NCBI GenBank assembly: GCA_029263125.1
Contig: JAJCYD010000017.1
Span: 1 to 64,000 of the forward strand
Direction of reading: 5' to 3'
Length of the DNA: 64,000 bases
Source of the DNA: Solirubrobacteraceae bacterium
Lineage (GTDB): Bacteria; Actinomycetota; Thermoleophilia; Solirubrobacterales; Solirubrobacteraceae
The position numbers were made by a program, and so were the translations under genes. Below are positions 1 to 64,000 of the stretch, one piece after another. The notes beneath the pieces are model-generated. The model did no database searches, had not been told where the DNA came from, and worked only from the letters and a program-made list of their open reading frames with translations. Numbering within the stretch: the first letter of the stretch is position 1; the number at the start of each line of letters is the position of its first letter.

Positions 1-125
1 CCGACCTGTCCGTTCACACCGTCGAGCACCTCGACGCCGTCGCCGCCGAGCTCAACGACCGACCGCGCAAGCGCCTCGCGTTCGCCAAGCCCATCGAGGA
101 ACTCGGGCCGCTACTGTTGCGCTGA
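1..125 (+). CDS. IS30-like transposase, C-terminal fragment
   Basis: This is the 3' end of a reading frame that enters from the left edge (frame starts at base 3, TGA at 123-125). The last 40 residues contain LNDRPRKRL followed by a Phe-Ala-Lys-Pro-Ile-Glu-Glu stretch. That matches the C-terminal signature of IS30-family DDE transposases, where Leu-Asn-x-Arg-Pro-Arg-Lys is followed by a Pro-x-Glu segment. The catalytic core is outside the window, so whether the copy is intact cannot be judged. It lies 276 bp from the IS110 remnant, which makes this edge an insertion-sequence cluster. Confidence 0.6.
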   Translation, partial: DLSVHTVEHLDAVAAELNDRPRKRLAFAKPIEELGPLLLR

Positions 126-310
126 CCGCCAGAATCCGCCGGTCCCTCGGCGGAACGCGTGAGGGCGCACCACGCGCCCGTGCTCGACGCCGCCAGCTCG
201 TCCCGCCCACGAACGCCAACCGGGGCGCCGCTCGGGCTCGAGCCGCTACCGGATCTGCAGCGGCTTCCGCCAAGTGAGCCTCATCCATCGCGCCGTGATT
301 GTCTTCGCCC

Positions 311-394
311 ATGGAGGTGGCCCTAACGCTTCTGCTCGCGATCGTCGCGGCGAGTCTTGTTAGCATCTGGATCTACGCCCTGGTAGGAAAATAG
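311..394 (+). CDS. possible 27-residue membrane peptide
   Basis: A short ATG frame encodes one hydrophobic helix (residues about 4-24, rich in Leu, Ala, Val and Ile) ending Tyr-Ala-Leu-Val-Gly-Lys. It stops just before the end of the IS110 transposase frame. Size and layout recall single-helix peptides such as KdpF, but no kdpA follows because the insertion sequences begin here. It could equally be a chance frame between two insertion sequences. The remaining bases from 126 to 401 show nothing else recognisable and probably include the IS110 right terminus. Confidence 0.2.
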   Translation: MEVALTLLLAIVAASLVSIWIYALVGK

Positions 395-401
395 GTTGGC
401 C

Positions 402-1621
402 CTACGCAGCGGCGGCGCCTTGCAGCGTGACGGTGTGCCCGAGGCGCTCGAGTTGAGCGACCAGGCGCTTGGCGGTCCGTTCTCGTTGCCTGCGTTGCGC
501 TTCGGGGTTGGGAGTCGGGAGTCGGTACATCTCGCCGTTGGTGAGCATGTGGTAGAGCGCGATCACGATCGCGTGCTTGACAGCACCGATCGCGACCTTG
601 TGCCCCGAGCGCGCCCGGATGCGCCGGTACTTGCGAGCGAAGTGGCCGTCCTTGACGCGGATCGCGCCCATCGCGGCGTCGTGCAGCGCACCGTCAAGCC
701 ACTTCGGGCCCTTACGCGTGCGCCCGGAGCGCCGCTTGCCCGCCGACTGGTGGTTGCCGGGGCATTGCGCCGCCCAGCTGGCGAAATGCTTGTCGGTGGG
801 GAAGCGGGTCATGTCGGTCCCGACCTCGCCGATCAGCATCTGCGCGGTCCGAGCCTGGATGCCATCCAGTGAGCAGGCGATCTGGACGGCCAGCTCAAAA
901 GGGCGCTCGCTGGCCTCACAGTCGCGGTCGGCCGCGAAGTGCGCCTCGATCGCGTCGCCCAGCGCCGTGATCTCCGCGTCGAGGAAGTCGATGTGCCGCA
1001 GGATCCCGCCGATCAGCAGCGCGTGCTGGGCCGTGAAGCGAACGCCTTCCATCGCCTCCTCAAGCTCGCTGAGCTTGACCCGCAGCCGGCCCTTGGCCAG
1101 GCCGGCGAGAACCTTGGCGTCGCGCTCACCGCCGATCAGCGTGTCGAGCATCAGCCGCCCCGACACGCCGAGGATGTCGCTGGCCACGCAGTCCAGCTTG
1201 ATCCCGGTGTCCTCCAGCGTCTTGTGCAGGCGGTTGGCCTCCGACGCGCGCTGACGCACCAGCGTCCGGCGCCGCCGCGTCAGCTCGCGCAGCTCACGGA
1301 CCGCGGCCGGCGGCACGAAGCTGCCGCGCAGCAGCCCGAACTCCAGCAGCTGGCACAACCAGACTGCGTCAGCGACATCGGTCTTGCGACCGGGAACGTT
1401 CTTGACGTGCGCGGCGTTGCACAGCAGCAACTCGAAGTCGCCCTCCAGGACCGCCCACACGGGCTTCCAGTACACGCCTGTCGCTTCCATCGCGACCGTC
1501 GTCACGCCCAGCGACTTCAGCCAGTCCGCCATTGCCAGCAGCCCGCGCACCGTCGCCTTGAACTCACGGACCTCCTGAGAGCGCTTGCCGTCCGGCCCGG
1601 GCGTACGCACGCACGCCGTGA
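402..1621 (-). pseudogene. IS110-family transposase, 3' fragment (codons 18 to end)
   Basis: This carries most of an IS110-family transposase (RuvC-like DEDD recombinase with a C-terminal Transposase_20 domain). Visible are the Glu-Ala-Thr-Gly-Val-Tyr-Trp segment, the KTDVADA acidic motif, and the C-terminal NHQSAGKRRSG region holding the family's catalytic serine. The first catalytic aspartate, normally in an LDVHK motif, is absent here because an IS21-type element interrupts the gene at 1621/1622. The missing N-terminus lies on the far side of that element at 4201-4256. The longer open frame up to 1835 is an artefact of reading into the IS21 left end. Joining both parts gives 424 codons including the stop, in frame. 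Confidence 0.9.
1618..1621. repeat. target-site duplication GTGA, left copy
   Basis: GTGA directly precedes the IS21-type left end (TG at 1622) and recurs directly after its right end (4201-4204). Removing one copy restores the IS110 transposase frame, which shows that this is a true target duplication. Confidence 0.85.
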
Positions 1622-1827
1622 TGCGCGCGATGGTGGTTTTCTCCCCACTTCGGATGACAGGAATTCCCCACCCCGGTAGCGCGTAGAGACGCGGACGGGG
1701 ATCGACGCAGGCGAGCCCCGGAGGGGCGAGCCGGAGTCGTTCCCCGTCCGCGTGCGCGGTTCTGTCGGGGGTCCCCCTCACGGTCCTGGTTCCTGAAGCC
1801 AGACCGATGAGAAGGGACCCCCGGGGG

Positions 1828-3123
1828 ATGCTCACAGAGGAGGACGACGTGGAGATCTACGCGCTTGCTGCGCGAGGCTGGTCTGTGTCTGCGATCAGTC
1901 GGCATACGGGCCGTGATCGCAAGACGGTCAGCAAGTACTTGGCAGGGCCGCGGGCGGTGCGGGCGCCGGCGCCGAGTTGCCTTGAGCCCTACCGCGCGTA
2001 CATCGAGGCGCGTTTTGAAGACGACCCGCATCTGGAGGCGACGGTGCTGCATCGCGAGCTCGTCGACGCCGGGTTCGGGCGTGCGTACACGACGCTGGTC
2101 GGCGAGCTGCGGCGCTTGGAGCTGCGCCCGGTGTGCCTGACGTGCGCGCATCGCCGCGGCGACGCCGTCACGACCGAGATCGACCATCCGGCGGGCGAGG
2201 AGATTCAGTGGGACTGGCTGGAGCTCGCTGCTGAGGATGTGCCGTGGGGCGAGCCGGCGTACGTACTCGTCGGCGCGCTGTCGCACTCCGGGCGCTTCAG
2301 AGGCGTGTTCTGTGAGCAGATGACGTTCGGGCACTTGGCCGCCGCGATGCACCAGGTGCTCGTCGCGCTGGGTGGCACCGCGCGGGTGTGGCGCACCGAC
2401 CGGATGGCGACGGTCGTATCGCCACAGACGGGGCGGATCACACCGGACGCTGCGGCGCTGGCCAAGCACTACGGCACGCAGATCGCGGTCTGCCCGGCGC
2501 GACGCGCGCAGCGCAAGGGCGTCGTCGAGAAGGCGATCCAGTACCTGACGAGGTCGTGGTGGCGGACCGCTGCGGTCGCGACACTGGGCGACGCGCAGCG
2601 CAGCTTGGACGCCTGGAGCGTCCGTGTCGCCGATCAGCGCACGCGGCCCGCGGGGACCGTCTCACAGATCGCCGCGGCCGAGTTGCTGCGGGCGCTGCCG
2701 GCGGCGGCCTACCCGGCGCAGATCGTCGTTGAGCGCAAGGTCTCACGGGCGGCGCTGGTGGCGTTTGAGGGCAACCACTACAGCGTTCCGCCCGTGCACG
2801 CGAGCCGCACGGTCACGGTGACCTGGCGCATCTCAGAGGCCATGTTGCGGATCGTCAGCATGCACGGCGAGATCGTCGCCGAGCACCGCCGCGTCGCGGC
2901 GGGCGCCTCGCAGACGGTCCGCTCAACTGAGCATGCCGCGATGTTGCAGACGGCGGTGCTGGCCGCGTTTACGACCAAGGACGCTTGCCGGCGCAAGCCC
3001 AACCTGCCGCCCGGCGACTGCGCGCTCGCCGAGCTGGCGAGGCTACGTGGCCTGGATCCCGGGGGCGCGCAAGTGATCTCACTGGCCGACTACGCGGCGC
3101 TCGCCGAGGCGGCCGGGCGATGA
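1828..3123 (+). CDS. istA: IS21 transposase IstA
   Basis: This is a DDE-type transposase of 431 residues. The N-terminus has a helix-turn-helix (about residues 13-40, WSVSAISRHTGRDRKTVSKY). The rve-type core shows Asp in QWDWLE (about D129), Asp in WRTDRM (about D191) and Glu in KGVVEKAI (about E234), a complete DDE triad. A beta-barrel-like tail follows with the Asn-His-Tyr-Ser-Val-Pro motif typical of IstA. The start at 1828 (MLTEEDD) was chosen because family members begin just before the HTH; an in-frame ATG at 1807 is possible. It acts with the ATPase IstB on the element's multiple terminal repeats. Its stop overlaps the next ORF by an ATGA. Confidence 0.9.
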   Translation: MLTEEDDVEIYALAARGWSVSAISRHTGRDRKTVSKYLAGPRAVRAPAPSCLEPYRAYIEARFEDDPHLEATVLHRELVDAGFGRAYTTLVGELRRLELRPVCLTCAHRRGDAVTTEIDHPAGEEIQWDWLELAAEDVPWGEPAYVLVGALSHSGRFRGVFCEQMTFGHLAAAMHQVLVALGGTARVWRTDRMATVVSPQTGRITPDAAALAKHYGTQIAVCPARRAQRKGVVEKAIQYLTRSWWRTAAVATLGDAQRSLDAWSVRVADQRTRPAGTVSQIAAAELLRALPAAAYPAQIVVERKVSRAALVAFEGNHYSVPPVHASRTVTVTWRISEAMLRIVSMHGEIVAEHRRVAAGASQTVRSTEHAAMLQTAVLAAFTTKDACRRKPNLPPGDCALAELARLRGLDPGGAQVISLADYAALAEAAGR

Positions 3124-3368
3124 CCATGCATCGCTACGAAGCCCGCGCCGACATCGTGCCCGGTGAGTGCGAGCTCAGCGTCGGCGGGCGCCTGATCCAG
3201 CTCGTCACGCTGACGCTGACCGACGCGGGCCCGATCACGATGCCCGACGGCACCGATCATCACTGCCCCGACGTCATCTGCCCGCTACGCGCCAGCGAAG
3301 CCAGGACGCTCGCGAGCCGGCTGCTCAAGCTCGCCGACCAAGCCCACACCAGGTCGGTGGCACGGTGA
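3120..3368 (+). CDS. 82-residue ORF between istA and istB
   Basis: The ATG overlaps the istA stop (ATGA) and its TGA overlaps the GTG of istB (GTGA). The three frames are therefore translationally coupled, which argues that this one is expressed. The product is hydrophilic, with Cys at about 17, 49 and 54 and a His-His pair at about 47-48 (DHHCPDVICP), possibly a small metal-binding knuckle. It ends in a helical Leu/Arg-rich stretch. Classical IS21 has only two genes, so this would be a passenger or accessory factor. I do not recognise a family. Confidence 0.65.
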   Translation: MTMHRYEARADIVPGECELSVGGRLIQLVTLTLTDAGPITMPDGTDHHCPDVICPLRASEARTLASRLLKLADQAHTRSVAR

Positions 3369-4198
3369 GCACCGACACGCTCTATCAGCAGCTGCGCAGC
3401 CACCTGCACTACCTCAAGCTCACCGCGGTCGCCGACGCGCTCGCGCCGGCGCTCGAGACGGCCGAGCGCGACCGGCCCGGCTACACCGAGTTCCTCGCCG
3501 GCCTGCTCAAGACCGAGGTCGACGCGACCGAGCAACGCCGCCTGCAGGGCCGCCTGCGCTTCTCCAAGCTGCCCGCCCGCAAAACCCTCGCGCAGTTCGA
3601 CCGCGACGCCCAACCATCCCTGGACGCACGCATGATCGACGAGCTCGCGACGCTGCGGTTCATCGAAGAACGCGCGAACGTTCTGCTGATCGGGCCGCCC
3701 GGCGTCGGCAAAACACATCTCGCCGTCGCGCTCGGCCACCAAGCCGTCGAGGCCGGCTACCGCGTCTTCTACACCACCGCTGCCGACCTCGTCGCCCGCA
3801 CCAGCCGCGCCGCGATCGAGGGACGCTGGCAGACCACGATGCGCTTCTGGAACGGCCCGCAGCTGCTGCTGATCGATGAGCTTGGCTATCTCCCGATGCC
3901 CGGCCAAGACGCCTCACTGCTCTTTCAGGTCATCAGCCGCCGCTACGAACACGGCTCGATCGTCCTAACCACCAACCGCGGCATCGCCGACTGGGGACAG
4001 ATCTTCGAAGACACCACCGTCGCCGCCGCCATCCTCGACCGCCTCCTACACCACGCCACCGTCCTCTCGATCACCGGCGACAGCTACCGCATGCGCCGCC
4101 ACCGAGACGCCATCGCAGCCCTCCGACCCGCCCTCACCGGCCGCCCACAAGGTGGGGAATTCCCATCGTCGCAACTGGGGAATTCTCGCCATCCTTGA
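3365..4198 (+). CDS. istB: IS21 helper ATPase IstB
   Basis: This is a DnaC/DnaA-like AAA+ ATPase of 277 residues, the assembly and target-selection partner of IstA. Walker A is GPPGVGKTH (about 110-118) and Walker B is LLLIDELGY (about 167-175). The arginine-rich C-terminal lid ends with Ser-Tyr-Arg-Met-Arg. The GTG start at 3365 overlaps the stop of the preceding small ORF, so expression is coupled. The TGA lies only 2 bp inside the right tip of the element, so the coding sequence runs through the right terminal repeat. Confidence 0.92.
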   Translation: MSTDTLYQQLRSHLHYLKLTAVADALAPALETAERDRPGYTEFLAGLLKTEVDATEQRRLQGRLRFSKLPARKTLAQFDRDAQPSLDARMIDELATLRFIEERANVLLIGPPGVGKTHLAVALGHQAVEAGYRVFYTTAADLVARTSRAAIEGRWQTTMRFWNGPQLLLIDELGYLPMPGQDASLLFQVISRRYEHGSIVLTTNRGIADWGQIFEDTTVAAAILDRLLHHATVLSITGDSYRMRRHRDAIAALRPALTGRPQGGEFPSSQLGNSRHP

Positions 4199-4200
4199 CA

Positions 4201-4256
4201 GTGACCTGCTCCTTGTGCACATCCAGCGCCGCCGGGCGCTCCAGCACCTGATCCAT
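4201..4256 (-). pseudogene. IS110-family transposase, 5' fragment (codons 1-18)
   Basis: On the minus strand from ATG 4256 the frame reads M-D-Q-V-L-E-R-P-A-A-L-D-V-H-K-E-Q-V, then enters the IS21 right end. LDVHK is the N-terminal motif that holds the first catalytic aspartate of IS110 transposases. Counting the GTGA duplication once, the frame continues into T-A-C-V-R-T-P at 1619, giving the normal IS110 N-terminus. In typical IS110 elements the non-coding left end upstream of this ATG (here rising coordinates from 4257) encodes the structured guide RNA, so that RNA may survive here without its recombinase. Confidence 0.88.
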
Positions 4257-4282
4257 CACAAGCCTCCCGCACCGCGATCAAC

Positions 4283-4750
4283 ATGACAGCGCCACCCGGG
4301 AGGGCCCAGCAACTACAGACGAGTCTGGTAAACGTGCTCAGGGCACAGTCCGGCATTCCGGCAAGGGCCCCGCGCCAAACTTTGAACGGGCCTCAAGGGC
4401 ACCAAGCAAAGACGCGGCGTCAGTCCAGGCGACGGCCGGATCCTCCCCCATTTTCACGACGCCCGCATGGCCGGCCACGGCCCCGAGAACTTTGGCGCGG
4501 ATGGCGTCATGCCTCCACAAACACCCCCCGGCGGCAGCGGCGGTTGGCGGTGTCGGCACTTGCCACCCTGCTGCTGCTACCTGTTGCGCTTGCCGTTCTC
4601 GGGGCCTCGGACGACACGACCAACATTGCCATCGCGATAGGCATGGCAGCAGTCCTGCCCGTCCTCATCGGCGTCGGTGTGCGTGATCACCGACGCCGAG
4701 AGAAACGCATCCGTGCGCGCCGTCACGGCGCCTCCGGCGACGATGACTAG
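4283..4750 (+). CDS. hypothetical protein with two C-terminal membrane helices
   Basis: The C-terminal half is convincing. Two hydrophobic helices (about residues 87-107 and 115-133) are separated by a short Asp/Asn-rich loop and followed by a strongly basic tail, the pattern of a small inner-membrane protein. The N-terminal half is Arg/Pro-rich and lies in the presumed left end of the IS110 element, so the true start may be a TTG at 4544 or GTG at 4550, giving about 65-70 residues. No family is recognised. The base composition of 4257-4540 is less biased than the neighbouring genes. Confidence 0.4.
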   Translation: MTAPPGRAQQLQTSLVNVLRAQSGIPARAPRQTLNGPQGHQAKTRRQSRRRPDPPPFSRRPHGRPRPRELWRGWRHASTNTPRRQRRLAVSALATLLLLPVALAVLGASDDTTNIAIAIGMAAVLPVLIGVGVRDHRRREKRIRARRHGASGDDD

Positions 4751-4929
4751 GCTGCTCCTTCGCCTAGCAGGAGCGGTGGCGGTGACGTCGGCTCAAGGTC
4801 CGCATGCCGGTCGCTGAGCGGGACGCGAAGAGCCACCCTGACCCGGCCTCGTCGAGGCCAGCGGCTCGTCCCACAGCCGAACGACTACCGGAACGCGCAC
4901 CCGCCTAAGGAACGCTGCGACGGTATGAC

Positions 4930-5172
4930 CTAAGGCCGGTACTGCCGGCCGAGCATGACTCGCGTGACGAGGTACACAATCGGGATGAACACCGCCGTGA
5001 GGACGAGCGTTTGAACTAGCCCCAGACCCACGTAAACGCCGGCGCCGATGCAGAGCGCCGCGATGAACAGCATTTGGAGCCACAGGCGGTCATCCCACCA
5101 CTGCTTGCGCGCGATGCGGTCGCGTGCGAAGGCTCCCATGCGCTGATCATCGCGGATACGGTGGGCGCTCAC
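4930..5172 (-). CDS. small two-helix membrane protein
   Basis: The 80-residue product has a charged N-terminus, with an internal Met at 12 that could be the start, then Trp-Trp-Asp-Asp and two membrane helices at about 33-53 and 55-73. It ends in a basic Arg-Gln-Tyr-Arg tail. The shape resembles the small uncharacterised membrane proteins common in actinobacteria. It stands alone: the gaps on both sides (4751-4929 and 5173-5418) contain no other supported gene. Function unknown. Confidence 0.5.
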   Translation of the reverse strand: MSAHRIRDDQRMGAFARDRIARKQWWDDRLWLQMLFIAALCIGAGVYVGLGLVQTLVLTAVFIPIVYLVTRVMLGRQYRP

Positions 5173-5272
5173 AGCCGCGAGCGCGAACGAGCGTCCGGTT
5201 TCAAATGGCGCACCGAGGCGTCAAACGAACACCGATCTTCGCAGCGAGGAACCTCTTCACATAACGGCCACT

Positions 5273-5294
5273 GTCATTCGACTGTCGTTCTACA
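5273..5294 (+). repeat. 22-bp direct repeat, left of vapBC
   Basis: GTCATTCGACTGTCGTTCTA plus CA. The same 22 bases with one change (GTCATTCGACTGACGTTCTA plus CA) recur in the same orientation at 6070-6091. The two copies enclose the vapBC pair. Confidence 0.7.
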
Positions 5295-5418
5295 GCTGTT
5301 GAGACCGAGATGTCAGTAGTTGGTCAGCTCGGCTTGGCGGGCGTGAGCGTGACGCCCTCGGGAGAGATCGTGATCGTCGGTGTCGCATGACAGAGCGATG
5401 CCGCGGGCGTTTATCCAA

Positions 5419-5802
5419 TCAGCGACGGACGACCGTGATCGCGCATGTGGGCCCGGGTGCTTGGGCAAGACGAGCGTCAGCGGTGACGAGCTCGCACGCT
5501 AGGACCTCAGCCAACGCAACATAGGTGGCGTCATATGCGGTCAGGTTGTCGCGCAGCTCCCACAGCCTGGCGATGAGACCAACCACGCCGTAGCGGCGCA
5601 GCCCGAGTCGCATCCATCGCGCGAGCGCCGCCCCGGCGTCGTCAGCGCCGATCTGGCCGCGGAGCACTTGTGCGCGCAGAGCTTGGGTGACCTCCGAATC
5701 CGCGAGGTGCGGGATCGCGACTGCCTCGTTCGCCAGCGATCGGCGTGCGTCTCCGTCGTTCAGCAGCGCGAGGACCGCCGCCGACGCGTCGAGGACGATC
5801 AC
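5419..5802 (-). CDS. vapC: VapC-type PIN-domain RNase toxin
   Basis: This PIN-domain ribonuclease has 127 residues, normal for VapC. The acidic active site is visible: D5 in IVLDASA, E38 in ADSEV, D91 in [11 protein letters not shown] and D109 in TADARL. Such toxins cleave tRNA or rRNA in a Mg-dependent manner and are neutralised by the cognate VapB. It starts with GTG overlapping the stop of the upstream antitoxin by 4 bp (GTGA), the usual coupled arrangement. Flanking 22-bp direct repeats suggest the pair was acquired as a unit. Confidence 0.88.
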
Positions 5803-6020
5803 CGAACCGAACGTCCGGCGTCGAGACCGGCGATCACATCCGCGGCCGACATCTCAAGATCTGGAAGGTCGCCCAGCAACCCGGGATTGTCGGCGCGCCG
5901 CGCAGCCTCCGTCAGTTCCCTCACGGCGAACGATGACACCGACAGCCCGTCGCGGGCCGCGAGCGAGGCCAGCCGCTCGCCGACGTCGTCTGGCACGTTG
6001 CGCAGGTAGAGCGTCTTCAT
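5799..6020 (-). CDS. vapB: VapB-type ribbon-helix-helix antitoxin
   Basis: The 73-residue product begins [17 protein letters not shown], a typical ribbon-helix-helix (CopG/FitA-like) DNA-binding start. A helical segment (about 20-45) follows, then an acidic tail ([13 protein letters not shown]) that would occupy the VapC active-site groove. The start at 6020 was chosen over upstream frames because family members begin exactly at this strand. It precedes and overlaps vapC, and probably represses its own promoter. Confidence 0.85.
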
Positions 6021-6069
6021 GTCGCAGAACGCTAGCAGACTGCATCGCAGACGCCACAAGGTGATGGGT

Positions 6070-6091
6070 GTCATTCGACTGACGTTCTACA
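6070..6091 (+). repeat. 22-bp direct repeat, right of vapBC
   Basis: This copy matches 5273-5294 at 21 of 22 positions, same orientation, about 0.8 kb away. It lies at the 5' edge of an open plus-strand stretch (6064-6135) that could itself be a gene remnant. Confidence 0.7.
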
Positions 6092-6158
6092 CAAAGGGCG
6101 AGAGCATCAACGCGCTCGACGAGGCCTTCCCGTAGATGGCGCTCCAGCGCGCGGCGCG

Positions 6159-6340
6159 TCAAGACGCGATCGGCAGAAGGAGCGGCTCGCGATCGGGATC
6201 GGTGTTCTCGTCAGGCTCGGGCCTGAGCATGAGCCGAAGCGCGTCGGTCACGTTCCCGCGTGCCTCCGGGCGTGTGCGGCCTTGGCTGATCGCACCACAA
6301 GGTGATCTGGGAGCTTGACTGCGATCTGCTTCGTCAGACC
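6159..6340 (-). pseudogene. fused remnants of two antitoxin genes (RHH-type and HicB-like)
   Basis: Read downward on the minus strand from about 6337, one frame gives (L)TKQIAVKLPDHLV, a near-perfect start of a ribbon-helix-helix antitoxin, but its first codon is CTG and homology then ends. From about 6300 a different frame gives ISQGRTRPEARGNV and then Thr-Asp-Ala-Leu-Arg-Leu-Met-Leu, ending in a Pro/Glu-rich tail and TGA at 6159-6161. This is the C-terminal signature of HicB-like antitoxins. Neither part is complete. The rest of 6021-6418 has no other supported gene, and no matching toxin is present. Confidence 0.45.
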
Positions 6341-6418
6341 CGCAGCATGTCCGGCCGTCTTGCGTCGCGCAAGCCGGGGTCCGTCTAGCAGTCCAAGCTG
6401 AAGTGAGGGTCGTGTGGT

Positions 6419-7588
6419 TCAGGATGTGTGGCGTAATGCCATGATCGCGACGTCATCGCGCAGCGGGCGGTCGACGTCGGCGAGCGCGAGCATCAGTCGG
6501 TCGACGAGGTCTTGAGCGCTGGCCTGCGAGGGCCCGGACAGCAGTTGCGCGACGCGGTGTTCGTCGACACGGATGCCGTCCAGGGTGATGTCGTGGATCC
6601 CGTCGCTGCATACGACGATCGCGTCGCCGATTGCGAGCTCGAGTTGACAGGTGACGAAGATCGGGTTCTCGACGACACCGAGCATCGTTCCGTGCGCTGG
6701 TGCTGCCTGGATGGTGGCGTTGGCGCGCACGATCAGTGGTGGCGGGTGTCCGGCGACCGCCAGCGTCACGGCGGCGACCTGGGAGGAGGTGTCGATCTGT
6801 CCGTAGACCGCGGTGCAGGTCTGCATCTGCCCGTCGGTGTGCATCAGGAGCGCGGCGTTGAGGTCTGCGAGGATCGCATCTGGGGTTTCGTGCAGCATCG
6901 CTGCGGTGCGCATCGTGTAGCGAGCCAGTGAGGTGATGGCGGCTGCATCGGGGCCTTTGCCGCAGACATCACCCAGGAAGAAGCCTGCTCGGCGGGGGGC
7001 GAGCGGGAACAGGTCGTAGAAGTCGCCGCCGACATCCTCGGGCGCGGAAGCCTCGTAGCGCACGCCGACGTCGAGCCCGGCGATTGTGGGCAGGCGCGGA
7101 GGTGACAGGCTGCGCTGCAGTGTGCGCGCCAGCTGCTCGGCGCGGTGCTTTAGTCCGAGTGCCTTGTGTCGCAGGTCGCGTTCGCGCTGTAGCTGCGAGA
7201 CGAGCATCTCCCGGTCCACGAGCGAGCGCCGTCGCTCGCGTGCGGCCTGTTCGCGGTCGCGTTCTGCCATCAGGCGGTCTTCGGCTGCGCTCACCCGGTG
7301 CTCGGCGGCATCCGCTCGCCGATGCGCCGCTCGCTGGCGTGGCTCGGCGGCGCGCGTGGGGATGTCCGCGCCGGGCAGCGCAACCGCCCCATCGGGTTGC
7401 TCGTCCAGGGCTGCGGTCTGCGTGATCGCGACATCACGTGCGGCGGCAGCCTGATCGCGCGCCAATGCCGCGACGTCGCGAGCGTCGGCGATCGCGTCAC
7501 GCTGCTCGGCAGCCCGCAGTCTCGCTGTGTCGTTCTCATCATCGGGACGTCGGTTGGTGTCGGTCTGTCGTGTTCGCGCGCTGGCCAT
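6419..7588 (-). CDS. PP2C/SpoIIE-type serine phosphatase with coiled-coil N-terminus
   Basis: The 389-residue protein begins with a long Ala/Arg/Asp-rich helical region (about 20-160) containing repeated Ala-Arg-Asp-x-Ala units. A PP2C/RsbU-like domain follows (about 165-386). Its metal motifs are visible: VGGDFYD (186-192), GDVCGKG (206-212), a Cys-Ser-Asp-Gly segment and the C-terminal LRDDVAIMAL. Members dephosphorylate anti-sigma antagonists or other phospho-serine targets. It sits 48 bp downstream of a diguanylate cyclase with a similar low-complexity N-terminus, so the two are probably co-transcribed. Confidence 0.85.
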   Translation of the reverse strand: MASARTRQTDTNRRPDDENDTARLRAAEQRDAIADARDVAALARDQAAAARDVAITQTAALDEQPDGAVALPGADIPTRAAEPRQRAAHRRADAAEHRVSAAEDRLMAERDREQAARERRRSLVDREMLVSQLQRERDLRHKALGLKHRAEQLARTLQRSLSPPRLPTIAGLDVGVRYEASAPEDVGGDFYDLFPLAPRRAGFFLGDVCGKGPDAAAITSLARYTMRTAAMLHETPDAILADLNAALLMHTDGQMQTCTAVYGQIDTSSQVAAVTLAVAGHPPPLIVRANATIQAAPAHGTMLGVVENPIFVTCQLELAIGDAIVVCSDGIHDITLDGIRVDEHRVAQLLSGPSQASAQDLVDRLMLALADVDRPLRDDVAIMALRHTS

Positions 7589-7636
7589 TGGTGCCTATCG
7601 GAGGGGTGAGGGCGTGAGAACGGGCTCGCTGCGCGG

Positions 7637-8824
7637 TCAGCCTCGACGGCTGTCGAGGAGCTGGCCGTCCGCTCGAGCGATCAGCTCGCCGACGGTGTCG
7701 TCGCGTTGCAGTTCGGCGAAGCCTGTGCGGATCGCGCCCGCTTGGCTGCTTGAGGCGAGTGCGGCGGCGACGTCGCCAAAACGTTCGCTTGCGTCGCTGA
7801 GCGTCATGTTGGACATCGCACACAGAAACTCGTCGCCGGCGACACGGATGATCAGGTCGTAGGTGCGTAGGTGTTCGCCGATCAGCATGACGACGCGTTT
7901 GAGCATCTTGTCTCCGGCTTCGTGGCCGTTGCTGTCGTTGATGGCTTTGAGGCCGACGGCATCGACGTACACGACGACGAGCGGTGCGTTGATGCGCTGG
8001 CAGCGGTCAAGCTCGTGGCGGAGGTCGGCCAGCCCGGCGACGCGGGCGCGGGCGCCCGTGAGCGGGTCGTTCTCGGTGACCGCGAGCGCTTGTGCAAGTG
8101 ACTCGCGATCGGCGAGCGCTCCTATCCGGTCGTGGGCTCCCTGCTCTCGATCGTCTGCCGCAGCCTTGCGGTCGGCGGCCGCTTGGGCGCGATGCTCGGC
8201 GGCCTGCCTGCGATGCAGCGCGGCGCGCTTTCGCTGCTCGGCGGCGCGCATGATGATCTCCGCGCCGCTGACAGCGCGCTGGCCGTCGTGGTCGTACATG
8301 GCGTCTTGCTGGGCCATCGCCAGATCGCGCGCGGAGGCCGCGTGGTCGCGTGCTCTGGCGGCCACGTCACGGATGTGTGCTGTCGCGTCTCGCTCGTTGG
8401 CGCTCTGCAGCCGCGCGCCGGCGGTCAGTTCGCGCTCACGGGTCGTGCGCTGACGGATATCGCGGCTGACCTCATGCGCTTCAGGGTCGACGCCGTGCCC
8501 AAGGTCACGATCGCTCGCGGCCTGATCGCGATCAGACGCGTCCTGATCGGTATCGGCGAGCGTCTGATCGCGCTCGCCGCCGGCGTGGTCGGCGTCGGCC
8601 AGCGACTGGTCTGAATCGGCAAGCGTCTGCTCGCTATCGGCGAGGGTCTGCTCACCATCGACGAGGCCGCCCCCGGTAGCGGGCGTGCTGTTCTCATCCT
8701 GTCGGCTGACGCGCCCGTTTTCGTGCTTCTCGGGACCGTCGCCTGACGGTGTGTGGGCCACAACGGGCCTCCAAGACGGCTCAATGACGGGTCTCGGAGA
8801 TCCCCGCACCGATCCAATTGACAT
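7637..8824 (-). CDS. diguanylate cyclase (GGDEF domain) with repetitive acidic/coiled N-terminus
   Basis: The 395-residue protein makes c-di-GMP from two GTP. The GGDEF domain spans about 250-390, with DPLTGA (253-258), the Mg-binding D288, AGDEF as the active-site loop (329-333, Gly to Ala at position one) and an RxxD product-inhibition site (320-323). The N-terminus holds seven-residue repeats of the DQTLADS type (about 58-95), then Ala-Arg-Asp/Ala-Glu-Gln-Arg coiled-coil repeats (about 140-235). No membrane helix is seen, so it is cytosolic. ATG 8824 was chosen because GGAGGAG lies upstream at normal spacing; the open frame continues to 9451 without support. The PP2C phosphatase follows. 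Confidence 0.88.
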   Translation of the reverse strand: MSIGSVRGSPRPVIEPSWRPVVAHTPSGDGPEKHENGRVSRQDENSTPATGGGLVDGEQTLADSEQTLADSDQSLADADHAGGERDQTLADTDQDASDRDQAASDRDLGHGVDPEAHEVSRDIRQRTTRERELTAGARLQSANERDATAHIRDVAARARDHAASARDLAMAQQDAMYDHDGQRAVSGAEIIMRAAEQRKRAALHRRQAAEHRAQAAADRKAAADDREQGAHDRIGALADRESLAQALAVTENDPLTGARARVAGLADLRHELDRCQRINAPLVVVYVDAVGLKAINDSNGHEAGDKMLKRVVMLIGEHLRTYDLIIRVAGDEFLCAMSNMTLSDASERFGDVAAALASSSQAGAIRTGFAELQRDDTVGELIARADGQLLDSRRG

Positions 8825-9071
8825 CTTCAGGCTACTCCTCCTCGCACGAAGCGTGGCACGTGAAAGGTCGCCGTCACCGAGTCGGCGCCGAGGCGCCCCG
8901 CACCCGCCGGCGTTCAGCGGTCCACCCGAGATCTGCAACGTCACCGTGCGACCACTGCCGCCGGCTGGCGGAGATTGCCATGCCCCGCCGTGTGTACGGT
9001 GCAGCCCCGACCCGATTACAGGGGAGCTGACCGCTTGATACGCATAGCGACCGCATGCAGGGCGTTCATCG

Positions 9072-9515
9072 TTGTGCCGGCGGCGTGCGGTGCCGGCGCC
9101 CGCACCATCACCACACACGTCACGCGCAACTGACGGGGCGATCGCCATAACTCGCGTCAGGCTCGACGAGCGCTTCGAGGCGCTGCAACGGCGCCGGCTT
9201 CCCGGCGACCTGACGCTGATCGTCGCGTCGAGCCGGCGCTCGCGGATGCTCGGGCTGGCGAAGCTCGATGCCCTCCCCCGTGCCCATGCCCTGCTGCTCG
9301 AGCCGTGCCGCTCGGTCCACACGGTGACGATGCGCTTCGCCCTGGACCTCATCTGGCTGGACCGCGACGGCGATCCGATCCGGCTCGACGAGGATGTCGC
9401 GCCGTGGCGCCAGCGCAGCTGCCTGCGCGCGCGTTCGGTGATCGAGGCCAACGCGGGCGACGGGCGGCGCTTCAGCGACGCACTCGCGCGGCGTCACGAC
9501 TCGAACGACGTCTAG
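9072..9515 (+). CDS. DUF192 family protein
   Basis: The C-terminal 110 residues show the DUF192 (UPF0127) pattern: RSRMLGLAKLDALP, then Leu-Leu-Leu-Glu-Pro-Cys, then VHTVTMRFALDLIWLDRDG. Members are small beta-rich proteins of unknown function found in all domains. No signal peptide is evident. The first 30 residues are atypical and the real start may be an alternative codon near 9130. Its 3' end overlaps by 4 bp the end of the convergent gene at 9512. Confidence 0.7.
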   Translation: MCRRRAVPAPAPSPHTSRATDGAIAITRVRLDERFEALQRRRLPGDLTLIVASSRRSRMLGLAKLDALPRAHALLLEPCRSVHTVTMRFALDLIWLDRDGDPIRLDEDVAPWRQRSCLRARSVIEANAGDGRRFSDALARRHDSNDV

Positions 9516-10501
9516 GACCCCGCGTTCTCGACGCCGAGCCTGGCTTCGACATGGCCGGCCAGCCGTCCGTTGACAAACGCCCGGGCCTCGTCGGGCAGCA
9601 GCTTCATCAGTGGCAGGAGATCATCGAGCAGATCGCCCTCGACGGCCGCATCGACCATCGAGGCGAGCAGCTCGGGCTCGTGCAGCGCCGGCAGGGTCGC
9701 GAACCGCCGGCGGCCGTCCTCGCTCATGTTGCGAGAGACGGGCAGGACGACGTTCCACAGACGGTCGCGCTGGGCACACGCCGCCAGGCCCTCGATCACC
9801 GCGTCGTCCTCCCCGGCAGCCATGTCCGCGAGCCACGCGGCCTGCTCGGCGGGCAAGCGCGTCAGCAAGTCCAGCGCCTGAGGCCAGAGGTCAGCCTCCG
9901 TGGCCGCCCGGATCGCGCCGCGCACGCGATCGTTTGAGAGCAGGTCGACGACATGGCCGAGCTGGTCCTTCTCCTCGACGAAGTAGGAGATTCGCAACAG
10001 CGACGCGTCGTCGAGGACGTCGAAGGATGCGCGCAGCGCGGCATCGGTCATGTGGCCGACGAAGCGGCCCATGACGATGTGCTCGTCGCGGCGCGTGAGC
10101 ACCGCGGCGACCCTGGCCACGAGGGCCGCCGGAAGGAGCAGGATGATCGCTCTGGCGCGCCGCGGATCGAGCTGCATCGCCAGGTCGGCGAGGAACGTCG
10201 GCGGCATGCGCTGCGCCAGCGCGACGGCGCGCGCGGGCTCCAGCAGGCCGGTCACGCGGGCGCACAGGAGCGCGCCGAACAGATGCTGTGCGATCCAGGC
10301 GGTCATGCCCGGCGGCGGAATCCTGCTTGCGAGCGCGACCCGTGCGAAGCGGTGATCGCCCTCGTAGAGCACCGCCGTCGCGCGCTCGCGCAGCTTGCGG
10401 ATCTCCGCGGGATCCATCTCCTCGAGGTAGTCCAGGCGCTCGCCCGACGTGCCCAGCAGGCGCGCGAGCTTCATGACCTCCGCGTGCCCCGCGAGGCTCA
10501 T
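9512..10501 (-). CDS. hypothetical alpha-helical repeat protein
   Basis: The 329-residue cytosolic protein is built almost entirely of helices with regularly spaced Leu-Ala pairs. Segments such as FLADLAMQLDPRRARAIILL and ALVARVAAVLTRRDEHIVM resemble the N-terminal (PF03448-like) superhelix of MgtE transporters, but no membrane or CBS part follows. ATG 10501 overlaps the stop of the preceding small gene (ATGA), so the two are coupled. I cannot assign a biochemical role; a scaffold or regulatory function is plausible from the fold alone. Confidence 0.6.
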   Translation of the reverse strand: MSLAGHAEVMKLARLLGTSGERLDYLEEMDPAEIRKLRERATAVLYEGDHRFARVALASRIPPPGMTAWIAQHLFGALLCARVTGLLEPARAVALAQRMPPTFLADLAMQLDPRRARAIILLLPAALVARVAAVLTRRDEHIVMGRFVGHMTDAALRASFDVLDDASLLRISYFVEEKDQLGHVVDLLSNDRVRGAIRAATEADLWPQALDLLTRLPAEQAAWLADMAAGEDDAVIEGLAACAQRDRLWNVVLPVSRNMSEDGRRRFATLPALHEPELLASMVDAAVEGDLLDDLLPLMKLLPDEARAFVNGRLAGHVEARLGVENAGS

Positions 10502-10713
10502 CCGATCAGCACCCGGCGAACCAGGCCGGCAAGCGGCCACGGCAGGAAGCGCAGCGTGCGATCGATCGCGCCGTCCAGCGCGCGCTCCTGTTCGGCGCGC
10601 GCGTCGGCGAGCGCCACCGCCAGGTCTGTCAGCGCCTCGTCGGGCAGCGCTTGCAATCCCGCGGGCAACGGCTCGCCGTACTGCTCGCGCACGGCTTGAA
10701 GGCGGTCGGCCAT
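10498..10713 (-). CDS. hypothetical 71-residue protein
   Basis: This small helical protein begins MADRLQAVREQYGEPLP, with an Ala-rich middle and a basic amphipathic end (LPWPLAGLVRRVLIG) that could touch the membrane. Its stop overlaps the start of the 329-residue helical protein by ATGA, implying joint expression and possibly a complex. No family recognised. Confidence 0.5.
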   Translation of the reverse strand: MADRLQAVREQYGEPLPAGLQALPDEALTDLAVALADARAEQERALDGAIDRTLRFLPWPLAGLVRRVLIG

Positions 10714-10840
10714 CCGGCGAACGATTCTAGGCAGGCGTCCGGGAGCAGTGACCAGGAGGTCCTGGCGCTCAAGCGGCGGTATGCGTCGGGGTCAATCGCC
10801 ACGATCGCGGCAGAGCGGGACCTCGCGCGCGGCGTGTACG

Positions 10841-11032
10841 TCATTCCGACGCGGCGCTCCGCCCGCCCCACACTCGAACGCAGGCGGCGGCCTCACGGGG
10901 CCACGGCACACGACGTGCACCGGCCAGTTTGAGCTCGCGGCGCTCGCCGCGAAGCGTTCCGATCGTCGCCTCGGCCCGTTCGAGCTTGGCCGCCATCCGC
11001 TTGGCCGCCGTGCGTGCCTCGGCCGCATCCAT
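10841..11032 (-). CDS. possible short coiled-coil protein
   Basis: The first 45 residues form a strong heptad pattern (AAKRMAAKLERAEATIGTLR). The frame stays open upstream of the ATG for another 12 codons with the same character, so a start codon may have been lost and this may be a gene remnant. It lies in a 367-bp gap (10714-11080) between a helical protein and asnB, where nothing else is recognised. Confidence 0.25.
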   Translation of the reverse strand: MDAAEARTAAKRMAAKLERAEATIGTLRGERRELKLAGARRVPWPREAAACVRVWGGRSAASE

Positions 11033-11080
11033 CCGAGCGTCCGCGATCTGCTCGCGGGCTACAAGGACTGATCGCCCGCG

Positions 11081-12613
11081 CTACGCCGTGGCGAAGCGCC
11101 CGAGCGTGAACTCCGGGCGCACTCCGGGCAGGTGCTCGGCGAAGATGCGGTGGTAGGCGAACTCCTCAAGCGTGCGCAGTGGTGGGTCGACGGCGCCGCG
11201 ATCGCTGGTGAAGTCCTTGTGGCTGACCGTGTCCTCGATCGTGGCTCGCAGCACGTCCTTCGCGCCGCTGCCGTCGCCGAACTCGGCCTTGACGCGCCAC
11301 AGGATCTCGTCGGGCAGCCAGCCGGTGAAGGCCTTGCGCAGCATGCGCTTCTCGAGCTCGCCGGGAGCCGGGATCTTCCACGCCATCGGCAGGCCGAAGG
11401 CGAAGGCGATCACCTGGCGGTCAAGAAACGGCACGCGCGCTTCGAGCCCGTGGGCCATCGTGACGCGATCGCAGCGCTGGAGGTTGAGGTTGTGCAGGCC
11501 GTGGACGGTCCGCATCAGCTCGCCCTGCAGCTCGACCGGGTCCTCGAAGCCGCGCAGGTACTCATAGCCGGCGAACAGCTCGTCGGCCCCCTCCCCCGTC
11601 AGCACGACCTTGACGTGCTGCGCGGTCATCTCGGCGAGCAGGTAGTTGGGCACGGCGCTGCGCACGAGCGACGGATCGAAGTGCTCGATCGACCGGACGA
11701 CCGCGGGCAGCGCCCGGATCGCCTCGCGCGAGTCGTAGATGCGCTCGTGATGCTCGGTGTCGAGGTGCTGGGAGACGACCCGTGCGGCAAGCAGGTCCTC
11801 GCTGGTCGCGGTGCCGACGGAGAAGGTCTTCAGCCGCTCACCGCGCTCGGCCAGGTGCCGCGCCGCGATCGCGGCGACGAGCGCAGAGTCAAGCCCGCCC
11901 GACAGGAAGACGCCGACGGGCACGTCGCCCATCATCTGGCGCTGCACCGCGCCCGTGAGGATCCGCCGGGTCTCGGCCAGCGCCTCCTCCGGCGCCTCAG
12001 GTGAGTCGCTCCACACGGCGCGAGCCGATGGCGCGCCCTCGCCCTCCTTCGGAACGGCGCTTGAGAAGCGCTGCAGGCCACCCTCGGGCGTCCAATGACA
12101 GCCGGGCGGGAAGGCTTGGACGTGTGGCATCCAGTCAGGTGCGAAGGCCGCGATCTCCGAGGCGAAATGGACGGAGCCGTCGCGCTGGGCCCAGTACAGC
12201 GGCTTGATGCCGACCGGGTCGCGAGCAGCCATGAAGCGCCCGTCCTCGCCCGCGACGAGGAAGGCGAACATGCCCTCGAGCTCGTCCAGCGCCTCCGGGC
12301 CGCGCTCGTCGAGCAGATGCAGCGCGACCTCGTTGTCCGAGCGGGTGGCGAACGGTGCCGGTGCGAGCGTCGCCCGGACCTCGTCGTGGTTGTAGACCTC
12401 GCCGTTGCCGACGAGCCACACGTCGCCGTCGGCGTTGGCAAAGGGCTGATGGCCGCCGTCGACGTCGACGATCGACAGACGCCGGTGTCCGAGCCATGAA
12501 CGAGCCACGGTGACCTGCCCCGCGTCGTCCGGACCGCGGTGGATGAGGCGGCCGAGCATGCGCTCCGCGTCACCGTTGGGATGGGCGTCGTACACGGCTG
12601 CAATACCACACAT
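11081..12613 (-). CDS. asnB: asparagine synthase (glutamine-hydrolysing)
   Basis: This class II amidotransferase makes asparagine from aspartate, ATP and glutamine. It is 510 residues. Cys2 is the N-terminal nucleophile after Met removal, and the glutaminase domain shows RLIHRGPDD, RLSIVD and NGEVYNH. The synthetase domain has the pyrophosphate loop FLSGGLDS (236-243) and a later LTGEGADELFAGYEY. The length is slightly short of E. coli AsnB but both domains look intact. It follows a nitrilase-family hydrolase with a 4-bp gap, so they form an operon. Such pairs may act in amide metabolism or peptide modification, and the specific substrate is not evident. Confidence 0.9.
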   Translation of the reverse strand: MCGIAAVYDAHPNGDAERMLGRLIHRGPDDAGQVTVARSWLGHRRLSIVDVDGGHQPFANADGDVWLVGNGEVYNHDEVRATLAPAPFATRSDNEVALHLLDERGPEALDELEGMFAFLVAGEDGRFMAARDPVGIKPLYWAQRDGSVHFASEIAAFAPDWMPHVQAFPPGCHWTPEGGLQRFSSAVPKEGEGAPSARAVWSDSPEAPEEALAETRRILTGAVQRQMMGDVPVGVFLSGGLDSALVAAIAARHLAERGERLKTFSVGTATSEDLLAARVVSQHLDTEHHERIYDSREAIRALPAVVRSIEHFDPSLVRSAVPNYLLAEMTAQHVKVVLTGEGADELFAGYEYLRGFEDPVELQGELMRTVHGLHNLNLQRCDRVTMAHGLEARVPFLDRQVIAFAFGLPMAWKIPAPGELEKRMLRKAFTGWLPDEILWRVKAEFGDGSGAKDVLRATIEDTVSHKDFTSDRGAVDPPLRTLEEFAYHRIFAEHLPGVRPEFTLGRFATA

Positions 12614-12617
12614 AGAT

Positions 12618-13493
12618 CTACACGCTCGCGATTTCTGCCGGCCGCTCGGCGTATGCCAAGGGCTGGCGGTCGTCTAGGTAGGACAATCGGTTGCGGGCGG
12701 CGGCCACGACGCCCGGTGCGTCGACGCGCGCGAAGGCCGAGCCCGCGCGGGTGCCGGTCGTCGCGAGCACGCGCCCGCGCGGATCGACGATCTTCGACTG
12801 GCCCGGGAAGCGCAGCCGGCCGAAGCGCCCGACCTGGTTGGAGGAGACCCACACGACCTGGTTCTCGAGTGCGCGGGTCTGATCGAGCAGGTTGAAGTGG
12901 CGCACCTGGGTGTCGCGGCGCATCCACGTGGCAGGATCGACACGGCACGCCGCCCACGCCGACAGCGACGCGATCAGCCCGGCGCCGCCGAGCGCCAGCT
13001 GGCGCGCGGCTTCGGGGAAGGTCTTGTCGTAGCAGACGAGCATTCCGATGCGGCCGATCGGCGTGTCAAAGGCATCGAACCCCGAGCCGGGGCGATACGC
13101 GTCGCGCTCCGCGGATGGCACATGGACCTTGCGGTGATGGCCAAGGATCCCGTCGCCATTGACGCAGACCGCACTGGAGTACGGCTTGCCGGCTGCCCGC
13201 TCAGTGTAGCCGACACAAACCACGACCTCGGCGGCGGCACGGACGATGCGTGCGATCTCCGGCCCGCCGAGGTCCAGTGCCGGCGGTGGGGCACACGGTG
13301 CGGGCGCGCCCAGGACGTGGGGTTCGTAGAGGTAGCCGCCGAGTGTCGCTTCAGGCAGGACGACGAGCGAGGCGCCGCGCTCGCGCGCCTGGGCGATGAT
13401 CCGCTCGACCTGCCGCAGGCACTGCTCCAGATCGCGGCCAAAGCGCGCGCTGACCGCCATCACAGCAGGTGTCCTGGAGCGACGTTGAGGCAT
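12618..13493 (-). CDS. carbon-nitrogen hydrolase (nitrilase superfamily)
   Basis: The 291-residue protein has the Glu-Lys-Cys catalytic triad: E48 in VVLPEATLGGY, K122 in HHRKVHVPS and C154 in MLVCYDKTFPE. The second conserved Glu follows at the Phe-Pro-Glu segment. Members hydrolyse nitriles, amides or carbamoyl groups in the cytosol. ATG 13493 was chosen because upstream residues are not conserved-looking; an internal Met at 12 is an alternative. It is the first gene of an operon with asnB, transcribed divergently from glbO across a region with a perfect 7-bp palindrome. Confidence 0.85.
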   Translation of the reverse strand: MPQRRSRTPAVMAVSARFGRDLEQCLRQVERIIAQARERGASLVVLPEATLGGYLYEPHVLGAPAPCAPPPALDLGGPEIARIVRAAAEVVVCVGYTERAAGKPYSSAVCVNGDGILGHHRKVHVPSAERDAYRPGSGFDAFDTPIGRIGMLVCYDKTFPEAARQLALGGAGLIASLSAWAACRVDPATWMRRDTQVRHFNLLDQTRALENQVVWVSSNQVGRFGRLRFPGQSKIVDPRGRVLATTGTRAGSAFARVDAPGVVAAARNRLSYLDDRQPLAYAERPAEIASV

Positions 13494-13570
13494 CGTGGTG
13501 AGCGTGCCCCGAGGTGCGCGAGCAACGTATGGACGGCGGTCCAGACATCGCGCGCGTCGCTTCGACATCG

Positions 13571-13589
13571 AGTTCATCGGGCATGAACT
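13571..13589. promoter_or_regulatory. palindrome between divergent nitrilase/asnB and glbO genes
   Basis: AGTTCAT, 5-bp spacer CGGGC, ATGAACT: perfect 7-bp arms in the 159-bp divergent intergenic region. The size and symmetry fit a dimeric repressor or activator site. The regulator is unknown. Confidence 0.45.
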
Positions 13590-13652
13590 GCCCGCAACTG
13601 GTCGGGTCTACTCCGATCCTCGCCCACGGGCCCGGCTACGATCGGCGGCTCG

Positions 13653-14045
13653 ATGCCCGACCGCCCCCAGACCTTCTACGACGCCGTCGGCGGCGAGCCC
13701 ACGTTCCGCGCGATCGTCAAGCGCTTCTACGAGCAGGTCGCGGCCGACGAGGAGATCCTGCGGCCGCTGTACCCCGAGGAGGATCTCGGACCGGCCGAGG
13801 ACCGCCTGGCGCTGTTTCTCATGCAGTACTGGGGCGGTCCGACGACCTACGGTGACACGCGCGGGCACCCCAGGCTGCGCATGCGCCACGCTCCGTTCAC
13901 CATCGGCCCGGCCGCACGGGACGCCTGGCTGCGCGCGATGCGCGTCGCCGTCGACGAGGCGCAGCTCGACGAGCCCTATCGCGACCAGCTGTGGAGCTAC
14001 CTGGAGTCGACGGCCCAGCACATGATGAACAGCGGTCGCGACTGA
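13653..14045 (+). CDS. glbO: group II truncated haemoglobin (trHbO-like)
   Basis: The 130-residue 2-on-2 globin carries Tyr B10 (Y26 in KRFYEQV), proximal His F8 (H79 in RMRHAPF), conserved Trp G8 (W92 in RDAWLRAM) and the QYWGGP segment of the group II signature. The protein is full length for GlbO. These haems bind O2 tightly and are linked to respiration, peroxide or NO chemistry in actinobacteria. The gene appears monocistronic, divergent from the nitrilase/asnB pair. Confidence 0.92.
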
Positions 14046-14157
14046 GCGCGATCGAACAGATGCCGCGCGGATCCCGACGAGATCCTGCGCGACCTGGGCT
14101 GACCTGCCAAGCACGTCCGGGCGCGGCGGCGCGCTCGTCAGTCGTATGCTTGTGGAC

Positions 14158-14418
14158 ATGGCGATCGTACGGTTGCGCGGACAGTTGGAGAAGCTCGCCG
14201 GCTCCGGCTCGCAGCACGAGGTTCAGGGCGCCACCGTGAACGAGCTGCTGGCCACCCTGGAGAGCACGCACGGCGCTCTGGAGGGTTGGATTCTCGACGA
14301 GCGCGGCGTGCTGCGCCGACACATCAACGTGTTCGTCAACGGCGAGATCGCGCAGCCGGACACCGCCGTCTCCGACGGCGACCGGATCGAGATCCTCCCC
14401 GCCATCTCCGGCGGCTGA
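14158..14418 (+). CDS. MoaD/ThiS-like ubiquitin-fold protein
   Basis: This beta-grasp protein of 86 residues (or 90 from ATG 14146) ends in Ile-Ser-Gly-Gly, the C-terminal diglycine that becomes an acyl-adenylate, thiocarboxylate or isopeptide in MoaD, ThiS and SAMP proteins. The core pattern is typical: TVNELLATLE, then NVFVNG and then DGDRIEILPAISGG. No moaE, E1-like or thi gene is adjacent. It is followed after 7 bp by a BNR beta-propeller protein, suggesting a functional pair, either as a protein modifier or a sulfur carrier. Confidence 0.85.
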   Translation: MAIVRLRGQLEKLAGSGSQHEVQGATVNELLATLESTHGALEGWILDERGVLRRHINVFVNGEIAQPDTAVSDGDRIEILPAISGG

Positions 14419-14425
14419 CCGGCCG

Positions 14426-15487
14426 ATGACCGAGCTGCTGGTAGGGACCCGCAAGGGCCTCTTCGTGCTGGAGGGCGAACCCGGGGCCAACTTCGCGATC
14501 ACCCGGCGGGCCTTCGAGGGCGAGCCGGTCGACTACGCCATGCGCGAGCCGCACTCCGGGCGGGTGTTCGCCGCGGTGACGTCGCCGTTCTGGGGTCCGC
14601 GGATCTGGTTCACCGACGACCTCGACGACGACTGGCAGCCGGCGACCGGGGTCGCGCTTCCCAAGGGCGGCGACCAGGCGCTCAAGCGCATCTGGGTGAT
14701 CGTCGCAAGCGACGATGGGTCGAGATTGTGGGCCGGAGGCGATCCCGGCGTGCTGTTCGAGAGCCGCGACTGCGGCGCGACCTGGCAGCTCAACCACGCG
14801 CTCTTCGAGCATCCCACGCGTCCGCGCTGGCGCCCGGACTCCGGCGGGCTGTCGGTGCATTCCATCGCCCCGTGGCCCGGCGATCCCGGCCGCCTCGCGC
14901 TGGCGATCTCTGCCGCCGGCGTGTGGCTGACCGACGATGGCGGCGCCACGTGGCGCCACGGCAACGCGGGCATCGTCGCCGACTACCTGCCCCAGGAGGC
15001 GCGCGCGAGCGCGATCGACCTCTGCGTGCACCACCTCGAACGCGCGCAGGGACGCCCCGAGCGGCTGTTCCTGCAGTTCCACGGGGGCGTCTACCGCTCC
15101 GACGACGCCGGCGAGTCCTGGCAGGACATCGCCGCCGGGCTGCCGTCGGATTTCGGCTTTCCCGTCGTGCTGGATCCGGCGGACCCCGACAGCGCGTACC
15201 TGATCCCGGTCGCAACCGCCGATCGCGTCACGCCGGGCGGTCGCGTGCTCGTATGGGAGACGCGCGATGCGGGTGCCAACTGGATCGCGCGCGGTGAGGG
15301 TCTCCCCCAGTCCGACGCCTACCTGCAGGTCCTGCGCCAGTCCTTCGCCGGCGCCGGCGACGGCGACGAGCTGCAGCTGTACTTCGGCGCGACGTCCGGT
15401 GAGATGTTCGGCTCGCGCGACGCCGGCGCGACGTGGTTCACCGTCGCGAGCCGGCTACCGGCGATCGCGTCGGTCCGCGTGGGCTAA
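14426..15487 (+). CDS. BNR/WD40-like beta-propeller protein (copy 1)
   Basis: The 353-residue protein has repeated Asp-boxes of the sialidase/BNR type (S/T-x-D-x-G-x-T-W): SRDCGATW, TDDGGATW, SDDAGESW, TRDAGANW and SRDAGATW. No signal peptide is present, so it is cytosolic, unlike true sialidases, and the sialidase Arg triad is not apparent. It starts 7 bp after the MoaD-like gene, implying coupled expression. A close paralogue lies at 24376-25446, alike along its full length. Function unknown; propellers of this type often act as binding platforms. Confidence 0.82.
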   Translation: MTELLVGTRKGLFVLEGEPGANFAITRRAFEGEPVDYAMREPHSGRVFAAVTSPFWGPRIWFTDDLDDDWQPATGVALPKGGDQALKRIWVIVASDDGSRLWAGGDPGVLFESRDCGATWQLNHALFEHPTRPRWRPDSGGLSVHSIAPWPGDPGRLALAISAAGVWLTDDGGATWRHGNAGIVADYLPQEARASAIDLCVHHLERAQGRPERLFLQFHGGVYRSDDAGESWQDIAAGLPSDFGFPVVLDPADPDSAYLIPVATADRVTPGGRVLVWETRDAGANWIARGEGLPQSDAYLQVLRQSFAGAGDGDELQLYFGATSGEMFGSRDAGATWFTVASRLPAIASVRVG

Positions 15488-15615
15488 GCGAGCTGAGAAG
15501 CGCCGTGACGGGCTGGCGCCGCGCCCGAGGCGGCGCGCGCTGCCCTGCGCCTCATCCCTGGCCGCGGCGCGACGTCGGTGGCAGGCGCCGCGCCGCAGAC
15601 CGCGAACATAGGGCG

Positions 15616-17316
15616 GTGCGCAGATCGACTCGGACTCGTGGGACCCGACCGCGTCGCCTTGGCTTGGCCGCAGCGGCGATCGTGGTGATCCTCCTGCTCC
15701 TGGCAGGCGGCGTTCGTGCCACGCATGCCGGCGAGGTGCTTCCCGGTGTGCACGTCGAAGGTGTCGCGCTTGGCGGTGCGTCGCTGGACGAGGCGCGCGA
15801 GCGGCTGAAGTCGATCGCCGCCGATGCGGCCCGCGAGCCGATCACGCTCGTCGCCGAGGACCGGCGCCTGAAGCTCGAACCCGTGAAGGCCGGGTACTTC
15901 GCCGATCCCGCGGCGACGGCGCGGGCCGCGCTGGATTCCGGTCGCGGTGGTCCGCTCAGTCTCCTGACGACGGTCGCGGGGCTGTTCGTCCAGCGTGACG
16001 TCGCGCTCGAGCAGACCATCGACAAGACCCAGCTCAAGCAGGCGGTCGACTCGCTCACCGACGAGCTGGGCCGCCGGTCCTTTCCCGGCGAGCTCGTGAT
16101 CGATTCCGAGATGCTGTCGGTATCGGTCAAGGAGCCGCGCTCGGGCCGCGAGGTCGATCGCGGTCAGTTCGCCGAGCGCCTGGAGCGCTCCCTGGCCCGG
16201 CGACCGCGCGGCACCGTCGAGGTGCCGCTGAAGGACGTGGCCGTCGCCAAGCTCCAGGACGTCGAGCGGGTCGCGCGCAACGCCCGGGAGTTTCTGCGCG
16301 AGCCCCTGACACTGACCGGCGCCGGCGACCCCCTGGACGTCTCACCCGGTCAGCTTGCGGGCGTCATTGCGCTGGAGTCTCGCGAGGAGGGCAAGGTCGT
16401 GCGACTCGGCGCGGGCGACAAGCGCCTTGCGAAGCTCGTCGACGAGGTCGCCCCCAGGCGCGACCGCCCCTCACGCGACGCACGACTGTCGGCGCCGGCG
16501 CGCGCCGCGACGACGCTTGACGCCAAGGGCGAGGTCGCGTGGAAGCCGCGCTCGGCGGATGTCCGTGTGACGCGTGCCCCACGGCCGGGCCGGAAGGTGC
16601 AACGCGACGCGCTGGCCGACGCGATCGAGAAGGCCATTCGCGCAGGAAGCCATCGCGTGAAGCTGCCGGTGAAGCGCGTCGACCCCGACCTCTCCGCCGC
16701 GGATGCCAAGCGGCTGAAATCGCTGATCGGAACGTTCACGACGTACTACGTCCCCGGCCAGCCGCGCGTGAGGAACATCAAGCGCATCGCCCGCGACGTC
16801 GACCGCACGATCGTCGCACCCGGCGCGCGCTTCTCGCTCAATCAGACCGTCGGCAAGCGCACGAAGGCCGATGGGTACGTCGAGGCGCCGTTCATCGCTG
16901 ACGGCAAGATCAAGCCGTCCGTCGGCGGCGGCGTCTCGCAGTTCTCGACGACGTTGTACAACGCCGCGTACTTCGCCGGGCTCAAGCTCGACTCCCACCA
17001 GCCCCACAGCTTCTTCATCGATCGCTATCCGGCGGGGCGCGAAGCGACGCTGAACTTCCCCGACATCGACCTGAGGTTCACCAACGACACCGACGCGCCG
17101 ATCCTCATCCGCACGTCGACCGACAACAACTCCGTCGCCGTCAGCCTGTATGGCAACAACGGCGGCCGGCGCGTCGAGGCGAAGGCGGGCGACCGCATGC
17201 CGCTGCCCGACAAGGACTTCTCGCTCGTCGTCACGCGCGAGGTGCGCTACGCCGACGGCAAGGTCGTCAAGCAGCCATTCACGACCCGCTACGACAAGCC
17301 ACCGGAGAAGGAGTAG
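15616..17316 (+). CDS. VanW-family protein with peptidoglycan-binding-like domains
   Basis: From a GTG at 15616 the protein has 566 residues: a basic N-terminus, one membrane helix (about 15-33), two putative PG_binding_4-like regions (about 60-270 and 270-370), and a C-terminal VanW domain (about 390-510). The VanW domain carries FSLNQTVGKR, a PSVGGGVSQFS segment and the following TLYNAAYFAGL. It is anchored in the membrane with the bulk outside. VanW was first seen in vancomycin-resistance clusters but is common in Gram-positives with an unknown envelope role. The open frame extends to 15433, but the upstream part looks like a shadow of the preceding gene. Confidence 0.8.
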   Translation: MRRSTRTRGTRPRRLGLAAAAIVVILLLLAGGVRATHAGEVLPGVHVEGVALGGASLDEARERLKSIAADAAREPITLVAEDRRLKLEPVKAGYFADPAATARAALDSGRGGPLSLLTTVAGLFVQRDVALEQTIDKTQLKQAVDSLTDELGRRSFPGELVIDSEMLSVSVKEPRSGREVDRGQFAERLERSLARRPRGTVEVPLKDVAVAKLQDVERVARNAREFLREPLTLTGAGDPLDVSPGQLAGVIALESREEGKVVRLGAGDKRLAKLVDEVAPRRDRPSRDARLSAPARAATTLDAKGEVAWKPRSADVRVTRAPRPGRKVQRDALADAIEKAIRAGSHRVKLPVKRVDPDLSAADAKRLKSLIGTFTTYYVPGQPRVRNIKRIARDVDRTIVAPGARFSLNQTVGKRTKADGYVEAPFIADGKIKPSVGGGVSQFSTTLYNAAYFAGLKLDSHQPHSFFIDRYPAGREATLNFPDIDLRFTNDTDAPILIRTSTDNNSVAVSLYGNNGGRRVEAKAGDRMPLPDKDFSLVVTREVRYADGKVVKQPFTTRYDKPPEKE

Positions 17317-17433
17317 CCGCTCCCCATGTTCAGCACACGATCGGGGGCTCCGGCCGGTCCGCGTCAGACTGTGTGCATGACAACGCCTCCCGCGGCGCCC
17401 AGCGCGCCAACCACAGAAGACGAGCGAGGCGCC

Positions 17434-19281
<1,848 letters not shown>

Positions 19282-19290
19282 GTCGTTCGC

Positions 19291-20199
19291 ATGCGGGTGA
19301 CCCTGACGGGCGCGACGGGGTTCGTCGGTTCGCGCCTGGTCGGCGAGCTGAAGGCGCGCGGCGACGAGGTCACGGTGCTGTCGCGCGACGCCGGTCGCGC
19401 GAGCGACCGGCTCGGCGTCGAGGCTGTGGCGTGGGACGGGATGTCCGGTGCGGCGCCGGTGCCGGCACTGGCCGGCCGCGACGTCGTCGTGCACCTTGCC
19501 GGCGAGCCGGTCGCCCAACGCTGGAATGACGAGGTCAAGGCGCGGATCCGCGACAGCCGCGACACCGGCACGCGCCAGCTCGTCGCCGGGCTGGCGGATT
19601 GCGGCGAGCCCGAGCGCCCGCGGCGGCTGGTGAGCGCGTCGGCGTCGGCGTTCTACGGCGCGCACGGCGACGAGATCGTCGACGAGACGAGCCCTCCCGG
19701 TCGCGACTGGCTCGCCGACGTCTGCGTGCGCTGGGAGCGAGCGGCCGACGCCGCCTCGGACCTCGGCATGTCCGTGGTCACGGTCCGCACCGGCCTGACG
19801 CTTGATGCGAACTACGGTGTGCTGGACAGCATGATGCTGCCGTTCAAGCTCGGGTTCGGCGGCCCGCTGGGCGGAGGCCGCCAGTACATGCCGTGGCTCG
19901 TGACCGACGACCTGATCGGCATGTACCTCAGCGCGATCGACGCCGCGCACGTCAGCGGCCCGATCAACGCCAGCGCGCCCAACCCGGTGACCAACAAGAC
20001 GTTCTCCCGCGCACTCGGCAGAGCGCTGCGCCGTCCGGCGATCGTGCCGGTTCCGGGCTTGGTCCCCAAGCTGATGGTCGGCGAGGTGGCGAAGTACGCG
20101 CTGACCGGCGTGCGGATGGTGCCCGGCCGTGCCGAGGAGCTGGGATTCACGTTCAGCCAGCCCGAGATCGACGGCGCACTCGCCGCGACGCTCGCGTAG
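19291..20199 (+). CDS. TIGR01777-type NAD-dependent epimerase/dehydratase
   Basis: The 302-residue Rossmann protein begins MRVTLTGATGFVGSRLVGEL, with the Thr-Gly-Ala-Thr-Gly-Phe-Val-Gly NAD(P)-binding turn. AGRDVVVHLAGEPVAQRW is a hallmark of the YfcH/SulA-like (TIGR01777) family. The later GPLGGGRQYMPWL and the C-terminal DUF1731-like GFTFSQPEIDGAL complete the match. Natural substrates are unknown. It lies 9 bp after typA and is probably co-transcribed. A strong nested palindrome follows 47 bp downstream. Confidence 0.88.
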   Translation: MRVTLTGATGFVGSRLVGELKARGDEVTVLSRDAGRASDRLGVEAVAWDGMSGAAPVPALAGRDVVVHLAGEPVAQRWNDEVKARIRDSRDTGTRQLVAGLADCGEPERPRRLVSASASAFYGAHGDEIVDETSPPGRDWLADVCVRWERAADAASDLGMSVVTVRTGLTLDANYGVLDSMMLPFKLGFGGPLGGGRQYMPWLVTDDLIGMYLSAIDAAHVSGPINASAPNPVTNKTFSRALGRALRRPAIVPVPGLVPKLMVGEVAKYALTGVRMVPGRAEELGFTFSQPEIDGALAATLA

Positions 20200-20246
20200 C
20201 CGAGCCGACCGGACCGCCCTTCCGGCCTCGCGACAGGTCGTTCACG

Positions 20247-20294
20247 GCATGAGTAGCGGGTGATAGCACCAGTGCTATTCGACGCTACTCATGC
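20247..20294. terminator. 48-bp nested palindrome after the typA operon
   Basis: The outer arms GCATGAGTAGCG and CGCTACTCATGC are perfect 12-bp complements. Inside are 4-nt mismatched bulges (GGTG and TCGA), then perfect 7-bp inner arms ATAGCAC and GTGCTAT around a 2-nt centre CA. No T-tract follows. It lies between converging genes, so a bidirectional terminator is the simplest reading. The two-tier symmetry could also be a protein site or a mobile-element end. Confidence 0.6.
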
Positions 20295-20408
20295 GCTGCG
20301 CAAGGACGGGCGGGTGAGGGCCTCGAGCCTCGGCTCGCGTGGGCGACGTTCGAACCCGTCGTCAGGTCGAGCGCCGGCGATGATCGGCTCGCTTCATCGC
20401 ATCGAACG

Positions 20409-20753
20409 TCAGGCGCTCCAGAAGGACTCGTCACCGAGCTTGCGCGTCGACAGGCGCGCCCCGCGGCGCATCGCCCGTTTCGCCGCGCGGCTCCAGGCGT
20501 CAGAGATCGCCTTCGGGGGCGGCTCGTCGTAGGTCAGCTCGATGACGACGGGCCGGTCCTTGAGCACGGCGTACTTCTCCACCATCTGGCCCTCCAGGGC
20601 GAAGCGCAGGTAGTTGGTGACCTTCAGCTCCAGGCCCTTGATGACGAAGCGCCCGGTCGGCCACGGCCCCGTCTGAACGATCGACAGCAGTGCGCGACCG
20701 TCCTCGTCCTGGGCGATGAGGTCGATCTCGTCAGGGTTCTCCAGTCCCGGCAT
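20409..20753 (-). CDS. hypothetical protein, DUF6572-like
   Basis: The 114-residue protein has an N-terminal alpha/beta part (ENPDEIDLIAQDEDGRALLS, then Thr-Gly-Pro-Trp-Pro, then LKVTNYLRFALEGQMVEKY) that resembles the small DUF6572 fold, and an Arg-rich C-terminus. No catalytic motif is visible. The gene converges on the typA operon and is followed on the same strand, upstream, by an alpha/beta hydrolase gene. Family assignment is from pattern memory only. Confidence 0.5.
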   Translation of the reverse strand: MPGLENPDEIDLIAQDEDGRALLSIVQTGPWPTGRFVIKGLELKVTNYLRFALEGQMVEKYAVLKDRPVVIELTYDEPPPKAISDAWSRAAKRAMRRGARLSTRKLGDESFWSA

Positions 20754-20813
20754 GCGCGCAGACTACGGCTCTGCATCGTTGCGGTGTGTGAACTGCGAGC
20801 AGCCCGAGCCGCG

Positions 20814-21614
20814 CTATCGCCCGGCCACATGCGCGCCGACGAGCTGCGCGACGCGCTCGGGCTGCTCCCAGAACAGCAGGTGGCCGGCGCCGTCAAGCAG
20901 CTCCAGGCGCGCCGCGGGCACCAGCGAGGCGATCAGGTCGCCGTTGACCGCGTCGAGGATCTGGTCCTCGGTGCCGTGAAGGACCAGCGTCGGCAGCGCG
21001 AGCCCGCGCAGTCGCCCGTACGTGTCATGCGCCACGACCGCAGCGAGCTGTTCGCGCAGCACGAAGATCGACGGCGTCGCGCCGCGCACGGACGCGGCGA
21101 AGGCGTCGTAGTTCGCGCGGTCGCTCACGAACGCCGCGCCGAACAGCAGGTCGTAGGCCGTGCGTAGCACCCGCTCGCGGTCGCCGGACAGCACGGCGGC
21201 CGTGAGGGCCTGCACGATCGCCCCGCTCGTCTCGCGCGATTGCGGCCCGCCGGCTGTCGTCGCCGCGAGCGTCAGCGTCGCGATGCGATCGGGGTGCGCG
21301 AGCGCGAGCTCCTGGGCGACCATCCCACCCATCGAGAAGCCGAAGACGTGCGCGCGATCGATCTGGAGCGCGTCGAGCACCGCCAGCGCATCGATGGCCA
21401 GGCTCGCGGTCGTGACGTCGGCGCACGGCCCGCTCTGCCCGGTCCCGCGGTGGTCGTAGACGATCGGTTGGAGATCGCGCGCCAACGCGTCGAGGAAGGG
21501 CTCGCCCCACTGCCTGCTGGTCGCGCCCATGCCCTGGATGAGCAGCAGCGGCTCGCCATCGCCGCGGCGCTGCACGTACAGCTCACTTCCCGCCACGGGC
21601 ACCCTCGGCACCAC
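20814..21614 (-). CDS. alpha/beta hydrolase
   Basis: The 266-residue protein has the canonical fold: oxyanion region LIQGMGATSRQW, DHRGTGQS, nucleophile elbow GFSMGG (Ser), acid in VLHGTEDQILD, and His in LLDGAGHLLFWEQPERV. Substrate unknown; such proteins hydrolyse esters, lactones or C-C bonds in the cytosol. The start is uncertain. GTG 21614 begins the conserved part, while ATG 21647 would overlap the start codon of the divergent gene (CATG at 21645-21648). Confidence 0.82.
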   Translation of the reverse strand: MVPRVPVAGSELYVQRRGDGEPLLLIQGMGATSRQWGEPFLDALARDLQPIVYDHRGTGQSGPCADVTTASLAIDALAVLDALQIDRAHVFGFSMGGMVAQELALAHPDRIATLTLAATTAGGPQSRETSGAIVQALTAAVLSGDRERVLRTAYDLLFGAAFVSDRANYDAFAASVRGATPSIFVLREQLAAVVAHDTYGRLRGLALPTLVLHGTEDQILDAVNGDLIASLVPAARLELLDGAGHLLFWEQPERVAQLVGAHVAGR

Positions 21615-21645
21615 GCGAACGCTACTGGGTGCGAGGATGGCTGCC

Positions 21646-22152
21646 ATGACCAGCACACTGGACGTACTCGACCGCGGCCGGCTGCTCGCCTTCACGTTCG
21701 AGGACCTGCTCAAGTACCACGGCCCGGGCTCGCCTGGCGGTGTCGCCCAGGGCTTCAAGGTGCTCGAACGCGGCCTGGGCCTGATCGGGGCCGACGGCCC
21801 GCCCGAGCGGCGGGAGATCGCCATCCGGACGGCGTTCGGCGGCCCCGGCGCCCGCGACGCCGTCGAGCTCGTCACGCGTGGCGTGACCGACGGGCGCTAC
21901 GTCGTCGATCCGTCGCTCGCGCGGCCCGAGCGCGGGCGCACGATGGCGCGCTTTGTCTTCGAGCTGACCTACCGTGAGCAGACCGCCACGCTGACCGTCC
22001 GTGACGGGATCGTGCCCGACGAGTTCATCGAGCTCGCGCGCACGGACCCCAGGAGCGCCGAACAGGAGGAGCGCTTCGCGGCCCTGAAGCTCGAGATGGT
22101 GCAGCGCGTGATGGCGCTGCCGGCCGACGAGGTGTACGACGTCGACGGCTGA
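21646..22152 (+). CDS. FmdE-like fold protein lacking the metal cysteines
   Basis: The 168-residue protein has KYHGPGSPGGVAQGFKVLERGLGLIG followed by GPGARDAVELVTRGVTDGR. This spacing parallels the FmdE domain (formylmethanofuran dehydrogenase subunit E), where His-Gly-x-x-Cys-Pro-Gly is followed by Cys-x-x-Asp-Ala and Thr-Gly-Cys-Thr-x-Gly. Here the cysteines are replaced by Ser, Gly and Val, so metal binding would be lost or altered. An internal ATG at 21637 is an alternative start. Its 3' end lies inside a 58-bp repeat found again at 24298. The family call is tentative. Confidence 0.45.
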   Translation: MTSTLDVLDRGRLLAFTFEDLLKYHGPGSPGGVAQGFKVLERGLGLIGADGPPERREIAIRTAFGGPGARDAVELVTRGVTDGRYVVDPSLARPERGRTMARFVFELTYREQTATLTVRDGIVPDEFIELARTDPRSAEQEERFAALKLEMVQRVMALPADEVYDVDG

Positions 22153-22202
22153 CCGATGAGATCGCGTGAGCAGCCGGGTCTGAGTTGGTGATAGAGCCCA
22201 CC
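22145..22202 (+). repeat. 58-bp direct repeat, left copy
   Basis: The segment runs from the last codons and stop of the FmdE-like gene to CCCACC. It matches 24298-24355 at 52 of 58 positions, same orientation, 2.15 kb apart. The MFS and TetR genes lie between the copies. The 3' half (GGGTCT ... AGAGCCC) can form a short bulged hairpin. Confidence 0.75.
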
Positions 22203-22258
22203 GTTCCACGCGGGCCCTTGCGCGCCGCTCGCCGAGGCAGCTCGCGGCCCACGGCCGG

Positions 22259-23515
22259 TCAGCGCGCGGCTGAAGAGCCCGGTGATGCCGAGAACGCCAG
22301 CAGGTCGGCGCCGGCATTCGCGACATCGCCGGTGCGCGCGTGGGACGGTGCGACCGGTTTGGGAAGCGCGGCGGCAAGCGCGGCGGCGGGCAGCGGCAGA
22401 GCGGCGAGGATCCACAGGACGGCGGGGATCCCGATGTGCTCGGCGAGCGGTCCGAGGGCAGCGGCGATCAGCCCGCCGATGCCGATCGCCAGGCCGAGCG
22501 TGATGCCCGAGGCGAGCGCCGGCCGAGTGGGCAGGTACTCCTGGCCCATAACGACGGTGAGACTGAAGTTGCCGATCGTCGCGAAGCCGACGAGCGCGAT
22601 CAGCGCCATGGCGCCAACGGTGTCTCCGACCGCCACGAACAGGGCCATCAGCGGCGGGATGACGAGCATGAACGCCGCGAGGACGACGCGGCGGTCGTAG
22701 CTGTCGGCGAGGCGCCCGCCGGCGAGTGTGCCAAGCGCACCGGCGACGAGCATGACGGTGAGCGCGGTGTTGCCGAGCCCGTCACTCGCGCCCAAGTGGG
22801 TGATGAAGTAGGTGGCGATCAACGCCTGTAGGCCGAAGTAGACGCCGGAGCGCAACGCGGCGATCGCGACCAGGCACGCGAACGGCCCCCACTGATCCGC
22901 GCCGGGTGCCGCGACCCGTTCGCTTCGGGCCGATGGGCTGGCCCTCAGGCCGCCGAGCACGCCCGGGCGCGCGAGCAGGCCGGCGCATGCGAGCGCGGGA
23001 ACCAGCACGACCGCGGCGCCCGGCATCCCGGCAATCAGGATCGCCGGCGTCAGCAGCACCGGAGCTAGGGCGAAGCCGGCGTTTCCGCCGACCGCGAAGA
23101 TGCTCATCGCGGTCGCGCGTTCCCCTGGCTCGACGCGCTCCAGGCGGCGGGCGGCCTCCGGGTGAAACGCGGCCACGCCGATCCCGCTGAGCGCGACAGC
23201 CAGCAGCATCACGATGTAACCGTCGAGGGCGGCCGTGACGGCGATGCCCGCGCCGGCGCACCCGAGAGCGACCGGCATCAGCCAGCCGCTCGCACAGCGG
23301 TCGGCCAGCCACCCGAACAGCGGCTGCAACAGCGAGGAGGCGATCGTCATCGTGACCAGCAGGGTCGTGGTCGCCGACAACGACATGCCGCGCTGGGAGA
23401 TCAGGAACGGGATCATCGCCGGCACCGCCCCCTGACACAGGTCGGCGCTGGCGTGGCCCGCGGCGAGCACCAGCAGGCTCGCGCGCCTACCAGTCGTGAC
23501 GCCGTCGGGCGTCAC
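22259..23515 (-). CDS. MFS efflux transporter (fosmidomycin-resistance-like)
   Basis: This 12-helix major facilitator has 418 residues. Helix 1 carries AAGHASADLCQGAVP, resembling the Fsr (fosmidomycin resistance) subgroup. The loop 2-3 motif GWLADRCASGWLMP and the later GGRLADSYDRRVV are MFS-A-type signatures. GTG 23515 was chosen because it overlaps the tetR stop by 4 bp (GTGA). The TetR-family gene upstream probably represses the pair in response to the transported compound. The pair sits between 58-bp direct repeats, suggesting acquisition as a cassette. Confidence 0.87.
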   Translation of the reverse strand: MTPDGVTTGRRASLLVLAAGHASADLCQGAVPAMIPFLISQRGMSLSATTTLLVTMTIASSLLQPLFGWLADRCASGWLMPVALGCAGAGIAVTAALDGYIVMLLAVALSGIGVAAFHPEAARRLERVEPGERATAMSIFAVGGNAGFALAPVLLTPAILIAGMPGAAVVLVPALACAGLLARPGVLGGLRASPSARSERVAAPGADQWGPFACLVAIAALRSGVYFGLQALIATYFITHLGASDGLGNTALTVMLVAGALGTLAGGRLADSYDRRVVLAAFMLVIPPLMALFVAVGDTVGAMALIALVGFATIGNFSLTVVMGQEYLPTRPALASGITLGLAIGIGGLIAAALGPLAEHIGIPAVLWILAALPLPAAALAAALPKPVAPSHARTGDVANAGADLLAFSASPGSSAAR

Positions 23516-24078
23516 CGGGCCGCGATGCCGTCGACCGCCATCCCGATCACGGCATCTCGCGCGCGATCGGGTTCCCAACCGTGGCCCGTGCGCAGGTGCC
23601 GGTAGGTGTGTCCGACCAGATTGAACAGCACCGTGGCGCTCTCGTGGACGTCATCGGCAACCAGCGACCCCTCGTGCACGCCGTCGCGCAGAATCCGCCG
23701 CAGCGCCTCCACGAACACCGGCCGCGTCAGCCCGACGGCGGCGCGCTCATGGAACACGCCGGCCCGGTCCGCGGCACTGAGCGCGTCGAGCACGGCAAGG
23801 TTGTGCTCGACGACCTCGCACTCGCCGCGCAGCGCCAGGACGAGCCGGTCGCGGGCGTTGACGTCGGCCACGAGCGCCGGCCACATCGCCTCGCGGTACT
23901 CGGCCGCCAACCGCTCCGCGAGGTGGCGCAGGATCTCAGCCTTGGAGATCCCGCGGCGGTGCAGCGTCATCCGCGATGTCCCGGCCTGCACAGCGATCCG
24001 CTCCATGGTCGCGCCTTCAAGGCCGTAGCGGCCCAGCACCACCCGGGCACCGTCGAGCAGTTGCTCGTCAAGCTCCAC
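23512..24078 (-). CDS. TetR/AcrR-family repressor
   Basis: The 188-residue protein has an N-terminal HTH (about 5-50), with LLDGARVVLGRYGLEGATME followed by RIAVQAGTSRMTLHRRG, the classical TetR recognition helix. The ligand domain (about 60-188) is helical. It starts with GTG and its stop overlaps the MFS gene. The AT-rich upstream region contains an imperfect 17-bp palindrome at 24090-24106, a likely autoregulatory operator. Confidence 0.88.
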   Translation of the reverse strand: MELDEQLLDGARVVLGRYGLEGATMERIAVQAGTSRMTLHRRGISKAEILRHLAERLAAEYREAMWPALVADVNARDRLVLALRGECEVVEHNLAVLDALSAADRAGVFHERAAVGLTRPVFVEALRRILRDGVHEGSLVADDVHESATVLFNLVGHTYRHLRTGHGWEPDRARDAVIGMAVDGIAAR

Positions 24079-24089
24079 TGTGACACGAA

Positions 24090-24106
24090 TGTATCATGTT
24101 GCTACA
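24090..24106. promoter_or_regulatory. candidate TetR operator
   Basis: TGTATCATGTTGCTACA has TGTA/TACA ends and 12 of 17 symmetric positions. It lies 12 bp upstream of the tetR start inside an AT-rich island that stands out from the high-GC surroundings, as expected of an overlapping promoter and operator. Confidence 0.5.
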
Positions 24107-24297
24107 GTTTCGTAATCGCGAGACTGTGCGTGTCGAGACCGCTGGACCAGCAACCGGCGCCCTCCGCGCGACGAGGCCCCGCTAGGTCCGCACGAGATCG
24201 CGCTGCATCAGGCGGTGGCTGCTGAAATCCTCTTCGACGATCGGCACGTACCTGCCGCGTGTAGCTGAGCCGGGCAGGTCGTATCAGCACCGCGACG

Positions 24298-24355
24298 ACG
24301 GCTGACCGATGACATTGCGCGAGCAGCCGGGTCTGAGGTGGTGATGAAGCCCACC
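24298..24355 (+). repeat. 58-bp direct repeat, right copy
   Basis: This matches 22145-22202 at 52 of 58 positions. It ends 20 bp before the second BNR propeller gene and begins with the same Gly-stop codons that end the FmdE-like gene, as if the end of such a gene had been duplicated. Confidence 0.75.
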
Positions 24356-24375
24356 TCGAGGAGGTTCAGACCGCG

Positions 24376-25446
24376 ATGACCGAGCTGCTCGTTTCGACCC
24401 GCAAGGGACTGTTCGTGCTCGACGGCGAGCCGGGCGACTCGTTCGAGGTGGCCGCACGCGCCTTTGCCGGCGAGCCCGTCGAGTTCGCGATGCGCGACAC
24501 GCGCAGCGGGCGGCTGCTGGCGTCGGTGACATCCGCCTTCCACGGACCGAAGATCTGGTTCACCGATGGCCACCCGTCCGGCGAGTGGCAGCAGGCCGAG
24601 GGCGTCTCGCTGCCCCCCGGCGGCGAGGCGGCATTGCAGCGCGTGTGGCTCATCAAGGCCGGCGAGGCGACCGGAGCGCTGTACGCCGGAGGCGACCCGG
24701 GCGTGCTGTTCGAGAGCACCGACGGCGGCACGAGCTGGCAGATCAATCGCGGCCTGTGGGACCACCCCTCACGCGAGTCGTGGACGCCCGGCGGGGGCGG
24801 GCTGTGCGTGCACTCGATCGTGCCGTGGCCCGGCGACCCCGATCGCCTCGCCGTCGGGATCTCCGCGGCCGGCGTCTGGCTGACCGACGACCGCGGCGCG
24901 ACGTGGCGTCGCGGCAACAAGGGCCTGGTCGCAGGCTACGTGCCCGACGAGTCCCAGGAGGAGACGACCGACCTCTGTATCCACCACGTCGAGCGCGCGG
25001 CCGCCCGACCCGAGCGGTTGTACATGCAGTTCCACGGCGGCGTCTATCGCTCCGACGACGCCGGCCAGTCCTGGCAGGACGTCGCGCCGGGGCTGCCGTC
25101 GGACTTCGGCTTTCCGCTCGCCGTCGATCCGGCCGACGCCGACTGCGCGTACGTCATCCCGATGACCGCCGACACCGACCGCGTCACCGCCGGCGGCCGC
25201 GTGTGCGTCTACGAAACGCGCGACGCCGGGTCCAGCTGGACGCCGCGCGGCGACGGGCTGCCGTCCGAGCACGCCTACCTGACCGTCCTGCGGCTGGCGT
25301 TCGACTCATGCTCGGAGGGCTCCGAGCTCGAGCTGTACTTCGCCGCGACCTCGGGCGACGTCTTCGGCTCGGGCGACGCCGGCGCGAGCTGGTTCGCGGT
25401 CGCCGACCACCTGCCGCCGGCGGTCGCGGTCAGCGCCAGCGAGTAG
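24376..25446 (+). CDS. BNR/WD40-like beta-propeller protein (copy 2)
   Basis: The 356-residue protein is a close paralogue of the product of 14426-15487, alike from the shared start MTELLV-TRKGLFVL to the end. Asp-boxes are STDGGTSW, TDDRGATW, SDDAGQSW, TRDAGSSW and SGDAGASW. No signal peptide. Unlike copy 1 it has no MoaD-like gene upstream; instead it follows the right copy of the 58-bp repeat. Duplication within this genome or shared ancestry with a second system are both possible. Molecular function unknown. Confidence 0.8.
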   Translation: MTELLVSTRKGLFVLDGEPGDSFEVAARAFAGEPVEFAMRDTRSGRLLASVTSAFHGPKIWFTDGHPSGEWQQAEGVSLPPGGEAALQRVWLIKAGEATGALYAGGDPGVLFESTDGGTSWQINRGLWDHPSRESWTPGGGGLCVHSIVPWPGDPDRLAVGISAAGVWLTDDRGATWRRGNKGLVAGYVPDESQEETTDLCIHHVERAAARPERLYMQFHGGVYRSDDAGQSWQDVAPGLPSDFGFPLAVDPADADCAYVIPMTADTDRVTAGGRVCVYETRDAGSSWTPRGDGLPSEHAYLTVLRLAFDSCSEGSELELYFAATSGDVFGSGDAGASWFAVADHLPPAVAVSASE

Positions 25447-25540
25447 ACGTCGCGCCCGCCTGCAGGCTGACGATCGCCCCGCAACAGACGCCGTGCCGCC
25501 GGGTTGCGAGACGTAGACCCCTACTCATGAGGAGGCACAC

Positions 25541-26314
25541 ATGCGCACTCATGCCAAGTTCGCACTACTCGGCTCCGCGCTGCTCATCGTCCTGTCCGCG
25601 CCGATCGCACTCGGCGCCGGAGAGGGCCAGCCGCTGGACGGCGGCACACGAAACCCAACGCCGAGCACAAGCCAGTCCTACAACCGCGAGACCCAGATCA
25701 TCGCCAACAGCGCGACGTACGGCACGCGCCAGTCCAACAAGTCCAACAACGGCGGCGGTGCGATCTACGGCTGCCGATCGGCGCCCGGCGGCACAGCCGC
25801 CAAGAACGAACCATGCATCCGCTCCAACAACCTCAGCACGGGCCTGGCCTTCGAGTTCCAGACCGGCGGCATGATCGGCGGGACGATCAACAGCGTCACG
25901 GCCGGTGACGCGAGCAAGCCGTTCACGACGAACGCGACGGGCGTGGCCACGGGGTTGAACGCCGATCGCGTCGACGGCAAGAACGCCGAGGACATCTCCA
26001 AGGACGCGGCAGCCGCGGCACAGGCGCTGAACCCGATCGCGCTCGTCAAGTCCGACGGCGCCCTTGAGCACTCGCGCGGGGTCGAGGCGAAGGGGGCCAG
26101 CCGCAGCGCGCTTGGCAACTACGACGTCGTCTTCACCGGCGATCTCGGGCAGTGCGCGCTCAACGCGACCGTCACCGGCACGCTGCCCGGCCAGATCACG
26201 GTCACACCGGCCGTCGCATCCGACAAGAAGACGACCACCGTCGACGTCCGGACGTTCGCGGGCGTGACGGGAACCCCCGTCGATCGCGGCTTCCACCTGC
26301 GGGCGACCTGCTGA
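25541..26314 (+). CDS. secreted protein with an NADxVDG motif
   Basis: The 257-residue protein has a signal peptide (about 1-26, MRTHAKFALLGSALLIVLSA) and a start supported by GAGGAGG upstream. The mature part begins with a Ser/Thr/Asn-rich stretch, has a Cys pair (YGCRSAPGGTAAKNEPC) and contains GLNADRVDGKNA, a motif seen in tail-fibre-like and surface proteins of soil actinobacteria. A C-terminal beta-rich domain ends in Cys. The likely location is outside the cell or in the wall. Role unknown. Confidence 0.6.
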   Translation: MRTHAKFALLGSALLIVLSAPIALGAGEGQPLDGGTRNPTPSTSQSYNRETQIIANSATYGTRQSNKSNNGGGAIYGCRSAPGGTAAKNEPCIRSNNLSTGLAFEFQTGGMIGGTINSVTAGDASKPFTTNATGVATGLNADRVDGKNAEDISKDAAAAAQALNPIALVKSDGALEHSRGVEAKGASRSALGNYDVVFTGDLGQCALNATVTGTLPGQITVTPAVASDKKTTTVDVRTFAGVTGTPVDRGFHLRATC

Positions 26315-26337
26315 GCACGCACGCGTAGGGTGGAGGG

Positions 26338-26778
26338 ATGCGGATCTCGGTCGCCGCCGACGAGATGACCGGCGTCGCGGATGCCGTCGTCGAGCAGCTG
26401 CGCGCGCGCGGACATGAGCCCGTCGGCCTGCACGGGGCGCTCGGCGACGACGAGCGCGACGACTGGGCATGGTGCTCAGAGGCCGCCGCGCGCGATGTGG
26501 CAGACGGCCGCGCCGATCAGGCGGTCGTCTGCTGCTGGACGGGAACCGGCGCGTCGATCGCCGCCAACAAGGTCGGCGGCGTGCGCGCGGCGCTGTGCGC
26601 CGACGCGCAGACGGCCGCCGGCGCACGGCGCTGGAACGACGCCAACGTCCTCGCGCTGAGCCTGCGATCCACCTCCGAGGCGCAGCTCGCGGAGATCCTC
26701 GACGCGTGGTTTCATGCCCGTCCCAGCGACGACGACGGCGACCGCGCGAACATCGCGCATGTCGACGACATCGCCTGA
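26338..26778 (+). CDS. RpiB/LacAB-family sugar-phosphate isomerase
   Basis: The 146-residue protein has the family's Rossmann-like start MRISVAADE and the active-site region VVCCWTGTGASIAANKVGGVRAALC. In RpiB the equivalent is Gly-x-Cys-Gly-x-Ser-Gly-x-x-Ile-x-Ala-Asn-Lys. Here the catalytic-Cys neighbourhood reads CCWTGTG, so the cysteine is shifted and Trp-Thr replaces Gly-x, which makes ribose-5-phosphate specificity doubtful. RWNDANVLALS matches the conserved Asn-Asp-Ala-Asn segment. Isomerisation of an aldose/ketose phosphate is the likely reaction. Confidence 0.78.
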   Translation: MRISVAADEMTGVADAVVEQLRARGHEPVGLHGALGDDERDDWAWCSEAAARDVADGRADQAVVCCWTGTGASIAANKVGGVRAALCADAQTAAGARRWNDANVLALSLRSTSEAQLAEILDAWFHARPSDDDGDRANIAHVDDIA

Positions 26779-26788
26779 CCGCCGACGC

Positions 26789-27586
26789 TCAGACGCCACG
26801 ACCCTCGACTGCCTCGAGCACGCCTTCGGCGATGCGCGTCGGCCGTGGGCCGAGGCCGTAGACCTTCGAAAGGTCGGCGCGCGGATCGACCTCGATGACC
26901 TTTGCGCGCGCCTCGACCACCACGCCGTCGTGGACGAGGCCTCGCAGGATCCCGTCCAGCGGCGCCGCGAGCTGCTCGTCGCCGATCGTCGCGACGACCT
27001 CGCCGGCCTCCACACGCTGGGCGATCGACGCGCTCGTTGCAAAGACGCCGGTGACCGGCGCGTAGACGAAGCGGTCGCGGGAGTGGCCGTCGAACGTTCG
27101 CGGCTCGCCGCCCAGCGCGCGCGTCGAGCCCGAGGTCAGCACCGCTCCGAGCTCGTCGCCCCACTGCGTCTCGATCGCCAGGTCGGTGGTCGCTCCCGCG
27201 ACGATGTTCGGACCCAGGCCGATCGTCAGCGGGGCGAGATCGCGCTGGACCTCCGGGGTCGCACGCTTGCGCATGCGCGCGTCGACGAGCACGGCAGGTG
27301 CGACGGCGTCGAGCACGTCGCTCAGCGACGCCGTGCTGACGGGGATCGCGTCGCGATCGGCCGCCGCCGCGACCAGGTCGGCAACATCGTCGACGCGCCG
27401 TGCCGTCACGCCATCCAGCGAGCACGTCCCGTCGAAGATCGCGTCGACGAATGCCATCCCGCGCCGGGGCGCGGCCGGGGCCGCGACATCGTGGATCGCA
27501 ACCCCGTACCCAGCTCGGTGCAGGACGACCGCGATCGCCGATCCCACGTCGCCACTGCCCCGCACGAGCACGATCGGTCGGCTCAT
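26789..27586 (-). CDS. YqeB-like protein (selenium-dependent molybdenum hydroxylase system)
   Basis: From ATG 27586 the 265-residue protein begins MSRPIVLVRGSGDVGSAIA, a Rossmann-type Gly-Ser-Gly-Asp-Val-Gly start. RRGMAFVDAIFDGTCSLDGV and LGPNIVAGATTDLAIET are typical of the EF2563/YqeB family linked to selenium-dependent molybdenum hydroxylases. The C-terminus contains a lipoyl-like hammerhead (GVFATSASIAQRVEAGEVVATI, read here as family-typical). No molybdenum hydroxylase or selD/yqeC gene is in the window, so its partner is elsewhere or the role differs. It lies directly downstream of the MMPL gene. Confidence 0.7.
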   Translation of the reverse strand: MSRPIVLVRGSGDVGSAIAVVLHRAGYGVAIHDVAAPAAPRRGMAFVDAIFDGTCSLDGVTARRVDDVADLVAAAADRDAIPVSTASLSDVLDAVAPAVLVDARMRKRATPEVQRDLAPLTIGLGPNIVAGATTDLAIETQWGDELGAVLTSGSTRALGGEPRTFDGHSRDRFVYAPVTGVFATSASIAQRVEAGEVVATIGDEQLAAPLDGILRGLVHDGVVVEARAKVIEVDPRADLSKVYGLGPRPTRIAEGVLEAVEGRGV

Positions 27587-27599
27587 GCGGGGCATGATG

Positions 27600-29801
27600 T
27601 CAGGCGTTCGTGGGCTCCGGCGCGCCATCGTGACGAACACTCGGAAGCCAGCTCAGCGCGCTGGGCAGGTACCAGTTCCAGTCGCCCAGCAGCTTCATCG
27701 TCGCGGGCAGCAGCACGGCGCGCACGAGCGTCGCGTCGATCAGGATCGCGGCCGCCAGGCCGACGCCCATCTGCTTGAACTCCAGCGAGCTCAGCGTCGC
27801 GAAGATCGAGAACACCGCGACCATGACGATCGCTGCGCTCGTCACGACGCCGGCGGTCTGCTTGATGGCGTAGCCGACGGCCCTGTCGGTGCTCATGCCG
27901 CCGCCGACCGCCTCGCGAACGCGGCTGAGGATGAACACGTGGTAGTCCATCGACAGGCCGAACAGGATCACGAACAGAAACAGCGGCAGCCACGAGGTGA
28001 TGCCCCCGATCGACTGGAAGCCGAGCAGGCTCTCGCCGTGCCCGTCCTGGAAGACGAGCTTCAGGATGCCGTACGACGCCCCGACCGACAGCAGGTTCAG
28101 CACGATCGCCTTGATCGGGATGACCAGCGAGCGGAACGTCACGAGCAGCAGCAGGAACGTCAGGCCGAGGACAAAGCCGAACACGAGCGGCAGGTGGGAC
28201 TTCATCGTGTCGTTGAAGTCCTTGGAGCCGGCGGTCATCCCGGTGACGTTCACCGCCATGCCCGCGGTCCTGCCGACCGTCGACGGAACGACGTCGTCGC
28301 GCAGGCGCGCGAGCGCGGCCTCCGACACCCTGTCGGTGCCGTTGCCCGCCAGCGGGATCTCGACGAGCGCGAGCGTGCCGGCGGGGTTGTCGGTGACGGT
28401 GATCGGCTGGCCGAGACCCTCGGTCTGACCCGCCTCGGCCTTGAGCGAGGCGATCGCGGACTGCACTGCCGGAGCCTGCACGTCGTCGGCTTCGATCGCC
28501 ACGACGGCGGGCTCAGAGCCTCCCGGGAACGCGGCCTCCAGCCGATCGTAGGTCTGCATGATCGGGATGCTTCGCGACAGCCCCGCGACACCGGGGTTGA
28601 CGGTGTGCATGCCCAGTGCCGGGATCGCCAGCGCGATCATCAGCCCGGCGGACAGCACGACCGACAGCACGGGGCGGCGCAGGACGCGGTCGATGATCGC
28701 GCCCCACACGCGCGACTCGCCCTTCGTGCGATGGCGCAGCTTCGCGACGTACGGAACGCGGCCCTTCTCCGTCCAGCCCTTCTGGCCGAGGAAGGACAGC
28801 ATCGCCGGCAGGACCGTCAGCGATCCGACGATCGCCACGGCGACGACCAGGATCGTGCCAACCGCGAAGGACTCGAAGACCGCGTTGCCGGCGAGAAACA
28901 TCCCGGCCATCGCGACCATCACCGTGAACCCGGAGATCAGCACAGCGCGCCCGGACGTCGCGGCGGCGGCAGACAGCGCCGCGGTCGCGGAGCGGCCGGC
29001 GTCGCGTTCCTCCATCTCACGTCGCAGGTAGAACATGCAGTAGTCCACGCCGACGGCCAGTCCGACGAGCAGCACGACCGACGAGATCGACTCCTCGACC
29101 GCGACAAGCTGGCTGATCGGGCCGAGCAGGCCCAACGTTCCCATGACCGCGGTCAGGCCGAGCAACAGCGGCAGTCCGGCCGCGACGAGCGCGCCGAACG
29201 CGACCAGCAGGATGAGCAGCGTGATCGGGACCGAGAGGACCTCCGCGCGCTGGAAGTCGTCCTCGAAGGACTTCGAGATCGCCTTGTCGGCGCTCGCGCC
29301 GCCGAACTGCTCGATGCGCACCTCGGGGTGGGCACGCTGCGCCGCGGCGACCGCGGCCAGCGACGACGTGACCCGATCATCGACGGCGTCCTGGTCTCCG
29401 GGCACCTTGAACTGCACGACCGCCGAACGCCCGTCGCCGGCGATCTGGCCCTCGTTGCCGGTCCGCAGCGGCGATTGCACGTCGGTGACGTGCTGGGTCG
29501 CGTTGAGGCGACGCGTGACGTCGCGGACCGCCGCCTCGAAGCGCGGATCCTTCGAGCTCAACGAGCCCTTGCCCTGGACGAGGACCTGCTCGGTCGCCTC
29601 GTCGGGAAAGCCGGCTGCGTCGATCGCCTCGTCGGCGACGCGCGACTGGCCGTTGCCCGACTCGGAGTCCTTCAGCTGGCGCTGCCCGACGGCGCCTCCG
29701 GCGACGGTCGCCAGGATGACGAACACGATCCAGCCGAGGATCGCCTGCTTGCGGTGCTTGGCACTCCAAGCACCCGCTCGAGCGGCCAGGTTGCGTTGCA
29801 T
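27600..29801 (-). CDS. MMPL/RND-family membrane transporter
   Basis: The 733-residue protein has the RND layout: helix 1 (about 20-42), a large outer loop, helices 2-6 (about 185-345), helix 7 (about 370-390), a second outer loop and helices 8-12 (about 530-700). Motifs include AVGVDYCMFYLRREMEE and LFGLSMDYHVFILSRVRE, the paired Asp-Tyr segments that relay protons in MMPL proteins. Such actinobacterial transporters export lipids or drugs. It begins after a structured 140-bp gap and is followed by the YqeB-like gene. Confidence 0.9.
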   Translation of the reverse strand: MQRNLAARAGAWSAKHRKQAILGWIVFVILATVAGGAVGQRQLKDSESGNGQSRVADEAIDAAGFPDEATEQVLVQGKGSLSSKDPRFEAAVRDVTRRLNATQHVTDVQSPLRTGNEGQIAGDGRSAVVQFKVPGDQDAVDDRVTSSLAAVAAAQRAHPEVRIEQFGGASADKAISKSFEDDFQRAEVLSVPITLLILLVAFGALVAAGLPLLLGLTAVMGTLGLLGPISQLVAVEESISSVVLLVGLAVGVDYCMFYLRREMEERDAGRSATAALSAAAATSGRAVLISGFTVMVAMAGMFLAGNAVFESFAVGTILVVAVAIVGSLTVLPAMLSFLGQKGWTEKGRVPYVAKLRHRTKGESRVWGAIIDRVLRRPVLSVVLSAGLMIALAIPALGMHTVNPGVAGLSRSIPIMQTYDRLEAAFPGGSEPAVVAIEADDVQAPAVQSAIASLKAEAGQTEGLGQPITVTDNPAGTLALVEIPLAGNGTDRVSEAALARLRDDVVPSTVGRTAGMAVNVTGMTAGSKDFNDTMKSHLPLVFGFVLGLTFLLLLVTFRSLVIPIKAIVLNLLSVGASYGILKLVFQDGHGESLLGFQSIGGITSWLPLFLFVILFGLSMDYHVFILSRVREAVGGGMSTDRAVGYAIKQTAGVVTSAAIVMVAVFSIFATLSSLEFKQMGVGLAAAILIDATLVRAVLLPATMKLLGDWNWYLPSALSWLPSVRHDGAPEPTNA

Positions 29802-29941
29802 GATCGGCTCCTTCGGGGGCGGTGATACTCAGGATGCGCCCAGACTGCCGCGTGCGCCGGTGCGTGTGAATGCGGGAACCCGGCGTCTTCGGGGTCGGGA
29901 TAACCCCACCTCGCCCGGGTGCTCCCGGGTCTCTGAGATCC

Positions 29942-30961
29942 TCAGCGCGGAACGGACACGAGCTTGGCGTTCAGTCCATCGAGGACCGGGCCCAGCGGTG
30001 TGAAGCACATGAGGCGGAACGGTCCGACGATCAGCGTGGTGATCCCGACGGCGCGAACGGTCCCGTCCGAGCGCGGCGCCGTGAACACCGGGCCGCCGCT
30101 GTCGCCCTGGCGGGCGGTGATCGACGTGCAGCGCACCCGGGTCCCGATGTCGCGGCTGAGCTCTCGTTCGGCGCCACGAGCCTGGCGGCCGCGGATGTGT
30201 CCGCACTGATCGATGCCACTCGTGCGGCCGGTAAAGCAGACCGCGCGGCCGGCCGTCGGCTGCGCCAGCCCCGCCACGATCCACGGCGGACGCGACACGC
30301 CACGGTCGACGACCGCGACGCGTGAGCGGTTGGACCCCGAGGGCACCGGGGTCAGCAGCGCGTCCAGCGGCTTGCTGCGACTGAGGATGCGCTTGACGCG
30401 GCCGAGCGCGATGCCGGGCTGCGGAGCGCGTCGCAGCGCCACGTTTCGGCGTTGCACGGTCTTGTCGGAGCGCAGCCCACCGCAATGTGCGGCGCTCAGC
30501 CCGCCGAGCCTGCCGCTCTTGATCCGCACGAGCCACGAGGAGCTGCAGACCACCGCGCCCTTGGGCACCGGCCGGCCACCGACGAGCGTGGGCCGAGCGA
30601 AGATCAGCTCGCGGCCGGCCTCCCAGCCATCGAGGTTCGGGGCGCCGCCCGGGCGGCGGATGCGCAGCGCCGCGCGCTTGCGGACGGCGAGCAGATCGTG
30701 CTCGCCGTCGCCCTCGGTGCTCTGCGCCCGCAGCGGCGTCCAGCCCGCCGCCTGCAGCGCGGCCTTCGAGCCCGAGATCGGTGCCGCCACGACCTGGGCG
30801 GCCGCCGCCTCGGCGTCGGCGCAGCTGGCTCCTGCCACCTGCACGATGCTCGTCTCGCCGACGTTCGCGCATCCCACGTACTCATAGCTGCGGATCGCCT
30901 GTGCCTGCGCGGGGATGACCATGACTGCCGCGGCAGCGATCGTGGCGATCAGGGAGCGCAT
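29942..30961 (-). CDS. secreted trypsin-like serine protease
   Basis: The 339-residue protein has a signal peptide (about 1-22, ending AQAQA). The S1/chymotrypsin-fold triad is visible: H159 in LSAAHCGG, D200 in KPLDALL and S288 in ARQGDSGGPVF. Four or more cysteines (C140/C160 and C243/C253 regions) suggest disulfides in the exported protein. A pro-region of about 80 residues precedes the catalytic domain, which begins near Val-Pro-Lys-Gly. ATG 30961 was chosen because it directly starts the signal sequence; the longer frame to 31117 is not supported. Confidence 0.82.
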   Translation of the reverse strand: MRSLIATIAAAAVMVIPAQAQAIRSYEYVGCANVGETSIVQVAGASCADAEAAAAQVVAAPISGSKAALQAAGWTPLRAQSTEGDGEHDLLAVRKRAALRIRRPGGAPNLDGWEAGRELIFARPTLVGGRPVPKGAVVCSSSWLVRIKSGRLGGLSAAHCGGLRSDKTVQRRNVALRRAPQPGIALGRVKRILSRSKPLDALLTPVPSGSNRSRVAVVDRGVSRPPWIVAGLAQPTAGRAVCFTGRTSGIDQCGHIRGRQARGAERELSRDIGTRVRCTSITARQGDSGGPVFTAPRSDGTVRAVGITTLIVGPFRLMCFTPLGPVLDGLNAKLVSVPR

Positions 30962-31082
30962 TGCGTACCGCTGATGATGGCGAATCGGCCGGTGCTGAGC
31001 GCCGCTCTTCGATGATGCAGTGCCAGCGCGCCAGGCCGCTGGGAAGCGGACAACGTCAGGCAGAACAGCTAGCGTCGCGGGC

Positions 31083-31754
31083 GTGAGCGAGCAAGCGCGC
31101 AAGCCCAAGCTGCGCATCCGGGGCGGATCGGGCCCGCTGCAGACGCTTGTCGAGCTGGCGTGCCTGCGCGCGATGGAGGGTCTCGGCTACGCAGAGGCCC
31201 TGTCGGTCTCGATCAAGCGCGACCCGCACAAGCAGGAAGGCGCCGGCGCCAGCCTCGCCGCGGACGGCAGCCTGTGGGTCAACCTCGGCCTGGCCAAGCA
31301 CGGCGAGCCGCTGCTGGGATGGGTGCTCAGCGAGGAGATCGCGCACCACTACTTCGCAACCGTGCACGGCGTGCGCCGCGACGGCGGCTTCGTCGAGGTG
31401 CTGCTGCACGAGGTCTTCGCGACCTGGTTTCAGTTTCGCGAGAACATCGCCACGGGCCGAATGTCGATCGACGATCTCATCACGGCGCCCGTCCCCCTCG
31501 GCGAGCCCAGCGCAGAGCTCGGCGAGCATCTGGGCAAGCAGGTCGCCGGCGCGGTCAGCGGCAGCCGCGCCAACGCCGATCACCTCGACGTGTGGCTCGC
31601 CGATCCCGACGCCGACGAGCTCACCGCGCAGTTCGTTCGCGTGCTGCTGGACGCCCGTGTCGTGCCCTACCCGTCCAGCCCGGATGCGGTGGCCGGCGCG
31701 CTGCGCGAGATCTACGACGAGATCCTTGCCGGCGACCGCGGCGCGGCCGCGTGA
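31083..31754 (+). CDS. hypothetical protein with His/Glu-rich motifs
   Basis: The GTG-start product has 223 residues. The middle carries LSEEIAHHYFATVHG and, 20 residues later, LLHEVFATWFQF. The clustered Glu, His-His and His-Glu resemble the metal-site helices of small zinc proteases, but spacing does not match a family I know. Its stop overlaps the ATG of the FNT channel gene by one base (TGATG), so they are an operon and might act together on formate, nitrite or pH homeostasis. Confidence 0.55.
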   Translation: MSEQARKPKLRIRGGSGPLQTLVELACLRAMEGLGYAEALSVSIKRDPHKQEGAGASLAADGSLWVNLGLAKHGEPLLGWVLSEEIAHHYFATVHGVRRDGGFVEVLLHEVFATWFQFRENIATGRMSIDDLITAPVPLGEPSAELGEHLGKQVAGAVSGSRANADHLDVWLADPDADELTAQFVRVLLDARVVPYPSSPDAVAGALREIYDEILAGDRGAAA

Positions 31755-32584
31755 TGAGCGCCGGCGAGGACAGGGAGGTCTCCGACGGCGACAAGCCTCC
31801 CGAGCCGCACGAGATCTTCCAGCGCACGCGCGAGGAGGGCACGCGCCGGCTGGAACGCTCGCCGCTGGAGCTCACGTCGACGTCGCTGGTTGCCGGCTTC
31901 GACGTCGTCTTTGGCATCATCGCGCTGGCGACGATCACCGCCGCCCTGACGCCACGCTTCGGCGAGGAGGCCGCGCACTTCGCCGGCGCGCTGGGCTTCG
32001 GGATCGCCTTCATCTTCATCGTCGTCGGCCGCTCGGAGCTGTTCACGGAGAACTTTCTCGTGCCGGTTACGGCGCTGCGAAGCGGAAAGATCTCCAAGCT
32101 GCTCCTGGCTCGGCTGTGGCTGATCTCGCCGCTGTTCAACCTCGTCGGCGGCATCACGCTCGTGCTGATCGTCAGCGTCCAGGGCGTGTTGCCGGAGGGC
32201 TCGGGCGAGGCGATGGTCACGATCGCCGAGAAGGTCGACGACAACGGAGTCCTGACGGCATTCTGCAGCGCGGTCGTCGCGGGCGCCCTGATCACGGTCA
32301 TGACCTGGATCGTGGAGGGCGTCGGATCGATCGGTGGGCGCATCGTCTGCGCCTGGATCGGCGGCTTCCTGTTGACGATCGGCGCGTTCAACCACGTGAT
32401 CGTCGTGACGCTCGAGCTGATCTACGGCATGCGCTACGGCGCAGACGTGGGCGGCCTGGACGTCGCGCAGAACTTCGCGGTGGCCGCAGCCGGCAACATG
32501 GTCGGCGGGCTGCTGTTCGTGACGCTGACGCGGACGGGCCAGGCGATCGGATCCAGCGACGGCGACGGCCCGACTGACGACTGA
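31754..32584 (+). CDS. formate/nitrite transporter (FNT) family channel
   Basis: The 276-residue protein has six predicted helices (about 45-68, 76-98, 119-141, 166-187, 200-222 and 238-258) of the aquaporin-like FNT fold. The loops FIVVGRSELFTENF and VIVVTLELIYG and the segment AFCSAVVAGALITVMTWI correspond to the half-membrane S-loop regions. The pattern is closer to YfdC-type members than to FocA. It would pass small anions such as formate across the inner membrane. It converges with the next gene, with only 4 bp between stops. Confidence 0.8.
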   Translation: MSAGEDREVSDGDKPPEPHEIFQRTREEGTRRLERSPLELTSTSLVAGFDVVFGIIALATITAALTPRFGEEAAHFAGALGFGIAFIFIVVGRSELFTENFLVPVTALRSGKISKLLLARLWLISPLFNLVGGITLVLIVSVQGVLPEGSGEAMVTIAEKVDDNGVLTAFCSAVVAGALITVMTWIVEGVGSIGGRIVCAWIGGFLLTIGAFNHVIVVTLELIYGMRYGADVGGLDVAQNFAVAAAGNMVGGLLFVTLTRTGQAIGSSDGDGPTDD

Positions 32585-32588
32585 CGGG

Positions 32589-32894
32589 CTACGCCTCGAC
32601 CTCGTCCTCCGGTCGCAGGTCGATGTCCTCGATCGAGAGGATGCCGTCGGGTGGGCAGCCGAACGGCAGGCACAGCTGTCCCTGCGCCCACCACCAGCTC
32701 TGCATCTCGACGACCGCCGCATCGGGCACGTCGAGCTCGTAGATCACGACGCCATCGGACCCGCGCGAGTGGCTGCGAGTCGTCGCATACTCGACCGCGA
32801 GGTCGCGAGAGGCCGCGACGTAGGAGTTGGCGAGCAGGCCGTTGGCCTCGATGCTCTCCTTGTGCTCGATGGTTGTTCCGTGCCAGACGATCAC
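32589..32894 (-). CDS. hypothetical protein, possible ADP-ribosyltransferase-like fold
   Basis: The 101-residue GTG-start product begins VIVWHGTTIEHKESIEANGL and has YVAASRDLAVEYATTRSHS and then GVVIYELDVPDAAVVE. The order His-Gly-Thr-Thr, Ser-x-x-x-x-Ala-x-x-Tyr-Ala and a later Glu matches the H-Y-E layout of small ART-fold domains such as the KptA or DarT-like groups. The C-terminus is acidic. It could modify nucleic acid or protein. No antitoxin-like partner is adjacent. The fold call is an inference from motif order. Confidence 0.45.
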   Translation of the reverse strand: MIVWHGTTIEHKESIEANGLLANSYVAASRDLAVEYATTRSHSRGSDGVVIYELDVPDAAVVEMQSWWWAQGQLCLPFGCPPDGILSIEDIDLRPEDEVEA

Positions 32895-32983
32895 GCCACG
32901 CCGAAGTCTGACGGGTCGGCGTTGCGGCGTCGAGCGTCCGGGGCGTCGTTGGCATCGCGGCAACCGTCGTAGCCTGTCGCGCG

Positions 32984-33328
32984 ATGCCCGTCCTCGACGT
33001 CAGCGAGCGATCCTTCGACCCGCTGGTGCTCGACCGCTCGACGGTGATGCCGGTCGTCGTCGACTTCTGGGCGCCGTGGTGCGGGCCGTGCATGGCGCTG
33101 ACGCCGCTGCTGGAAGCCGCGACGATCGCTCGCACGGGCGAGGTCGTGCTCGCGAAGGTCGACATCGACCTCTGCCCCGCGCTGTGGAAGCGCTATGAGG
33201 TGCGCACCGTGCCGGCTGTCAAGGCCTTCCGCCACCGTGAGGTGGTCGCCGAGTTCACCGGGATTCAGCCTCCCGACGCGGTCCAGGCGTTCTTCGACGA
33301 GCTGCTGGCCTCGTTCGCGCGCGCTTGA
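32984..33328 (+). CDS. thioredoxin
   Basis: The 114-residue protein is a classical thioredoxin with the redox motif WAPWCGPC (about 30-37), the cis-Pro in RTVPAVKAF and the preceding KVDIDLCP strand. No signal peptide is present, so it is a cytosolic disulfide reductase. The extra Cys in DLCP is uncommon in trx. The gene is followed by an FmdB zinc-ribbon gene and a SEC-C protein in the same orientation. Confidence 0.92.
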   Translation: MPVLDVSERSFDPLVLDRSTVMPVVVDFWAPWCGPCMALTPLLEAATIARTGEVVLAKVDIDLCPALWKRYEVRTVPAVKAFRHREVVAEFTGIQPPDAVQAFFDELLASFARA

Positions 33329-33359
33329 CAGCGAGCCCCCGCGCCGCCACGATCAGCCC

Positions 33360-33596
33360 GTGCCCATCTATGACTACGCATGCCTCTCGTGCGATGACCG
33401 CTTCGATGACCTCTCGCGCTTCGATGCGCCCGCGCCCCCGTGTCCGAGCTGTGGCTCGGAGGCCAAGCGCCTGCTGTCAACGTTCCTCGTGCCCAACTCG
33501 CCGGCCGGCCAGCGCAGCTTCGTGCGCAGCGGCGCAACCGCGATGGCCGAGATGGGCTGCTGCGGTGGCGGCGGCTGCGGTACGCACGCCGGCTGA
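33360..33596 (+). CDS. FmdB-family zinc-ribbon protein
   Basis: The 78-residue GTG-start protein begins VPIYDYACLSCDDRFD and has PPCPSCGSEAKRLLS, the two Cys-x-x-Cys knuckles of the FmdB/CxxC_CxxC_SSSS zinc ribbon. A Cys/Gly-rich tail (MGCCGGGGCG) follows. The family often accompanies regulators or redox enzymes. Start codon: the GTG is the first residue of the conserved Pro-Ile-Tyr-Asp-Tyr segment. A role in Zn- or nucleic-acid-binding regulation is likely but unproven. Confidence 0.85.
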   Translation: MPIYDYACLSCDDRFDDLSRFDAPAPPCPSCGSEAKRLLSTFLVPNSPAGQRSFVRSGATAMAEMGCCGGGGCGTHAG

Positions 33597-33605
33597 GCGC
33601 CGTCC

Positions 33606-34661
33606 ATGAGCACCGAGCTGCAGCCGCACGACGGCGTGCGGCTCGCACACGAGCGCCATGCCGCGATCCAGCGCGATCACGGCGAACTGCATCCCGACGC
33701 GATCGCCGCGGCGAGCGAGCTTGTCACCGAGCACCTTGCGGCTGGTGAGGCGCAGACCGGCGTCGACCTGCTGCGCGAGCTGTCCGAGCGCGCCACCGCG
33801 AAGCTCGGCGAGGAACACGAGGCAACCGGCCTTGCACTGGCCGCCTACGCCGAGGCGCTGCGCCAGTCCGGTGCGCCCGACGCCGAGCAGCTCGGCGTCC
33901 TGACCGACGCGATCAAGGCGTTCTCGGCGTCGGTCGGCCCGGCCGATCCGCGCACGACGGCGGCCTTCGCGCGCCTCGCGCACGTCGCGCTCAACGTGCA
34001 GGCCGTCGAGGTGGCAGTCACCGCTGGCATGCAGGCGCTGGGCAGCCTGATGACCCGCGGCGAGGGCGACAGCGCACAGGCCGGCGAGATCTACGCGACG
34101 CTCGCGATGGCGGCCGCCACGCGCCAGTCCCCTGCCGCCATGGGCGCGGCTGAGCGCGCCCATACGTTGACCGCGGAGCTACCCGCCGGCGACCCGGCAC
34201 GCAAGCGCGCGCGGACGGCCTGGAGCGGGCTCGGCTCCCCGCGGCGCCTGGTCGTCACGGCCGATCTGTCGGTGATCGCGTTCGGCTCGCCGTCATCGCT
34301 CGTGATCGAGTACGCGAACGTCGCCGACGACGGCGCCGCCGACCAGCACAACCACGGCCTGCGCGCCGAGGGAGCGCGAGCGTTTCGCGCCGCGATCTCC
34401 TCCTCTCCGTTCTCCTGGCGCTCCACGGCCGGAGGATTCGAGGCCGCCAGCCGCACCGGCGGTGGCGCCGCGCTGCGCTTCCTCGCCACCGCCGAGGGCG
34501 GTGAGGACGTCGAGGTCACCTTGGACGCCGGCGAACTGGATGCCCTGCGCACGGCGGTCTCCGACGCGCTCGGCGGCGCGGTCGCGACGGACGAGCCCGG
34601 GCGCAATGACCCGTGCCCCTGCGGCTCGGGCGCGAAGTACAAGAAGTGCTGCGGGCGCTGA
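33606..34661 (+). CDS. TPR-like protein with C-terminal SEC-C zinc motif
   Basis: The 351-residue protein has helical repeats at about 25-190 (a TPR-like pattern with Leu-Ala-Ala spacing), a beta-rich middle (about 205-320) and an exact SEC-C motif at the end (NDPCPCGSGAKYKKCCGR). SEC-C binds zinc and is best known from SecA, where it contacts SecB and ribosomes; standalone SEC-C proteins are poorly characterised. It lies 9 bp after the FmdB gene and probably shares its transcript. Confidence 0.8.
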   Translation: MSTELQPHDGVRLAHERHAAIQRDHGELHPDAIAAASELVTEHLAAGEAQTGVDLLRELSERATAKLGEEHEATGLALAAYAEALRQSGAPDAEQLGVLTDAIKAFSASVGPADPRTTAAFARLAHVALNVQAVEVAVTAGMQALGSLMTRGEGDSAQAGEIYATLAMAAATRQSPAAMGAAERAHTLTAELPAGDPARKRARTAWSGLGSPRRLVVTADLSVIAFGSPSSLVIEYANVADDGAADQHNHGLRAEGARAFRAAISSSPFSWRSTAGGFEAASRTGGGAALRFLATAEGGEDVEVTLDAGELDALRTAVSDALGGAVATDEPGRNDPCPCGSGAKYKKCCGR

Positions 34662-34788
34662 GCGCCGGCGCCACCGCAGCGACAGGCCGCCGCTTGTAGC
34701 TTCGCCGAGCACGTGCGGTAGCGGCGCGTGCCGCACACCACGCCGCCGGAAGTCGACCGTCACGTCCCCGAGGCGATCGCCTGCGAGG

Positions 34789-35670
34789 ATGACCGGGATG
34801 CTCGAGGTCACGCACTTCACCGATCCGGGCTGTCCGTGGGCGTACTCGGCGTCGCCGGCGCTGAGCACGTTGCGGTGGCGCTACGGAGCGCAACTGCGCT
34901 GGACGCTCGTGACGATCGGTCTCGCCGAGGACCCGGCGCTGTATGAGGCGCGCGGCTACACGCCGCTGAAGTCCGCCATCGGCTACACGACGTTTCGCCG
35001 TTTCGGGATGCCGCTGCTGGCAACGCCGAAGGCGAGCATCGCGGCCACGTCGCCCGCCTGCCGGACGATCGTCGCGACCCGCCTGGCGTCGCCTGAGCAC
35101 GAGCTGGCGGTCTTTCGCGCGTTGCAGTTCGCGCAGTTCACCACCGGCGCCGTGCTCGACGCCCCGCCGACGCTGCGCACGGCGCTGCTCGATGTCGCCG
35201 GGCTCGACGTCGACGCGATCCTCGCGGCGATCGACACACCGGCGGTGTGGGCGGCCTACGAAGCCGATCGTGCTCGAGCGCGCACCGCTGCCGGGACGCC
35301 GACGGAGTTTCAGGGCCGCTCGGCCAACAGCGACGGAGCGGTGCGCTACACGGCGCCGTCGCTCGTGTTCACGACGACGGACGGACGGTGCCTGGAGGCA
35401 GGCGGCTTTCAGCCGGTCGAGGCCTACGACGTCGTGATCGCAAACCTCGATCCCACGTTGGCGCGCCGCGCGCCGGCCGAGGATCCCGTCGAGGTGCTCG
35501 AGGCCTTCGAGCATCCGCTGGCGACCGTGGAGGTCGCCGCGATCATGGCCGAGCATCTCGCCGAGCCGCGCGTCGGGAGGGCCGAACGGGCCCTGCTGGA
35601 GACGGTCGCGGACGGACGTGCCGTGCAGCGACCGGCAGGCGACAGCGCGTTGTGGGCCCGTAGCGGCTGA
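34789..35670 (+). CDS. DsbA-family (FrnE-like) thioredoxin-fold protein
   Basis: The 293-residue protein begins MTGMLEVTHFTDPGCPWAYS. Asp-Pro-x-Cys-Pro-Trp-x-Tyr is the active-site strand of the FrnE/2-hydroxychromene-isomerase subgroup of DsbA, with only one of the two cysteines, so thiol-disulfide exchange would be monothiol or absent. A helical insertion (about 60-190) and a C-terminal part with cis-Pro-like TAPSLVF follow. No signal peptide. Possible role: glutathione- or mycothiol-linked isomerase or oxidoreductase. Confidence 0.75.
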   Translation: MTGMLEVTHFTDPGCPWAYSASPALSTLRWRYGAQLRWTLVTIGLAEDPALYEARGYTPLKSAIGYTTFRRFGMPLLATPKASIAATSPACRTIVATRLASPEHELAVFRALQFAQFTTGAVLDAPPTLRTALLDVAGLDVDAILAAIDTPAVWAAYEADRARARTAAGTPTEFQGRSANSDGAVRYTAPSLVFTTTDGRCLEAGGFQPVEAYDVVIANLDPTLARRAPAEDPVEVLEAFEHPLATVEVAAIMAEHLAEPRVGRAERALLETVADGRAVQRPAGDSALWARSG

Positions 35671-35774
35671 CAAGGTGCTGGCGCGTTCGGCGGGTGTGCC
35701 GATCCGCGACGACGAGGAGCTCATAGGACCAGAAAGCGCGCTTCCCGCGTCACGCGACTCGCGCTCAACCACCC

Positions 35775-35780
35775 AAGGAG
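35775..35780 (+). promoter_or_regulatory. ribosome binding site AAGGAG supporting a CTG start
   Basis: AAGGAG is followed by a 6-nt spacer and CTG at 35787. No ATG, GTG or TTG lies in the correct frame nearby, so this site fixes the start of the following ABM gene. Confidence 0.6.
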
Positions 35781-35786
35781 CTCCCA

Positions 35787-36086
35787 CTGTCAGATGTCAC
35801 CGTTGGCCTGCTGGTCCGCATCGAAGCGCTCGCCGGCAAGGAGCAGGAGGTCGCCGACTTCCTCGCCGGCGCCGTCGAGCTCGCTCGGCAGGAGCCCGCG
35901 ACGACGGCATGGTTCGCCGTGCGCATCGGCCCGTCGACGTTCGCCGTCTTCGACGTCTTCCCCGACGGCGACGGCCGCGACGCGCACCTCAGCGGCCCGA
36001 TCGCCGAAGCGCTGCTGGGAAGCGTCGGCACGCTGATCGAGCAGCCGACGATCGAGCCGGTCGACGTGCTGGCGGCCAAGCTCTAG
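35787..36086 (+). CDS. ABM-domain (antibiotic biosynthesis monooxygenase-like) protein with CTG start
   Basis: The 99-residue frame reads (L)SDVTVGLLVRIEALAGKEQ and then TTAWFAVRIGPSTFAVFDVF. The Arg-Ile-Glu-Ala-Leu-x-Gly-Lys-Glu-x-Glu strand and helix and the Trp-Phe-Ala-Val-Arg segment match ABM/quinol-oxygenase dimers. No ordinary start codon exists in frame; CTG at 35787 is well placed behind AAGGAG, and the ATG at 35794 is out of frame. The product is a likely small cytosolic monooxygenase or a degradative dimeric barrel. The gene converges on the repeat array downstream. Confidence 0.75.
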   Translation: MSDVTVGLLVRIEALAGKEQEVADFLAGAVELARQEPATTAWFAVRIGPSTFAVFDVFPDGDGRDAHLSGPIAEALLGSVGTLIEQPTIEPVDVLAAKL

Positions 36087-36103
36087 ATGAGCTAGCCCTC
36101 GCG

Positions 36104-36394
36104 GCTGGGCGGGTCATGCACGCAGGCCATACGCAACCCGCCTCGGCCACGGCCACGCTGTAGCCGACACCGCAGCTGGGCGGGTTCTGCACGCAGGCCA
36201 TGCGCAACCCGCCCCAGCCACGGCCACGGCCACGGCCACGGCCACGGCCACGGCCAAGCTGTAGCCGGCACCGCGCCTGGGCGGGTTCTGCACGCAGGCC
36301 ATACGCAACCCGCCCCGGCTACGGCCAAGCTGTAGCCGGCACCGCGGCTGGGCGGGTTCTGCACGCGGGTCATGCGGAAACCGCCCAGACTGCC
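36104..36394. repeat. tandem array of 71-bp hairpin units with internal CACGGC microsatellite
   Basis: Units are 36104-36174 (71 bp), 36175-36275 (101 bp, with five extra CACGGC hexamers), 36276-36346 (71 bp) and a partial unit from 36347. Each unit begins CTGGGCGGG and contains GGGCGGGTT ... AACCCGCCC, complementary 9-base arms (less perfect in the first unit) around a 19-nt loop, followed by a CACGGC tract and CTGTAGCC. The whole 36087-36395 gap between converging genes is this array; no gene is supported. It may act as a terminator array or belong to a dispersed repeat family. Confidence 0.85.
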
Positions 36395-36395
36395 G

Positions 36396-37645
36396 CTACG
36401 CCACCGGCTCGCTGACGATCTCGTCCTTCAGCGGGCGCAGGATGAGCAGGCCAACCAAGGCGGAGCCCGCGAGCACGAGGACGACCACGCGGCTGGCATC
36501 GAACGTCGACAGGCCGGCGAGGTCGTGCATGACGAGAATCGTGCCGCCCCACAGCACGAGCGGGCCAAAGCCCGTCGACAGCTTGCCGACCAGCGCGTAG
36601 AGGCCGAAGTCCTCGCCCCGGCGCTCGGCGGGGACGAGGCGCAGCAGGAAGACGGGGTCGACGGCTGACAGCGAGCCCAGCACGATGCCGATCAGCGGAC
36701 CGACGACCCACAGCAGCTCACCCGAGCCGCTGACCGCCGCCGCCAGCAGCGACGTGATCGCGATTACCAGCGTGCCGGTGATGACCCGCCTGGGTCCGAT
36801 GCGCTCGGCGAGCAGCCCGCCTCCGAACGCCCCGCCGATCGCCGTCACCGCCGAGACCGCCAGCAGCATGTCGATCGACGCGCCGTCAAAGTCGCCGCTG
36901 CGCCGGGCGGAGACCGTCAGGTAGGTCAGCACGGTCGCGATCGCGTCGACATGGAAGAAGCGCGCGAGCAGCAGGTCGCCCGAGCAGCAGGCGCCCGGCG
37001 CACGGTCGCCGCGAGCTGGGCGAACGGGCGCTGTGGCGGGACGTCGGGGTCGCGCGGCGGTCGCCGGCGCTCGCGCACGAGCAGGAAGCCGGGCAGCGCG
37101 AAGACGAGGAACAGGGCCGCCGCGGGCAGGAAGGCCCGCTCAGCCTGTCCGTCCTCGACGAACGAGCCGATCGCGAACAGCACAGTCAGGGTGCCGAGAT
37201 AGCCGACCGCCACGCCGATCCCCGAGACCCGCCCGCGCCGCTCCTCGGGCGCTACCGTGCTCAGCAGCGGGTGGTACTGGGCGTCGGCGCTGTTGAACGC
37301 GAACGTCGCGACGCCCGCGAGCAGCAGCGCCAGGAGGATCGAGTCGACGACGCCCAGCAGCGCGGTGACGAGCACGCTCAGCAGCGTGAAGGCGATGAGG
37401 ATCGGCTTGTGGCGGCCCATGCGGTCGGCCAGCGCGCCCAGCAGCGGCAGCGTCACGATCAGCGACACCGACACCGCCGCGACCATCAGCCCGACGTAGA
37501 TGTCAGGCTGCCCGCGCTCCTCGATGATCCAGTCGTTGTAGTAGCGCGTGACGACGACGAACGAGAAGATCGTGTTCGCGAAGTCCTAGAGGATCCACCC
37601 GACGACCGGCAGGCTCGGCAGGCGCCAGGGGCGGCCGTCGTCCAC
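36396..37645 (-). pseudogene. UMF1-type MFS transporter, disrupted by a stop and a frameshift
   Basis: From GTG 37645 the frame runs 19 codons to Gly-Trp-Ile-Leu and then TAG (37588-37586), where the UMF1 (Vps/Atg22-like) family has Tyr in Gly-Trp-x-Leu-Tyr-Asp-Phe-Ala-Asn. Reading on gives DFANTIFSFVVVTRYYNDW and the expected helices. Around 36970-37005 the frame shifts, the remaining six helices continuing in another frame to the stop at 36396. Both lesions together argue for decay rather than one error. The original was a 12-helix permease of about 415 residues. Confidence 0.8.
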
Positions 37646-37703
37646 GGCGGCAGGCTATGGCCTGCCGGTCGCGAGCTGGCGCGACGTCTAGGCTCAGCAG
37701 GGT

Positions 37704-38171
37704 ATGTCGGCGCCCTCGGACTCACCGACCTCGCAGACGACAAGCGATGTCGCCGCGTTCGAGGACGCGTTCATCGCATTCGTCCGATCCCTGCGCATCG
37801 CGCGGGCCAGGGCCGCGCGCGATCCATCCCTGGCCGCGCTCTCGCTCGCGCAGTACCAGCTGCTCGAAGCCGTCGACGCCGCCGGACAGGACGGCAACGC
37901 CCGGGTCGCCGAGCTCGCCGGCGTCACGCAGCCAACCGCCACGCGCGCGCTGAGCGCGCTCGAGCGGCGCGAGATGATCGTGCGGGTTCGCGGCAAGGAT
38001 CGCCGCTGCGTACGGGTGGCGCTGACCGACGAGGGACGGCGCGAGCTCGAGCGCAAGCGTGCCGTGGTTCACGAGCGACTGCTCGAGCTCCATCGGTCGC
38101 TCGATGCCGATGAGCGCGTCCAGGCCGTGGCGCTGATGGGCAAGCTCGCGGATCTCATCCAAACGCTGTAG
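37704..38171 (+). CDS. MarR-family regulator
   Basis: The 155-residue winged-helix protein has VAELAGVTQPTATRALSALE as recognition helix and VRGKDRRCVRVALTDEGR as wing (the Asp-x-R-x-x-x-x-x-Leu-Thr signature). It converges with the DHA2 drug exporter gene (4 bp between stops), so it is a natural candidate for controlling it. The exporter promoter carries a strong palindrome (39663-39689) of the right size. MarR proteins usually respond to phenolic or oxidative ligands. Confidence 0.88.
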   Translation: MSAPSDSPTSQTTSDVAAFEDAFIAFVRSLRIARARAARDPSLAALSLAQYQLLEAVDAAGQDGNARVAELAGVTQPTATRALSALERREMIVRVRGKDRRCVRVALTDEGRRELERKRAVVHERLLELHRSLDADERVQAVALMGKLADLIQTL

Positions 38172-38175
38172 CCGG

Positions 38176-39630
38176 TCAGCCGGGCTCCGCCGCGGGCTCG
38201 GTGGCGATCGACCGTCGCAGCCGACCAGGGACCGCGAGGGCGAGCCCCAACGCGGCGACCATGCCCACCGCCGACATCGCGAAGGCGAGCGTGAAGCCGG
38301 ACTCCTCGGGTAGACCGCCGGCCGCGATGCGTCCCGCGACGATGCTTGCGGCGATCTGGCCGCCGATCGCGCCACCGATCGTGCGCATGATCGTGTTCAT
38401 GCCGGTCGCGACGCCGGTCTGGTCCTGCTCGACGGCCTCGACGATGAGGTTGGCCATCGCCGCGAATGAGAACCCGATGCCCAGACCCAGCAGCGTCACG
38501 CCGATGTAGATGCTCAATCGCGAGTCATGCGAGACCGCCAGGAACGCGAAGCTCAGCGCGCCGGCGAACGTGCCGATCACGAGCGGCAGCTTGGAGCCGA
38601 AGCGGCCGCCCAGCCAGCCCGCGAACGGGCCGGCGACGAGCATGATCGCGGCGGAGGGCAGCAGGAACAGCCCGGCCTGCGTCACGTTGGCGTCGAAGCC
38701 GTAGCCCGCGCTGGACGGCGTCTGCACGAACTGCGGGATCAGGATGAACGATCCGAACATCCCGAAGCCGACGAGCAGGCCCGTGAGGTTCGTCGTGAAG
38801 ACCGCCCGCCTGCGCATCATCGTCATGTCGACCAGCGGCTGGGGCACCCGCCGTTCGAATGCCACCCACCACACCAGCAGCGCCGCGGCCGCGGCGAACA
38901 GCCCGAGGATCCGCCCCGAGCCCCAGCCCCAGTTGTGGCCCTCGCTGACGGCGACCAGCAGCGCCACGAGCCCGCCCGACAGCAGCGCCGCGCCCGCCCA
39001 GTCGATCTTGGCGGGACTCTTGACCGGCGACTCGGGAACGAACAGGTGGGTGGCGATCGTCGCGATCACCACGACGATCAGGCCCAGCCAGAAGATCCAC
39101 TCGTAGGAGAGGTTGTCGACGATCAGGCCGCTGAGCACGAGCCCTGCGCCGCCACCGATGCCGAAGGTGGCGCTGATCAGGCCGATGCCGGTCGCGACGC
39201 GCTCAGGCGGAAACTCGTCGCGGATGATGCCGAAGGACAGCGGGAAGACGGCGCCGCCGATGCCCTGGATGACGCGTCCGGCGATCAGCAGCTCGATCGA
39301 GTGCGACAGGGCGGCCACGAGCGAACCCAGCCCGAACACGACGAGCGTGGCGACGAGCATGCGCTCCTTGCCGAAGATGTCGCCGAGCCGGCCCACGATC
39401 GGCGTCGCGACCGAGGCGCTCAGCAGATAGGCCGTGAGCACGAATGTGACGGCCGTCGTCGACGTGCCCAGCTCGCGCTGGATCTCCGGCAGCGCCGGCG
39501 CGACGAGCGTCTGCGACAGCGCGTAGGCCAGCGCGCCGGTCACCAGGACGCCCAGCGTGACGCCGTAGTGCTGGCGCGGCTTGACGGGCACGTCGGAGCC
39601 GGCGGTGGCGTGTGCTTGGCGTCGGGTCAC
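38176..39630 (-). CDS. MFS drug exporter, DHA2 (EmrB/QacA) family
   Basis: The 484-residue protein has 14 predicted helices. LTAYLLSASVATPIVGRLGD is motif A-like, with Gly-Arg-Leu-Gly-Asp in loop 2-3. GLISATFGIGGGAGLVLSG is the antiporter motif C of helix 5. It exports amphiphilic drugs against protons. It is preceded by a 27-bp palindrome at its promoter and likely regulated by the convergent MarR gene. Confidence 0.9.
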   Translation of the reverse strand: MTRRQAHATAGSDVPVKPRQHYGVTLGVLVTGALAYALSQTLVAPALPEIQRELGTSTTAVTFVLTAYLLSASVATPIVGRLGDIFGKERMLVATLVVFGLGSLVAALSHSIELLIAGRVIQGIGGAVFPLSFGIIRDEFPPERVATGIGLISATFGIGGGAGLVLSGLIVDNLSYEWIFWLGLIVVVIATIATHLFVPESPVKSPAKIDWAGAALLSGGLVALLVAVSEGHNWGWGSGRILGLFAAAAALLVWWVAFERRVPQPLVDMTMMRRRAVFTTNLTGLLVGFGMFGSFILIPQFVQTPSSAGYGFDANVTQAGLFLLPSAAIMLVAGPFAGWLGGRFGSKLPLVIGTFAGALSFAFLAVSHDSRLSIYIGVTLLGLGIGFSFAAMANLIVEAVEQDQTGVATGMNTIMRTIGGAIGGQIAASIVAGRIAAGGLPEESGFTLAFAMSAVGMVAALGLALAVPGRLRRSIATEPAAEPG

Positions 39631-39662
39631 GGGGCGGGGCGGACAACGGTCGGCGCGGCCAA

Positions 39663-39689
39663 CAGATCGTTAGCTTAGCCAACGATCTG
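39663..39689. promoter_or_regulatory. 27-bp palindrome, candidate MarR operator
   Basis: Outer arms CAGATCGTT and AACGATCTG are perfect 9-bp complements separated by 9 bp. Inside, GTTAGC-TTA-GCCAAC adds a second near-perfect symmetry. It is centred about 45 bp upstream of the exporter start, overlapping the expected promoter. Confidence 0.7.
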
Positions 39690-39744
39690 CGCGCCCGGCG
39701 GTCGCCACGGGCCGCGTACGCAGCCACCAGTCCGGCGCGGCCCA

Positions 39745-39809
39745 GGGTCCGAGCAGGAATAGGTGCACGATCCGGTGGCCAGAGACCGCAGGTATTCCTG
39801 CTCGGGCCC
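39745..39809. terminator. 17-bp stem-loop directly after the P450 stop codon
   Basis: GGGTCCGAGCAGGAATA pairs with TATTCCTGCTCGGGCCC (one G-U pair in RNA), enclosing a 31-nt loop. The stem begins one base after the minus-strand P450 stop (39812-39810), so it is the likely 3' end of the peroxidase/P450 transcript. No U-tract follows. Confidence 0.7.
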
Positions 39810-41075
39810 TCAGCCGTCGAAGCGCACGGTCAGCCCCGACGGGAACGGACCCTCGAACTTCAGGTCGCCGTCGTCGCCGCGAGCACGCGTGATCGGGCGG
39901 CCCTCCAGCAGCGCGGTCATCAGCGCCGGGAGCTGGTGGCGCACGATCTGCTGGCCATAGCACGTGTGTAGGCCATGACCGAAGAGCATGTAGTCACTCC
40001 ACGGCCGGTCGATGCGGAAGTCCTCGGGATCGGCGATCGCGCGCTCGTCGTGCATCGCCGACAGCGTGCCGGCGAAGATCGTCGAGCCGGCCTTGACGGT
40101 CGTCTCGCGGTCGGTGCCCGCGGCGATCACGGCGTCCTGCGGACACAGGCGCAGCAGCGCGAAGTTCTGCGGGCTGAAGCGCAGCGCCTCCCAGACGTAC
40201 TGCCCGACGAGCGCGCGATCGCCGTCGCGCGCGGCGGCCTGGGCGCCGCGAAGCTCGTCCTCGCGCTCGAGCAGGACGTTGACCGCCCGTGCCAGCGAGT
40301 TTGAGACCGTGGGAATCCAGCCGACGATGTTGCCCAGGATGTTGTGGCGGATCGCGATGTCGAAGAACTTCGGCTCGCCGTCGTCCTGCAAGCGCAGCAG
40401 CCGCGTTAGCACGTCGTCGGGGACGTCCTCCCCAGCCCCGATCGCGGCCTTGCGCACGTCGATGAGGCCATCGAGATGCGTGCGCCACAGCGCCGCGTCC
40501 TGCAGCGCGCGCTCGCGCGTCTCTGCGAGGTTGTTGACGTTGATGAACAGCTCCCAGAAGATGTCGCGCGCCCAGCGCGCCTGCGTCTGCGCGTCGGGCC
40601 CCGGTGTGCCGAAGTACGCGTCGATCGATCGAATCAGCGCGGGGTCGGCAAGCTCGGAGACGACGTCGATCGACTCGCCGGCCTCGGAGACAAGCTCGCG
40701 CGCGTAGCCGAGCATCGCGTCGCCGAGCGGCTGCATGTCCTCGCGACGCACGGCGCGGTCCATCGCGGCGTGGTCATGGTGATACAGCGGCGTGTCGTCG
40801 ACGCCGAGGATGAACGGGCCCGTGACGGCCTGCATCTTCGGCCCGTACAGACCAGCCGTGAAGCGCTGCGGATCGCCGAGGACCTCCTTGACGTCCTCGG
40901 CCAGCGCGACGACCGTCAGCGCCTTCGTCGAGATGATCGGCTTGTGGTCGCGCATGAACGCGAACAGCCGCGGCGCCGTCTTGTCGGCGACCTGGCCGAA
41001 GAGGTTGGAAACATCCTCGGCGAGCTTGTCGGCGCGGTCCTTGAAGCGCTCGCGGATCTCGTCGTCGAGGCCCAC
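39810..41075 (-). CDS. cytochrome P450 without the usual I-helix acid-alcohol pair
   Basis: The GTG-start protein has 421 residues. The heme-thiolate loop is FGHGLHTCYGQ (C372) and the ExxR motif is EALR (E296-R299). The I-helix (about 243-268) reads GNIVGWIPTVSNSLA and lacks the usual (Ala/Gly)-Gly-x-(Asp/Glu)-Thr pair that protonates the O2 intermediate. This feature is typical of P450s that rearrange hydroperoxides, such as CYP74 or the P450 half of fungal Ppo enzymes. GTG 41075 lies 5 bases after the stop of the DyP gene. It is the last gene of a coupled four-gene operon with DyP and two small proteins. Confidence 0.88.
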   Translation of the reverse strand: MGLDDEIRERFKDRADKLAEDVSNLFGQVADKTAPRLFAFMRDHKPIISTKALTVVALAEDVKEVLGDPQRFTAGLYGPKMQAVTGPFILGVDDTPLYHHDHAAMDRAVRREDMQPLGDAMLGYARELVSEAGESIDVVSELADPALIRSIDAYFGTPGPDAQTQARWARDIFWELFINVNNLAETRERALQDAALWRTHLDGLIDVRKAAIGAGEDVPDDVLTRLLRLQDDGEPKFFDIAIRHNILGNIVGWIPTVSNSLARAVNVLLEREDELRGAQAAARDGDRALVGQYVWEALRFSPQNFALLRLCPQDAVIAAGTDRETTVKAGSTIFAGTLSAMHDERAIADPEDFRIDRPWSDYMLFGHGLHTCYGQQIVRHQLPALMTALLEGRPITRARGDDGDLKFEGPFPSGLTVRFDG

Positions 41076-41080
41076 CGCGG

Positions 41081-42466
41081 CTATCCCGTGGTTCCATCGG
41101 CGATCGCCGCAAGCGCGCTGACGCCCGGAACAAACAGGTACTCGCCGCCGCGCGTCTTGACGACCGCCTCCATCGGAGCCAGGAAGAAGGGCGGCCGGCC
41201 CTGGATCGTCATCTTGCCCGTGCCCTCCGGGTCGCCGAGCAGGAAGTCCTTGTCGTGGCCGAGGCCGAAGATGTTGCCGTCGTTGAGCCATTGCATCTGC
41301 ACTGCCTCGAACTGGCGCGAGATGCTGGCCTGGAAGCTGACGAAGACCAGGCCGCGGTCGGCGCGGTCGTCGGGCTTGCCGTCTGGGAGCGGGTCGCCGT
41401 AGGGCATGCCGCGGCGGATCATGCGGTGGCGGAAGGTCAGCGCGCCCTGAAAGCCCAGCGCGTCGCGCGGGTTGGAGCGGCGGATGTGCGAGCCCAGCGG
41501 GCAGCGCATGCCGTCGCTGTCTGACGAGTAGCGAAAATCGTTGGCGCCGCGTGCGGTGGCGTCGAAGTCCGGATCAGGCTTGTCGGGGTGGGTGACCAGC
41601 GGCGTGCCGTCCGTCCAGCGGCCGACGACCTTCGCCGCGAGCTTGTGCTCGTCTCCGGCTTGGTAGAGCTCCGCCGCGTCGGCCATCACGCGCCGCCACA
41701 GCGCGACGTCCTGGTAGAGCTTGCGCCACACCATGTACGTGCCGCTCTTGCCCAGCGGATCGGCCGGCGCGTTGGGCAGCGTGCGCTTGGGGTCGTCGCG
41801 CGTGTCCTCGTCGGGATAGCCGAGCACGAACTCGCCGGGCGCGAGCGCTCGCCAGCGGCCGTCCTCCTCGGGCACCCCTCCCCCGGGCGCCTTGTCGTCG
41901 CTGGCGCCCTGGACCGCAGGCTGGGCGAAGCCGTCCGCATAGCCGAAGTGCTCGCGCGCGCCCGTCAGCAGTGCCGTGTCCTGCTGGAAGACGATCTCCA
42001 GGCCCCCCGCGTCGTCCATCGCGGCGCGCATGAGCCCGAGCGCCCGGCGATGATCCTCGGCCTCCTGGGCGTTGATCGTCAACAGCACGTGGGCCGAGCC
42101 GTCGCCGAGCCCTCGCTCCCACGCGCCGGGATCGCTGACGCCCGTGTCACCGAGACGCTCCGCGCGCGAGGACATGCCCTCGCGAAACTCCGCCGAGAAG
42201 GAGGCGACGACCTCGTCGGAGACCCCCAGCGCCTTCAGCCCCGCGGCCGTTACGGCGACGTTGAGCGTCGTCACCGGCTTGCCGTCCTTCCACGGCTCGG
42301 CCGTCGTGACGTGATCCAGCAGGCCGGAGAACCAGGCGCGGGCCTGCTCGGGCGGGCAGGTGATCTTCACGAAGGCGTAGGAGGTGTGGTCGTAGTCGTT
42401 GCCGTAGGCGCGCAGGATGTCGCCTTGCAGATCGCGCAGATCGATGTGGACGCGGGCGTCTGCCAT
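41081..42466 (-). CDS. DyP-type heme peroxidase
   Basis: The 461-residue protein has the family signature GYADG (175-179; D178 is the distal acid), proximal His H327 in GSHIRRSNPRDA and the following LTFRHRMIRRG with the distal Arg. It begins MADARVHIDLRDLQGDILR, a ferredoxin-like beta strand and helix. There is no Tat or Sec signal, so it is cytosolic. It overlaps the upstream gene by one base (TGATG) and is followed by the P450. DyP peroxidases oxidise bulky aromatics using peroxide; its partner P450 suggests it may generate or consume a lipid or aromatic hydroperoxide. Confidence 0.9.
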   Translation of the reverse strand: MADARVHIDLRDLQGDILRAYGNDYDHTSYAFVKITCPPEQARAWFSGLLDHVTTAEPWKDGKPVTTLNVAVTAAGLKALGVSDEVVASFSAEFREGMSSRAERLGDTGVSDPGAWERGLGDGSAHVLLTINAQEAEDHRRALGLMRAAMDDAGGLEIVFQQDTALLTGAREHFGYADGFAQPAVQGASDDKAPGGGVPEEDGRWRALAPGEFVLGYPDEDTRDDPKRTLPNAPADPLGKSGTYMVWRKLYQDVALWRRVMADAAELYQAGDEHKLAAKVVGRWTDGTPLVTHPDKPDPDFDATARGANDFRYSSDSDGMRCPLGSHIRRSNPRDALGFQGALTFRHRMIRRGMPYGDPLPDGKPDDRADRGLVFVSFQASISRQFEAVQMQWLNDGNIFGLGHDKDFLLGDPEGTGKMTIQGRPPFFLAPMEAVVKTRGGEYLFVPGVSALAAIADGTTG

Positions 42467-43005
42467 CAGCTCGGGAACTCCTTGACGAACGCCTCTTGAA
42501 GCTCCTCGGGCTCCATGCCCTGCGCGCGGGTGGCGAAGGCCATCAGGCGCTCGCGCTGGTCCAGCGAGGCCTTCACCTTGGCGACGGTGGCCTGACCGTA
42601 GGCCGCGTAGAAGAACCCACAGTCGATCTGGTTGTGCTTGAGGTAGGCCTTCAGCCCCTTGGCGTCTTGCGGACCGCCGATGCAGCGACCCCAGATCTCG
42701 GGGATCTCGCCGGCGAGCTGCGCGCCGAGATCGTCGAGATAGCTGTCCAGCTCGCCGTCGAAGTTGCTGGAGAAGCACAGCATCGGGATCGCGAGGTGCT
42801 CCTCCCTGCGCTGCTTGTAGTGCGGCTTGTGGTTGAAGTCCTCGACGATGACCAGGCGGGCCATGTGGGTGCGCTTGACGCGGCGCAACGGCCGCGTCGC
42901 TCCGAGGCCCTCGATGGTGGCGCGCAGGGCGTCCTGTTCGCCGGGCTTGATCGGCGTGATCGCGAGGAAGCCGTAGGCCTGTCCAGAGACGTTGGACGAG
43001 TTCAT
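42466..43005 (-). CDS. small protein of the DyP/P450 operon (paralogue B)
   Basis: The 179-residue cytosolic protein has a predicted ferredoxin-like start (AYGFLAITPIKPGEQDALRA), a basic region, the strand and helix MLCFSSNFDGELDSYLDDL and a helical C-terminus ending Glu-Phe-Pro-Ser. The (S/E)SNF(D/N)G motif and the later pattern GL-KAYLKHNQI...FFYAAYGQATVAKVKASL recur in the upstream gene, so the two are paralogues. The ATG overlaps the upstream stop (ATGA) and its stop overlaps the DyP start. I do not recognise the family; the fold suggests an alpha/beta barrel related to DyP. Confidence 0.8.
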   Translation of the reverse strand: MNSSNVSGQAYGFLAITPIKPGEQDALRATIEGLGATRPLRRVKRTHMARLVIVEDFNHKPHYKQRREEHLAIPMLCFSSNFDGELDSYLDDLGAQLAGEIPEIWGRCIGGPQDAKGLKAYLKHNQIDCGFFYAAYGQATVAKVKASLDQRERLMAFATRAQGMEPEELQEAFVKEFPS

Positions 43006-43622
43006 AGCGAGCGCTGCGCGTCGGTGAGCATCTTCTCGTAGGCCCTGGCGAAGGCGTCCGGTTGCATGCCCTTGGCGCTGCGCCGCAGCGGCGCGAGCTT
43101 GTCGTCGAGATCGAGCGCCGCCTTGACCATCGTGATCGTCGCCTCGGGATAGGCCGAGTAGTAGTGGCTGTTGGCGATTTCGTTCTCCTTGATGTACGCC
43201 TTGAACGGCCCGACCGGCAGCGCCTTGGGGAAGCCGTAGGAGCTGCCCCAGAACGCCGCCATCCCGCTGGTCAGGATGTGCGAGAACGCGTCGATGTACT
43301 CCTCCCAGCCGCCGTTGAAGTTGCTCTCGAAGTACATGTGCGGATAGCGCAGCCGCTGCTTGGGTTGTGGCGCGCCGTTGTAGGGGATCTTCGTGACCAG
43401 CGACCAGCGCGCGAAGTGGATGAACGACAGCTGAACGATCGTCGTGGTCAGCTTGGGCGTGCGCTTGGTGACGTTGAACAGGACCGGCAGGAACGCGCGT
43501 CCCCACCACTTGACGGTGCTGAACACGGTGATCGCGATCGCCTGACCGTCGATATTGCGCTCCGACGGGGTCCCGGTGGCAGTGATCGGCCCGGCGGATG
43601 GCGCAGTGCTCACGCCGGCCAA
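43002..43622 (-). CDS. small protein of the DyP/P450 operon (paralogue A)
   Basis: The 206-residue protein is the first gene of the operon. It has QLSFIHFARWSLVTKIP, then HMYFESNFNGGWEEYIDAF, then GPFKAYIKENEIANSHYYS and ATITMVKAALDL, each with a counterpart in the next gene. Conserved points between the two are the Ser-Asn-Phe-x-Gly motif, a Lys-Ala-Tyr-x-Lys helix and the Tyr/Ala-Tyr turn. No cofactor motif is apparent. The first about 20 residues look like a flexible leader, so the true start could be later. Function unknown; it may be a scaffold or a binding protein for the oxygenase partners. Confidence 0.78.
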   Translation of the reverse strand: MAGVSTAPSAGPITATGTPSERNIDGQAIAITVFSTVKWWGRAFLPVLFNVTKRTPKLTTTIVQLSFIHFARWSLVTKIPYNGAPQPKQRLRYPHMYFESNFNGGWEEYIDAFSHILTSGMAAFWGSSYGFPKALPVGPFKAYIKENEIANSHYYSAYPEATITMVKAALDLDDKLAPLRRSAKGMQPDAFARAYEKMLTDAQRSL

Positions 43623-43785
43623 CGTAACGCGCGGGATCGTGGCCGGTCAAGTGTGCATGCGGCCACACACGCGCGCGCAGCGATACGGCGCCGGGGGCCC
43701 CGCCGCCGGACGGTCATGGCGACTGCCTGTCGGCATGCGACACCCAAACGCCACGATGGCGCGATGTCGCGCCGCGGCCGGCTCT

Positions 43786-44469
43786 TCAGCTCTCGTCGAG
43801 CTCGATGCGCATTGCGCGCGCGAGGGTGCGGCCGAGCACGTGATCGGTGTCGCCGACGCGCACGGTGATCGGGCCGTCGAACGGCTGTCGCGCCGAGACG
43901 ACGCAGCGGTCGCCGAGCGCGATGCCCTGCTCGGCGAGGAAGCGCAGCATCTGCGAGTCGGAGTCCGAGACGCGCACGAAGCAGCCGCCTCGGCCGATCG
44001 CGACGTTGCTCAGGGCCTCGGTGTCGCCCTCGTCGATGACGAGGTCATGGCTCGGGATCGGATCGCCGTGCGGATCGTGGGTCGGGTCGCCGAGCTTGGC
44101 GGCGATGCGGGCCTCGAGGTCCTCTGACAGGACGTGCTCCAGAGCCTCGGCCTCCTCGTGCACGCGATCCCACGGCACGTCGAGGTGCTCGGCGAGATAG
44201 AGCTCGAGCAGGCGGTGGTGGCGCATCATCTCCAGCGCCAGGCGCTCGCCCGCCGCCGTCAGGCGCACGCCGTGGTAGGGCTCGTGCAGTGCGAGGTCGC
44301 GCTCGGCGAGCTTCTTGACCATCGCCGAAGCCGAAGCCGGCGTGACGCCGCAGCGCTCGGCGAGCGCGTTCGTGCTGACCGGCTCGCCCTTGGCGCGCTG
44401 CTGCAGCGAGTAGATCGCCTTCGCGTAGTCCTCGATCGCACTGCTGCGACCCGCGCCCAGTGCCGCCAT
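43786..44469 (-). CDS. DtxR-family metal-dependent regulator (IdeR/MntR-like)
   Basis: The 227-residue protein has an N-terminal winged helix (about 10-75) with AIEDYAKAIYSLQQ, VTPASASAMVKKLAER and HHRLLELYLAEHLDVPWDRVHEEA. The last segment is the dimerisation region with the family's metal-site His and Glu. A C-terminal FeoA/SH3-like domain (from about 150) is present, as in IdeR. Its start overlaps the ZIP transporter stop (TGATG). It would repress metal-uptake or storage genes when Fe or Mn is bound. A shared operator-like motif stands before the MCO gene and mntH. Confidence 0.88.
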   Translation of the reverse strand: MAALGAGRSSAIEDYAKAIYSLQQRAKGEPVSTNALAERCGVTPASASAMVKKLAERDLALHEPYHGVRLTAAGERLALEMMRHHRLLELYLAEHLDVPWDRVHEEAEALEHVLSEDLEARIAAKLGDPTHDPHGDPIPSHDLVIDEGDTEALSNVAIGRGGCFVRVSDSDSQMLRFLAEQGIALGDRCVVSARQPFDGPITVRVGDTDHVLGRTLARAMRIELDES

Positions 44470-45695
44470 CACACGCTGACCAGTAGTCCGGTGGCGAACA
44501 TCAGCGCAAGTCCTACCAGGAGGCCGCCGACGGCGCGCGGATGCAACGTCCGGCCGTTGTCGTCGCGCAGCGTCGGGGCGAGCTGCACCATGACCTGGGC
44601 GATCGCTCCGGCACCCGCGCCGAACAGGAACGCCGCGATCGACGTGTTGAAGGCCGAGGCGCCGATCCACGTGCCGAGCACCGCCGGCCCGCCCGCGAGC
44701 AGCCCAAGCCCGGCCAGGCGCCCGAGCGTCGGCTTGCTGCGCGCGATCGGGGCGACGATCGCCAGGCCTTCGGTCGTGTTGTGCAGCGCGAAGCCGACGA
44801 CGAGGAAGGCGCCGAGCGCCAGCGCGCCGGTCGTGTAGGCGGTCCCGATCGCCAGCCCCTCCCCCAGGTTGTGCAAGCCGATGCCGATCGCGATCAGCGT
44901 GGCCAGCGACCCCGCGCTGGCTCCCGCCTCGGCGCCGGCCCGGCGGCGGTCGCGCAGCCAGGCGCTGATGCCGGTCAGCGCGAGGAACGCCACGGCCGCT
45001 CCGATGAACACGAGCGCCGCGCCGCCGAAGGCCTGTGAGCCCTCGCCGCTCTGCTCGAGGCCCTCGAGCGTCGCATCGATCGCCAGGAACCCCAGCAGCC
45101 CGACGGTGAGCGCCATGACGAAGCGCAGCCACGCGGGCGGAATGCGGCGAATCCATGGCAGCCACAACATGCCCAGCGCGATCGGGATGACGCCGACGTA
45201 GATCCCCAGCAGCGCCATCAGGCCGAAGAAGCCGGCGTCGGCCACGGGCGTCGGTACGGCGATGTCGATCGCGTGATCGATCGTGCCGCCCGTGGAGGTC
45301 ACGAGCGCCACCTCGTAGGCCTGTCCCTCGATCCACGGCTCCGCGATCGCGACCGTCGCCGTATCCAGCCGCCCGATCGGCTTCTCGGCGCCGCTGAAGG
45401 GCGAGTAGGCGTCGTTGACGATCACCTGCGCGATCGAGACGGCGTCGGGCCCGTCGTTTCGCACCGTCAGCTCGATCGTGCCCGGAACGAGCTTCGTGCG
45501 CTCGATCGACAGCACTTCGGCCGGAGGGCCCGTGCGCTCGCCCAGTCCGGGCGCGCCGAGCGCGGTGAACGCGCCGATCGCGATCGCGATCAGCAGCAGC
45601 GGGACGACACCCAGCACCCAGCCGGGAATGCCGCGCGTGACCGTGCTCTCGCCGCCGGGATCGAGATCGTCTGCGGTCGCGCCGCCGGCTTCCAC
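44469..45695 (-). CDS. ZIP-family metal transporter with an extracytoplasmic N-terminal domain
   Basis: The GTG-start protein has 408 residues. After a short N-terminal tail and helix 1 (about 23-45), a beta-rich domain of about 100 residues is exposed outside (EVLSIERTKLVPGTIELTV ...). The C-terminal ZIP fold has the paired metal-binding helices GLHNLGEGLAIG and GFALHNTTEGLAIV. It would import divalent metal (Zn, Fe or Mn). GTG 45695 overlaps the multicopper oxidase stop (TAGTG). The extra external domain is unusual for ZIP proteins and may bind the oxidase or metal. Confidence 0.82.
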   Translation of the reverse strand: MEAGGATADDLDPGGESTVTRGIPGWVLGVVPLLLIAIAIGAFTALGAPGLGERTGPPAEVLSIERTKLVPGTIELTVRNDGPDAVSIAQVIVNDAYSPFSGAEKPIGRLDTATVAIAEPWIEGQAYEVALVTSTGGTIDHAIDIAVPTPVADAGFFGLMALLGIYVGVIPIALGMLWLPWIRRIPPAWLRFVMALTVGLLGFLAIDATLEGLEQSGEGSQAFGGAALVFIGAAVAFLALTGISAWLRDRRRAGAEAGASAGSLATLIAIGIGLHNLGEGLAIGTAYTTGALALGAFLVVGFALHNTTEGLAIVAPIARSKPTLGRLAGLGLLAGGPAVLGTWIGASAFNTSIAAFLFGAGAGAIAQVMVQLAPTLRDDNGRTLHPRAVGGLLVGLALMFATGLLVSV

Positions 45696-46735
45696 TACTC
45701 GACGACCTCGAAGAAGCCCATCCAGCCGAGCTCGGTGAACTCCGACTGGTGGGCGTGGAACATGTACTTGCCTGTATGGGGCATGCGCATCTCGACGATC
45801 CCGCGCTGGCCCTGGCAGAGCATGACCGTGTCGGTCAGCTCGCTGGGGGTCTTCGACGTTCCGGTGGGGAAGTACTCGAAGAGGTTGCCGTGCAGGTGGA
45901 ACGAGTTGATCGGGTCGTACTCGAGGATGTTGACGAGATAGATCCGGACGAGCTCGTCGCGCGCGATGCGGATCGGGCGCTCGGCGTACGCGAAACCGAT
46001 CGTGTTGGCGGCGTAGAACTCGTTGGCGCCGTCGAAGTTCGTGTCGAAGCCGTTCATGACCATCACCATCTCGTCGGCCTTCTCCCGCGGCCACTTGGGG
46101 TCGACGATGAAGGTCCCGTACATCCCCTTGGCGATGTGCTCGGCGAGCGGGCGAACATGGCAGTGGTAGAGATGCAGCCCCGCCGGCAGCGCGTCGAACT
46201 CGTAGACGAAGCGCCCGCCCGGTTCGATCGCGCCGCGACCCACCCCCGGCATCCCGTCCATCGAGGCCGGATGGATCCCGTGGAAGTGGATCGTGTGCGG
46301 GTGGATGCGCGAGCCGTTGACGAACGTGATGCGCAGCCGGTCGCCCTCCGTGCAGCGCAGGGTCGGGCCGGGGATCCGCCCGTTGTAGGACCACCCCTCG
46401 TAGGTCACGCCGGGAGCCAGCTCGATCTCCTGCTCGGCGGCCGCGAGCGTCCATTCGCGCAGCGTGCGCCCGTCGGGCAGCGTGCTCGTCTTGCCGTAGT
46501 CGAAGTCGCGCAGGATCTCGTGCGGATTGAAGCCGTTGGCCTCGTGGTCGACGGTCGCGCCACGGAACCCTGCATGCGAGCCGCCGTGCGCGGTCGCGGC
46601 AACGCCCGCGTTCCCGCCGTGCTCGGCTGCGGCGGCCGTGGCGTGGGAATGCGGGATCGTGGCATGCAGGGCGGTCGCCCCAAGGCCGAGGACGGGGACG
46701 GTGCCGAGCAGCTTGCGTCGAGTCAATGGCGCCAC
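45695..46735 (-). CDS. multicopper oxidase (two-domain, nitrite-reductase-like), Tat-exported
   Basis: From GTG 46735 the protein has 346 residues. The N-terminus LTRRKLLGTVPVLGLGATA is a twin-arginine signal, so the folded enzyme is exported with copper. Copper ligands: HFHGIHP, YHCHVRPLAEHI, HLHGNLFEY and MFHAHQSEFTELGWMG. The order and length fit a two-domain laccase- or NirK-like oxidase. Together with ZIP it resembles a ferroxidase/permease pair: oxidise then import Fe or Mn. It is the first gene of the operon MCO-ZIP-DtxR, with a candidate metal box just before the start. Confidence 0.85.
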   Translation of the reverse strand: MAPLTRRKLLGTVPVLGLGATALHATIPHSHATAAAAEHGGNAGVAATAHGGSHAGFRGATVDHEANGFNPHEILRDFDYGKTSTLPDGRTLREWTLAAAEQEIELAPGVTYEGWSYNGRIPGPTLRCTEGDRLRITFVNGSRIHPHTIHFHGIHPASMDGMPGVGRGAIEPGGRFVYEFDALPAGLHLYHCHVRPLAEHIAKGMYGTFIVDPKWPREKADEMVMVMNGFDTNFDGANEFYAANTIGFAYAERPIRIARDELVRIYLVNILEYDPINSFHLHGNLFEYFPTGTSKTPSELTDTVMLCQGQRGIVEMRMPHTGKYMFHAHQSEFTELGWMGFFEVVE

Positions 46736-46743
46736 GAGATGGA

Positions 46744-46761
46744 TTATGGCATGACTAAACC
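46744..46761. promoter_or_regulatory. candidate DtxR/MntR box before the multicopper oxidase
   Basis: Minus-strand GGTTTAGTCATGCCATAA lies 8 bp upstream of the MCO start. It matches the element before mntH (48205-48222) at 13 of 18 positions and contains the same CATG core and GGTT edge. It lies in an AT-rich pocket. Confidence 0.55.
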
Positions 46762-46880
46762 CCTGGCGCGCGATCTCGGACGCCGAGCCTCGCGCAGCGG
46801 CGACGCGTTCGTGCGCTGAGCCCACTCGACGCTGACGCGACGGCGGCCGGCATGAGCCGCCGCCCGTCGCGCTGCGGCCG

Positions 46881-48197
46881 CTACCCGTACAGCGCGTCGG
46901 CGATCAGGAACGCGTTGAGGACGATGATCAGCGTCGCGACCGCACTCGCGGCCACGGTGGTGCGCCGGCGGTTGACGAGGCTGCCCATGAGGTCGCGGCG
47001 CCGCGTGACAAGGATCAGCGGGATCAGCGCGAACGGGATCCCGAAGGAGAGCACGACCTGCGAGATCACAAGCGTCTGGGTCGTGGGCAGCCCGAGCGCA
47101 AGGACGACGAGGGCGGGGGACATCGTGACCGCGCGGCGCACGAACAGCGGGATCCTGCGGCGGATGAACCCCTGCATGACGATCTGCCCGGCGTATGTGC
47201 CGACGCTCGACGACGACAGGCCCGAGGCGAGCAGCGCTACGGCGAACGCCAGCGCGGCGCCGCCGCCGACGAGCGTCGCGATGCCCGCGTGGGCGGCCTC
47301 GATGGAGTCCACGCCGGTGCTGGCCGTGCGGTTGAAGATCGCGGCGGCGACGAACAGCATCGCGAGGTTGATGGCGCCGGCCATGCCCAGCCCGAGCCCG
47401 CAGTCCACGCGGATGTAGCGCAGCAGCACCCGGCGTTCGGCGTCGTCGCGGGCCTCGATGCGGCGCTGGGTCAATGCCGAGTGCAGGTAGACCACATGGG
47501 GCATGACCGTCGCCCCGATGATGCCGATCGCCAGCAGCAGCGACTCCGAGCCGGCGAGACCGGGGACCAGCCCGCCCGCGATCCCGGTCGCCGACTGACC
47601 TCCGACGGCGATCAGGTCATACACAAACCCGAACGCCACGAGCCCGAGCAGCGCGATGATCGCGAGCTCGAAGCGGCGGTGTCCGCGCTGCTGCAGCGCG
47701 AGGATCGCGAACGCGATGACGGCGGTGATCAGGCCGGCGGGGAAGAGCTCGATCCCGAACAGCAGGTTCAACCCGATCGCGGCTCCGACGAACTCGGCGA
47801 GATCGGTCGAGATCGCGACGATCTCCGCCTGTAGCCACAGCCCGAGGTTCGCGGACCGCGGGAAGCTCTCGCGGCACAGCTCGGCGAGGTTGCGGCCCGA
47901 CGCGAGGCCCGCCTTCGCTGACAGGTACTGGACGAGGATCGCCATCAGGTTGGCGAGGACGACGACCCAGACGAGCAGGTAGCCGAACGTCGCTCCCGCC
48001 GAGAAGTTCGTGGCGAAGTTGCCCGGGTCGATGTAGGCGACGGCGGCGACGAACGCGGGCCCCAGCAACGCGATCCGACCACGGATCGGGCCACGCGAGC
48101 GCACGCGCGCCAGCGGCGTCGGAGGGGGTCGCGGCGTTGGGTCACCGGCGCCGCCGGGTGCCAGCGCGACGTCGCTGCTGCTTGGAGACGGCGTCAT
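46881..48197 (-). CDS. mntH: Nramp-type divalent metal transporter
   Basis: The 438-residue protein has 11 predicted helices. Helix 1 shows AAVAYIDPGNFATNF (Asp-Pro-Gly-Asn, metal-binding) and helix 6 shows GATVMPHVVYLHSAL (Met-Pro-His, metal-binding). It is a proton-driven Mn2+/Fe2+ importer. The N-terminal 35 residues are Pro-rich and cytosolic. It lies beside the MCO-ZIP-DtxR operon on the same strand with a related operator motif 7 bp upstream of its start, so co-regulation by the DtxR protein is likely. Confidence 0.93.
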   Translation of the reverse strand: MTPSPSSSDVALAPGGAGDPTPRPPPTPLARVRSRGPIRGRIALLGPAFVAAVAYIDPGNFATNFSAGATFGYLLVWVVVLANLMAILVQYLSAKAGLASGRNLAELCRESFPRSANLGLWLQAEIVAISTDLAEFVGAAIGLNLLFGIELFPAGLITAVIAFAILALQQRGHRRFELAIIALLGLVAFGFVYDLIAVGGQSATGIAGGLVPGLAGSESLLLAIGIIGATVMPHVVYLHSALTQRRIEARDDAERRVLLRYIRVDCGLGLGMAGAINLAMLFVAAAIFNRTASTGVDSIEAAHAGIATLVGGGAALAFAVALLASGLSSSSVGTYAGQIVMQGFIRRRIPLFVRRAVTMSPALVVLALGLPTTQTLVISQVVLSFGIPFALIPLILVTRRRDLMGSLVNRRRTTVAASAVATLIIVLNAFLIADALYG

Positions 48198-48204
48198 CGC
48201 ACAA

Positions 48205-48222
48205 CTGTGACATGACAGAACC
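48205..48222. promoter_or_regulatory. candidate DtxR/MntR box before mntH
   Basis: Minus-strand GGTTCTGTCATGTCACAG sits 7 bp upstream of the mntH start. It has CTGTCATGTCACAG-type partial dyad symmetry around CATG and the same position relative to the start as the element before the multicopper oxidase. Confidence 0.55.
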
Positions 48223-48558
48223 TATTTCAAGGCGTCACTCATTCAGCGTGTCCGCGGGCGACGGCGAGCCCCACACCGACAGCACCAAGAGCATCGCGGC
48301 CGGCGACCTGGGCGTCACGGCGGCGGCACGACGGAGCGGCCTGCAGTCGACGCCAGCGGCCCTGCGCGGGGCCGCGAACGCATGGCGACGATGGCGGGCG
48401 TACGCGGTCCAGCACCTGTGGGCGACCGGCGATCATGCGGTCAACGTCCATCCCACCTGACGGCGCGCCGTAGCATTTCTGCAAGTTCTCACCTCTACGG
48501 TGCTGACATGGCACATCTCGCACTGGCCCCGATGCTCGCGGTGGACGATGATCAGCCG

Positions 48559-49260
48559 ATGAACGATCACAGTCGCGGGCGGATCCTCGTCGTCGACGAC
48601 GAGCCGACGATCGCCGAGATCGTCTCGCGCTACATCGAGCGGGCCGGCTACGAGACGCGCGTCGCCGCCGACGGCCATGCCGCGCTGGCCCACGCGTCGA
48701 CGTGGCACCCCGATCTCGTGGTGCTCGACCTCATGCTGCCGGGCATCGATGGCCTGGAGGTCATGCGGCTGCTGCGCGAGAACGGCGGTCCGCGGGTCGC
48801 GGTCATCCTCCTGACCGCCAAGGGCGAGCAGTCCGATCGCATCGACGGCCTGCGCCTCGGAGCCGACGACTACGTCGTCAAGCCCTTCTCCCCCGCCGAG
48901 CTCGTGGCGCGCGTCGAGGCGGTCCTGCGCCGCACCGAGCCCGACGAGGACGGGCCCGAGCCGGTGCTGCGCTTCGGCGAGCTGCAGATCGACCCGGCGG
49001 GCAGGCGCGTCATCGTCGAGGGTGAGGAGGTCGTCCTGACCCAGCGCGAATTCGACCTGCTGGCGTTCCTCGCCCGCCATCCCGGCCAGGTCTTCACGCG
49101 CGACCAACTCATGGAGCAGGTCTGGCGCTTCTCCTTCTACTCCGACACCTCGACGGTCACCGTCCACATCCGCCGCCTGCGCGCGAAGATCGAACGCGAG
49201 CCCGCGCAGCCGCGCTTCGTGGAGACCGTCTGGGGCGTCGGCTACCGCTTCCGCGCATGA
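48559..49260 (+). CDS. OmpR/PhoB-type response regulator
   Basis: The 233-residue protein from ATG 48559 has a receiver domain (RILVVDDEP; phospho-acceptor D57 in VVLDLMLPGIDG; switch Lys in YVVKPFSP) and a C-terminal winged helix (about 135-232) with EVVLTQREFDLLAFL and TVHIRRLRAKIE. It is the partner of the histidine kinase that overlaps its stop by ATGA. ATG 48508 is an alternative start, which would add 17 residues. Its target genes are not evident from the window. Confidence 0.92.
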   Translation: MNDHSRGRILVVDDEPTIAEIVSRYIERAGYETRVAADGHAALAHASTWHPDLVVLDLMLPGIDGLEVMRLLRENGGPRVAVILLTAKGEQSDRIDGLRLGADDYVVKPFSPAELVARVEAVLRRTEPDEDGPEPVLRFGELQIDPAGRRVIVEGEEVVLTQREFDLLAFLARHPGQVFTRDQLMEQVWRFSFYSDTSTVTVHIRRLRAKIEREPAQPRFVETVWGVGYRFRA

Positions 49261-50501
49261 CGCGCTCGCCGCTGGTCCGCGGCATGGCGCTGGCGCTGGG
49301 GTGCGCGCTGCTCGTCGCGGGCGTCGTGCTCGTCATCTACGACCTGCCGGGCGCGGTCGTGACGCTGGCGTTGCTGGCGCCGTTGGGCGTCATCACGGTC
49401 GGCGCGACGTGCGCCCTGCTGGCGCGCCGCGAGCGGCTGGGTGGCCTGCGCCGCCAGGCGTTCGCGATGGCGGCGCTGGCATTCGGCCCGATGATCCTGG
49501 CGCTCGCGCTGTTCGTGCAGCTCATGTTCGTCTCGCCGCATGACGCCCTGCTGACCGCGTCGGTCGGCGCGTACAGCGCGCTGCTTGGCCTGTGGGGCGG
49601 TCGCGCGCTCTCAAACCGCGTGATGGACGACGTCGATGCGCTGCGCGAGGGGTTGATGGCGGTGGGTGCCGGCGAGCGCGACCTGCGGCTGGACCTCGGC
49701 GGCGCCGACGAGCTCGCCCAGGTCGGCGCCGAGGTCGAGGCGATGGTGACGCGCCTGGCCGCCGCCGAGGCGCAGCGAGAGGAGTCGGATGCGGCGCGGC
49801 GCTCGCTGATCGCAGCCGTCTCACACGACCTGCGCACGCCGGTGACCGCCCTGCGGCTGCTCGCCGAGGCCGTCGACGACGAGGTCGGCGATCCCGAGAC
49901 GCGCCGCGAGTATGTGCACCGGCTCGGCGTGCACGTGCGCGCCCTGGGCGCGCTGATCGACGACCTCTTCGAGCTGACGCGCATCGAGGCCGGCGAGGTC
50001 ACCTGGACGATGCGCCAGGTCGACATCGACGAGCTCGTCGAGGAGACCGTCGCGGCGATGGCACCGGCCGCGCAGGCCGGCGGCATCTCCGTCCGCGCGG
50101 AGATCGCCGCGTCGCTCACGCTTGCCCACGCCAACGCCGAGCGCATCCAGCGCGTGCTGTTCAACCTGATCCAGAACGCCATCCGCCACACGCCGGCGGA
50201 CGGCAGCGTCACCGTGCGCGCCGCGATCGCGGGCGAGTGCGTCGAGATCGAGGTCGCCGATACGGGCGAGGGCATCTCGCCCGACGATCGCGAGCACGTC
50301 TTCGAAGCCTTCCGGCAGGGGTCCGATCGCGCCTCGCGCACCGACGGCAGCGCCGGCCTGGGACTGGCGATCTCACGGGCGATCGTCGAAGCCCATGGTG
50401 GCCGGATCTGGGTCGTGGCGGATGCCGGTGAGGAATCCGATAGCGGTGCACGCGTGCGGTTCAGTCTGCCCGGATCGACCCCGGAACCGATTGCCGCGTG
50501 A
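49257..50501 (+). CDS. two-component sensor histidine kinase
   Basis: The 414-residue protein has membrane helices at about 9-29, 34-56, 68-91 and 98-117, then a HAMP-like linker and the kinase core. The phospho-acceptor is H190 in AAVSHDLRTPVTAL. The ATP-binding boxes are NLIQNAIRHTPADG (N), EVADTGEGISPDD (G1) and GSAGLGLAISRAIVEAHGG (G2). There is almost no periplasmic loop, so the stimulus is probably sensed in the membrane. It overlaps the response regulator gene by 4 bp (ATGA). Confidence 0.92.
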   Translation: MTRSPLVRGMALALGCALLVAGVVLVIYDLPGAVVTLALLAPLGVITVGATCALLARRERLGGLRRQAFAMAALAFGPMILALALFVQLMFVSPHDALLTASVGAYSALLGLWGGRALSNRVMDDVDALREGLMAVGAGERDLRLDLGGADELAQVGAEVEAMVTRLAAAEAQREESDAARRSLIAAVSHDLRTPVTALRLLAEAVDDEVGDPETRREYVHRLGVHVRALGALIDDLFELTRIEAGEVTWTMRQVDIDELVEETVAAMAPAAQAGGISVRAEIAASLTLAHANAERIQRVLFNLIQNAIRHTPADGSVTVRAAIAGECVEIEVADTGEGISPDDREHVFEAFRQGSDRASRTDGSAGLGLAISRAIVEAHGGRIWVVADAGEESDSGARVRFSLPGSTPEPIAA

Positions 50502-50606
50502 TCTTCGGGCCGCACGTTGCGGGATCGACTTCTTCGCGCACAACCCCCGCAACGCCGGGGCGCCCGCTACCGTAGGCGCACCTGTACCCGACTCGGGAGT
50601 TCTCAC

Positions 50607-50882
50607 ATGACCAAGCAGGAACTCGCACAGAAGGTGGCATCGGACGCCGGCATCAGCGGCGCCGACGCAAAGAGTGCCGTCGACGCTACCTTCGACGCGA
50701 TCGCCGCTGAGCTGGCTGGAGGCGGCGAGGTCGCCGTTGCAGGCTTCGGCAAGTTCAGCGTCAGCGAGCGATCAGCTCGCGAGGGCCGCAACCCCGCTAC
50801 CGGCGAGACGATCCAGATCGCCGCCAGCAACGCCGCCAAGTTCTCAGCCGCGTCGGCGCTCAAGAAGCAGCTCAACGGCTGA
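50607..50882 (+). CDS. hup: HU-family DNA-binding protein
   Basis: The 91-residue protein begins MTKQELAQKVASDAGISGADA and has the beta-arm region VAGFGKFSVSERSAREGRNPATGETI with the DNA-intercalating Pro. Unlike many actinobacterial Hup proteins it lacks a long Lys/Ala-rich tail, so it is the short canonical form. HU bends DNA and organises the nucleoid. The gene is monocistronic and its GC is slightly lower than its neighbours. Confidence 0.95.
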   Translation: MTKQELAQKVASDAGISGADAKSAVDATFDAIAAELAGGGEVAVAGFGKFSVSERSAREGRNPATGETIQIAASNAAKFSAASALKKQLNG

Positions 50883-50980
50883 CGGCCGCGGCGGGAGCCG
50901 GCCGGCGCGCCACCCCGTTGGTGGATGACGTTCAACCCCGGAAGCTGGAACGCTGCCGGGGAGTTCGTCGTTAAGGTCGA

Positions 50981-51949
50981 CTACGGCTCCACGGCTCTCC
51001 CCCACGCGCGCCGCTCCGCGCGACCCGCGATGCCCGCGCCAACCAGCAGCAGCAGCGCGACGCTGAACAGGCCCAGCAGGACGATCGCCAGCAGCAGGAA
51101 CAGCTGAGCGGCCGCGAACTCGGCTGCCGCCGAGACATACAGGCCGACGAGGGCGGGAACCGCCTGGATCGCCAGGCCGCCCGGGATGGCGCCAAGCAAC
51201 GCCGAGCGCCAGTGCATCTTCACCAGCGGCGCGTAGCGATAGATCGTCGCGAAGACGAGCATCGAGCCCAGCGCGTTGAAGACGAGGATCATCGGACCGG
51301 GAAAGCCGAGTCCGGGACGCAGCTTGTAGGAGACATTGCTGACGATCGAGATGCTCAGCGACGCCAGGATCACCGCCACGGCGACCAGCGCGCCGAGCCC
51401 GAGGTTGCGGATGCGCCCCATGACGATGTGATGGCGCGGGACGTCGAGGATCCGTGACAGGCAGCGCTCGATCACGCCGATGCCGCCGGAGGTCGTCCAC
51501 AGCATCGCGAACAGCGCGAGCGCCAGCAGCAGCGGCGAGTTGTCACGCGTGCTGAGCACCAACCGGCGGATGTCCGCGTGCAGCGCCTCGGGCAGGAAGC
51601 GGTTGAGCTGGTCTGCGACCGCGAGCGCCGACACGACGTCCTTGAGCAGCAGCGCCTCCAGCGCCGCGAGCCCCAGCGCGAAGGGCGCCAGCGACAGCAC
51701 GAGGTAGTAGGCCAGCGACGGCACGTCGTCGGCGATTCCCTCCCCCCAATAGAACTCATAGACCCGGCGCGGGCCGGTCCACAGCACGCGCGCGATCGTG
51801 TGATGCGGGCGTGATCGCGCTCGCGGCGCGTCGCGCTCGGTCGCGGCGTGCGCCTCGCCGCCGGTCGCGTCGGCGTCGGCGTCGGCGTCGGCGGCGGAGA
51901 GGGGCGGCTTGCCGATGGCCGCTTCCCCGATCGCGCGCGGGTCGCTCAC
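50981..51949 (-). CDS. YihY/BrkB-family membrane protein
   Basis: The GTG-start product has 322 residues. It has an N-terminal acidic Asp/Ala repeat (DADADADAT, about 22-30), six helices (about 90-115, 145-165, 185-210, 222-245, 255-280 and 285-310) and the family motif SLAYYLVLSLAPFALGLAAL. YihY proteins were once called RNase BN but are integral membrane proteins of unknown transport role. GTG overlaps the stop of the DUF3052 gene by 4 bp. The Asp-Ala repeat is encoded by a GTCGGC tandem. Confidence 0.85.
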   Translation of the reverse strand: MSDPRAIGEAAIGKPPLSAADADADADATGGEAHAATERDAPRARSRPHHTIARVLWTGPRRVYEFYWGEGIADDVPSLAYYLVLSLAPFALGLAALEALLLKDVVSALAVADQLNRFLPEALHADIRRLVLSTRDNSPLLLALALFAMLWTTSGGIGVIERCLSRILDVPRHHIVMGRIRNLGLGALVAVAVILASLSISIVSNVSYKLRPGLGFPGPMILVFNALGSMLVFATIYRYAPLVKMHWRSALLGAIPGGLAIQAVPALVGLYVSAAAEFAAAQLFLLLAIVLLGLFSVALLLLVGAGIAGRAERRAWGRAVEP

Positions 51950-52365
51950 GCGCGCAGCTCGCGCCGGATGACGAGCTTCAGGCCCGACCACGTCTCGTCG
52001 ATCGCACAGACCTTGACGTCCACGAGGCCCCGAGGCAGCGCGATCTCACGCACGGCGTCCTCGGTCATGTCGGTGGACACCTTGGACGCACGCTTGGGCC
52101 AGGCTACCCACAGCATCCCGTCCTGGTGCAGCTTGGCATGAAGCCCGCCGAGCCGCCGCTGCAGCTGCGCGCGTGAGATCACGAACAGGACGACGAGATC
52201 CAGGCCGGGCGCGGCGCGGGCAAGGACGCGCACACCCTCGGGCAGCTCACCGACCAGCGCGGCGAACCCCTCGGGCGCCGCGACGTAGTGCGCGCGTATG
52301 CCGGGCTTGAAGCCGAGCTTGCGCACGAGCGGGGTACCGCTGTAGCCGGCGCTCGGCGTCACCAT
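51946..52365 (-). CDS. DUF3052 family protein
   Basis: The 139-residue protein has SGTPLVRKLGFKPGIRAHYV at the start and LVVLFVISRAQLQRRLGGL, DGMLWVAWPKRASKVSTDM and CAIDETWSGLKLVIRRE later. This pattern matches DUF3052, a small actinobacterial/proteobacterial family of unknown function. Its 5' end overlaps the alpha/beta hydrolase stop by 7 bp, and its 3' end overlaps the YihY gene, so the three are an operon. Confidence 0.82.
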   Translation of the reverse strand: MVTPSAGYSGTPLVRKLGFKPGIRAHYVAAPEGFAALVGELPEGVRVLARAAPGLDLVVLFVISRAQLQRRLGGLHAKLHQDGMLWVAWPKRASKVSTDMTEDAVREIALPRGLVDVKVCAIDETWSGLKLVIRRELRA

Positions 52366-53174
52366 GCCTCCGCTGCGAGGCTCGCGATGACCTTCGACAG
52401 CCGCCCGCCCTGCCATGCCAGCGGCGAGGAGCCGTCGTCCTCGACGATCAGGCGACCGCGTGGCAGCAGCTCGGCGTAGGACTCCGCGAGTGCGAGCGGG
52501 TGGCCGGGATCGGCGGCGTCGCGGCTGGCGACGAGGAGCGCGGGACACTCGATCTGCTCGAGTGCGTGCAGGTCGGCGAACGGCCGCGATCTCGGGACCG
52601 CTCGCAGCGCATCGGCGACCGCGTCCGGATGCTCGTGGCGCGCCATGCACTGGCGCAGGAAGGTCTCGACGTTCTCACGCCAGGCCGCTGGCAACCGCGC
52701 GACGTCGTAGGCGTCGACGAAGCCTTCCACCCCACCCGCGCGCAGGCCGGCGGCGAGCGCGTCGTAGCGGCGCAGTCGCGACTGGTCGTCGTGCGCGACC
52801 GGGTCGTAAGCCGGTGTGATGACGACGAGCCCGGCGACGCGCTCGGGCTGCTCGAGCGCCAGGCGCAGGATCGTGTGCGCGCCCATCGAGACGCCGGCGA
52901 ACACCGCACGCCGTATCTCGAGGGCGTCGAGGATCGCCACGAGATCGGCGTACAGCGCGTCGTAGCCATAGTCGTCGGCGGGCGCCGACGTGCCGTGTCC
53001 GCGGGTGTCGTAGCCGATCACCCGATGGCCGCCGCGCTGCAGCGAGCGCGACCCCATCACGACGTAGCGGCGCGTGCTGCTGAGCCCATGCGCCAGCACG
53101 ACGGGGATCCCCTCGCCGTCGTCGCTGACGCCGAGAAGGACATCTTGCGCGCCGGCCATCGAGCGCTCGCCCAT
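52359..53174 (-). CDS. alpha/beta hydrolase
   Basis: The 271-residue protein is canonical: VVLAHGLSSTRRYVVMGSR (oxyanion), GYDTRGHGTSAP, nucleophile GVSMGAHTILR, acid Asp in LLVASRDAADPGH and a C-terminal region with the expected late histidine replaced or unclear (Gly-Arg-Leu-Ile-Val-Glu-Asp). The lack of an obvious catalytic His should be checked. It lies upstream of the DUF3052 and YihY genes in one operon and is divergent from the CnoX-like thioredoxin. Substrate unknown. Confidence 0.82.
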   Translation of the reverse strand: MGERSMAGAQDVLLGVSDDGEGIPVVLAHGLSSTRRYVVMGSRSLQRGGHRVIGYDTRGHGTSAPADDYGYDALYADLVAILDALEIRRAVFAGVSMGAHTILRLALEQPERVAGLVVITPAYDPVAHDDQSRLRRYDALAAGLRAGGVEGFVDAYDVARLPAAWRENVETFLRQCMARHEHPDAVADALRAVPRSRPFADLHALEQIECPALLVASRDAADPGHPLALAESYAELLPRGRLIVEDDGSSPLAWQGGRLSKVIASLAAEAW

Positions 53175-53215
53175 CCTGCAAGGTTCGCAAGTTCGCCGGG
53201 CTACCCTCTCTCGCC

Positions 53216-53959
53216 ATGACCGTCATCGATGTGAACGAAGCCGATTTCGAGGCCGAGGTCGTCAGCCGATCCCACGAGCTGCCGGTCGTCGTCGACTTCT
53301 GGGCGCCCTGGTGCGCGCCCTGCCGCCAACTCGGCCCGCTGCTGGAGCAGGCGGCCGGCTCGCGCGAGGGGAAGGTCGTCCTGGCAAAGATCGACACCGA
53401 CGAGAACCCGAACATCTCCCAGAGCTTCGGCATCCAGGGCATCCCGGCCGTCAAGGCCTTCGTCGACGGCGAGATCGTCGACGAGTTCACCGGCGGGCTG
53501 CCGCCGGCGCAGGTCGAGAAGTTCTTCGACGGCCTCGTGCCCTCGGAAACCCAGCTGCTGCTGCAGGCGGGCGACGAGGCGTCGCTGCGCAAGGCCGTCG
53601 ATCTGGATCCGAAGAACGTCGACGCCGCATTCGCGCTCGCCCAGCTTCTGTACCGCGCCGGTGACGCCGACGGCGCCCTGAAGCTCGTCGCCGACGCACC
53701 CGGCAACTTCCGCGCCGATGGCCTCGCCGCCCGCATCGAGCTCGAGCGCGACCCCTCGCCTGAGGTGCTCGACGCCTTCGCGACGCTCGACGACGGCGAT
53801 CTGCAGGACGGACTGGAAGCGCTGCTGGCGTTGGCCGCATCCAAGAACGGCGACACCGAGCGCCTGCGCCGCGTGATCGTCGCGATCCTCGACGAGCTGG
53901 GCGTCGATCACCCGATCGCTCGCGAGACGCGCCGCAAGTTGGCGGCTGCGCTCTACTGA
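53216..53959 (+). CDS. CnoX/YbbN-like thioredoxin with TPR tail
   Basis: The 247-residue protein has a thioredoxin domain (about 1-105) with WAPWCAPC, followed by a helical TPR-like region (about 115-247: AGDEASLRKAVDLDPKNVDA, RDPSPEVLDAFATLDDGDLQ). This domain order is that of CnoX (YbbN), a holdase that protects proteins from HOCl and works with DnaK or GroEL. Cys-Ala-Pro-Cys is less reducing than Cys-Gly-Pro-Cys. The gene is divergent from the hydrolase operon. Confidence 0.88.
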   Translation: MTVIDVNEADFEAEVVSRSHELPVVVDFWAPWCAPCRQLGPLLEQAAGSREGKVVLAKIDTDENPNISQSFGIQGIPAVKAFVDGEIVDEFTGGLPPAQVEKFFDGLVPSETQLLLQAGDEASLRKAVDLDPKNVDAAFALAQLLYRAGDADGALKLVADAPGNFRADGLAARIELERDPSPEVLDAFATLDDGDLQDGLEALLALAASKNGDTERLRRVIVAILDELGVDHPIARETRRKLAAALY

Positions 53960-54136
53960 CCCCTTGCGGCCCGGGCAGCGCGGGACGTGTCCGCTCGTGC
54001 GAGCGTCTCTCGAGCCCGATGGAGTCAGGCTAATAGTTCGGCTGGGGTCCGCGAGGACGTCGAGTCGGCTCGCAGCGACGTCGAGGGCGGTCACGTCACC
54101 GGCGCGCACGAGCTTCGTTCCGATCTCCCGCTCTGC

Positions 54137-54407
54137 GTGACCGAGGTCTACCGCCTGCACGTCAGCGCGTCGGCAGCTGGGACGCGTGCCTGAGCGAGCG
54201 GCGGTCGCGATGGTCGAGTTCATGACCACGGTCCTGGTCAGCAATCCGGCGCGGCTGAGCACACCGCTCACAGGGGAGCTCGAAGGTCTGCGCAACGCGA
54301 GGCGCGGCGATTACCGGGTGTTGCTGTGGATCGACGAGGACGCGTCAGCCGTCGTGATCGTCCGAGTGGCGCACCGAGCCGACGCCTACCGCCCCGGCGC
54401 CACCTGA
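54137..54407 (+). pseudogene. RelE/ParE-type toxin, frameshifted
   Basis: One frame from GTG 54137 gives VTEVYRLHVSASAAGTRA and stops (TGA 54191). The next frame picks up (L)PERAAVAMVEFMT, then LVSNPARLSTPLTGELEGLR, NARRGDYRVLLWIDED and VVIVRVAHRADAYR. Together they form a complete RelE/ParE-fold mRNase, with the break at about 54180-54190. The toxin is therefore most likely inactive. No intact antitoxin is recognisable upstream (53960-54136). Confidence 0.7.
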
Positions 54408-54575
54408 CGGCGCGACACTCCTCAGCTCGCCGCCGCCCCGTGCGCGCAGCAGCGGCGGGATGACGTGTTCGGCGATCTGCCGTGCAGCCCATCGGTTGCG
54501 GCGCCGATCACGACACGGCATGATGTGCCATGGACCGGCGCAACATCGTCGCCGGTTGAAAACGGGAGGCGACGC

Positions 54576-55529
54576 ATGATTCCGCAGATCCGCTTCGTGG
54601 CACTCGCAGCGCTCGCGGTGCTCGGCGCCGCCTCGCTCACCGGCTGTGGTGCGAGCACCGACGCCGGAGCCAGCTCGAGCGTCGGCGAGCGCCGCGCAGC
54701 GGCGCAGCGACTCATCGACGTGGTGCACGACGTCAACCCGCGTGCACGCTCGGGGCGGATCAACGCGACGATCGACCTCAACATCACTGGCTCGCCGAGA
54801 TTCGGCGGGCCGACGCAGATCACCGCCAACGGCGTCTTCGACCTGCCCGACGGAGCGTCCGTCCCGGATCTCGACCTCGACGTCAGCCTGGCCCGTGGGG
54901 ATCGGCTGATCGGAGGCTCACTCGTCGTCGCCGACGCCACGGGCTACATCAAGCTCGGCAACTCGGGCTACAAGTTGCCCGCCGCGATCTCGCGAGCCCT
55001 CGTCGCGCCGGCGAGTGCCGCGAAGAACGGGCTGACCAAGACGGCCGCGATGTTCTATGTCAACCCGCAGAACTGGCAGCGCAACGCTCAGCTCGTCGGC
55101 GATGCGACGGTGGCGGGCGAACGCGTCCAGAAGATCACCGGCGAGGTCGATCCGAACGCCGCCGTGCTCGACCTGGCTCGGCTCACGCAATTCCTGACGC
55201 GGATCGGTGTCACGCAGGCGCTCGGCCTGCCGACGAAGCTTGGCCCGAAGCTGCGGGCGGCGCTCGTGCGCTCGGTCACGCTCGCCGAGGGCGCGGTCTG
55301 GATCGGCAAGGACGATCACGTGCTGCGCAAGGCCTACCTGCGGGGCAGGGGCGTCGTCGCCCCGCGCGATCGCGACCTGCTGTTCGGCGCGACCGGCGCG
55401 ACGCTCCAAGCGACGATCAACATCTCGGAGGTCGGCGAACCGCAGGAGATCAGCGCGCCCGCCGCCCTTGGCCGCTACGCCGATCTGCGGCTCAGCCTGG
55501 CGGCGCTCGCCGAGGCGGCGCATCGCTAG
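54576..55529 (+). CDS. LppX/LprG-like lipoprotein
   Basis: The 317-residue protein has a lipoprotein signal (MIPQIRFVALAALAVLGAAS, then LTGCGAS with the lipidated Cys about 24). The mature beta-rich fold has strands such as SGRINATIDLNITG, VFDLPDGASVPDLDLDVSL and ATGYIKLGNSGYKLP, typical of LppX_LprAFG-type lipid carriers of actinobacteria. ATG 54576 was chosen for GGGAGG upstream at normal spacing. It would be anchored on the outer face of the membrane and carry hydrophobic ligands. Confidence 0.75.
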   Translation: MIPQIRFVALAALAVLGAASLTGCGASTDAGASSSVGERRAAAQRLIDVVHDVNPRARSGRINATIDLNITGSPRFGGPTQITANGVFDLPDGASVPDLDLDVSLARGDRLIGGSLVVADATGYIKLGNSGYKLPAAISRALVAPASAAKNGLTKTAAMFYVNPQNWQRNAQLVGDATVAGERVQKITGEVDPNAAVLDLARLTQFLTRIGVTQALGLPTKLGPKLRAALVRSVTLAEGAVWIGKDDHVLRKAYLRGRGVVAPRDRDLLFGATGATLQATINISEVGEPQEISAPAALGRYADLRLSLAALAEAAHR

Positions 55530-55552
55530 TGCGCGATCAGGCCCGAGCGGCG

Positions 55553-56890
55553 TCAGCTCCACGGATACGGGCTGTGGGAGACGGGGTGCAGGTCGCCGGT
55601 GGCGAAGCGCTCGTAGCGAAACGGGTGCAGCAGGCTGGAATGCTCGCCGCGCAGCACGCACGCGATCTCGCGCCCCACGGCGATCATCTTGTAGCCATGG
55701 TTTGAGTCGGCGGCGACGAAGACGTTGTCGCGCAGGTAGTCGAAGACCGGGAAGTTGTCGGCGGTGAAGGCGCCGACGCCACCCGAGCGGACGTCAAGAA
55801 ACTGCGCGCGCGTGCCCTCGAAGCGGCCCATGCAATGCGACAGCGCCGCTGACCACATGTCCGCGAACCCGGCGTCGACGCTCGCCGACGGGTACGGGTC
55901 GATGACGTACTCGCTGCCCTTGGGAATCGGAGACGCGCCGCCCTGCACGCCATCGGTGTCGCGCTTGAAGTACACGCCCCACGGCTCGTCGGTCACGAGA
56001 CGGCCGTCGTCGTCGCGCAGCGGCTGGTCGGAGTCCACATGCAGCACCGGGGGCAGGTCGCCCCGCTCGGTGACGAAGCTACGTGGGTCGACGCCGACCT
56101 CGCCCTCCTGCAGGTACCAGTACGTCCACATGTCCCGGTCGCGGGCGACACTGCCGTCCGGCTGGCGGACGTCCAGGCGCTGCGGGAGATCGAGCATCTG
56201 CCACAGGCTCTTGATCCAAGGACCGACGGCGATCACGACCTGCTCGACGTCGATGTCGCCCCGATCGGTGAGCACGCGCTTCACGGTGCCCGCCGCGTCG
56301 GTGTCAAAGCCCGTGACCTCGACGCCTGCAGCGACGTTCACGCCCTCGCGCCGCGCCATCGCCGCCAGTCCGCGCACGGCGCTGATGTTCTGCGCGAAGC
56401 CTCCCTGAAGCTCGTGCAGGCAGACGGTGAGCCCTGGCGCGCGCCAGTCGGCGAACAGCCCGCGCATGTGGGCCGCCACCTCGTCCTCACCGAGGATGAG
56501 CTCCGACGCGTAGCCGATGCGCTGGTGGCGTTCGTGGACCGCGACGAGGTCGCTCTCCTGCGACGGTGGACCGAGTGCCACGTAGCCGCAGCCGTGGTAG
56601 TGCAGGTCCTCGCTGTGGCGCTCCCAGATGTCGACGCATGCGGCCATCAGCTCGGCCATCGCCGGCTGGAAGTAGTTGTTGCGCACGACGCCGCAGGCGA
56701 TGCCCGAGGCGCCCGCGCCCACGCCGGTCTTGTCGACGACGAGCACGTCGGAGCCGTCGCCCTCGCCGTGAGCCTTGAGGTCACGCGCGAGGTGGTAGGC
56801 GGTTGACAGCCCATGCACGCCCGCCCCGACGATGAGGTGGCGGACGTGGCCCGGCAGGCGTTCGTCGCTAGAGCTCGCGGGCGTAGGCAC
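55553..56890 (-). CDS. FAD-dependent oxidoreductase (DAO/sarcosine-oxidase-like)
   Basis: The 445-residue GTG-start protein has the dinucleotide-binding fold HLIVGAGVHGLSTAYHLAR with VLVVDKTGVGAGASGIACGV, the DAO-domain substrate part and a C-terminal GVGAFTADNFPVFDYLRDNV and DSNHGYKMIAVGREIA. Such enzymes oxidise N-methyl or secondary amines (sarcosine, dimethylglycine). Its start overlaps the methyltransferase gene by 23 bp; GTG 56890 was chosen as the only in-frame start before the FAD motif. It would oxidise the demethylated product of the upstream enzyme. Confidence 0.85.
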   Translation of the reverse strand: MPTPASSSDERLPGHVRHLIVGAGVHGLSTAYHLARDLKAHGEGDGSDVLVVDKTGVGAGASGIACGVVRNNYFQPAMAELMAACVDIWERHSEDLHYHGCGYVALGPPSQESDLVAVHERHQRIGYASELILGEDEVAAHMRGLFADWRAPGLTVCLHELQGGFAQNISAVRGLAAMARREGVNVAAGVEVTGFDTDAAGTVKRVLTDRGDIDVEQVVIAVGPWIKSLWQMLDLPQRLDVRQPDGSVARDRDMWTYWYLQEGEVGVDPRSFVTERGDLPPVLHVDSDQPLRDDDGRLVTDEPWGVYFKRDTDGVQGGASPIPKGSEYVIDPYPSASVDAGFADMWSAALSHCMGRFEGTRAQFLDVRSGGVGAFTADNFPVFDYLRDNVFVAADSNHGYKMIAVGREIACVLRGEHSSLLHPFRYERFATGDLHPVSHSPYPWS

Positions 56891-57911
56891 GGTTCTCGTC
56901 CTTGAGCAGGGCGTCGGTCCCGAAGTATGCGTGCTTGGACATGTCGGGGCTGAAGCGGCTGGCCTCCGGGATGCGGTCAAGTGCCTCGGCCATCGCCCGG
57001 ATGTGATGCGGACCTGCGCCGCAGCACAACCCGAAGTAGCGCACGCCGAGCTGTAGCGCGTCGCGCGTGAAGTCGGCGATCTCGTAGCGGTTGCAGGTGA
57101 ACGGGTCAAGCGCCGTCGGGAAGGCGCGGCCGTCGGGCAGCGTCGGATCGGTCAGCGACTGAAAGCTCGGCTCGTGGTCGTGCGTGCGGTAGGGAACGGG
57201 CAGCGCGGCGACGTGACAGTCCACGGAGCGGCGAATCTCGCCGATCAGCGGCAGCATCGTCTTGGGGCCGCGGATGCAGTTGAGTCCGACGACATCGGCT
57301 CCGGCCTGCTCGAGCGCCTTGCACGCCTCGGCGGGCGTGTAGCCGTCGCGCGTGACGGGATGGCGGTGCACCGCGAGCGTGATCACAGCAGGCAGGCCGG
57401 CGGCGCGGATGACCTCGGTGGCGACGATCGCCTCGGCGGCGAAGGCGAAGGTCTCGCCGACGATGAAGTCCGCGCCCTCCTGCACGGCCCATGCCACCTG
57501 CTCCTCGAACATCGCGCGCACGGTGTCGACCGACTCGGGGCCGGTGAAGACGTTGGTGTTGCAGATGTCGCCCGCGAGGAGGGTGTGCGTCTTGCGAGCG
57601 ACGTCGCGAGCGATCGCAAGCGCGTTGCGGTTCATCTGCTCCAGCAGGTGCTCCTTGCCGAGCAGGCGCAGCTTCTCGCGATGCGCGTAGTAGGTGAACG
57701 CCTGCACGACGTCCGAACCGGCGCGGACGAAGTCCTGGTGCAGCCCGGCGACGAGGTCTGGGTGTTCGAGGACGACCTCGGGGACGAAGGCCCCAGCCTG
57801 CACGTAGCCGCGCCGTTCGAACTCGAAGAGGTAGCCCTCCGCACAGATGACCGGTCCGTGCTCGAGCCGCTGAAGCAGCCCATCTGGTTGTGGCGACGCT
57901 GGATTGAACAC
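56868..57911 (-). CDS. homocysteine S-methyltransferase family protein (BHMT-like)
   Basis: The 347-residue TIM barrel has the zinc ligands C212 in VVGLNCIRGP and C296, C297 in GLCCGAGPHHI. GDICNTNVF and IVGETF are also typical of the family. Members move a methyl group from betaine, dimethylsulfonium or S-methylmethionine to homocysteine. GTG 57911 was chosen because GGAGGG lies at normal spacing; a TTG at 57962 is weaker. It is the first gene of an operon with the FAD oxidoreductase and is transcribed divergently from an IclR regulator. Confidence 0.85.
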   Translation of the reverse strand: MFNPASPQPDGLLQRLEHGPVICAEGYLFEFERRGYVQAGAFVPEVVLEHPDLVAGLHQDFVRAGSDVVQAFTYYAHREKLRLLGKEHLLEQMNRNALAIARDVARKTHTLLAGDICNTNVFTGPESVDTVRAMFEEQVAWAVQEGADFIVGETFAFAAEAIVATEVIRAAGLPAVITLAVHRHPVTRDGYTPAEACKALEQAGADVVGLNCIRGPKTMLPLIGEIRRSVDCHVAALPVPYRTHDHEPSFQSLTDPTLPDGRAFPTALDPFTCNRYEIADFTRDALQLGVRYFGLCCGAGPHHIRAMAEALDRIPEASRFSPDMSKHAYFGTDALLKDENRAYAREL

Positions 57912-57964
57912 GGGATCCCTCCATGGTTCGTGACACGGTCCGACGCTGTCGTCGTTCCACAATA

Positions 57965-57990
57965 GTAGCCATCCGATCAGATGGTGCTAC
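57965..57990. promoter_or_regulatory. imperfect palindrome, candidate IclR operator
   Basis: GTAGCCATC and, after 6 bp, GATGGTGCTAC are complementary except for a 2-bp bulge (GTAGC-CATC with GATGGTGCTAC). It lies in the 124-bp divergent region between the methyltransferase and IclR genes. Confidence 0.5.
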
Positions 57991-58035
57991 ACTCGTGCAC
58001 ATTGTGCGACGTTTGGCCCAGGTAGTGCCACCCGC

Positions 58036-58863
58036 ATGGGTGGTGTCGTGAGCCTGCCGCCTCCCGGAGGGGCCGCCGACGCAGGCGGGGGGACGGGACC
58101 CGACGCGCGCCGTGGAAGCCAGGCGGTCGACCGAGCCCTGTCGATCCTGTGGCTCTTCGACGAGCAGACCGAGACGCTGTCGGTCGCCGACATCGCGCTG
58201 ATGCTGGCCGTGCACCGCAGCACCGCCTGGCGGCTGCTGGGGGCGCTGCAGCGCGCCGGCCTCGTAGAGCAGGAGCCCACGAGCGGGCGCTTTCGCCTCG
58301 GGATCGCGGTGGTGTCGCTGGCCGGCCACGTGCTCGACCGCTTCCCGGCGCGCGCCGCCGGTCGCAAGGTCTTGAGCGATCTGCGCGACCAGCTCGACGA
58401 GACCGTGTACCTCGGGGTCTTAGACGAGACGAGCGTCGTCTACATCGACCAGGCCTCGAGCCCGCATGTCCGTCACAACGTCGACTGGGTCGGGCGTCGC
58501 CAATCGCTCAACGAGGGCGTCACCGGCGCGGTGCTGCTCGCCTACCAGCCGCCGGAGGTCATCCATGAGCTGATGCACGAGTCGGCATCCGAGCTGTTGC
58601 GCGATCAGGGTCGCGGCCTCGACGAGCGCGCGCTGGACGCGGTGCGCGAGCGCGGCTACCTCGCGCGGCTGACCGATCCGCTGAGCGGGCTGAGCGTGGT
58701 CTCGGCGCCGGTGCGCGACCATCGCAGCGAGGTCGTCGCGGCGATCACCACGACGGCCCCCCAGCACCGCGCCGACCGCGCGCGCCTGGATGAGGAGATC
58801 GTGCCCGCGACGCTGCAGGCCGCGGCGCTCGTCTCCGAGGCGCTGGGCTACTCGCGCGCCTGA
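58036..58863 (+). CDS. IclR-family regulator
   Basis: The 275-residue protein has an N-terminal winged helix (about 28-90) with QAVDRALSILWLFDEQTETL, VADIALMLAVHRSTAWRLLG and GRFRLGIAV. The effector domain (about 105-270) has ETVYLGVLDETSVVYIDQ and LSVVSAPVRDHRSEVVAAIT. It is divergent from the methyltransferase/FAD operon and likely controls it in response to a methylated amine or a related ligand. A Gly/Pro-rich leader of about 25 residues precedes the domain; the start could be an internal codon. Confidence 0.87.
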   Translation: MGGVVSLPPPGGAADAGGGTGPDARRGSQAVDRALSILWLFDEQTETLSVADIALMLAVHRSTAWRLLGALQRAGLVEQEPTSGRFRLGIAVVSLAGHVLDRFPARAAGRKVLSDLRDQLDETVYLGVLDETSVVYIDQASSPHVRHNVDWVGRRQSLNEGVTGAVLLAYQPPEVIHELMHESASELLRDQGRGLDERALDAVRERGYLARLTDPLSGLSVVSAPVRDHRSEVVAAITTTAPQHRADRARLDEEIVPATLQAAALVSEALGYSRA

Positions 58864-58957
58864 GCAGACCCCGTGCCCGCTACAGGGGTTCTCGGGGGCG
58901 TCAGCGGGATCGGCCGGCCCTGCCCAGTAGCCGCGGCATGAGCGAGCCGGTACAGCC

Positions 58958-58985
58958 TCGCAGGGAAATGGGCTGCTCCCTGCGA
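58958..58985. terminator. hairpin after the IclR gene
   Basis: TCGCAGGGA and TCCCTGCGA are perfect 9-bp arms with a 10-nt loop AATGGGCTGC. A similar hairpin with a near-identical loop stands at 59704-59730. It is either a terminator or one member of a repeated element. Confidence 0.65.
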
Positions 58986-59091
58986 AGTCGATCGGAGAAC
59001 GCACCGACGCTGTTGCTGAGGCCGACCCGATGACCCTGACCCTGCGGGGCGGGTCACGTAGCGCGCGGCGTCTGGCCGGACGCGTCCGCGC

Positions 59092-59310
59092 GTGTCACAC
59101 TTCGTGGTGATGGAGCAGCCGATCGTCATCGACGTGCATGGCGGCCTTGAGGGCCGCTACGTCGTCGAGGAACAGCGCCCCGATGGCGCTGTCGTGATCC
59201 GCCCGGACCTCAGTGTCGCCAGCATCCTCGCCCGCCACGGCGAGCGACAGCTCACCAGCGACGAGTTGCCGGATTGGGTCCACGAGCTGCCCACCGACGA
59301 CGAGGGGTAG
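59092..59310 (+). CDS. hypothetical 72-residue acidic protein (possible antitoxin)
   Basis: The product begins MSHFVVMEQPIVIDVHGGLE (start may be the second Met, residue 7) and continues RYVVEEQRPDGAVVIRPDLS, then an acidic end (LPTDDEG). The size, acidic tail and 3-bp gap to the next gene fit an antitoxin/toxin pair. No DNA-binding motif is recognised. It stands between two related hairpins. Confidence 0.55.
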   Translation: MSHFVVMEQPIVIDVHGGLEGRYVVEEQRPDGAVVIRPDLSVASILARHGERQLTSDELPDWVHELPTDDEG

Positions 59311-59313
59311 GCC

Positions 59314-59682
59314 ATGCCCGCACCCGCCGTGGTACCGATTCTCTTCGACGAGGCAGCGATCGTGTACGACCTCGACCGCCTCCCAGCCGGCGCCCGCATC
59401 GCGCTCGAGACCCTGCGAAAGCAGATCCGGCACGACGGCGGCTTGCCCACGACGCGCCTGAAGAAGTGCGCGGCCGAGGCCGACGACGCCACCCAGCTAC
59501 CGCACTGCCTGAAGACATACGTGCCGTGGGAGCAGAACAAGTGGGGGCTGGTGCTACTCGTCGTCGCGCACCCGCAGCGACCGTTCGCGCTACGCGCCTT
59601 CGCCTACGGCACACGGCACCCCACGGGCGTGACCGCCAGCGTCTACCAAATCGCTCATAAGCGCCTGAACCATCCCGCCTGA
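59314..59682 (+). CDS. hypothetical 122-residue protein (possible toxin)
   Basis: The product has an N-terminal helical part (DEAAIVYDLDRLPAGARIAL) and a basic beta-rich C-terminus (KWGLVLLVVAHPQRPFALRA, then YGTRHPTGVTASVYQIAHKRLN). Size, basic character and coupling to the small acidic gene resemble type II toxins of the RelE/ParE fold, but I cannot align it with confidence. The pair could be a stand-alone module. The stretch 59731-59940 after it holds no gene I can support. Confidence 0.55.
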   Translation: MPAPAVVPILFDEAAIVYDLDRLPAGARIALETLRKQIRHDGGLPTTRLKKCAAEADDATQLPHCLKTYVPWEQNKWGLVLLVVAHPQRPFALRAFAYGTRHPTGVTASVYQIAHKRLNHPA

Positions 59683-59703
59683 CCGACATGCCGCGATTCT
59701 TGT

Positions 59704-59730
59704 CCGCGGGGAATGGGCCCTTCCCTGCGG
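59704..59730. terminator. hairpin after the two-gene cassette
   Basis: CCGCGGGGA and TCCCTGCGG form 9 pairs (one G-T) around ATGGGCCCT. It shares about 20 of 28 aligned positions with 58958-58985. Confidence 0.6.
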
Positions 59731-59940
59731 CCGACCGCAGATCGGCGGGCCTGGCCGCCCCGTGTCGTCCAAAGGGGGAGTCGCATTGCTTACCTGCTGG
59801 CTGACGACGCGGGCATGGCTGTACCGGAAGCACCGTTGGACGGATTTCGATGCGGCTCGCCGTCCCGGCTCGCGTTAGGCAACTCCACGGCGATCCGGAT
59901 CGTTTCCGACGCTTGCTACGCGAACGCCAGTCCGGCTGAC

Positions 59941-62900
59941 TCAGGAGTTCCGGCCCAGCTGAGCGCTCAGCTGCAGAGCTATCGGGTTCTGCCTGGCCAC
60001 CAGTGAGTTGAGGACTTCGGCGGCCTCCGGCTGGCGCACAACGATTGTCGCGTCTCGCCCGATCAGCTCTGCCAGTAGCTCCACCGTGACCTGATCGACG
60101 TCGTCGTCGGGGGTGATCCCGCGCCGCTCTCGGTCCACCAGCCAGCCCAGGGTGGTGGAAATGAGTTCGGAGGCGACTGCCTTTGCCAGGGAGGGAATGA
60201 TGCTGCGCGCGGAGTAGGAGCTGCGCATGTGAGGCTCGACCAGCTCTGCCCACTCCGGCTGCAATTCCATCAGCAATGGGCGGTGGCGCTCTTCCATGCG
60301 TGGGTATCCCCAGCGGCTCAGGCAGAGGAGATCAAGCTGCAGTTCGTCGGTATGCCAGCCGGTCCAGCTTTCTTGCTCAGCGGCGAAAGCCAGCATTTCC
60401 TTGATCATGCGAGCGAAGTGAGCAGGCGGAGCCTCCAAGGTCAAGGCGGCCGACCACAGCTCGCTAAGGAAGGCGGACACCCAGGTATGGGCGGGGGTGC
60501 CCGCGCGCAGGATCGGCTGCCAGATGGCGCGCGCTTCCTTCAGCGTGGCTTGGACGCTCATGGCGCCGAGGCGGCGGTAGAGGTCGTACTCCTCTTCGCT
60601 GGGGCTGCCGTCCACCTCTCCCCTCTCATCGGGGACTAGCGCCCCAGCAAAGACGGACGCGAACTGCGACGCGATGTCGAGCCGCCGCTGGCGCTCTCCC
60701 TCATCCACGTCGGTCGGGAGCGAGAAGAGGTGCGCGCGTGCGGCAACCAGGTAGGAGACGTCGAGTGCGTGAGCGATGCGATAGAGCGGGTCGGTCTCTG
60801 CGGGGATCATGCCTGCGGGCGTCTCGGCGATGAACGTCTGCAGGCTGGGGGCTACCGGGTCAAGCGAGCCATCGGCGAAGGCCGCGAACACCTTCTCGAT
60901 CTCCGGTCGCAGATCGGGCAGGTCCTCGACGCGGAGGGCGTCCGTTTGCCACGGGTGTTCCTGGGCCTGCTCTCGATGCCTGCGCTCGTGAAGCCAGCTC
61001 ACGAAGCGAGCCCAATGCAGGGAGAGCACTTCCAGCCGCCGTCCGTCCTCCTTCAGGCTGAGATATCCCTGCACGGCGGCGAACACGCGCCGCACGGTGG
61101 CCCTGTGCATGTGGGTGGCGAGCCGGGCAATGCAGTGGCGGATGTCCAGGTCCTCGGGTGATGCGTCCCAGAGGACGGGGAGTCCGATCGCGGCAAAGCC
61201 ATCCCAGCTCTGCTCAACGGGATCCAGCGGGGAGTCGAACACGTGTGTCGGCGGGAGGTCGGTGAAGGGACGCAGGAGGACTTCGCGGCAGAAGGTCAGT
61301 ACCTCCGGCTGGCTCATCACCCAGTCGCGCGCGCAAACCAGAAGGGCCGCGGCGACGCCGCACTCAACGTCTGCTCGTCGTACGACACCGTCCTCGAGGA
61401 CATCCACGGGCGGCGTCTCTGCCAACCCCACCTGCACCTGATCCCACAGCCCTCGGGCCTCCTCGGCCGTGACCTGCGTCCCTTCCTCGACCCAGCGTGA
61501 CAGCAGGTACGGAGCTGTCAGCCACCACTGACGCCGGTCAAGGTCCGGCTGGTCGGCGTCGATTTCCTGCTGAAGCTCATCCGGCATCCGCAACACCCAG
61601 CCGTAGCCGCCGGACTCCAGGTCGACCCGTTCGTAGTTGCCAGGATCCATCTGGGCAGTGAGGAATCGCCAGCGGTCGTGCGGCTCATCAGCCCAGCGCG
61701 CCCGTCCCGCCGCCAGCTCCTCCACCAAGACGCCCTCCGCTACGGCCAGCGGCATGATGTCCTGGTCAAGCGGCTTGGTGCGGTGCTCCATCCCGTGCCA
61801 CATGTCGAGCCTGCGGCGTTCGGTGTCGCTGAAGCTCATGCGCAGGTAGCCATGACCACGGGCCTTATAGAGGCGGTCGGCCAGGATCAGGGCCGCACTG
61901 CTAGCCAGCGGTGCGAGAACACCTCGCAGCAGTTCCGGCCGGTAACAGGCGATCTCGACCAGGACGCCGAAGGCGGCCACCGACCGCGACTGCATCAACT
62001 CCGCCAGCATGTCCTCCAGGGGCGGACCGGTCTCGAGCTGTCCGTCGAGGCGTCGGTAGAGGTACTGCTCAAGGCCCATCAGCGCACTGGCCAGCGCTCG
62101 CGGCACCCGCGCGTCGCCGCGGTGCCAGTGCATCACATTGCTGTTGCCCTGCAGCGTGTGCCACTCCCCGTCGAGCAGGATCTCGAAAGCAGCGCCGAGA
62201 TCGAGGTCGTCGACGTCGGCCATGTCCGTGTCGGCCCAAGCAGCGGTGGCGTGATCGGCGATCTTGAGCAGAGTCGGTACCGCCACCTCTGGGGCGTGCG
62301 TAAACAGCGCCAGCAGCGGACCGTTCTCAGGCAGCGGCGCCTGGCGGGTGATGCGGGTGCCGATCCCGAAGCCCGGCTCCAGCCCCAGATAGCGCTGTTC
62401 GCCCGGCTCTCGAAGCAGGCCGACCATCACCAGCTCCGCCGCCGCCTGCGGATGGCGCAGCATCATGGGCACCAGCGGAGTAGGCGCCATCAGCGCCTCG
62501 CGCAGCGCGTCGCTGTCCATCCGCCCCCAACCGTCCGCCGCGGGGTCTGCGTTCAAGGCCGCCGTGACGAAGCTCGCCACCTCGTCCGGCAGTTCAGCGC
62601 CGGCCGCCAGGAACGCATTCCACAGCTTGTCGCGCTGATCGTCGTCCAGGCGAATGTGGTTGGCGTGGGCGTCGGCGGCGAACTGGCCCGCGGCGAAGCC
62701 CAGTCGGGCGGCCTCCTCTCGTCCTGGATAGGCAGTGGGAGCAACCTTCAGCCATAGCTCGGCCATGGCTGCGGTAGCCAGCGGGGCCGCGGCCGCCACC
62801 TCATCGCTGCGTGAAGCGAGGGCTCGCAGCACGGGAGGCCACAGCACCCAGGTCGGCAGTCGCCAGAGGGCGGCCATGGCGACCTGAAGATGGTGGTCGC

Positions 62901-64000
62901 CGCCCTGGGTCAGGAGGGCGGCGCGCGGGTCGGGCACGCTCCCGCTGAGCATGAAGCGGTTGAGCATGCGGGGCAGCAGGGCTTGATCGCCCTCTAGCAG
63001 GATTTGCCAAAGGGCTTCAACGCGATCGGCTGCGTCGGCGGCGAAAAGCGGGGCGTCGAGGTAGAGGTCGGCCGCGATCTCATGTCCCGACTCGCGCAAG
63101 TCGTTGTGCTGCTCGAGCCAGTGCTCGACGCCCTCTTCGCGCAGGATGCGTAAGGCAAAGAGCCGGATGGCCCGATGCCACAGGGGCCGCGTCTCCTGCT
63201 CGCTGATGGTGGCCCGGGCGCCAGGCCAGATACCGAGGCTCTTGAAGCGCGACCAATCCCCGAACAGGTCGTGAGCAAAGCCGTAGGCGTCCTCCTCCGG
63301 CGCCAACGCCTCCTCGCCGCGCAGGTCGTCGATGACGGTGGCGTAGGCGGAGAGCCCGGCCGTGTCGAGTTGCCCGGCGGGCAGAGCCTCGACTAGATGC
63401 TCAGCCGTCCAGGCGGCCAAACCCCGAAGAAACTCGCCGCGCGCGGCGCGTCCGGCCGTGGTTCCAAGCGCAAGTTGGTTCCACCACAGCTCTGCCACTC
63501 CGGCCTCATCGCGGAGGTCCGCCACTGCCGCCTGCTCAGCGCCGCCCATGGCTTCGAGCACCACCTGCAGCAGCTTGGGGCGCCTCAGGACCTCGCGCAG
63601 CGAACCCTGAAAGACCAACTGGTGCAGCTCTTGGCGCTGTTCCAAGACCAATCGGATGTCGTCGTCATCGAGGTCGTCCATGACCACGGTGCTGGGCGTG
63701 GGTGCGTTGCTCTGAGCCATCAGCTGAGATACCCGTCCCACCGCGAAAGACTGACTGGTGACCAGGACCTGCAGCGCGCCGCCGCTTTCGGCGGCGGCAG
63801 ACGCTAGCGCGGCGCCCGCGGCGTGAGCAGCCGGGTCGTAACTGCGGTCCAGCCCGTCGACGACCACCCTGATTGGGGCATGGCCCAGCTCCAGCACATC
63901 CGCCAGGGCGAACCGCAGCCCCAGGCGGTTGCCGAAGCCAAGCAGTCCGTCGCCCAGGTCGCGGGGGCTGAGCCAGAGCTGGCTTGGGGCGGACCGCAGC
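59941..64000 (-). CDS. very large STAND/NACHT-like ATPase, 5' end beyond the window
   Basis: At least 1,350 residues are visible; the frame continues past 64000. Near the N-terminal end of the visible part is SQLWLSPRDLGDG, then a Walker-B-like VVVDGLDRSYDP and a sensor-like LQVLVTSQSF. This is the layout of STAND NTPases, where the P-loop lies about 80-100 residues before. The remaining 1,200 residues are helical with many Trp/Leu pairs, as in superstructure sensors. Base composition is lower in GC than most of the window, suggesting transfer. STAND ATPases of this size include antiphage Avs and related proteins, but no effector is visible here. Visible start GTG 63897 is internal. Confidence 0.7.
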   Translation of the reverse strand, partial: LRSAPSQLWLSPRDLGDGLLGFGNRLGLRFALADVLELGHAPIRVVVDGLDRSYDPAAHAAGAALASAAAESGGALQVLVTSQSFAVGRVSQLMAQSNAPTPSTVVMDDLDDDDIRLVLEQRQELHQLVFQGSLREVLRRPKLLQVVLEAMGGAEQAAVADLRDEAGVAELWWNQLALGTTAGRAARGEFLRGLAAWTAEHLVEALPAGQLDTAGLSAYATVIDDLRGEEALAPEEDAYGFAHDLFGDWSRFKSLGIWPGARATISEQETRPLWHRAIRLFALRILREEGVEHWLEQHNDLRESGHEIAADLYLDAPLFAADAADRVEALWQILLEGDQALLPRMLNRFMLSGSVPDPRAALLTQGGDHHLQVAMAALWRLPTWVLWPPVLRALASRSDEVAAAAPLATAAMAELWLKVAPTAYPGREEAARLGFAAGQFAADAHANHIRLDDDQRDKLWNAFLAAGAELPDEVASFVTAALNADPAADGWGRMDSDALREALMAPTPLVPMMLRHPQAAAELVMVGLLREPGEQRYLGLEPGFGIGTRITRQAPLPENGPLLALFTHAPEVAVPTLLKIADHATAAWADTDMADVDDLDLGAAFEILLDGEWHTLQGNSNVMHWHRGDARVPRALASALMGLEQYLYRRLDGQLETGPPLEDMLAELMQSRSVAAFGVLVEIACYRPELLRGVLAPLASSAALILADRLYKARGHGYLRMSFSDTERRRLDMWHGMEHRTKPLDQDIMPLAVAEGVLVEELAAGRARWADEPHDRWRFLTAQMDPGNYERVDLESGGYGWVLRMPDELQQEIDADQPDLDRRQWWLTAPYLLSRWVEEGTQVTAEEARGLWDQVQVGLAETPPVDVLEDGVVRRADVECGVAAALLVCARDWVMSQPEVLTFCREVLLRPFTDLPPTHVFDSPLDPVEQSWDGFAAIGLPVLWDASPEDLDIRHCIARLATHMHRATVRRVFAAVQGYLSLKEDGRRLEVLSLHWARFVSWLHERRHREQAQEHPWQTDALRVEDLPDLRPEIEKVFAAFADGSLDPVAPSLQTFIAETPAGMIPAETDPLYRIAHALDVSYLVAARAHLFSLPTDVDEGERQRRLDIASQFASVFAGALVPDERGEVDGSPSEEEYDLYRRLGAMSVQATLKEARAIWQPILRAGTPAHTWVSAFLSELWSAALTLEAPPAHFARMIKEMLAFAAEQESWTGWHTDELQLDLLCLSRWGYPRMEERHRPLLMELQPEWAELVEPHMRSSYSARSIIPSLAKAVASELISTTLGWLVDRERRGITPDDDVDQVTVELLAELIGRDATIVVRQPEAAEVLNSLVARQNPIALQLSAQLGRNS

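What the first reader, a model, noticed from the sequence alone, without database searches (positions are those of the whole stretch)
39745..43622. Four-gene DyP peroxidase / P450 operon with two unknown paralogous proteins
The sequence shows four genes coupled by ATGA, TGATG or 5-bp gaps, ending in a 17-bp stem-loop. Two small proteins share a Ser-Asn-Phe-x-Gly motif and a Lys-Ala-Tyr-x-Lys helix with each other. The P450 keeps Cys372 and ExxR but its I-helix (about 243-268) has no acid-Thr pair. Family knowledge: P450s without that pair often rearrange or cleave hydroperoxides (CYP74, the P450 half of fungal Ppo). Inference: this could be a bacterial split peroxidase-P450 pathway for lipid or aromatic hydroperoxides, with the two small proteins as carrier or scaffold.
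Basis: partly seen in the sequence, partly recalled or inferred. Interest (0 to 1): 0.85.

Follow-up and report, generated by a model that had tools for sequence, protein, structure and literature searches.

The report
Bacterial P450–peroxidase module with novel partners
A four-gene set of two undescribed small proteins, a DyP-type peroxidase and an unusual cytochrome P450 recurs across several bacterial phyla, is fused into one giant protein in some, and keeps company with lipid-oxidising enzymes, so it is probably an unstudied bacterial counterpart of the peroxidase–P450 partnerships that make or process lipid hydroperoxides in fungi, plants and animals.

Summary
The four genes are real and tightly coupled. 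The two small proteins (here SmA, SmB) are paralogues and match no Pfam or NCBIfam family; SmB is predicted with high confidence as a dimeric alpha-beta-barrel (Dabb) fold. SmA was searched alone, yet DyP follows in all 43 loci not cut by a contig end, from Actinomycetota, Acidobacteriota, Gemmatimonadota and Pseudomonadota; the P450 follows in 22. In six sampled Pseudomonadota genomes and on three named plasmids the parts are one chain: P450–Sm–membrane hairpin–Sm–DyP (1,408–1,620 aa). The P450 has lost the I-helix acid (Pro replaces it) but kept the Thr; sister P450s without Sm–DyP keep Glu-Thr. Lipid genes lie nearby in a minority of loci: lipoxygenase, alpha-dioxygenase-type haem peroxidase, patatin, FadL, phospholipase. 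A COX-like protein adjoins two sister P450s. Best reading: a redox-partner-free haem module for fatty-acid hydroperoxides, with SmA/SmB as docking or substrate-handling subunits. The partnership is well supported; the chemistry is inferred. I found no description in the held literature.

The parts
43002..43613 (-). SmA: 203-aa protein of undescribed family, Dabb-like fold predicted (pLDDT 84.5), motif FIHFARW ... YFESNFNGGWEEYIDAF
   Evidence: alternative TTG start at 43622
42466..43005 (-). SmB: 179-aa paralogue of SmA, Dabb-like fold predicted (pLDDT 92.5), motif THMAR ... FSSNFDG; Arg50, Asp83, Cys108 invariant in 35 homologues
41081..42466 (-). DyP-type peroxidase, 461 aa; GxxDG (GYADG, 175-179), proximal His327 (GSHIRR) and Arg (RQFE, 384) present
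   Evidence: closest solved structures 8re3/8re2, E 1e-77
39810..41075 (-). Cytochrome P450, 421 aa from GTG; Cys372, ExxR (E296), I-helix GWIPT (252-256): acid replaced by Pro255, Thr256 kept
39745..39809 (-). Stem-loop just 3' of the P450 gene (16 of 17 bp paired, structured loop, no U-run)

Best explanation
The operon encodes a multi-haem complex that processes lipid (most likely fatty-acid) hydroperoxides without external electrons. SmA and SmB, a pair of Dabb-fold subunits, hold the DyP peroxidase and the P450 together and present a membrane-derived hydroperoxide to them. The P450 lacks the I-helix acid used for O2 activation. It uses the O-O bond of the hydroperoxide directly, by isomerisation, cleavage or intramolecular hydroxylation, as the P450 partners of fungal linoleate dioxygenases, plant CYP74 and prostacyclin synthase do. 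The DyP either reduces surplus hydroperoxide or supplies a radical or hydroperoxide to the same chain. Shown here: gene order, conservation, paralogy, natural fusions, intact haem-ligand motifs, acid-to-Pro change tracking the Sm-DyP context, lipid-enzyme neighbours in a minority of loci. Inferred: physical complex in this organism, substrate class, role of SmA/SmB, lack of a redox partner, and reaction type.
For: Loci were found through SmA alone, yet DyP is next to it in all 43 not cut by a contig end, and in all 20 divergent Pseudomonadota/Acidobacteriota loci read in full, fused or adjacent. Single-chain P450-Sm-TM hairpin-Sm-DyP: L145-L148, L154, L155, and plasmids of Novosphingobium aromaticivorans (WP_011907039), Pararhizobium qamdonense (WP_276121424) and Sulfitobacter pontiacus (WP_260005665); DyP-P450 fusion in L158. 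I-helix: Pro at the acid position in 35 of the 44 P450s that cover it, all 35 in Sm-DyP loci or fusions; the 5 relatives found without Sm-DyP have Glu-Thr and form one clade, 100/99. Lipid link: SmA-SmB-DyP-patatin-P450-FadL order in Ghiorsea and a Hyphomicrobiales MAG; Tle1-type phospholipase at L163; lipoxygenase plus alpha-dioxygenase-like gene beside SmA-SmB-DyP in Tabrizicola; alpha-dioxygenase relative (E 1e-119 to 4kvj) with GMC oxidoreductase and patatin beside a tandem-Sm protein in Solirubrobacter soli; haem peroxidase plus GMC about 1 kb upstream of SmA in a genome of the window's own genus; COX-like haem peroxidase beside sister P450s in Rhizobium etli and Sinorhizobium medicae (E 4.6e-53 to COX-2 for the latter). 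No gene beyond SmA/SmB/DyP/P450 recurs across unrelated loci, so no conserved redox partner is seen.
Against: About half of the core loci have no P450, so the P450 is an accessory to SmA-SmB-DyP. The window's own genome shows no lipoxygenase or animal-haem-peroxidase gene. Hydroperoxide-forming neighbours are a minority: 4 haem peroxidases and 2 lipoxygenases in 73 loci; across 398 Pseudomonadota genomes lipoxygenase is rare and was found in only 1 of 26 Sm-positive genomes, on another contig. The P450 Thr is kept, and loss of the acid alone does not prove a peroxide-driven enzyme. The sister P450s beside COX-like proteins keep Glu-Thr, so the acid loss is not needed for that partnership. Nothing was measured.
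Confidence: 0.6

Rival explanations
1. Lipid-hydroperoxide defence rather than synthesis: the module detoxifies or repairs peroxidised membrane lipids, DyP reducing hydroperoxides and P450 disposing of the rest, with no dedicated upstream dioxygenase.
For: The window's genome has no detectable PF03098 or PF00305 gene; most loci have no dioxygenase neighbour; Granulicella has Fur and KatG genes within about 6 kb downstream.
Against: Dedicated lipoxygenase, alpha-dioxygenase and COX-like genes sit next to some family members, which fits a made-to-order hydroperoxide. Stress-gene neighbours are not a recurring theme.
Confidence: 0.25
2. Ordinary pathway: the P450 is an O2-dependent monooxygenase served by unlinked ferredoxin/reductase, and the DyP scavenges H2O2 from uncoupled turnover.
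For: Thr of the pair is kept; overall sequence is nearest to ordinary bacterial P450s at low similarity.
Against: Acid replaced by Pro in 35 of 44; single-chain P450-Sm-Sm-DyP fusions without a reductase domain; no recurring redox-partner gene.
Confidence: 0.12
3. SmA and SmB are enzymes or haem-handling proteins (Dabb enzymes include polyketide cyclases, cofactor-free monooxygenases and IsdG-type haem oxygenases) acting on the product or on haem, not scaffolds. This can be true together with the best explanation.
For: The predicted fold is Dabb; polyketide enzymes, ABM monooxygenases and IsdG/MhuD appear among the nearest folds; a near-invariant Arg with a nearby His on strand 2, and an invariant Cys108 in SmB.
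Against: The His of SmA is Lys in several Solirubrobacter sequences, which argues against an essential catalytic or haem-ligand His there. Fold resemblance is at Z 8-9 only. The Sm domains bracket a membrane hairpin and link P450 to DyP in fusions, which suits anchoring.
Confidence: 0.3

Closest known systems
Fungal dioxygenase-CYP fusions (Ppo / linoleate diol synthases, allene oxide and epoxy alcohol synthases; PMC13049297)
   Same: A haem peroxidase-type partner coupled to a P450 of atypical I-helix in one chain; no reductase needed.
   Different: The fungal partner is of the COX/animal-haem-peroxidase superfamily and N-terminal; here it is a DyP, C-terminal in most fusions, with two Sm domains and a membrane hairpin between. 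Fungal CYPs carry Asn, Thr or a nonpolar residue near the iron; here the acid position is Pro, followed by Thr.
COX with prostacyclin/thromboxane synthase
   Same: Separate proteins: a peroxide-forming haem enzyme followed by a self-sufficient P450.
   Different: Unrelated peroxidase fold; no known product; only the sister P450s of Rhizobium etli and Sinorhizobium medicae sit beside a COX-like protein.
CYP152 bacterial fatty-acid peroxygenases
   Same: Bacterial P450 with a broken acid-alcohol pair.
   Different: CYP152 has Arg-Pro (own knowledge), here Pro-Thr; CYP152 has no SmA/SmB/DyP partners. No direct sequence comparison was run.
DyP-type peroxidases (closest solved 8re2/8re3)
   Same: Full-length similarity (E 1e-77) and catalytic motifs.
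   Different: Partnership with SmA/SmB and a P450 was not described in the papers found.
Coral catalase-related AOS-lipoxygenase fusions (PMC5617202)
   Same: Haem enzyme that rearranges a fatty-acid hydroperoxide, fused to its source enzyme. In Rhodococcus koreensis the gene after Sm-DyP is annotated 'catalase family protein'.
   Different: No lipoxygenase fusion seen here; that catalase-family protein gave no Pfam or PDB match, so its identity rests on annotation.
Dabb-fold families (ABM monooxygenases, NIPSNAP, EthD, polyketide cyclases, IsdG)
   Same: Predicted strand-helix topology.
   Different: No sequence match to any Pfam family; extra C-terminal helices; paralogous pair tied to DyP.

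Membership tests
DyP-type peroxidase | Curated family match and full-length similarity to solved DyPs | tested here: met
   TIGR01413 E 7e-34 above cut-off; PF21105 and PF20628 above cut-off; 8re3 E 1e-77
DyP-type peroxidase | GxxDG motif with distal Asp, proximal His in GxHIR | tested here: met
   GYADG at 175, His327 in GSHIRR
DyP-type peroxidase | Peroxidase activity | not testable with these tools
   needs enzyme assay
Cytochrome P450 | PF00067 match, Cys ligand, ExxR | tested here: met
   E 2e-9 over cut-off, Cys372, E296
Canonical O2-dependent P450 | I-helix acid-alcohol pair (D/E)-T | tested here: not met
   Pro at acid position, Thr kept; 35 of 44 have Pro, the 5 found without Sm-DyP have Glu
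CYP74/Ppo/PGIS-type hydroperoxide P450 | Turnover of hydroperoxide without redox partner | not testable with these tools
   needs assay; genomic context only
CYP74/Ppo/PGIS-type hydroperoxide P450 | Sequence clade of those families | not tested
   reference sequences not compared; best PDB relatives are ordinary bacterial P450s at low similarity
CYP152 peroxygenase | Arg-Pro at the acid-alcohol positions | tested here: not met
   window has Pro-Thr; Arg-Pro of CYP152 is own knowledge
Fungal Ppo (DOX-CYP) | Animal-haem-peroxidase (PF03098) domain fused to CYP | tested here: not met
   the peroxidase part is DyP, not PF03098; the works-like claim is unaffected
Dabb superfamily (fold) | ferredoxin-like fold of Dabb type | tested here: met
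   SmB model pLDDT 92.5; nearly all top VIA rows are Dabb, best Z 8.8 rmsd 2.7 over 99 residues, and Foldseek prob up to 0.99 but E no better than 0.017. Fold level only
Any described Pfam or NCBIfam family for SmA/SmB | Match above curated cut-off | tested here: not met
   none for P0003, P0004 or 41 SmA homologues in Pfam; none for P0003, P0004 in NCBIfam

The most novel reading that the evidence does not exclude
A separate class of lipid-oxygenating haem system, not derived from the COX/Ppo line: a DyP-scaffold enzyme acts as hydroperoxide-making dioxygenase or hydroperoxide-handling peroxidase in a fixed, membrane-tethered complex with a P450 through two dedicated Dabb subunits, in several phyla and as one 1,400-1,600-residue chain in Pseudomonadota.
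Probability: 0.3. Interest if true: 0.92.

Novelty: new variant of a known kind. Interest (0 to 1): 0.82.

Why it matters
The physiological substrates of bacterial DyPs are a long-standing open question (own knowledge). Here a conserved DyP subgroup comes with fixed partners and lipid-related neighbours, which turns the question into a direct test on fatty-acid hydroperoxides. It would add a bacterial peroxidase-P450 route to oxylipin-like products, built on a different peroxidase fold from the fungal and animal ones, and would give a role to a two-protein family now annotated only as 'hypothetical protein'. The acid-to-Pro change that tracks the partnership is a natural experiment in P450 mechanism.

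Tried and rejected
The first genome-contig scan with SmB alone found nothing; the SmA alignment succeeded. Profile searches of SmA/SmB against PDB sequences gave nothing significant. My first reading of the I-helix put the Thr one column off; the multi-family alignment showed that Thr is kept and only the acid is lost. A ferredoxin-motif scan near the P450s gave only hits that look like chance reading frames, so it neither finds nor excludes a redox partner. Transmembrane scan: window SmA, SmB, DyP and P450 have no TM segment (highest value 1.28); only fused, tandem and long SmB forms have one or two such segments, so membrane attachment of the window's version is not shown. Co-occurrence of lipoxygenase with Sm across 398 Pseudomonadota genomes was too sparse to support a link: 1 of 26 against 2 of 372. 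Literature searches for DyP plus P450 operons or fusions, and for DyP with lipid hydroperoxide, found no relevant paper; subscription papers are largely not held. A long review of bacterial and fungal octadecanoids does not mention DyP in the part held. The SmB structure comparison barely tests residues 139-179, and the SmA one residues after 159.
Full report
Observation. Four genes lie on the minus strand at 43613-39810: SmA (203 aa), SmB (179 aa), DyP (461 aa) and P450 (421 aa). They are coupled by ATGA, TGATG and a 5-bp gap and followed by a strong stem-loop without a U-run. SmA and SmB are paralogues, 30% identical, E 4e-24. DyP passes the DyP superfamily model and is closest to PDB 8re3 (E 1e-77). 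The P450 has Cys372 and the ExxR motif.

Small-protein family. SmA and SmB match no Pfam or NCBIfam model and no PDB sequence by profile. In Granulicella tundricola both are annotated 'hypothetical protein'. AlphaFold gave a confident model for SmB (pLDDT 92.5, pTM 0.81) and a fair one for SmA (84.5). Nearest solved folds are dimeric alpha-beta-barrel proteins: SmB to 9ltx (Z 8.8, rmsd 2.7, 99 aligned) and the ABM-like 3gz7 (Z 8.2, rmsd 2.9, 97 aligned); SmA to 7byu (Z 8.2, rmsd 3.2, 102 aligned). These Z values are moderate and Foldseek E-values are weak (0.017 at best). The fold claim therefore rests on model confidence and on nearly all top rows being of one superfamily.

Conservation. A scan of species genomes with SmA returned 46 loci from Solirubrobacterales, Frankiaceae, Acidobacteriota, Gemmatimonadota and Pseudomonadota, the last including the methanotrophs Methylosinus and Methylocystis, Tabrizicola and Ghiorsea. 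The order SmA-SmB-DyP holds. DyP is found in 43; the matches in the other three lie at contig edges. SmB is only a fragment in L071. The P450 follows in 22; in three of these a patatin gene lies between. No other gene recurs across unrelated loci. The core unit is therefore SmA-SmB-DyP, with the P450 as a frequent fourth member. Frequency is low: 3 of 296 sampled genomes of the window's phylum, 11 of 297 Acidobacteriota, 26 of 398 Pseudomonadota.

Natural fusions. In divergent relatives the parts are joined. L145-L148, L154 and L155 encode single chains of 1,408-1,535 aa with the order P450, Sm, hydrophobic segment(s), Sm, DyP. Plasmids in the annotated collection show the same in Novosphingobium aromaticivorans pNL2, Pararhizobium qamdonense and Sulfitobacter pontiacus. 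The first Sm domain is weakly scored or below threshold in some. L094 has Sm-hairpin-Sm-DyP (998 aa) with a P450 gene directly upstream, and L158 has a DyP-P450 fusion after a tandem-Sm gene. All 20 divergent loci read in full have DyP fused or adjacent. Catalytic motifs are intact where checked. Fusion of the same parts is strong evidence that they work together.

The P450. Aligned with its relatives, the window's GWIPT has Pro where canonical P450s have Asp/Glu, while the following Thr is kept. Pro occupies that position in 35 of 44, all from Sm-DyP loci or fusions. Five relatives without Sm-DyP (two Methylobacterium, Bradyrhizobium, Rhizobium etli, Sinorhizobium medicae) have Glu-Thr and form one supported clade (100/99). 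The remaining four (L066, L157, L094 and an unrelated P450 at L091) have Ala or Asp. Two of the Pro set (L151, Skermanella) have Gln in place of Thr. The acid-alcohol pair controls proton delivery in O2 activation (PMC9112060). Losing the acid fits an enzyme fed with a peroxide O-O bond but does not prove it. Fungal CYP partners, PGIS and thromboxane synthase show that O-O cleavage is possible with Asn, Thr or nonpolar residues at the distal site (PMC13049297).

Lipid link. In Ghiorsea (L048, L052) and a Hyphomicrobiales MAG (L054) the gene order is SmA-SmB-DyP-patatin-P450-FadL (Pfam E 2e-22 and 4e-79 for L048). L163 has a Tle1-type phospholipase next to P450-SmA-SmB-DyP, and L041 a phospholipase-D-like gene 5' of SmA. 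Tabrizicola (L065) has, immediately beside SmA on the other strand, a 1,009-aa haem peroxidase related to alpha-dioxygenase (E 3e-62 to 4kvj) and then a lipoxygenase. Solirubrobacter soli has an alpha-dioxygenase relative (E 1e-119 to 4kvj) with a GMC oxidoreductase and patatin near a tandem-Sm protein, with no DyP in the fetched 16 kb, and a lipoxygenase about 6 kb from another Sm-DyP pair. A genome of the window's own genus (L039/G002) has GMC plus an animal-haem-peroxidase-family gene about 1 kb 5' of SmA-SmB-DyP. The sister P450s of R. etli and S. medicae adjoin an animal-haem-peroxidase-family protein, COX-like in S. medicae (E 4.6e-53 to COX-2). In 73 loci (1.03 Mb) I count 4 such haem peroxidases and 2 lipoxygenases. 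Only 3 lipoxygenase genes were found in 398 Pseudomonadota genomes, so two in 1 Mb is far above background; the loci are not fully independent and come partly from another phylum, so this is a rough comparison. Across the 398 genomes, haem peroxidases are enriched in Sm-positive ones (8 of 26 against 38 of 372, Fisher p 0.005), though mostly not adjacent. Lipoxygenase is too rare there to show a link.

Limits. The window's own genome shows neither family, so the hydroperoxide source there is unknown; environmental or non-enzymatic lipid peroxidation remains possible. The window's SmA and SmB have no transmembrane segment, so membrane attachment is inferred from relatives only. About half the core loci have no P450. 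Substrate, product, complex formation and self-sufficiency are untested.

Mechanism proposed. Step 1: a fatty-acid hydroperoxide is formed by a dioxygenase or lipoxygenase where present, or comes from elsewhere (inferred). Step 2: SmA/SmB dock the haem enzymes and pass the substrate (inferred from fusions and fold). Step 3: the P450 consumes the O-O bond without a reductase (inferred from the acid loss and from the absence of a recurring redox-partner gene or reductase domain). Step 4: DyP reduces excess hydroperoxide or generates a radical for oxygenation (inferred; the alternatives are open).

Verdict. Real, conserved, and not described in the literature I could search. It works like a peroxidase-P450 oxylipin cascade (inference) but is not a member of the fungal Ppo family, because the peroxidase is a DyP rather than a PF03098 protein.

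Noticed in passing
window 43786-44484 (-): DtxR/MntR-like regulator gene (named by eye) beside the operon, conserved at 75-83% identity beside it in the close relatives L029 and L033; possible metal-dependent control not tested.
   Followed up: partly
window 44469-46825 (-): ORFs resembling a ZIP-type metal transporter and a multicopper oxidase upstream of the regulator; assignment by eye only.
   Followed up: no
L045:6413-7939, L064:6556-7992, L067:6543-7994, L069:6540-7991: Solirubrobacter loci carry a conserved ~480-aa gene directly 5' of SmA; the copy tested has no Pfam match.
   Followed up: partly
L149:5570-6013 and 8833-10029; L159, L160, L150, L156, L091: A ~147-aa and a ~400-aa protein without Pfam match recur with GMC oxidoreductase, tandem-Sm and DyP genes, suggesting a second, larger pathway version.
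   Followed up: partly
L093:8673-11701; L170:8701-13257: A variant with one Sm gene, DyP and a DUF4331 protein (Solirubrobacter pratensis; Sinorhizobium chiapasense plasmid).
   Followed up: partly
L172:8818-12100: Rhodococcus koreensis plasmid: Sm, peroxidase, then a 385-aa 'catalase family protein' with no Pfam or PDB match in the place of the P450.
   Followed up: partly
L174:1-7164: Bradyrhizobium barranii plasmid: sister P450 with Glu-Thr beside a RoxA-like cytochrome c, with an oleate hydratase about 5 kb upstream.
   Followed up: partly
L145:2958-4733; L166:7140-8903; L154:3158-4909; L165:7099-8787: Fusion genes are preceded by adenylate/guanylate-cyclase or SARP/TPR regulator genes, hinting at dedicated regulation.
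   Followed up: partly
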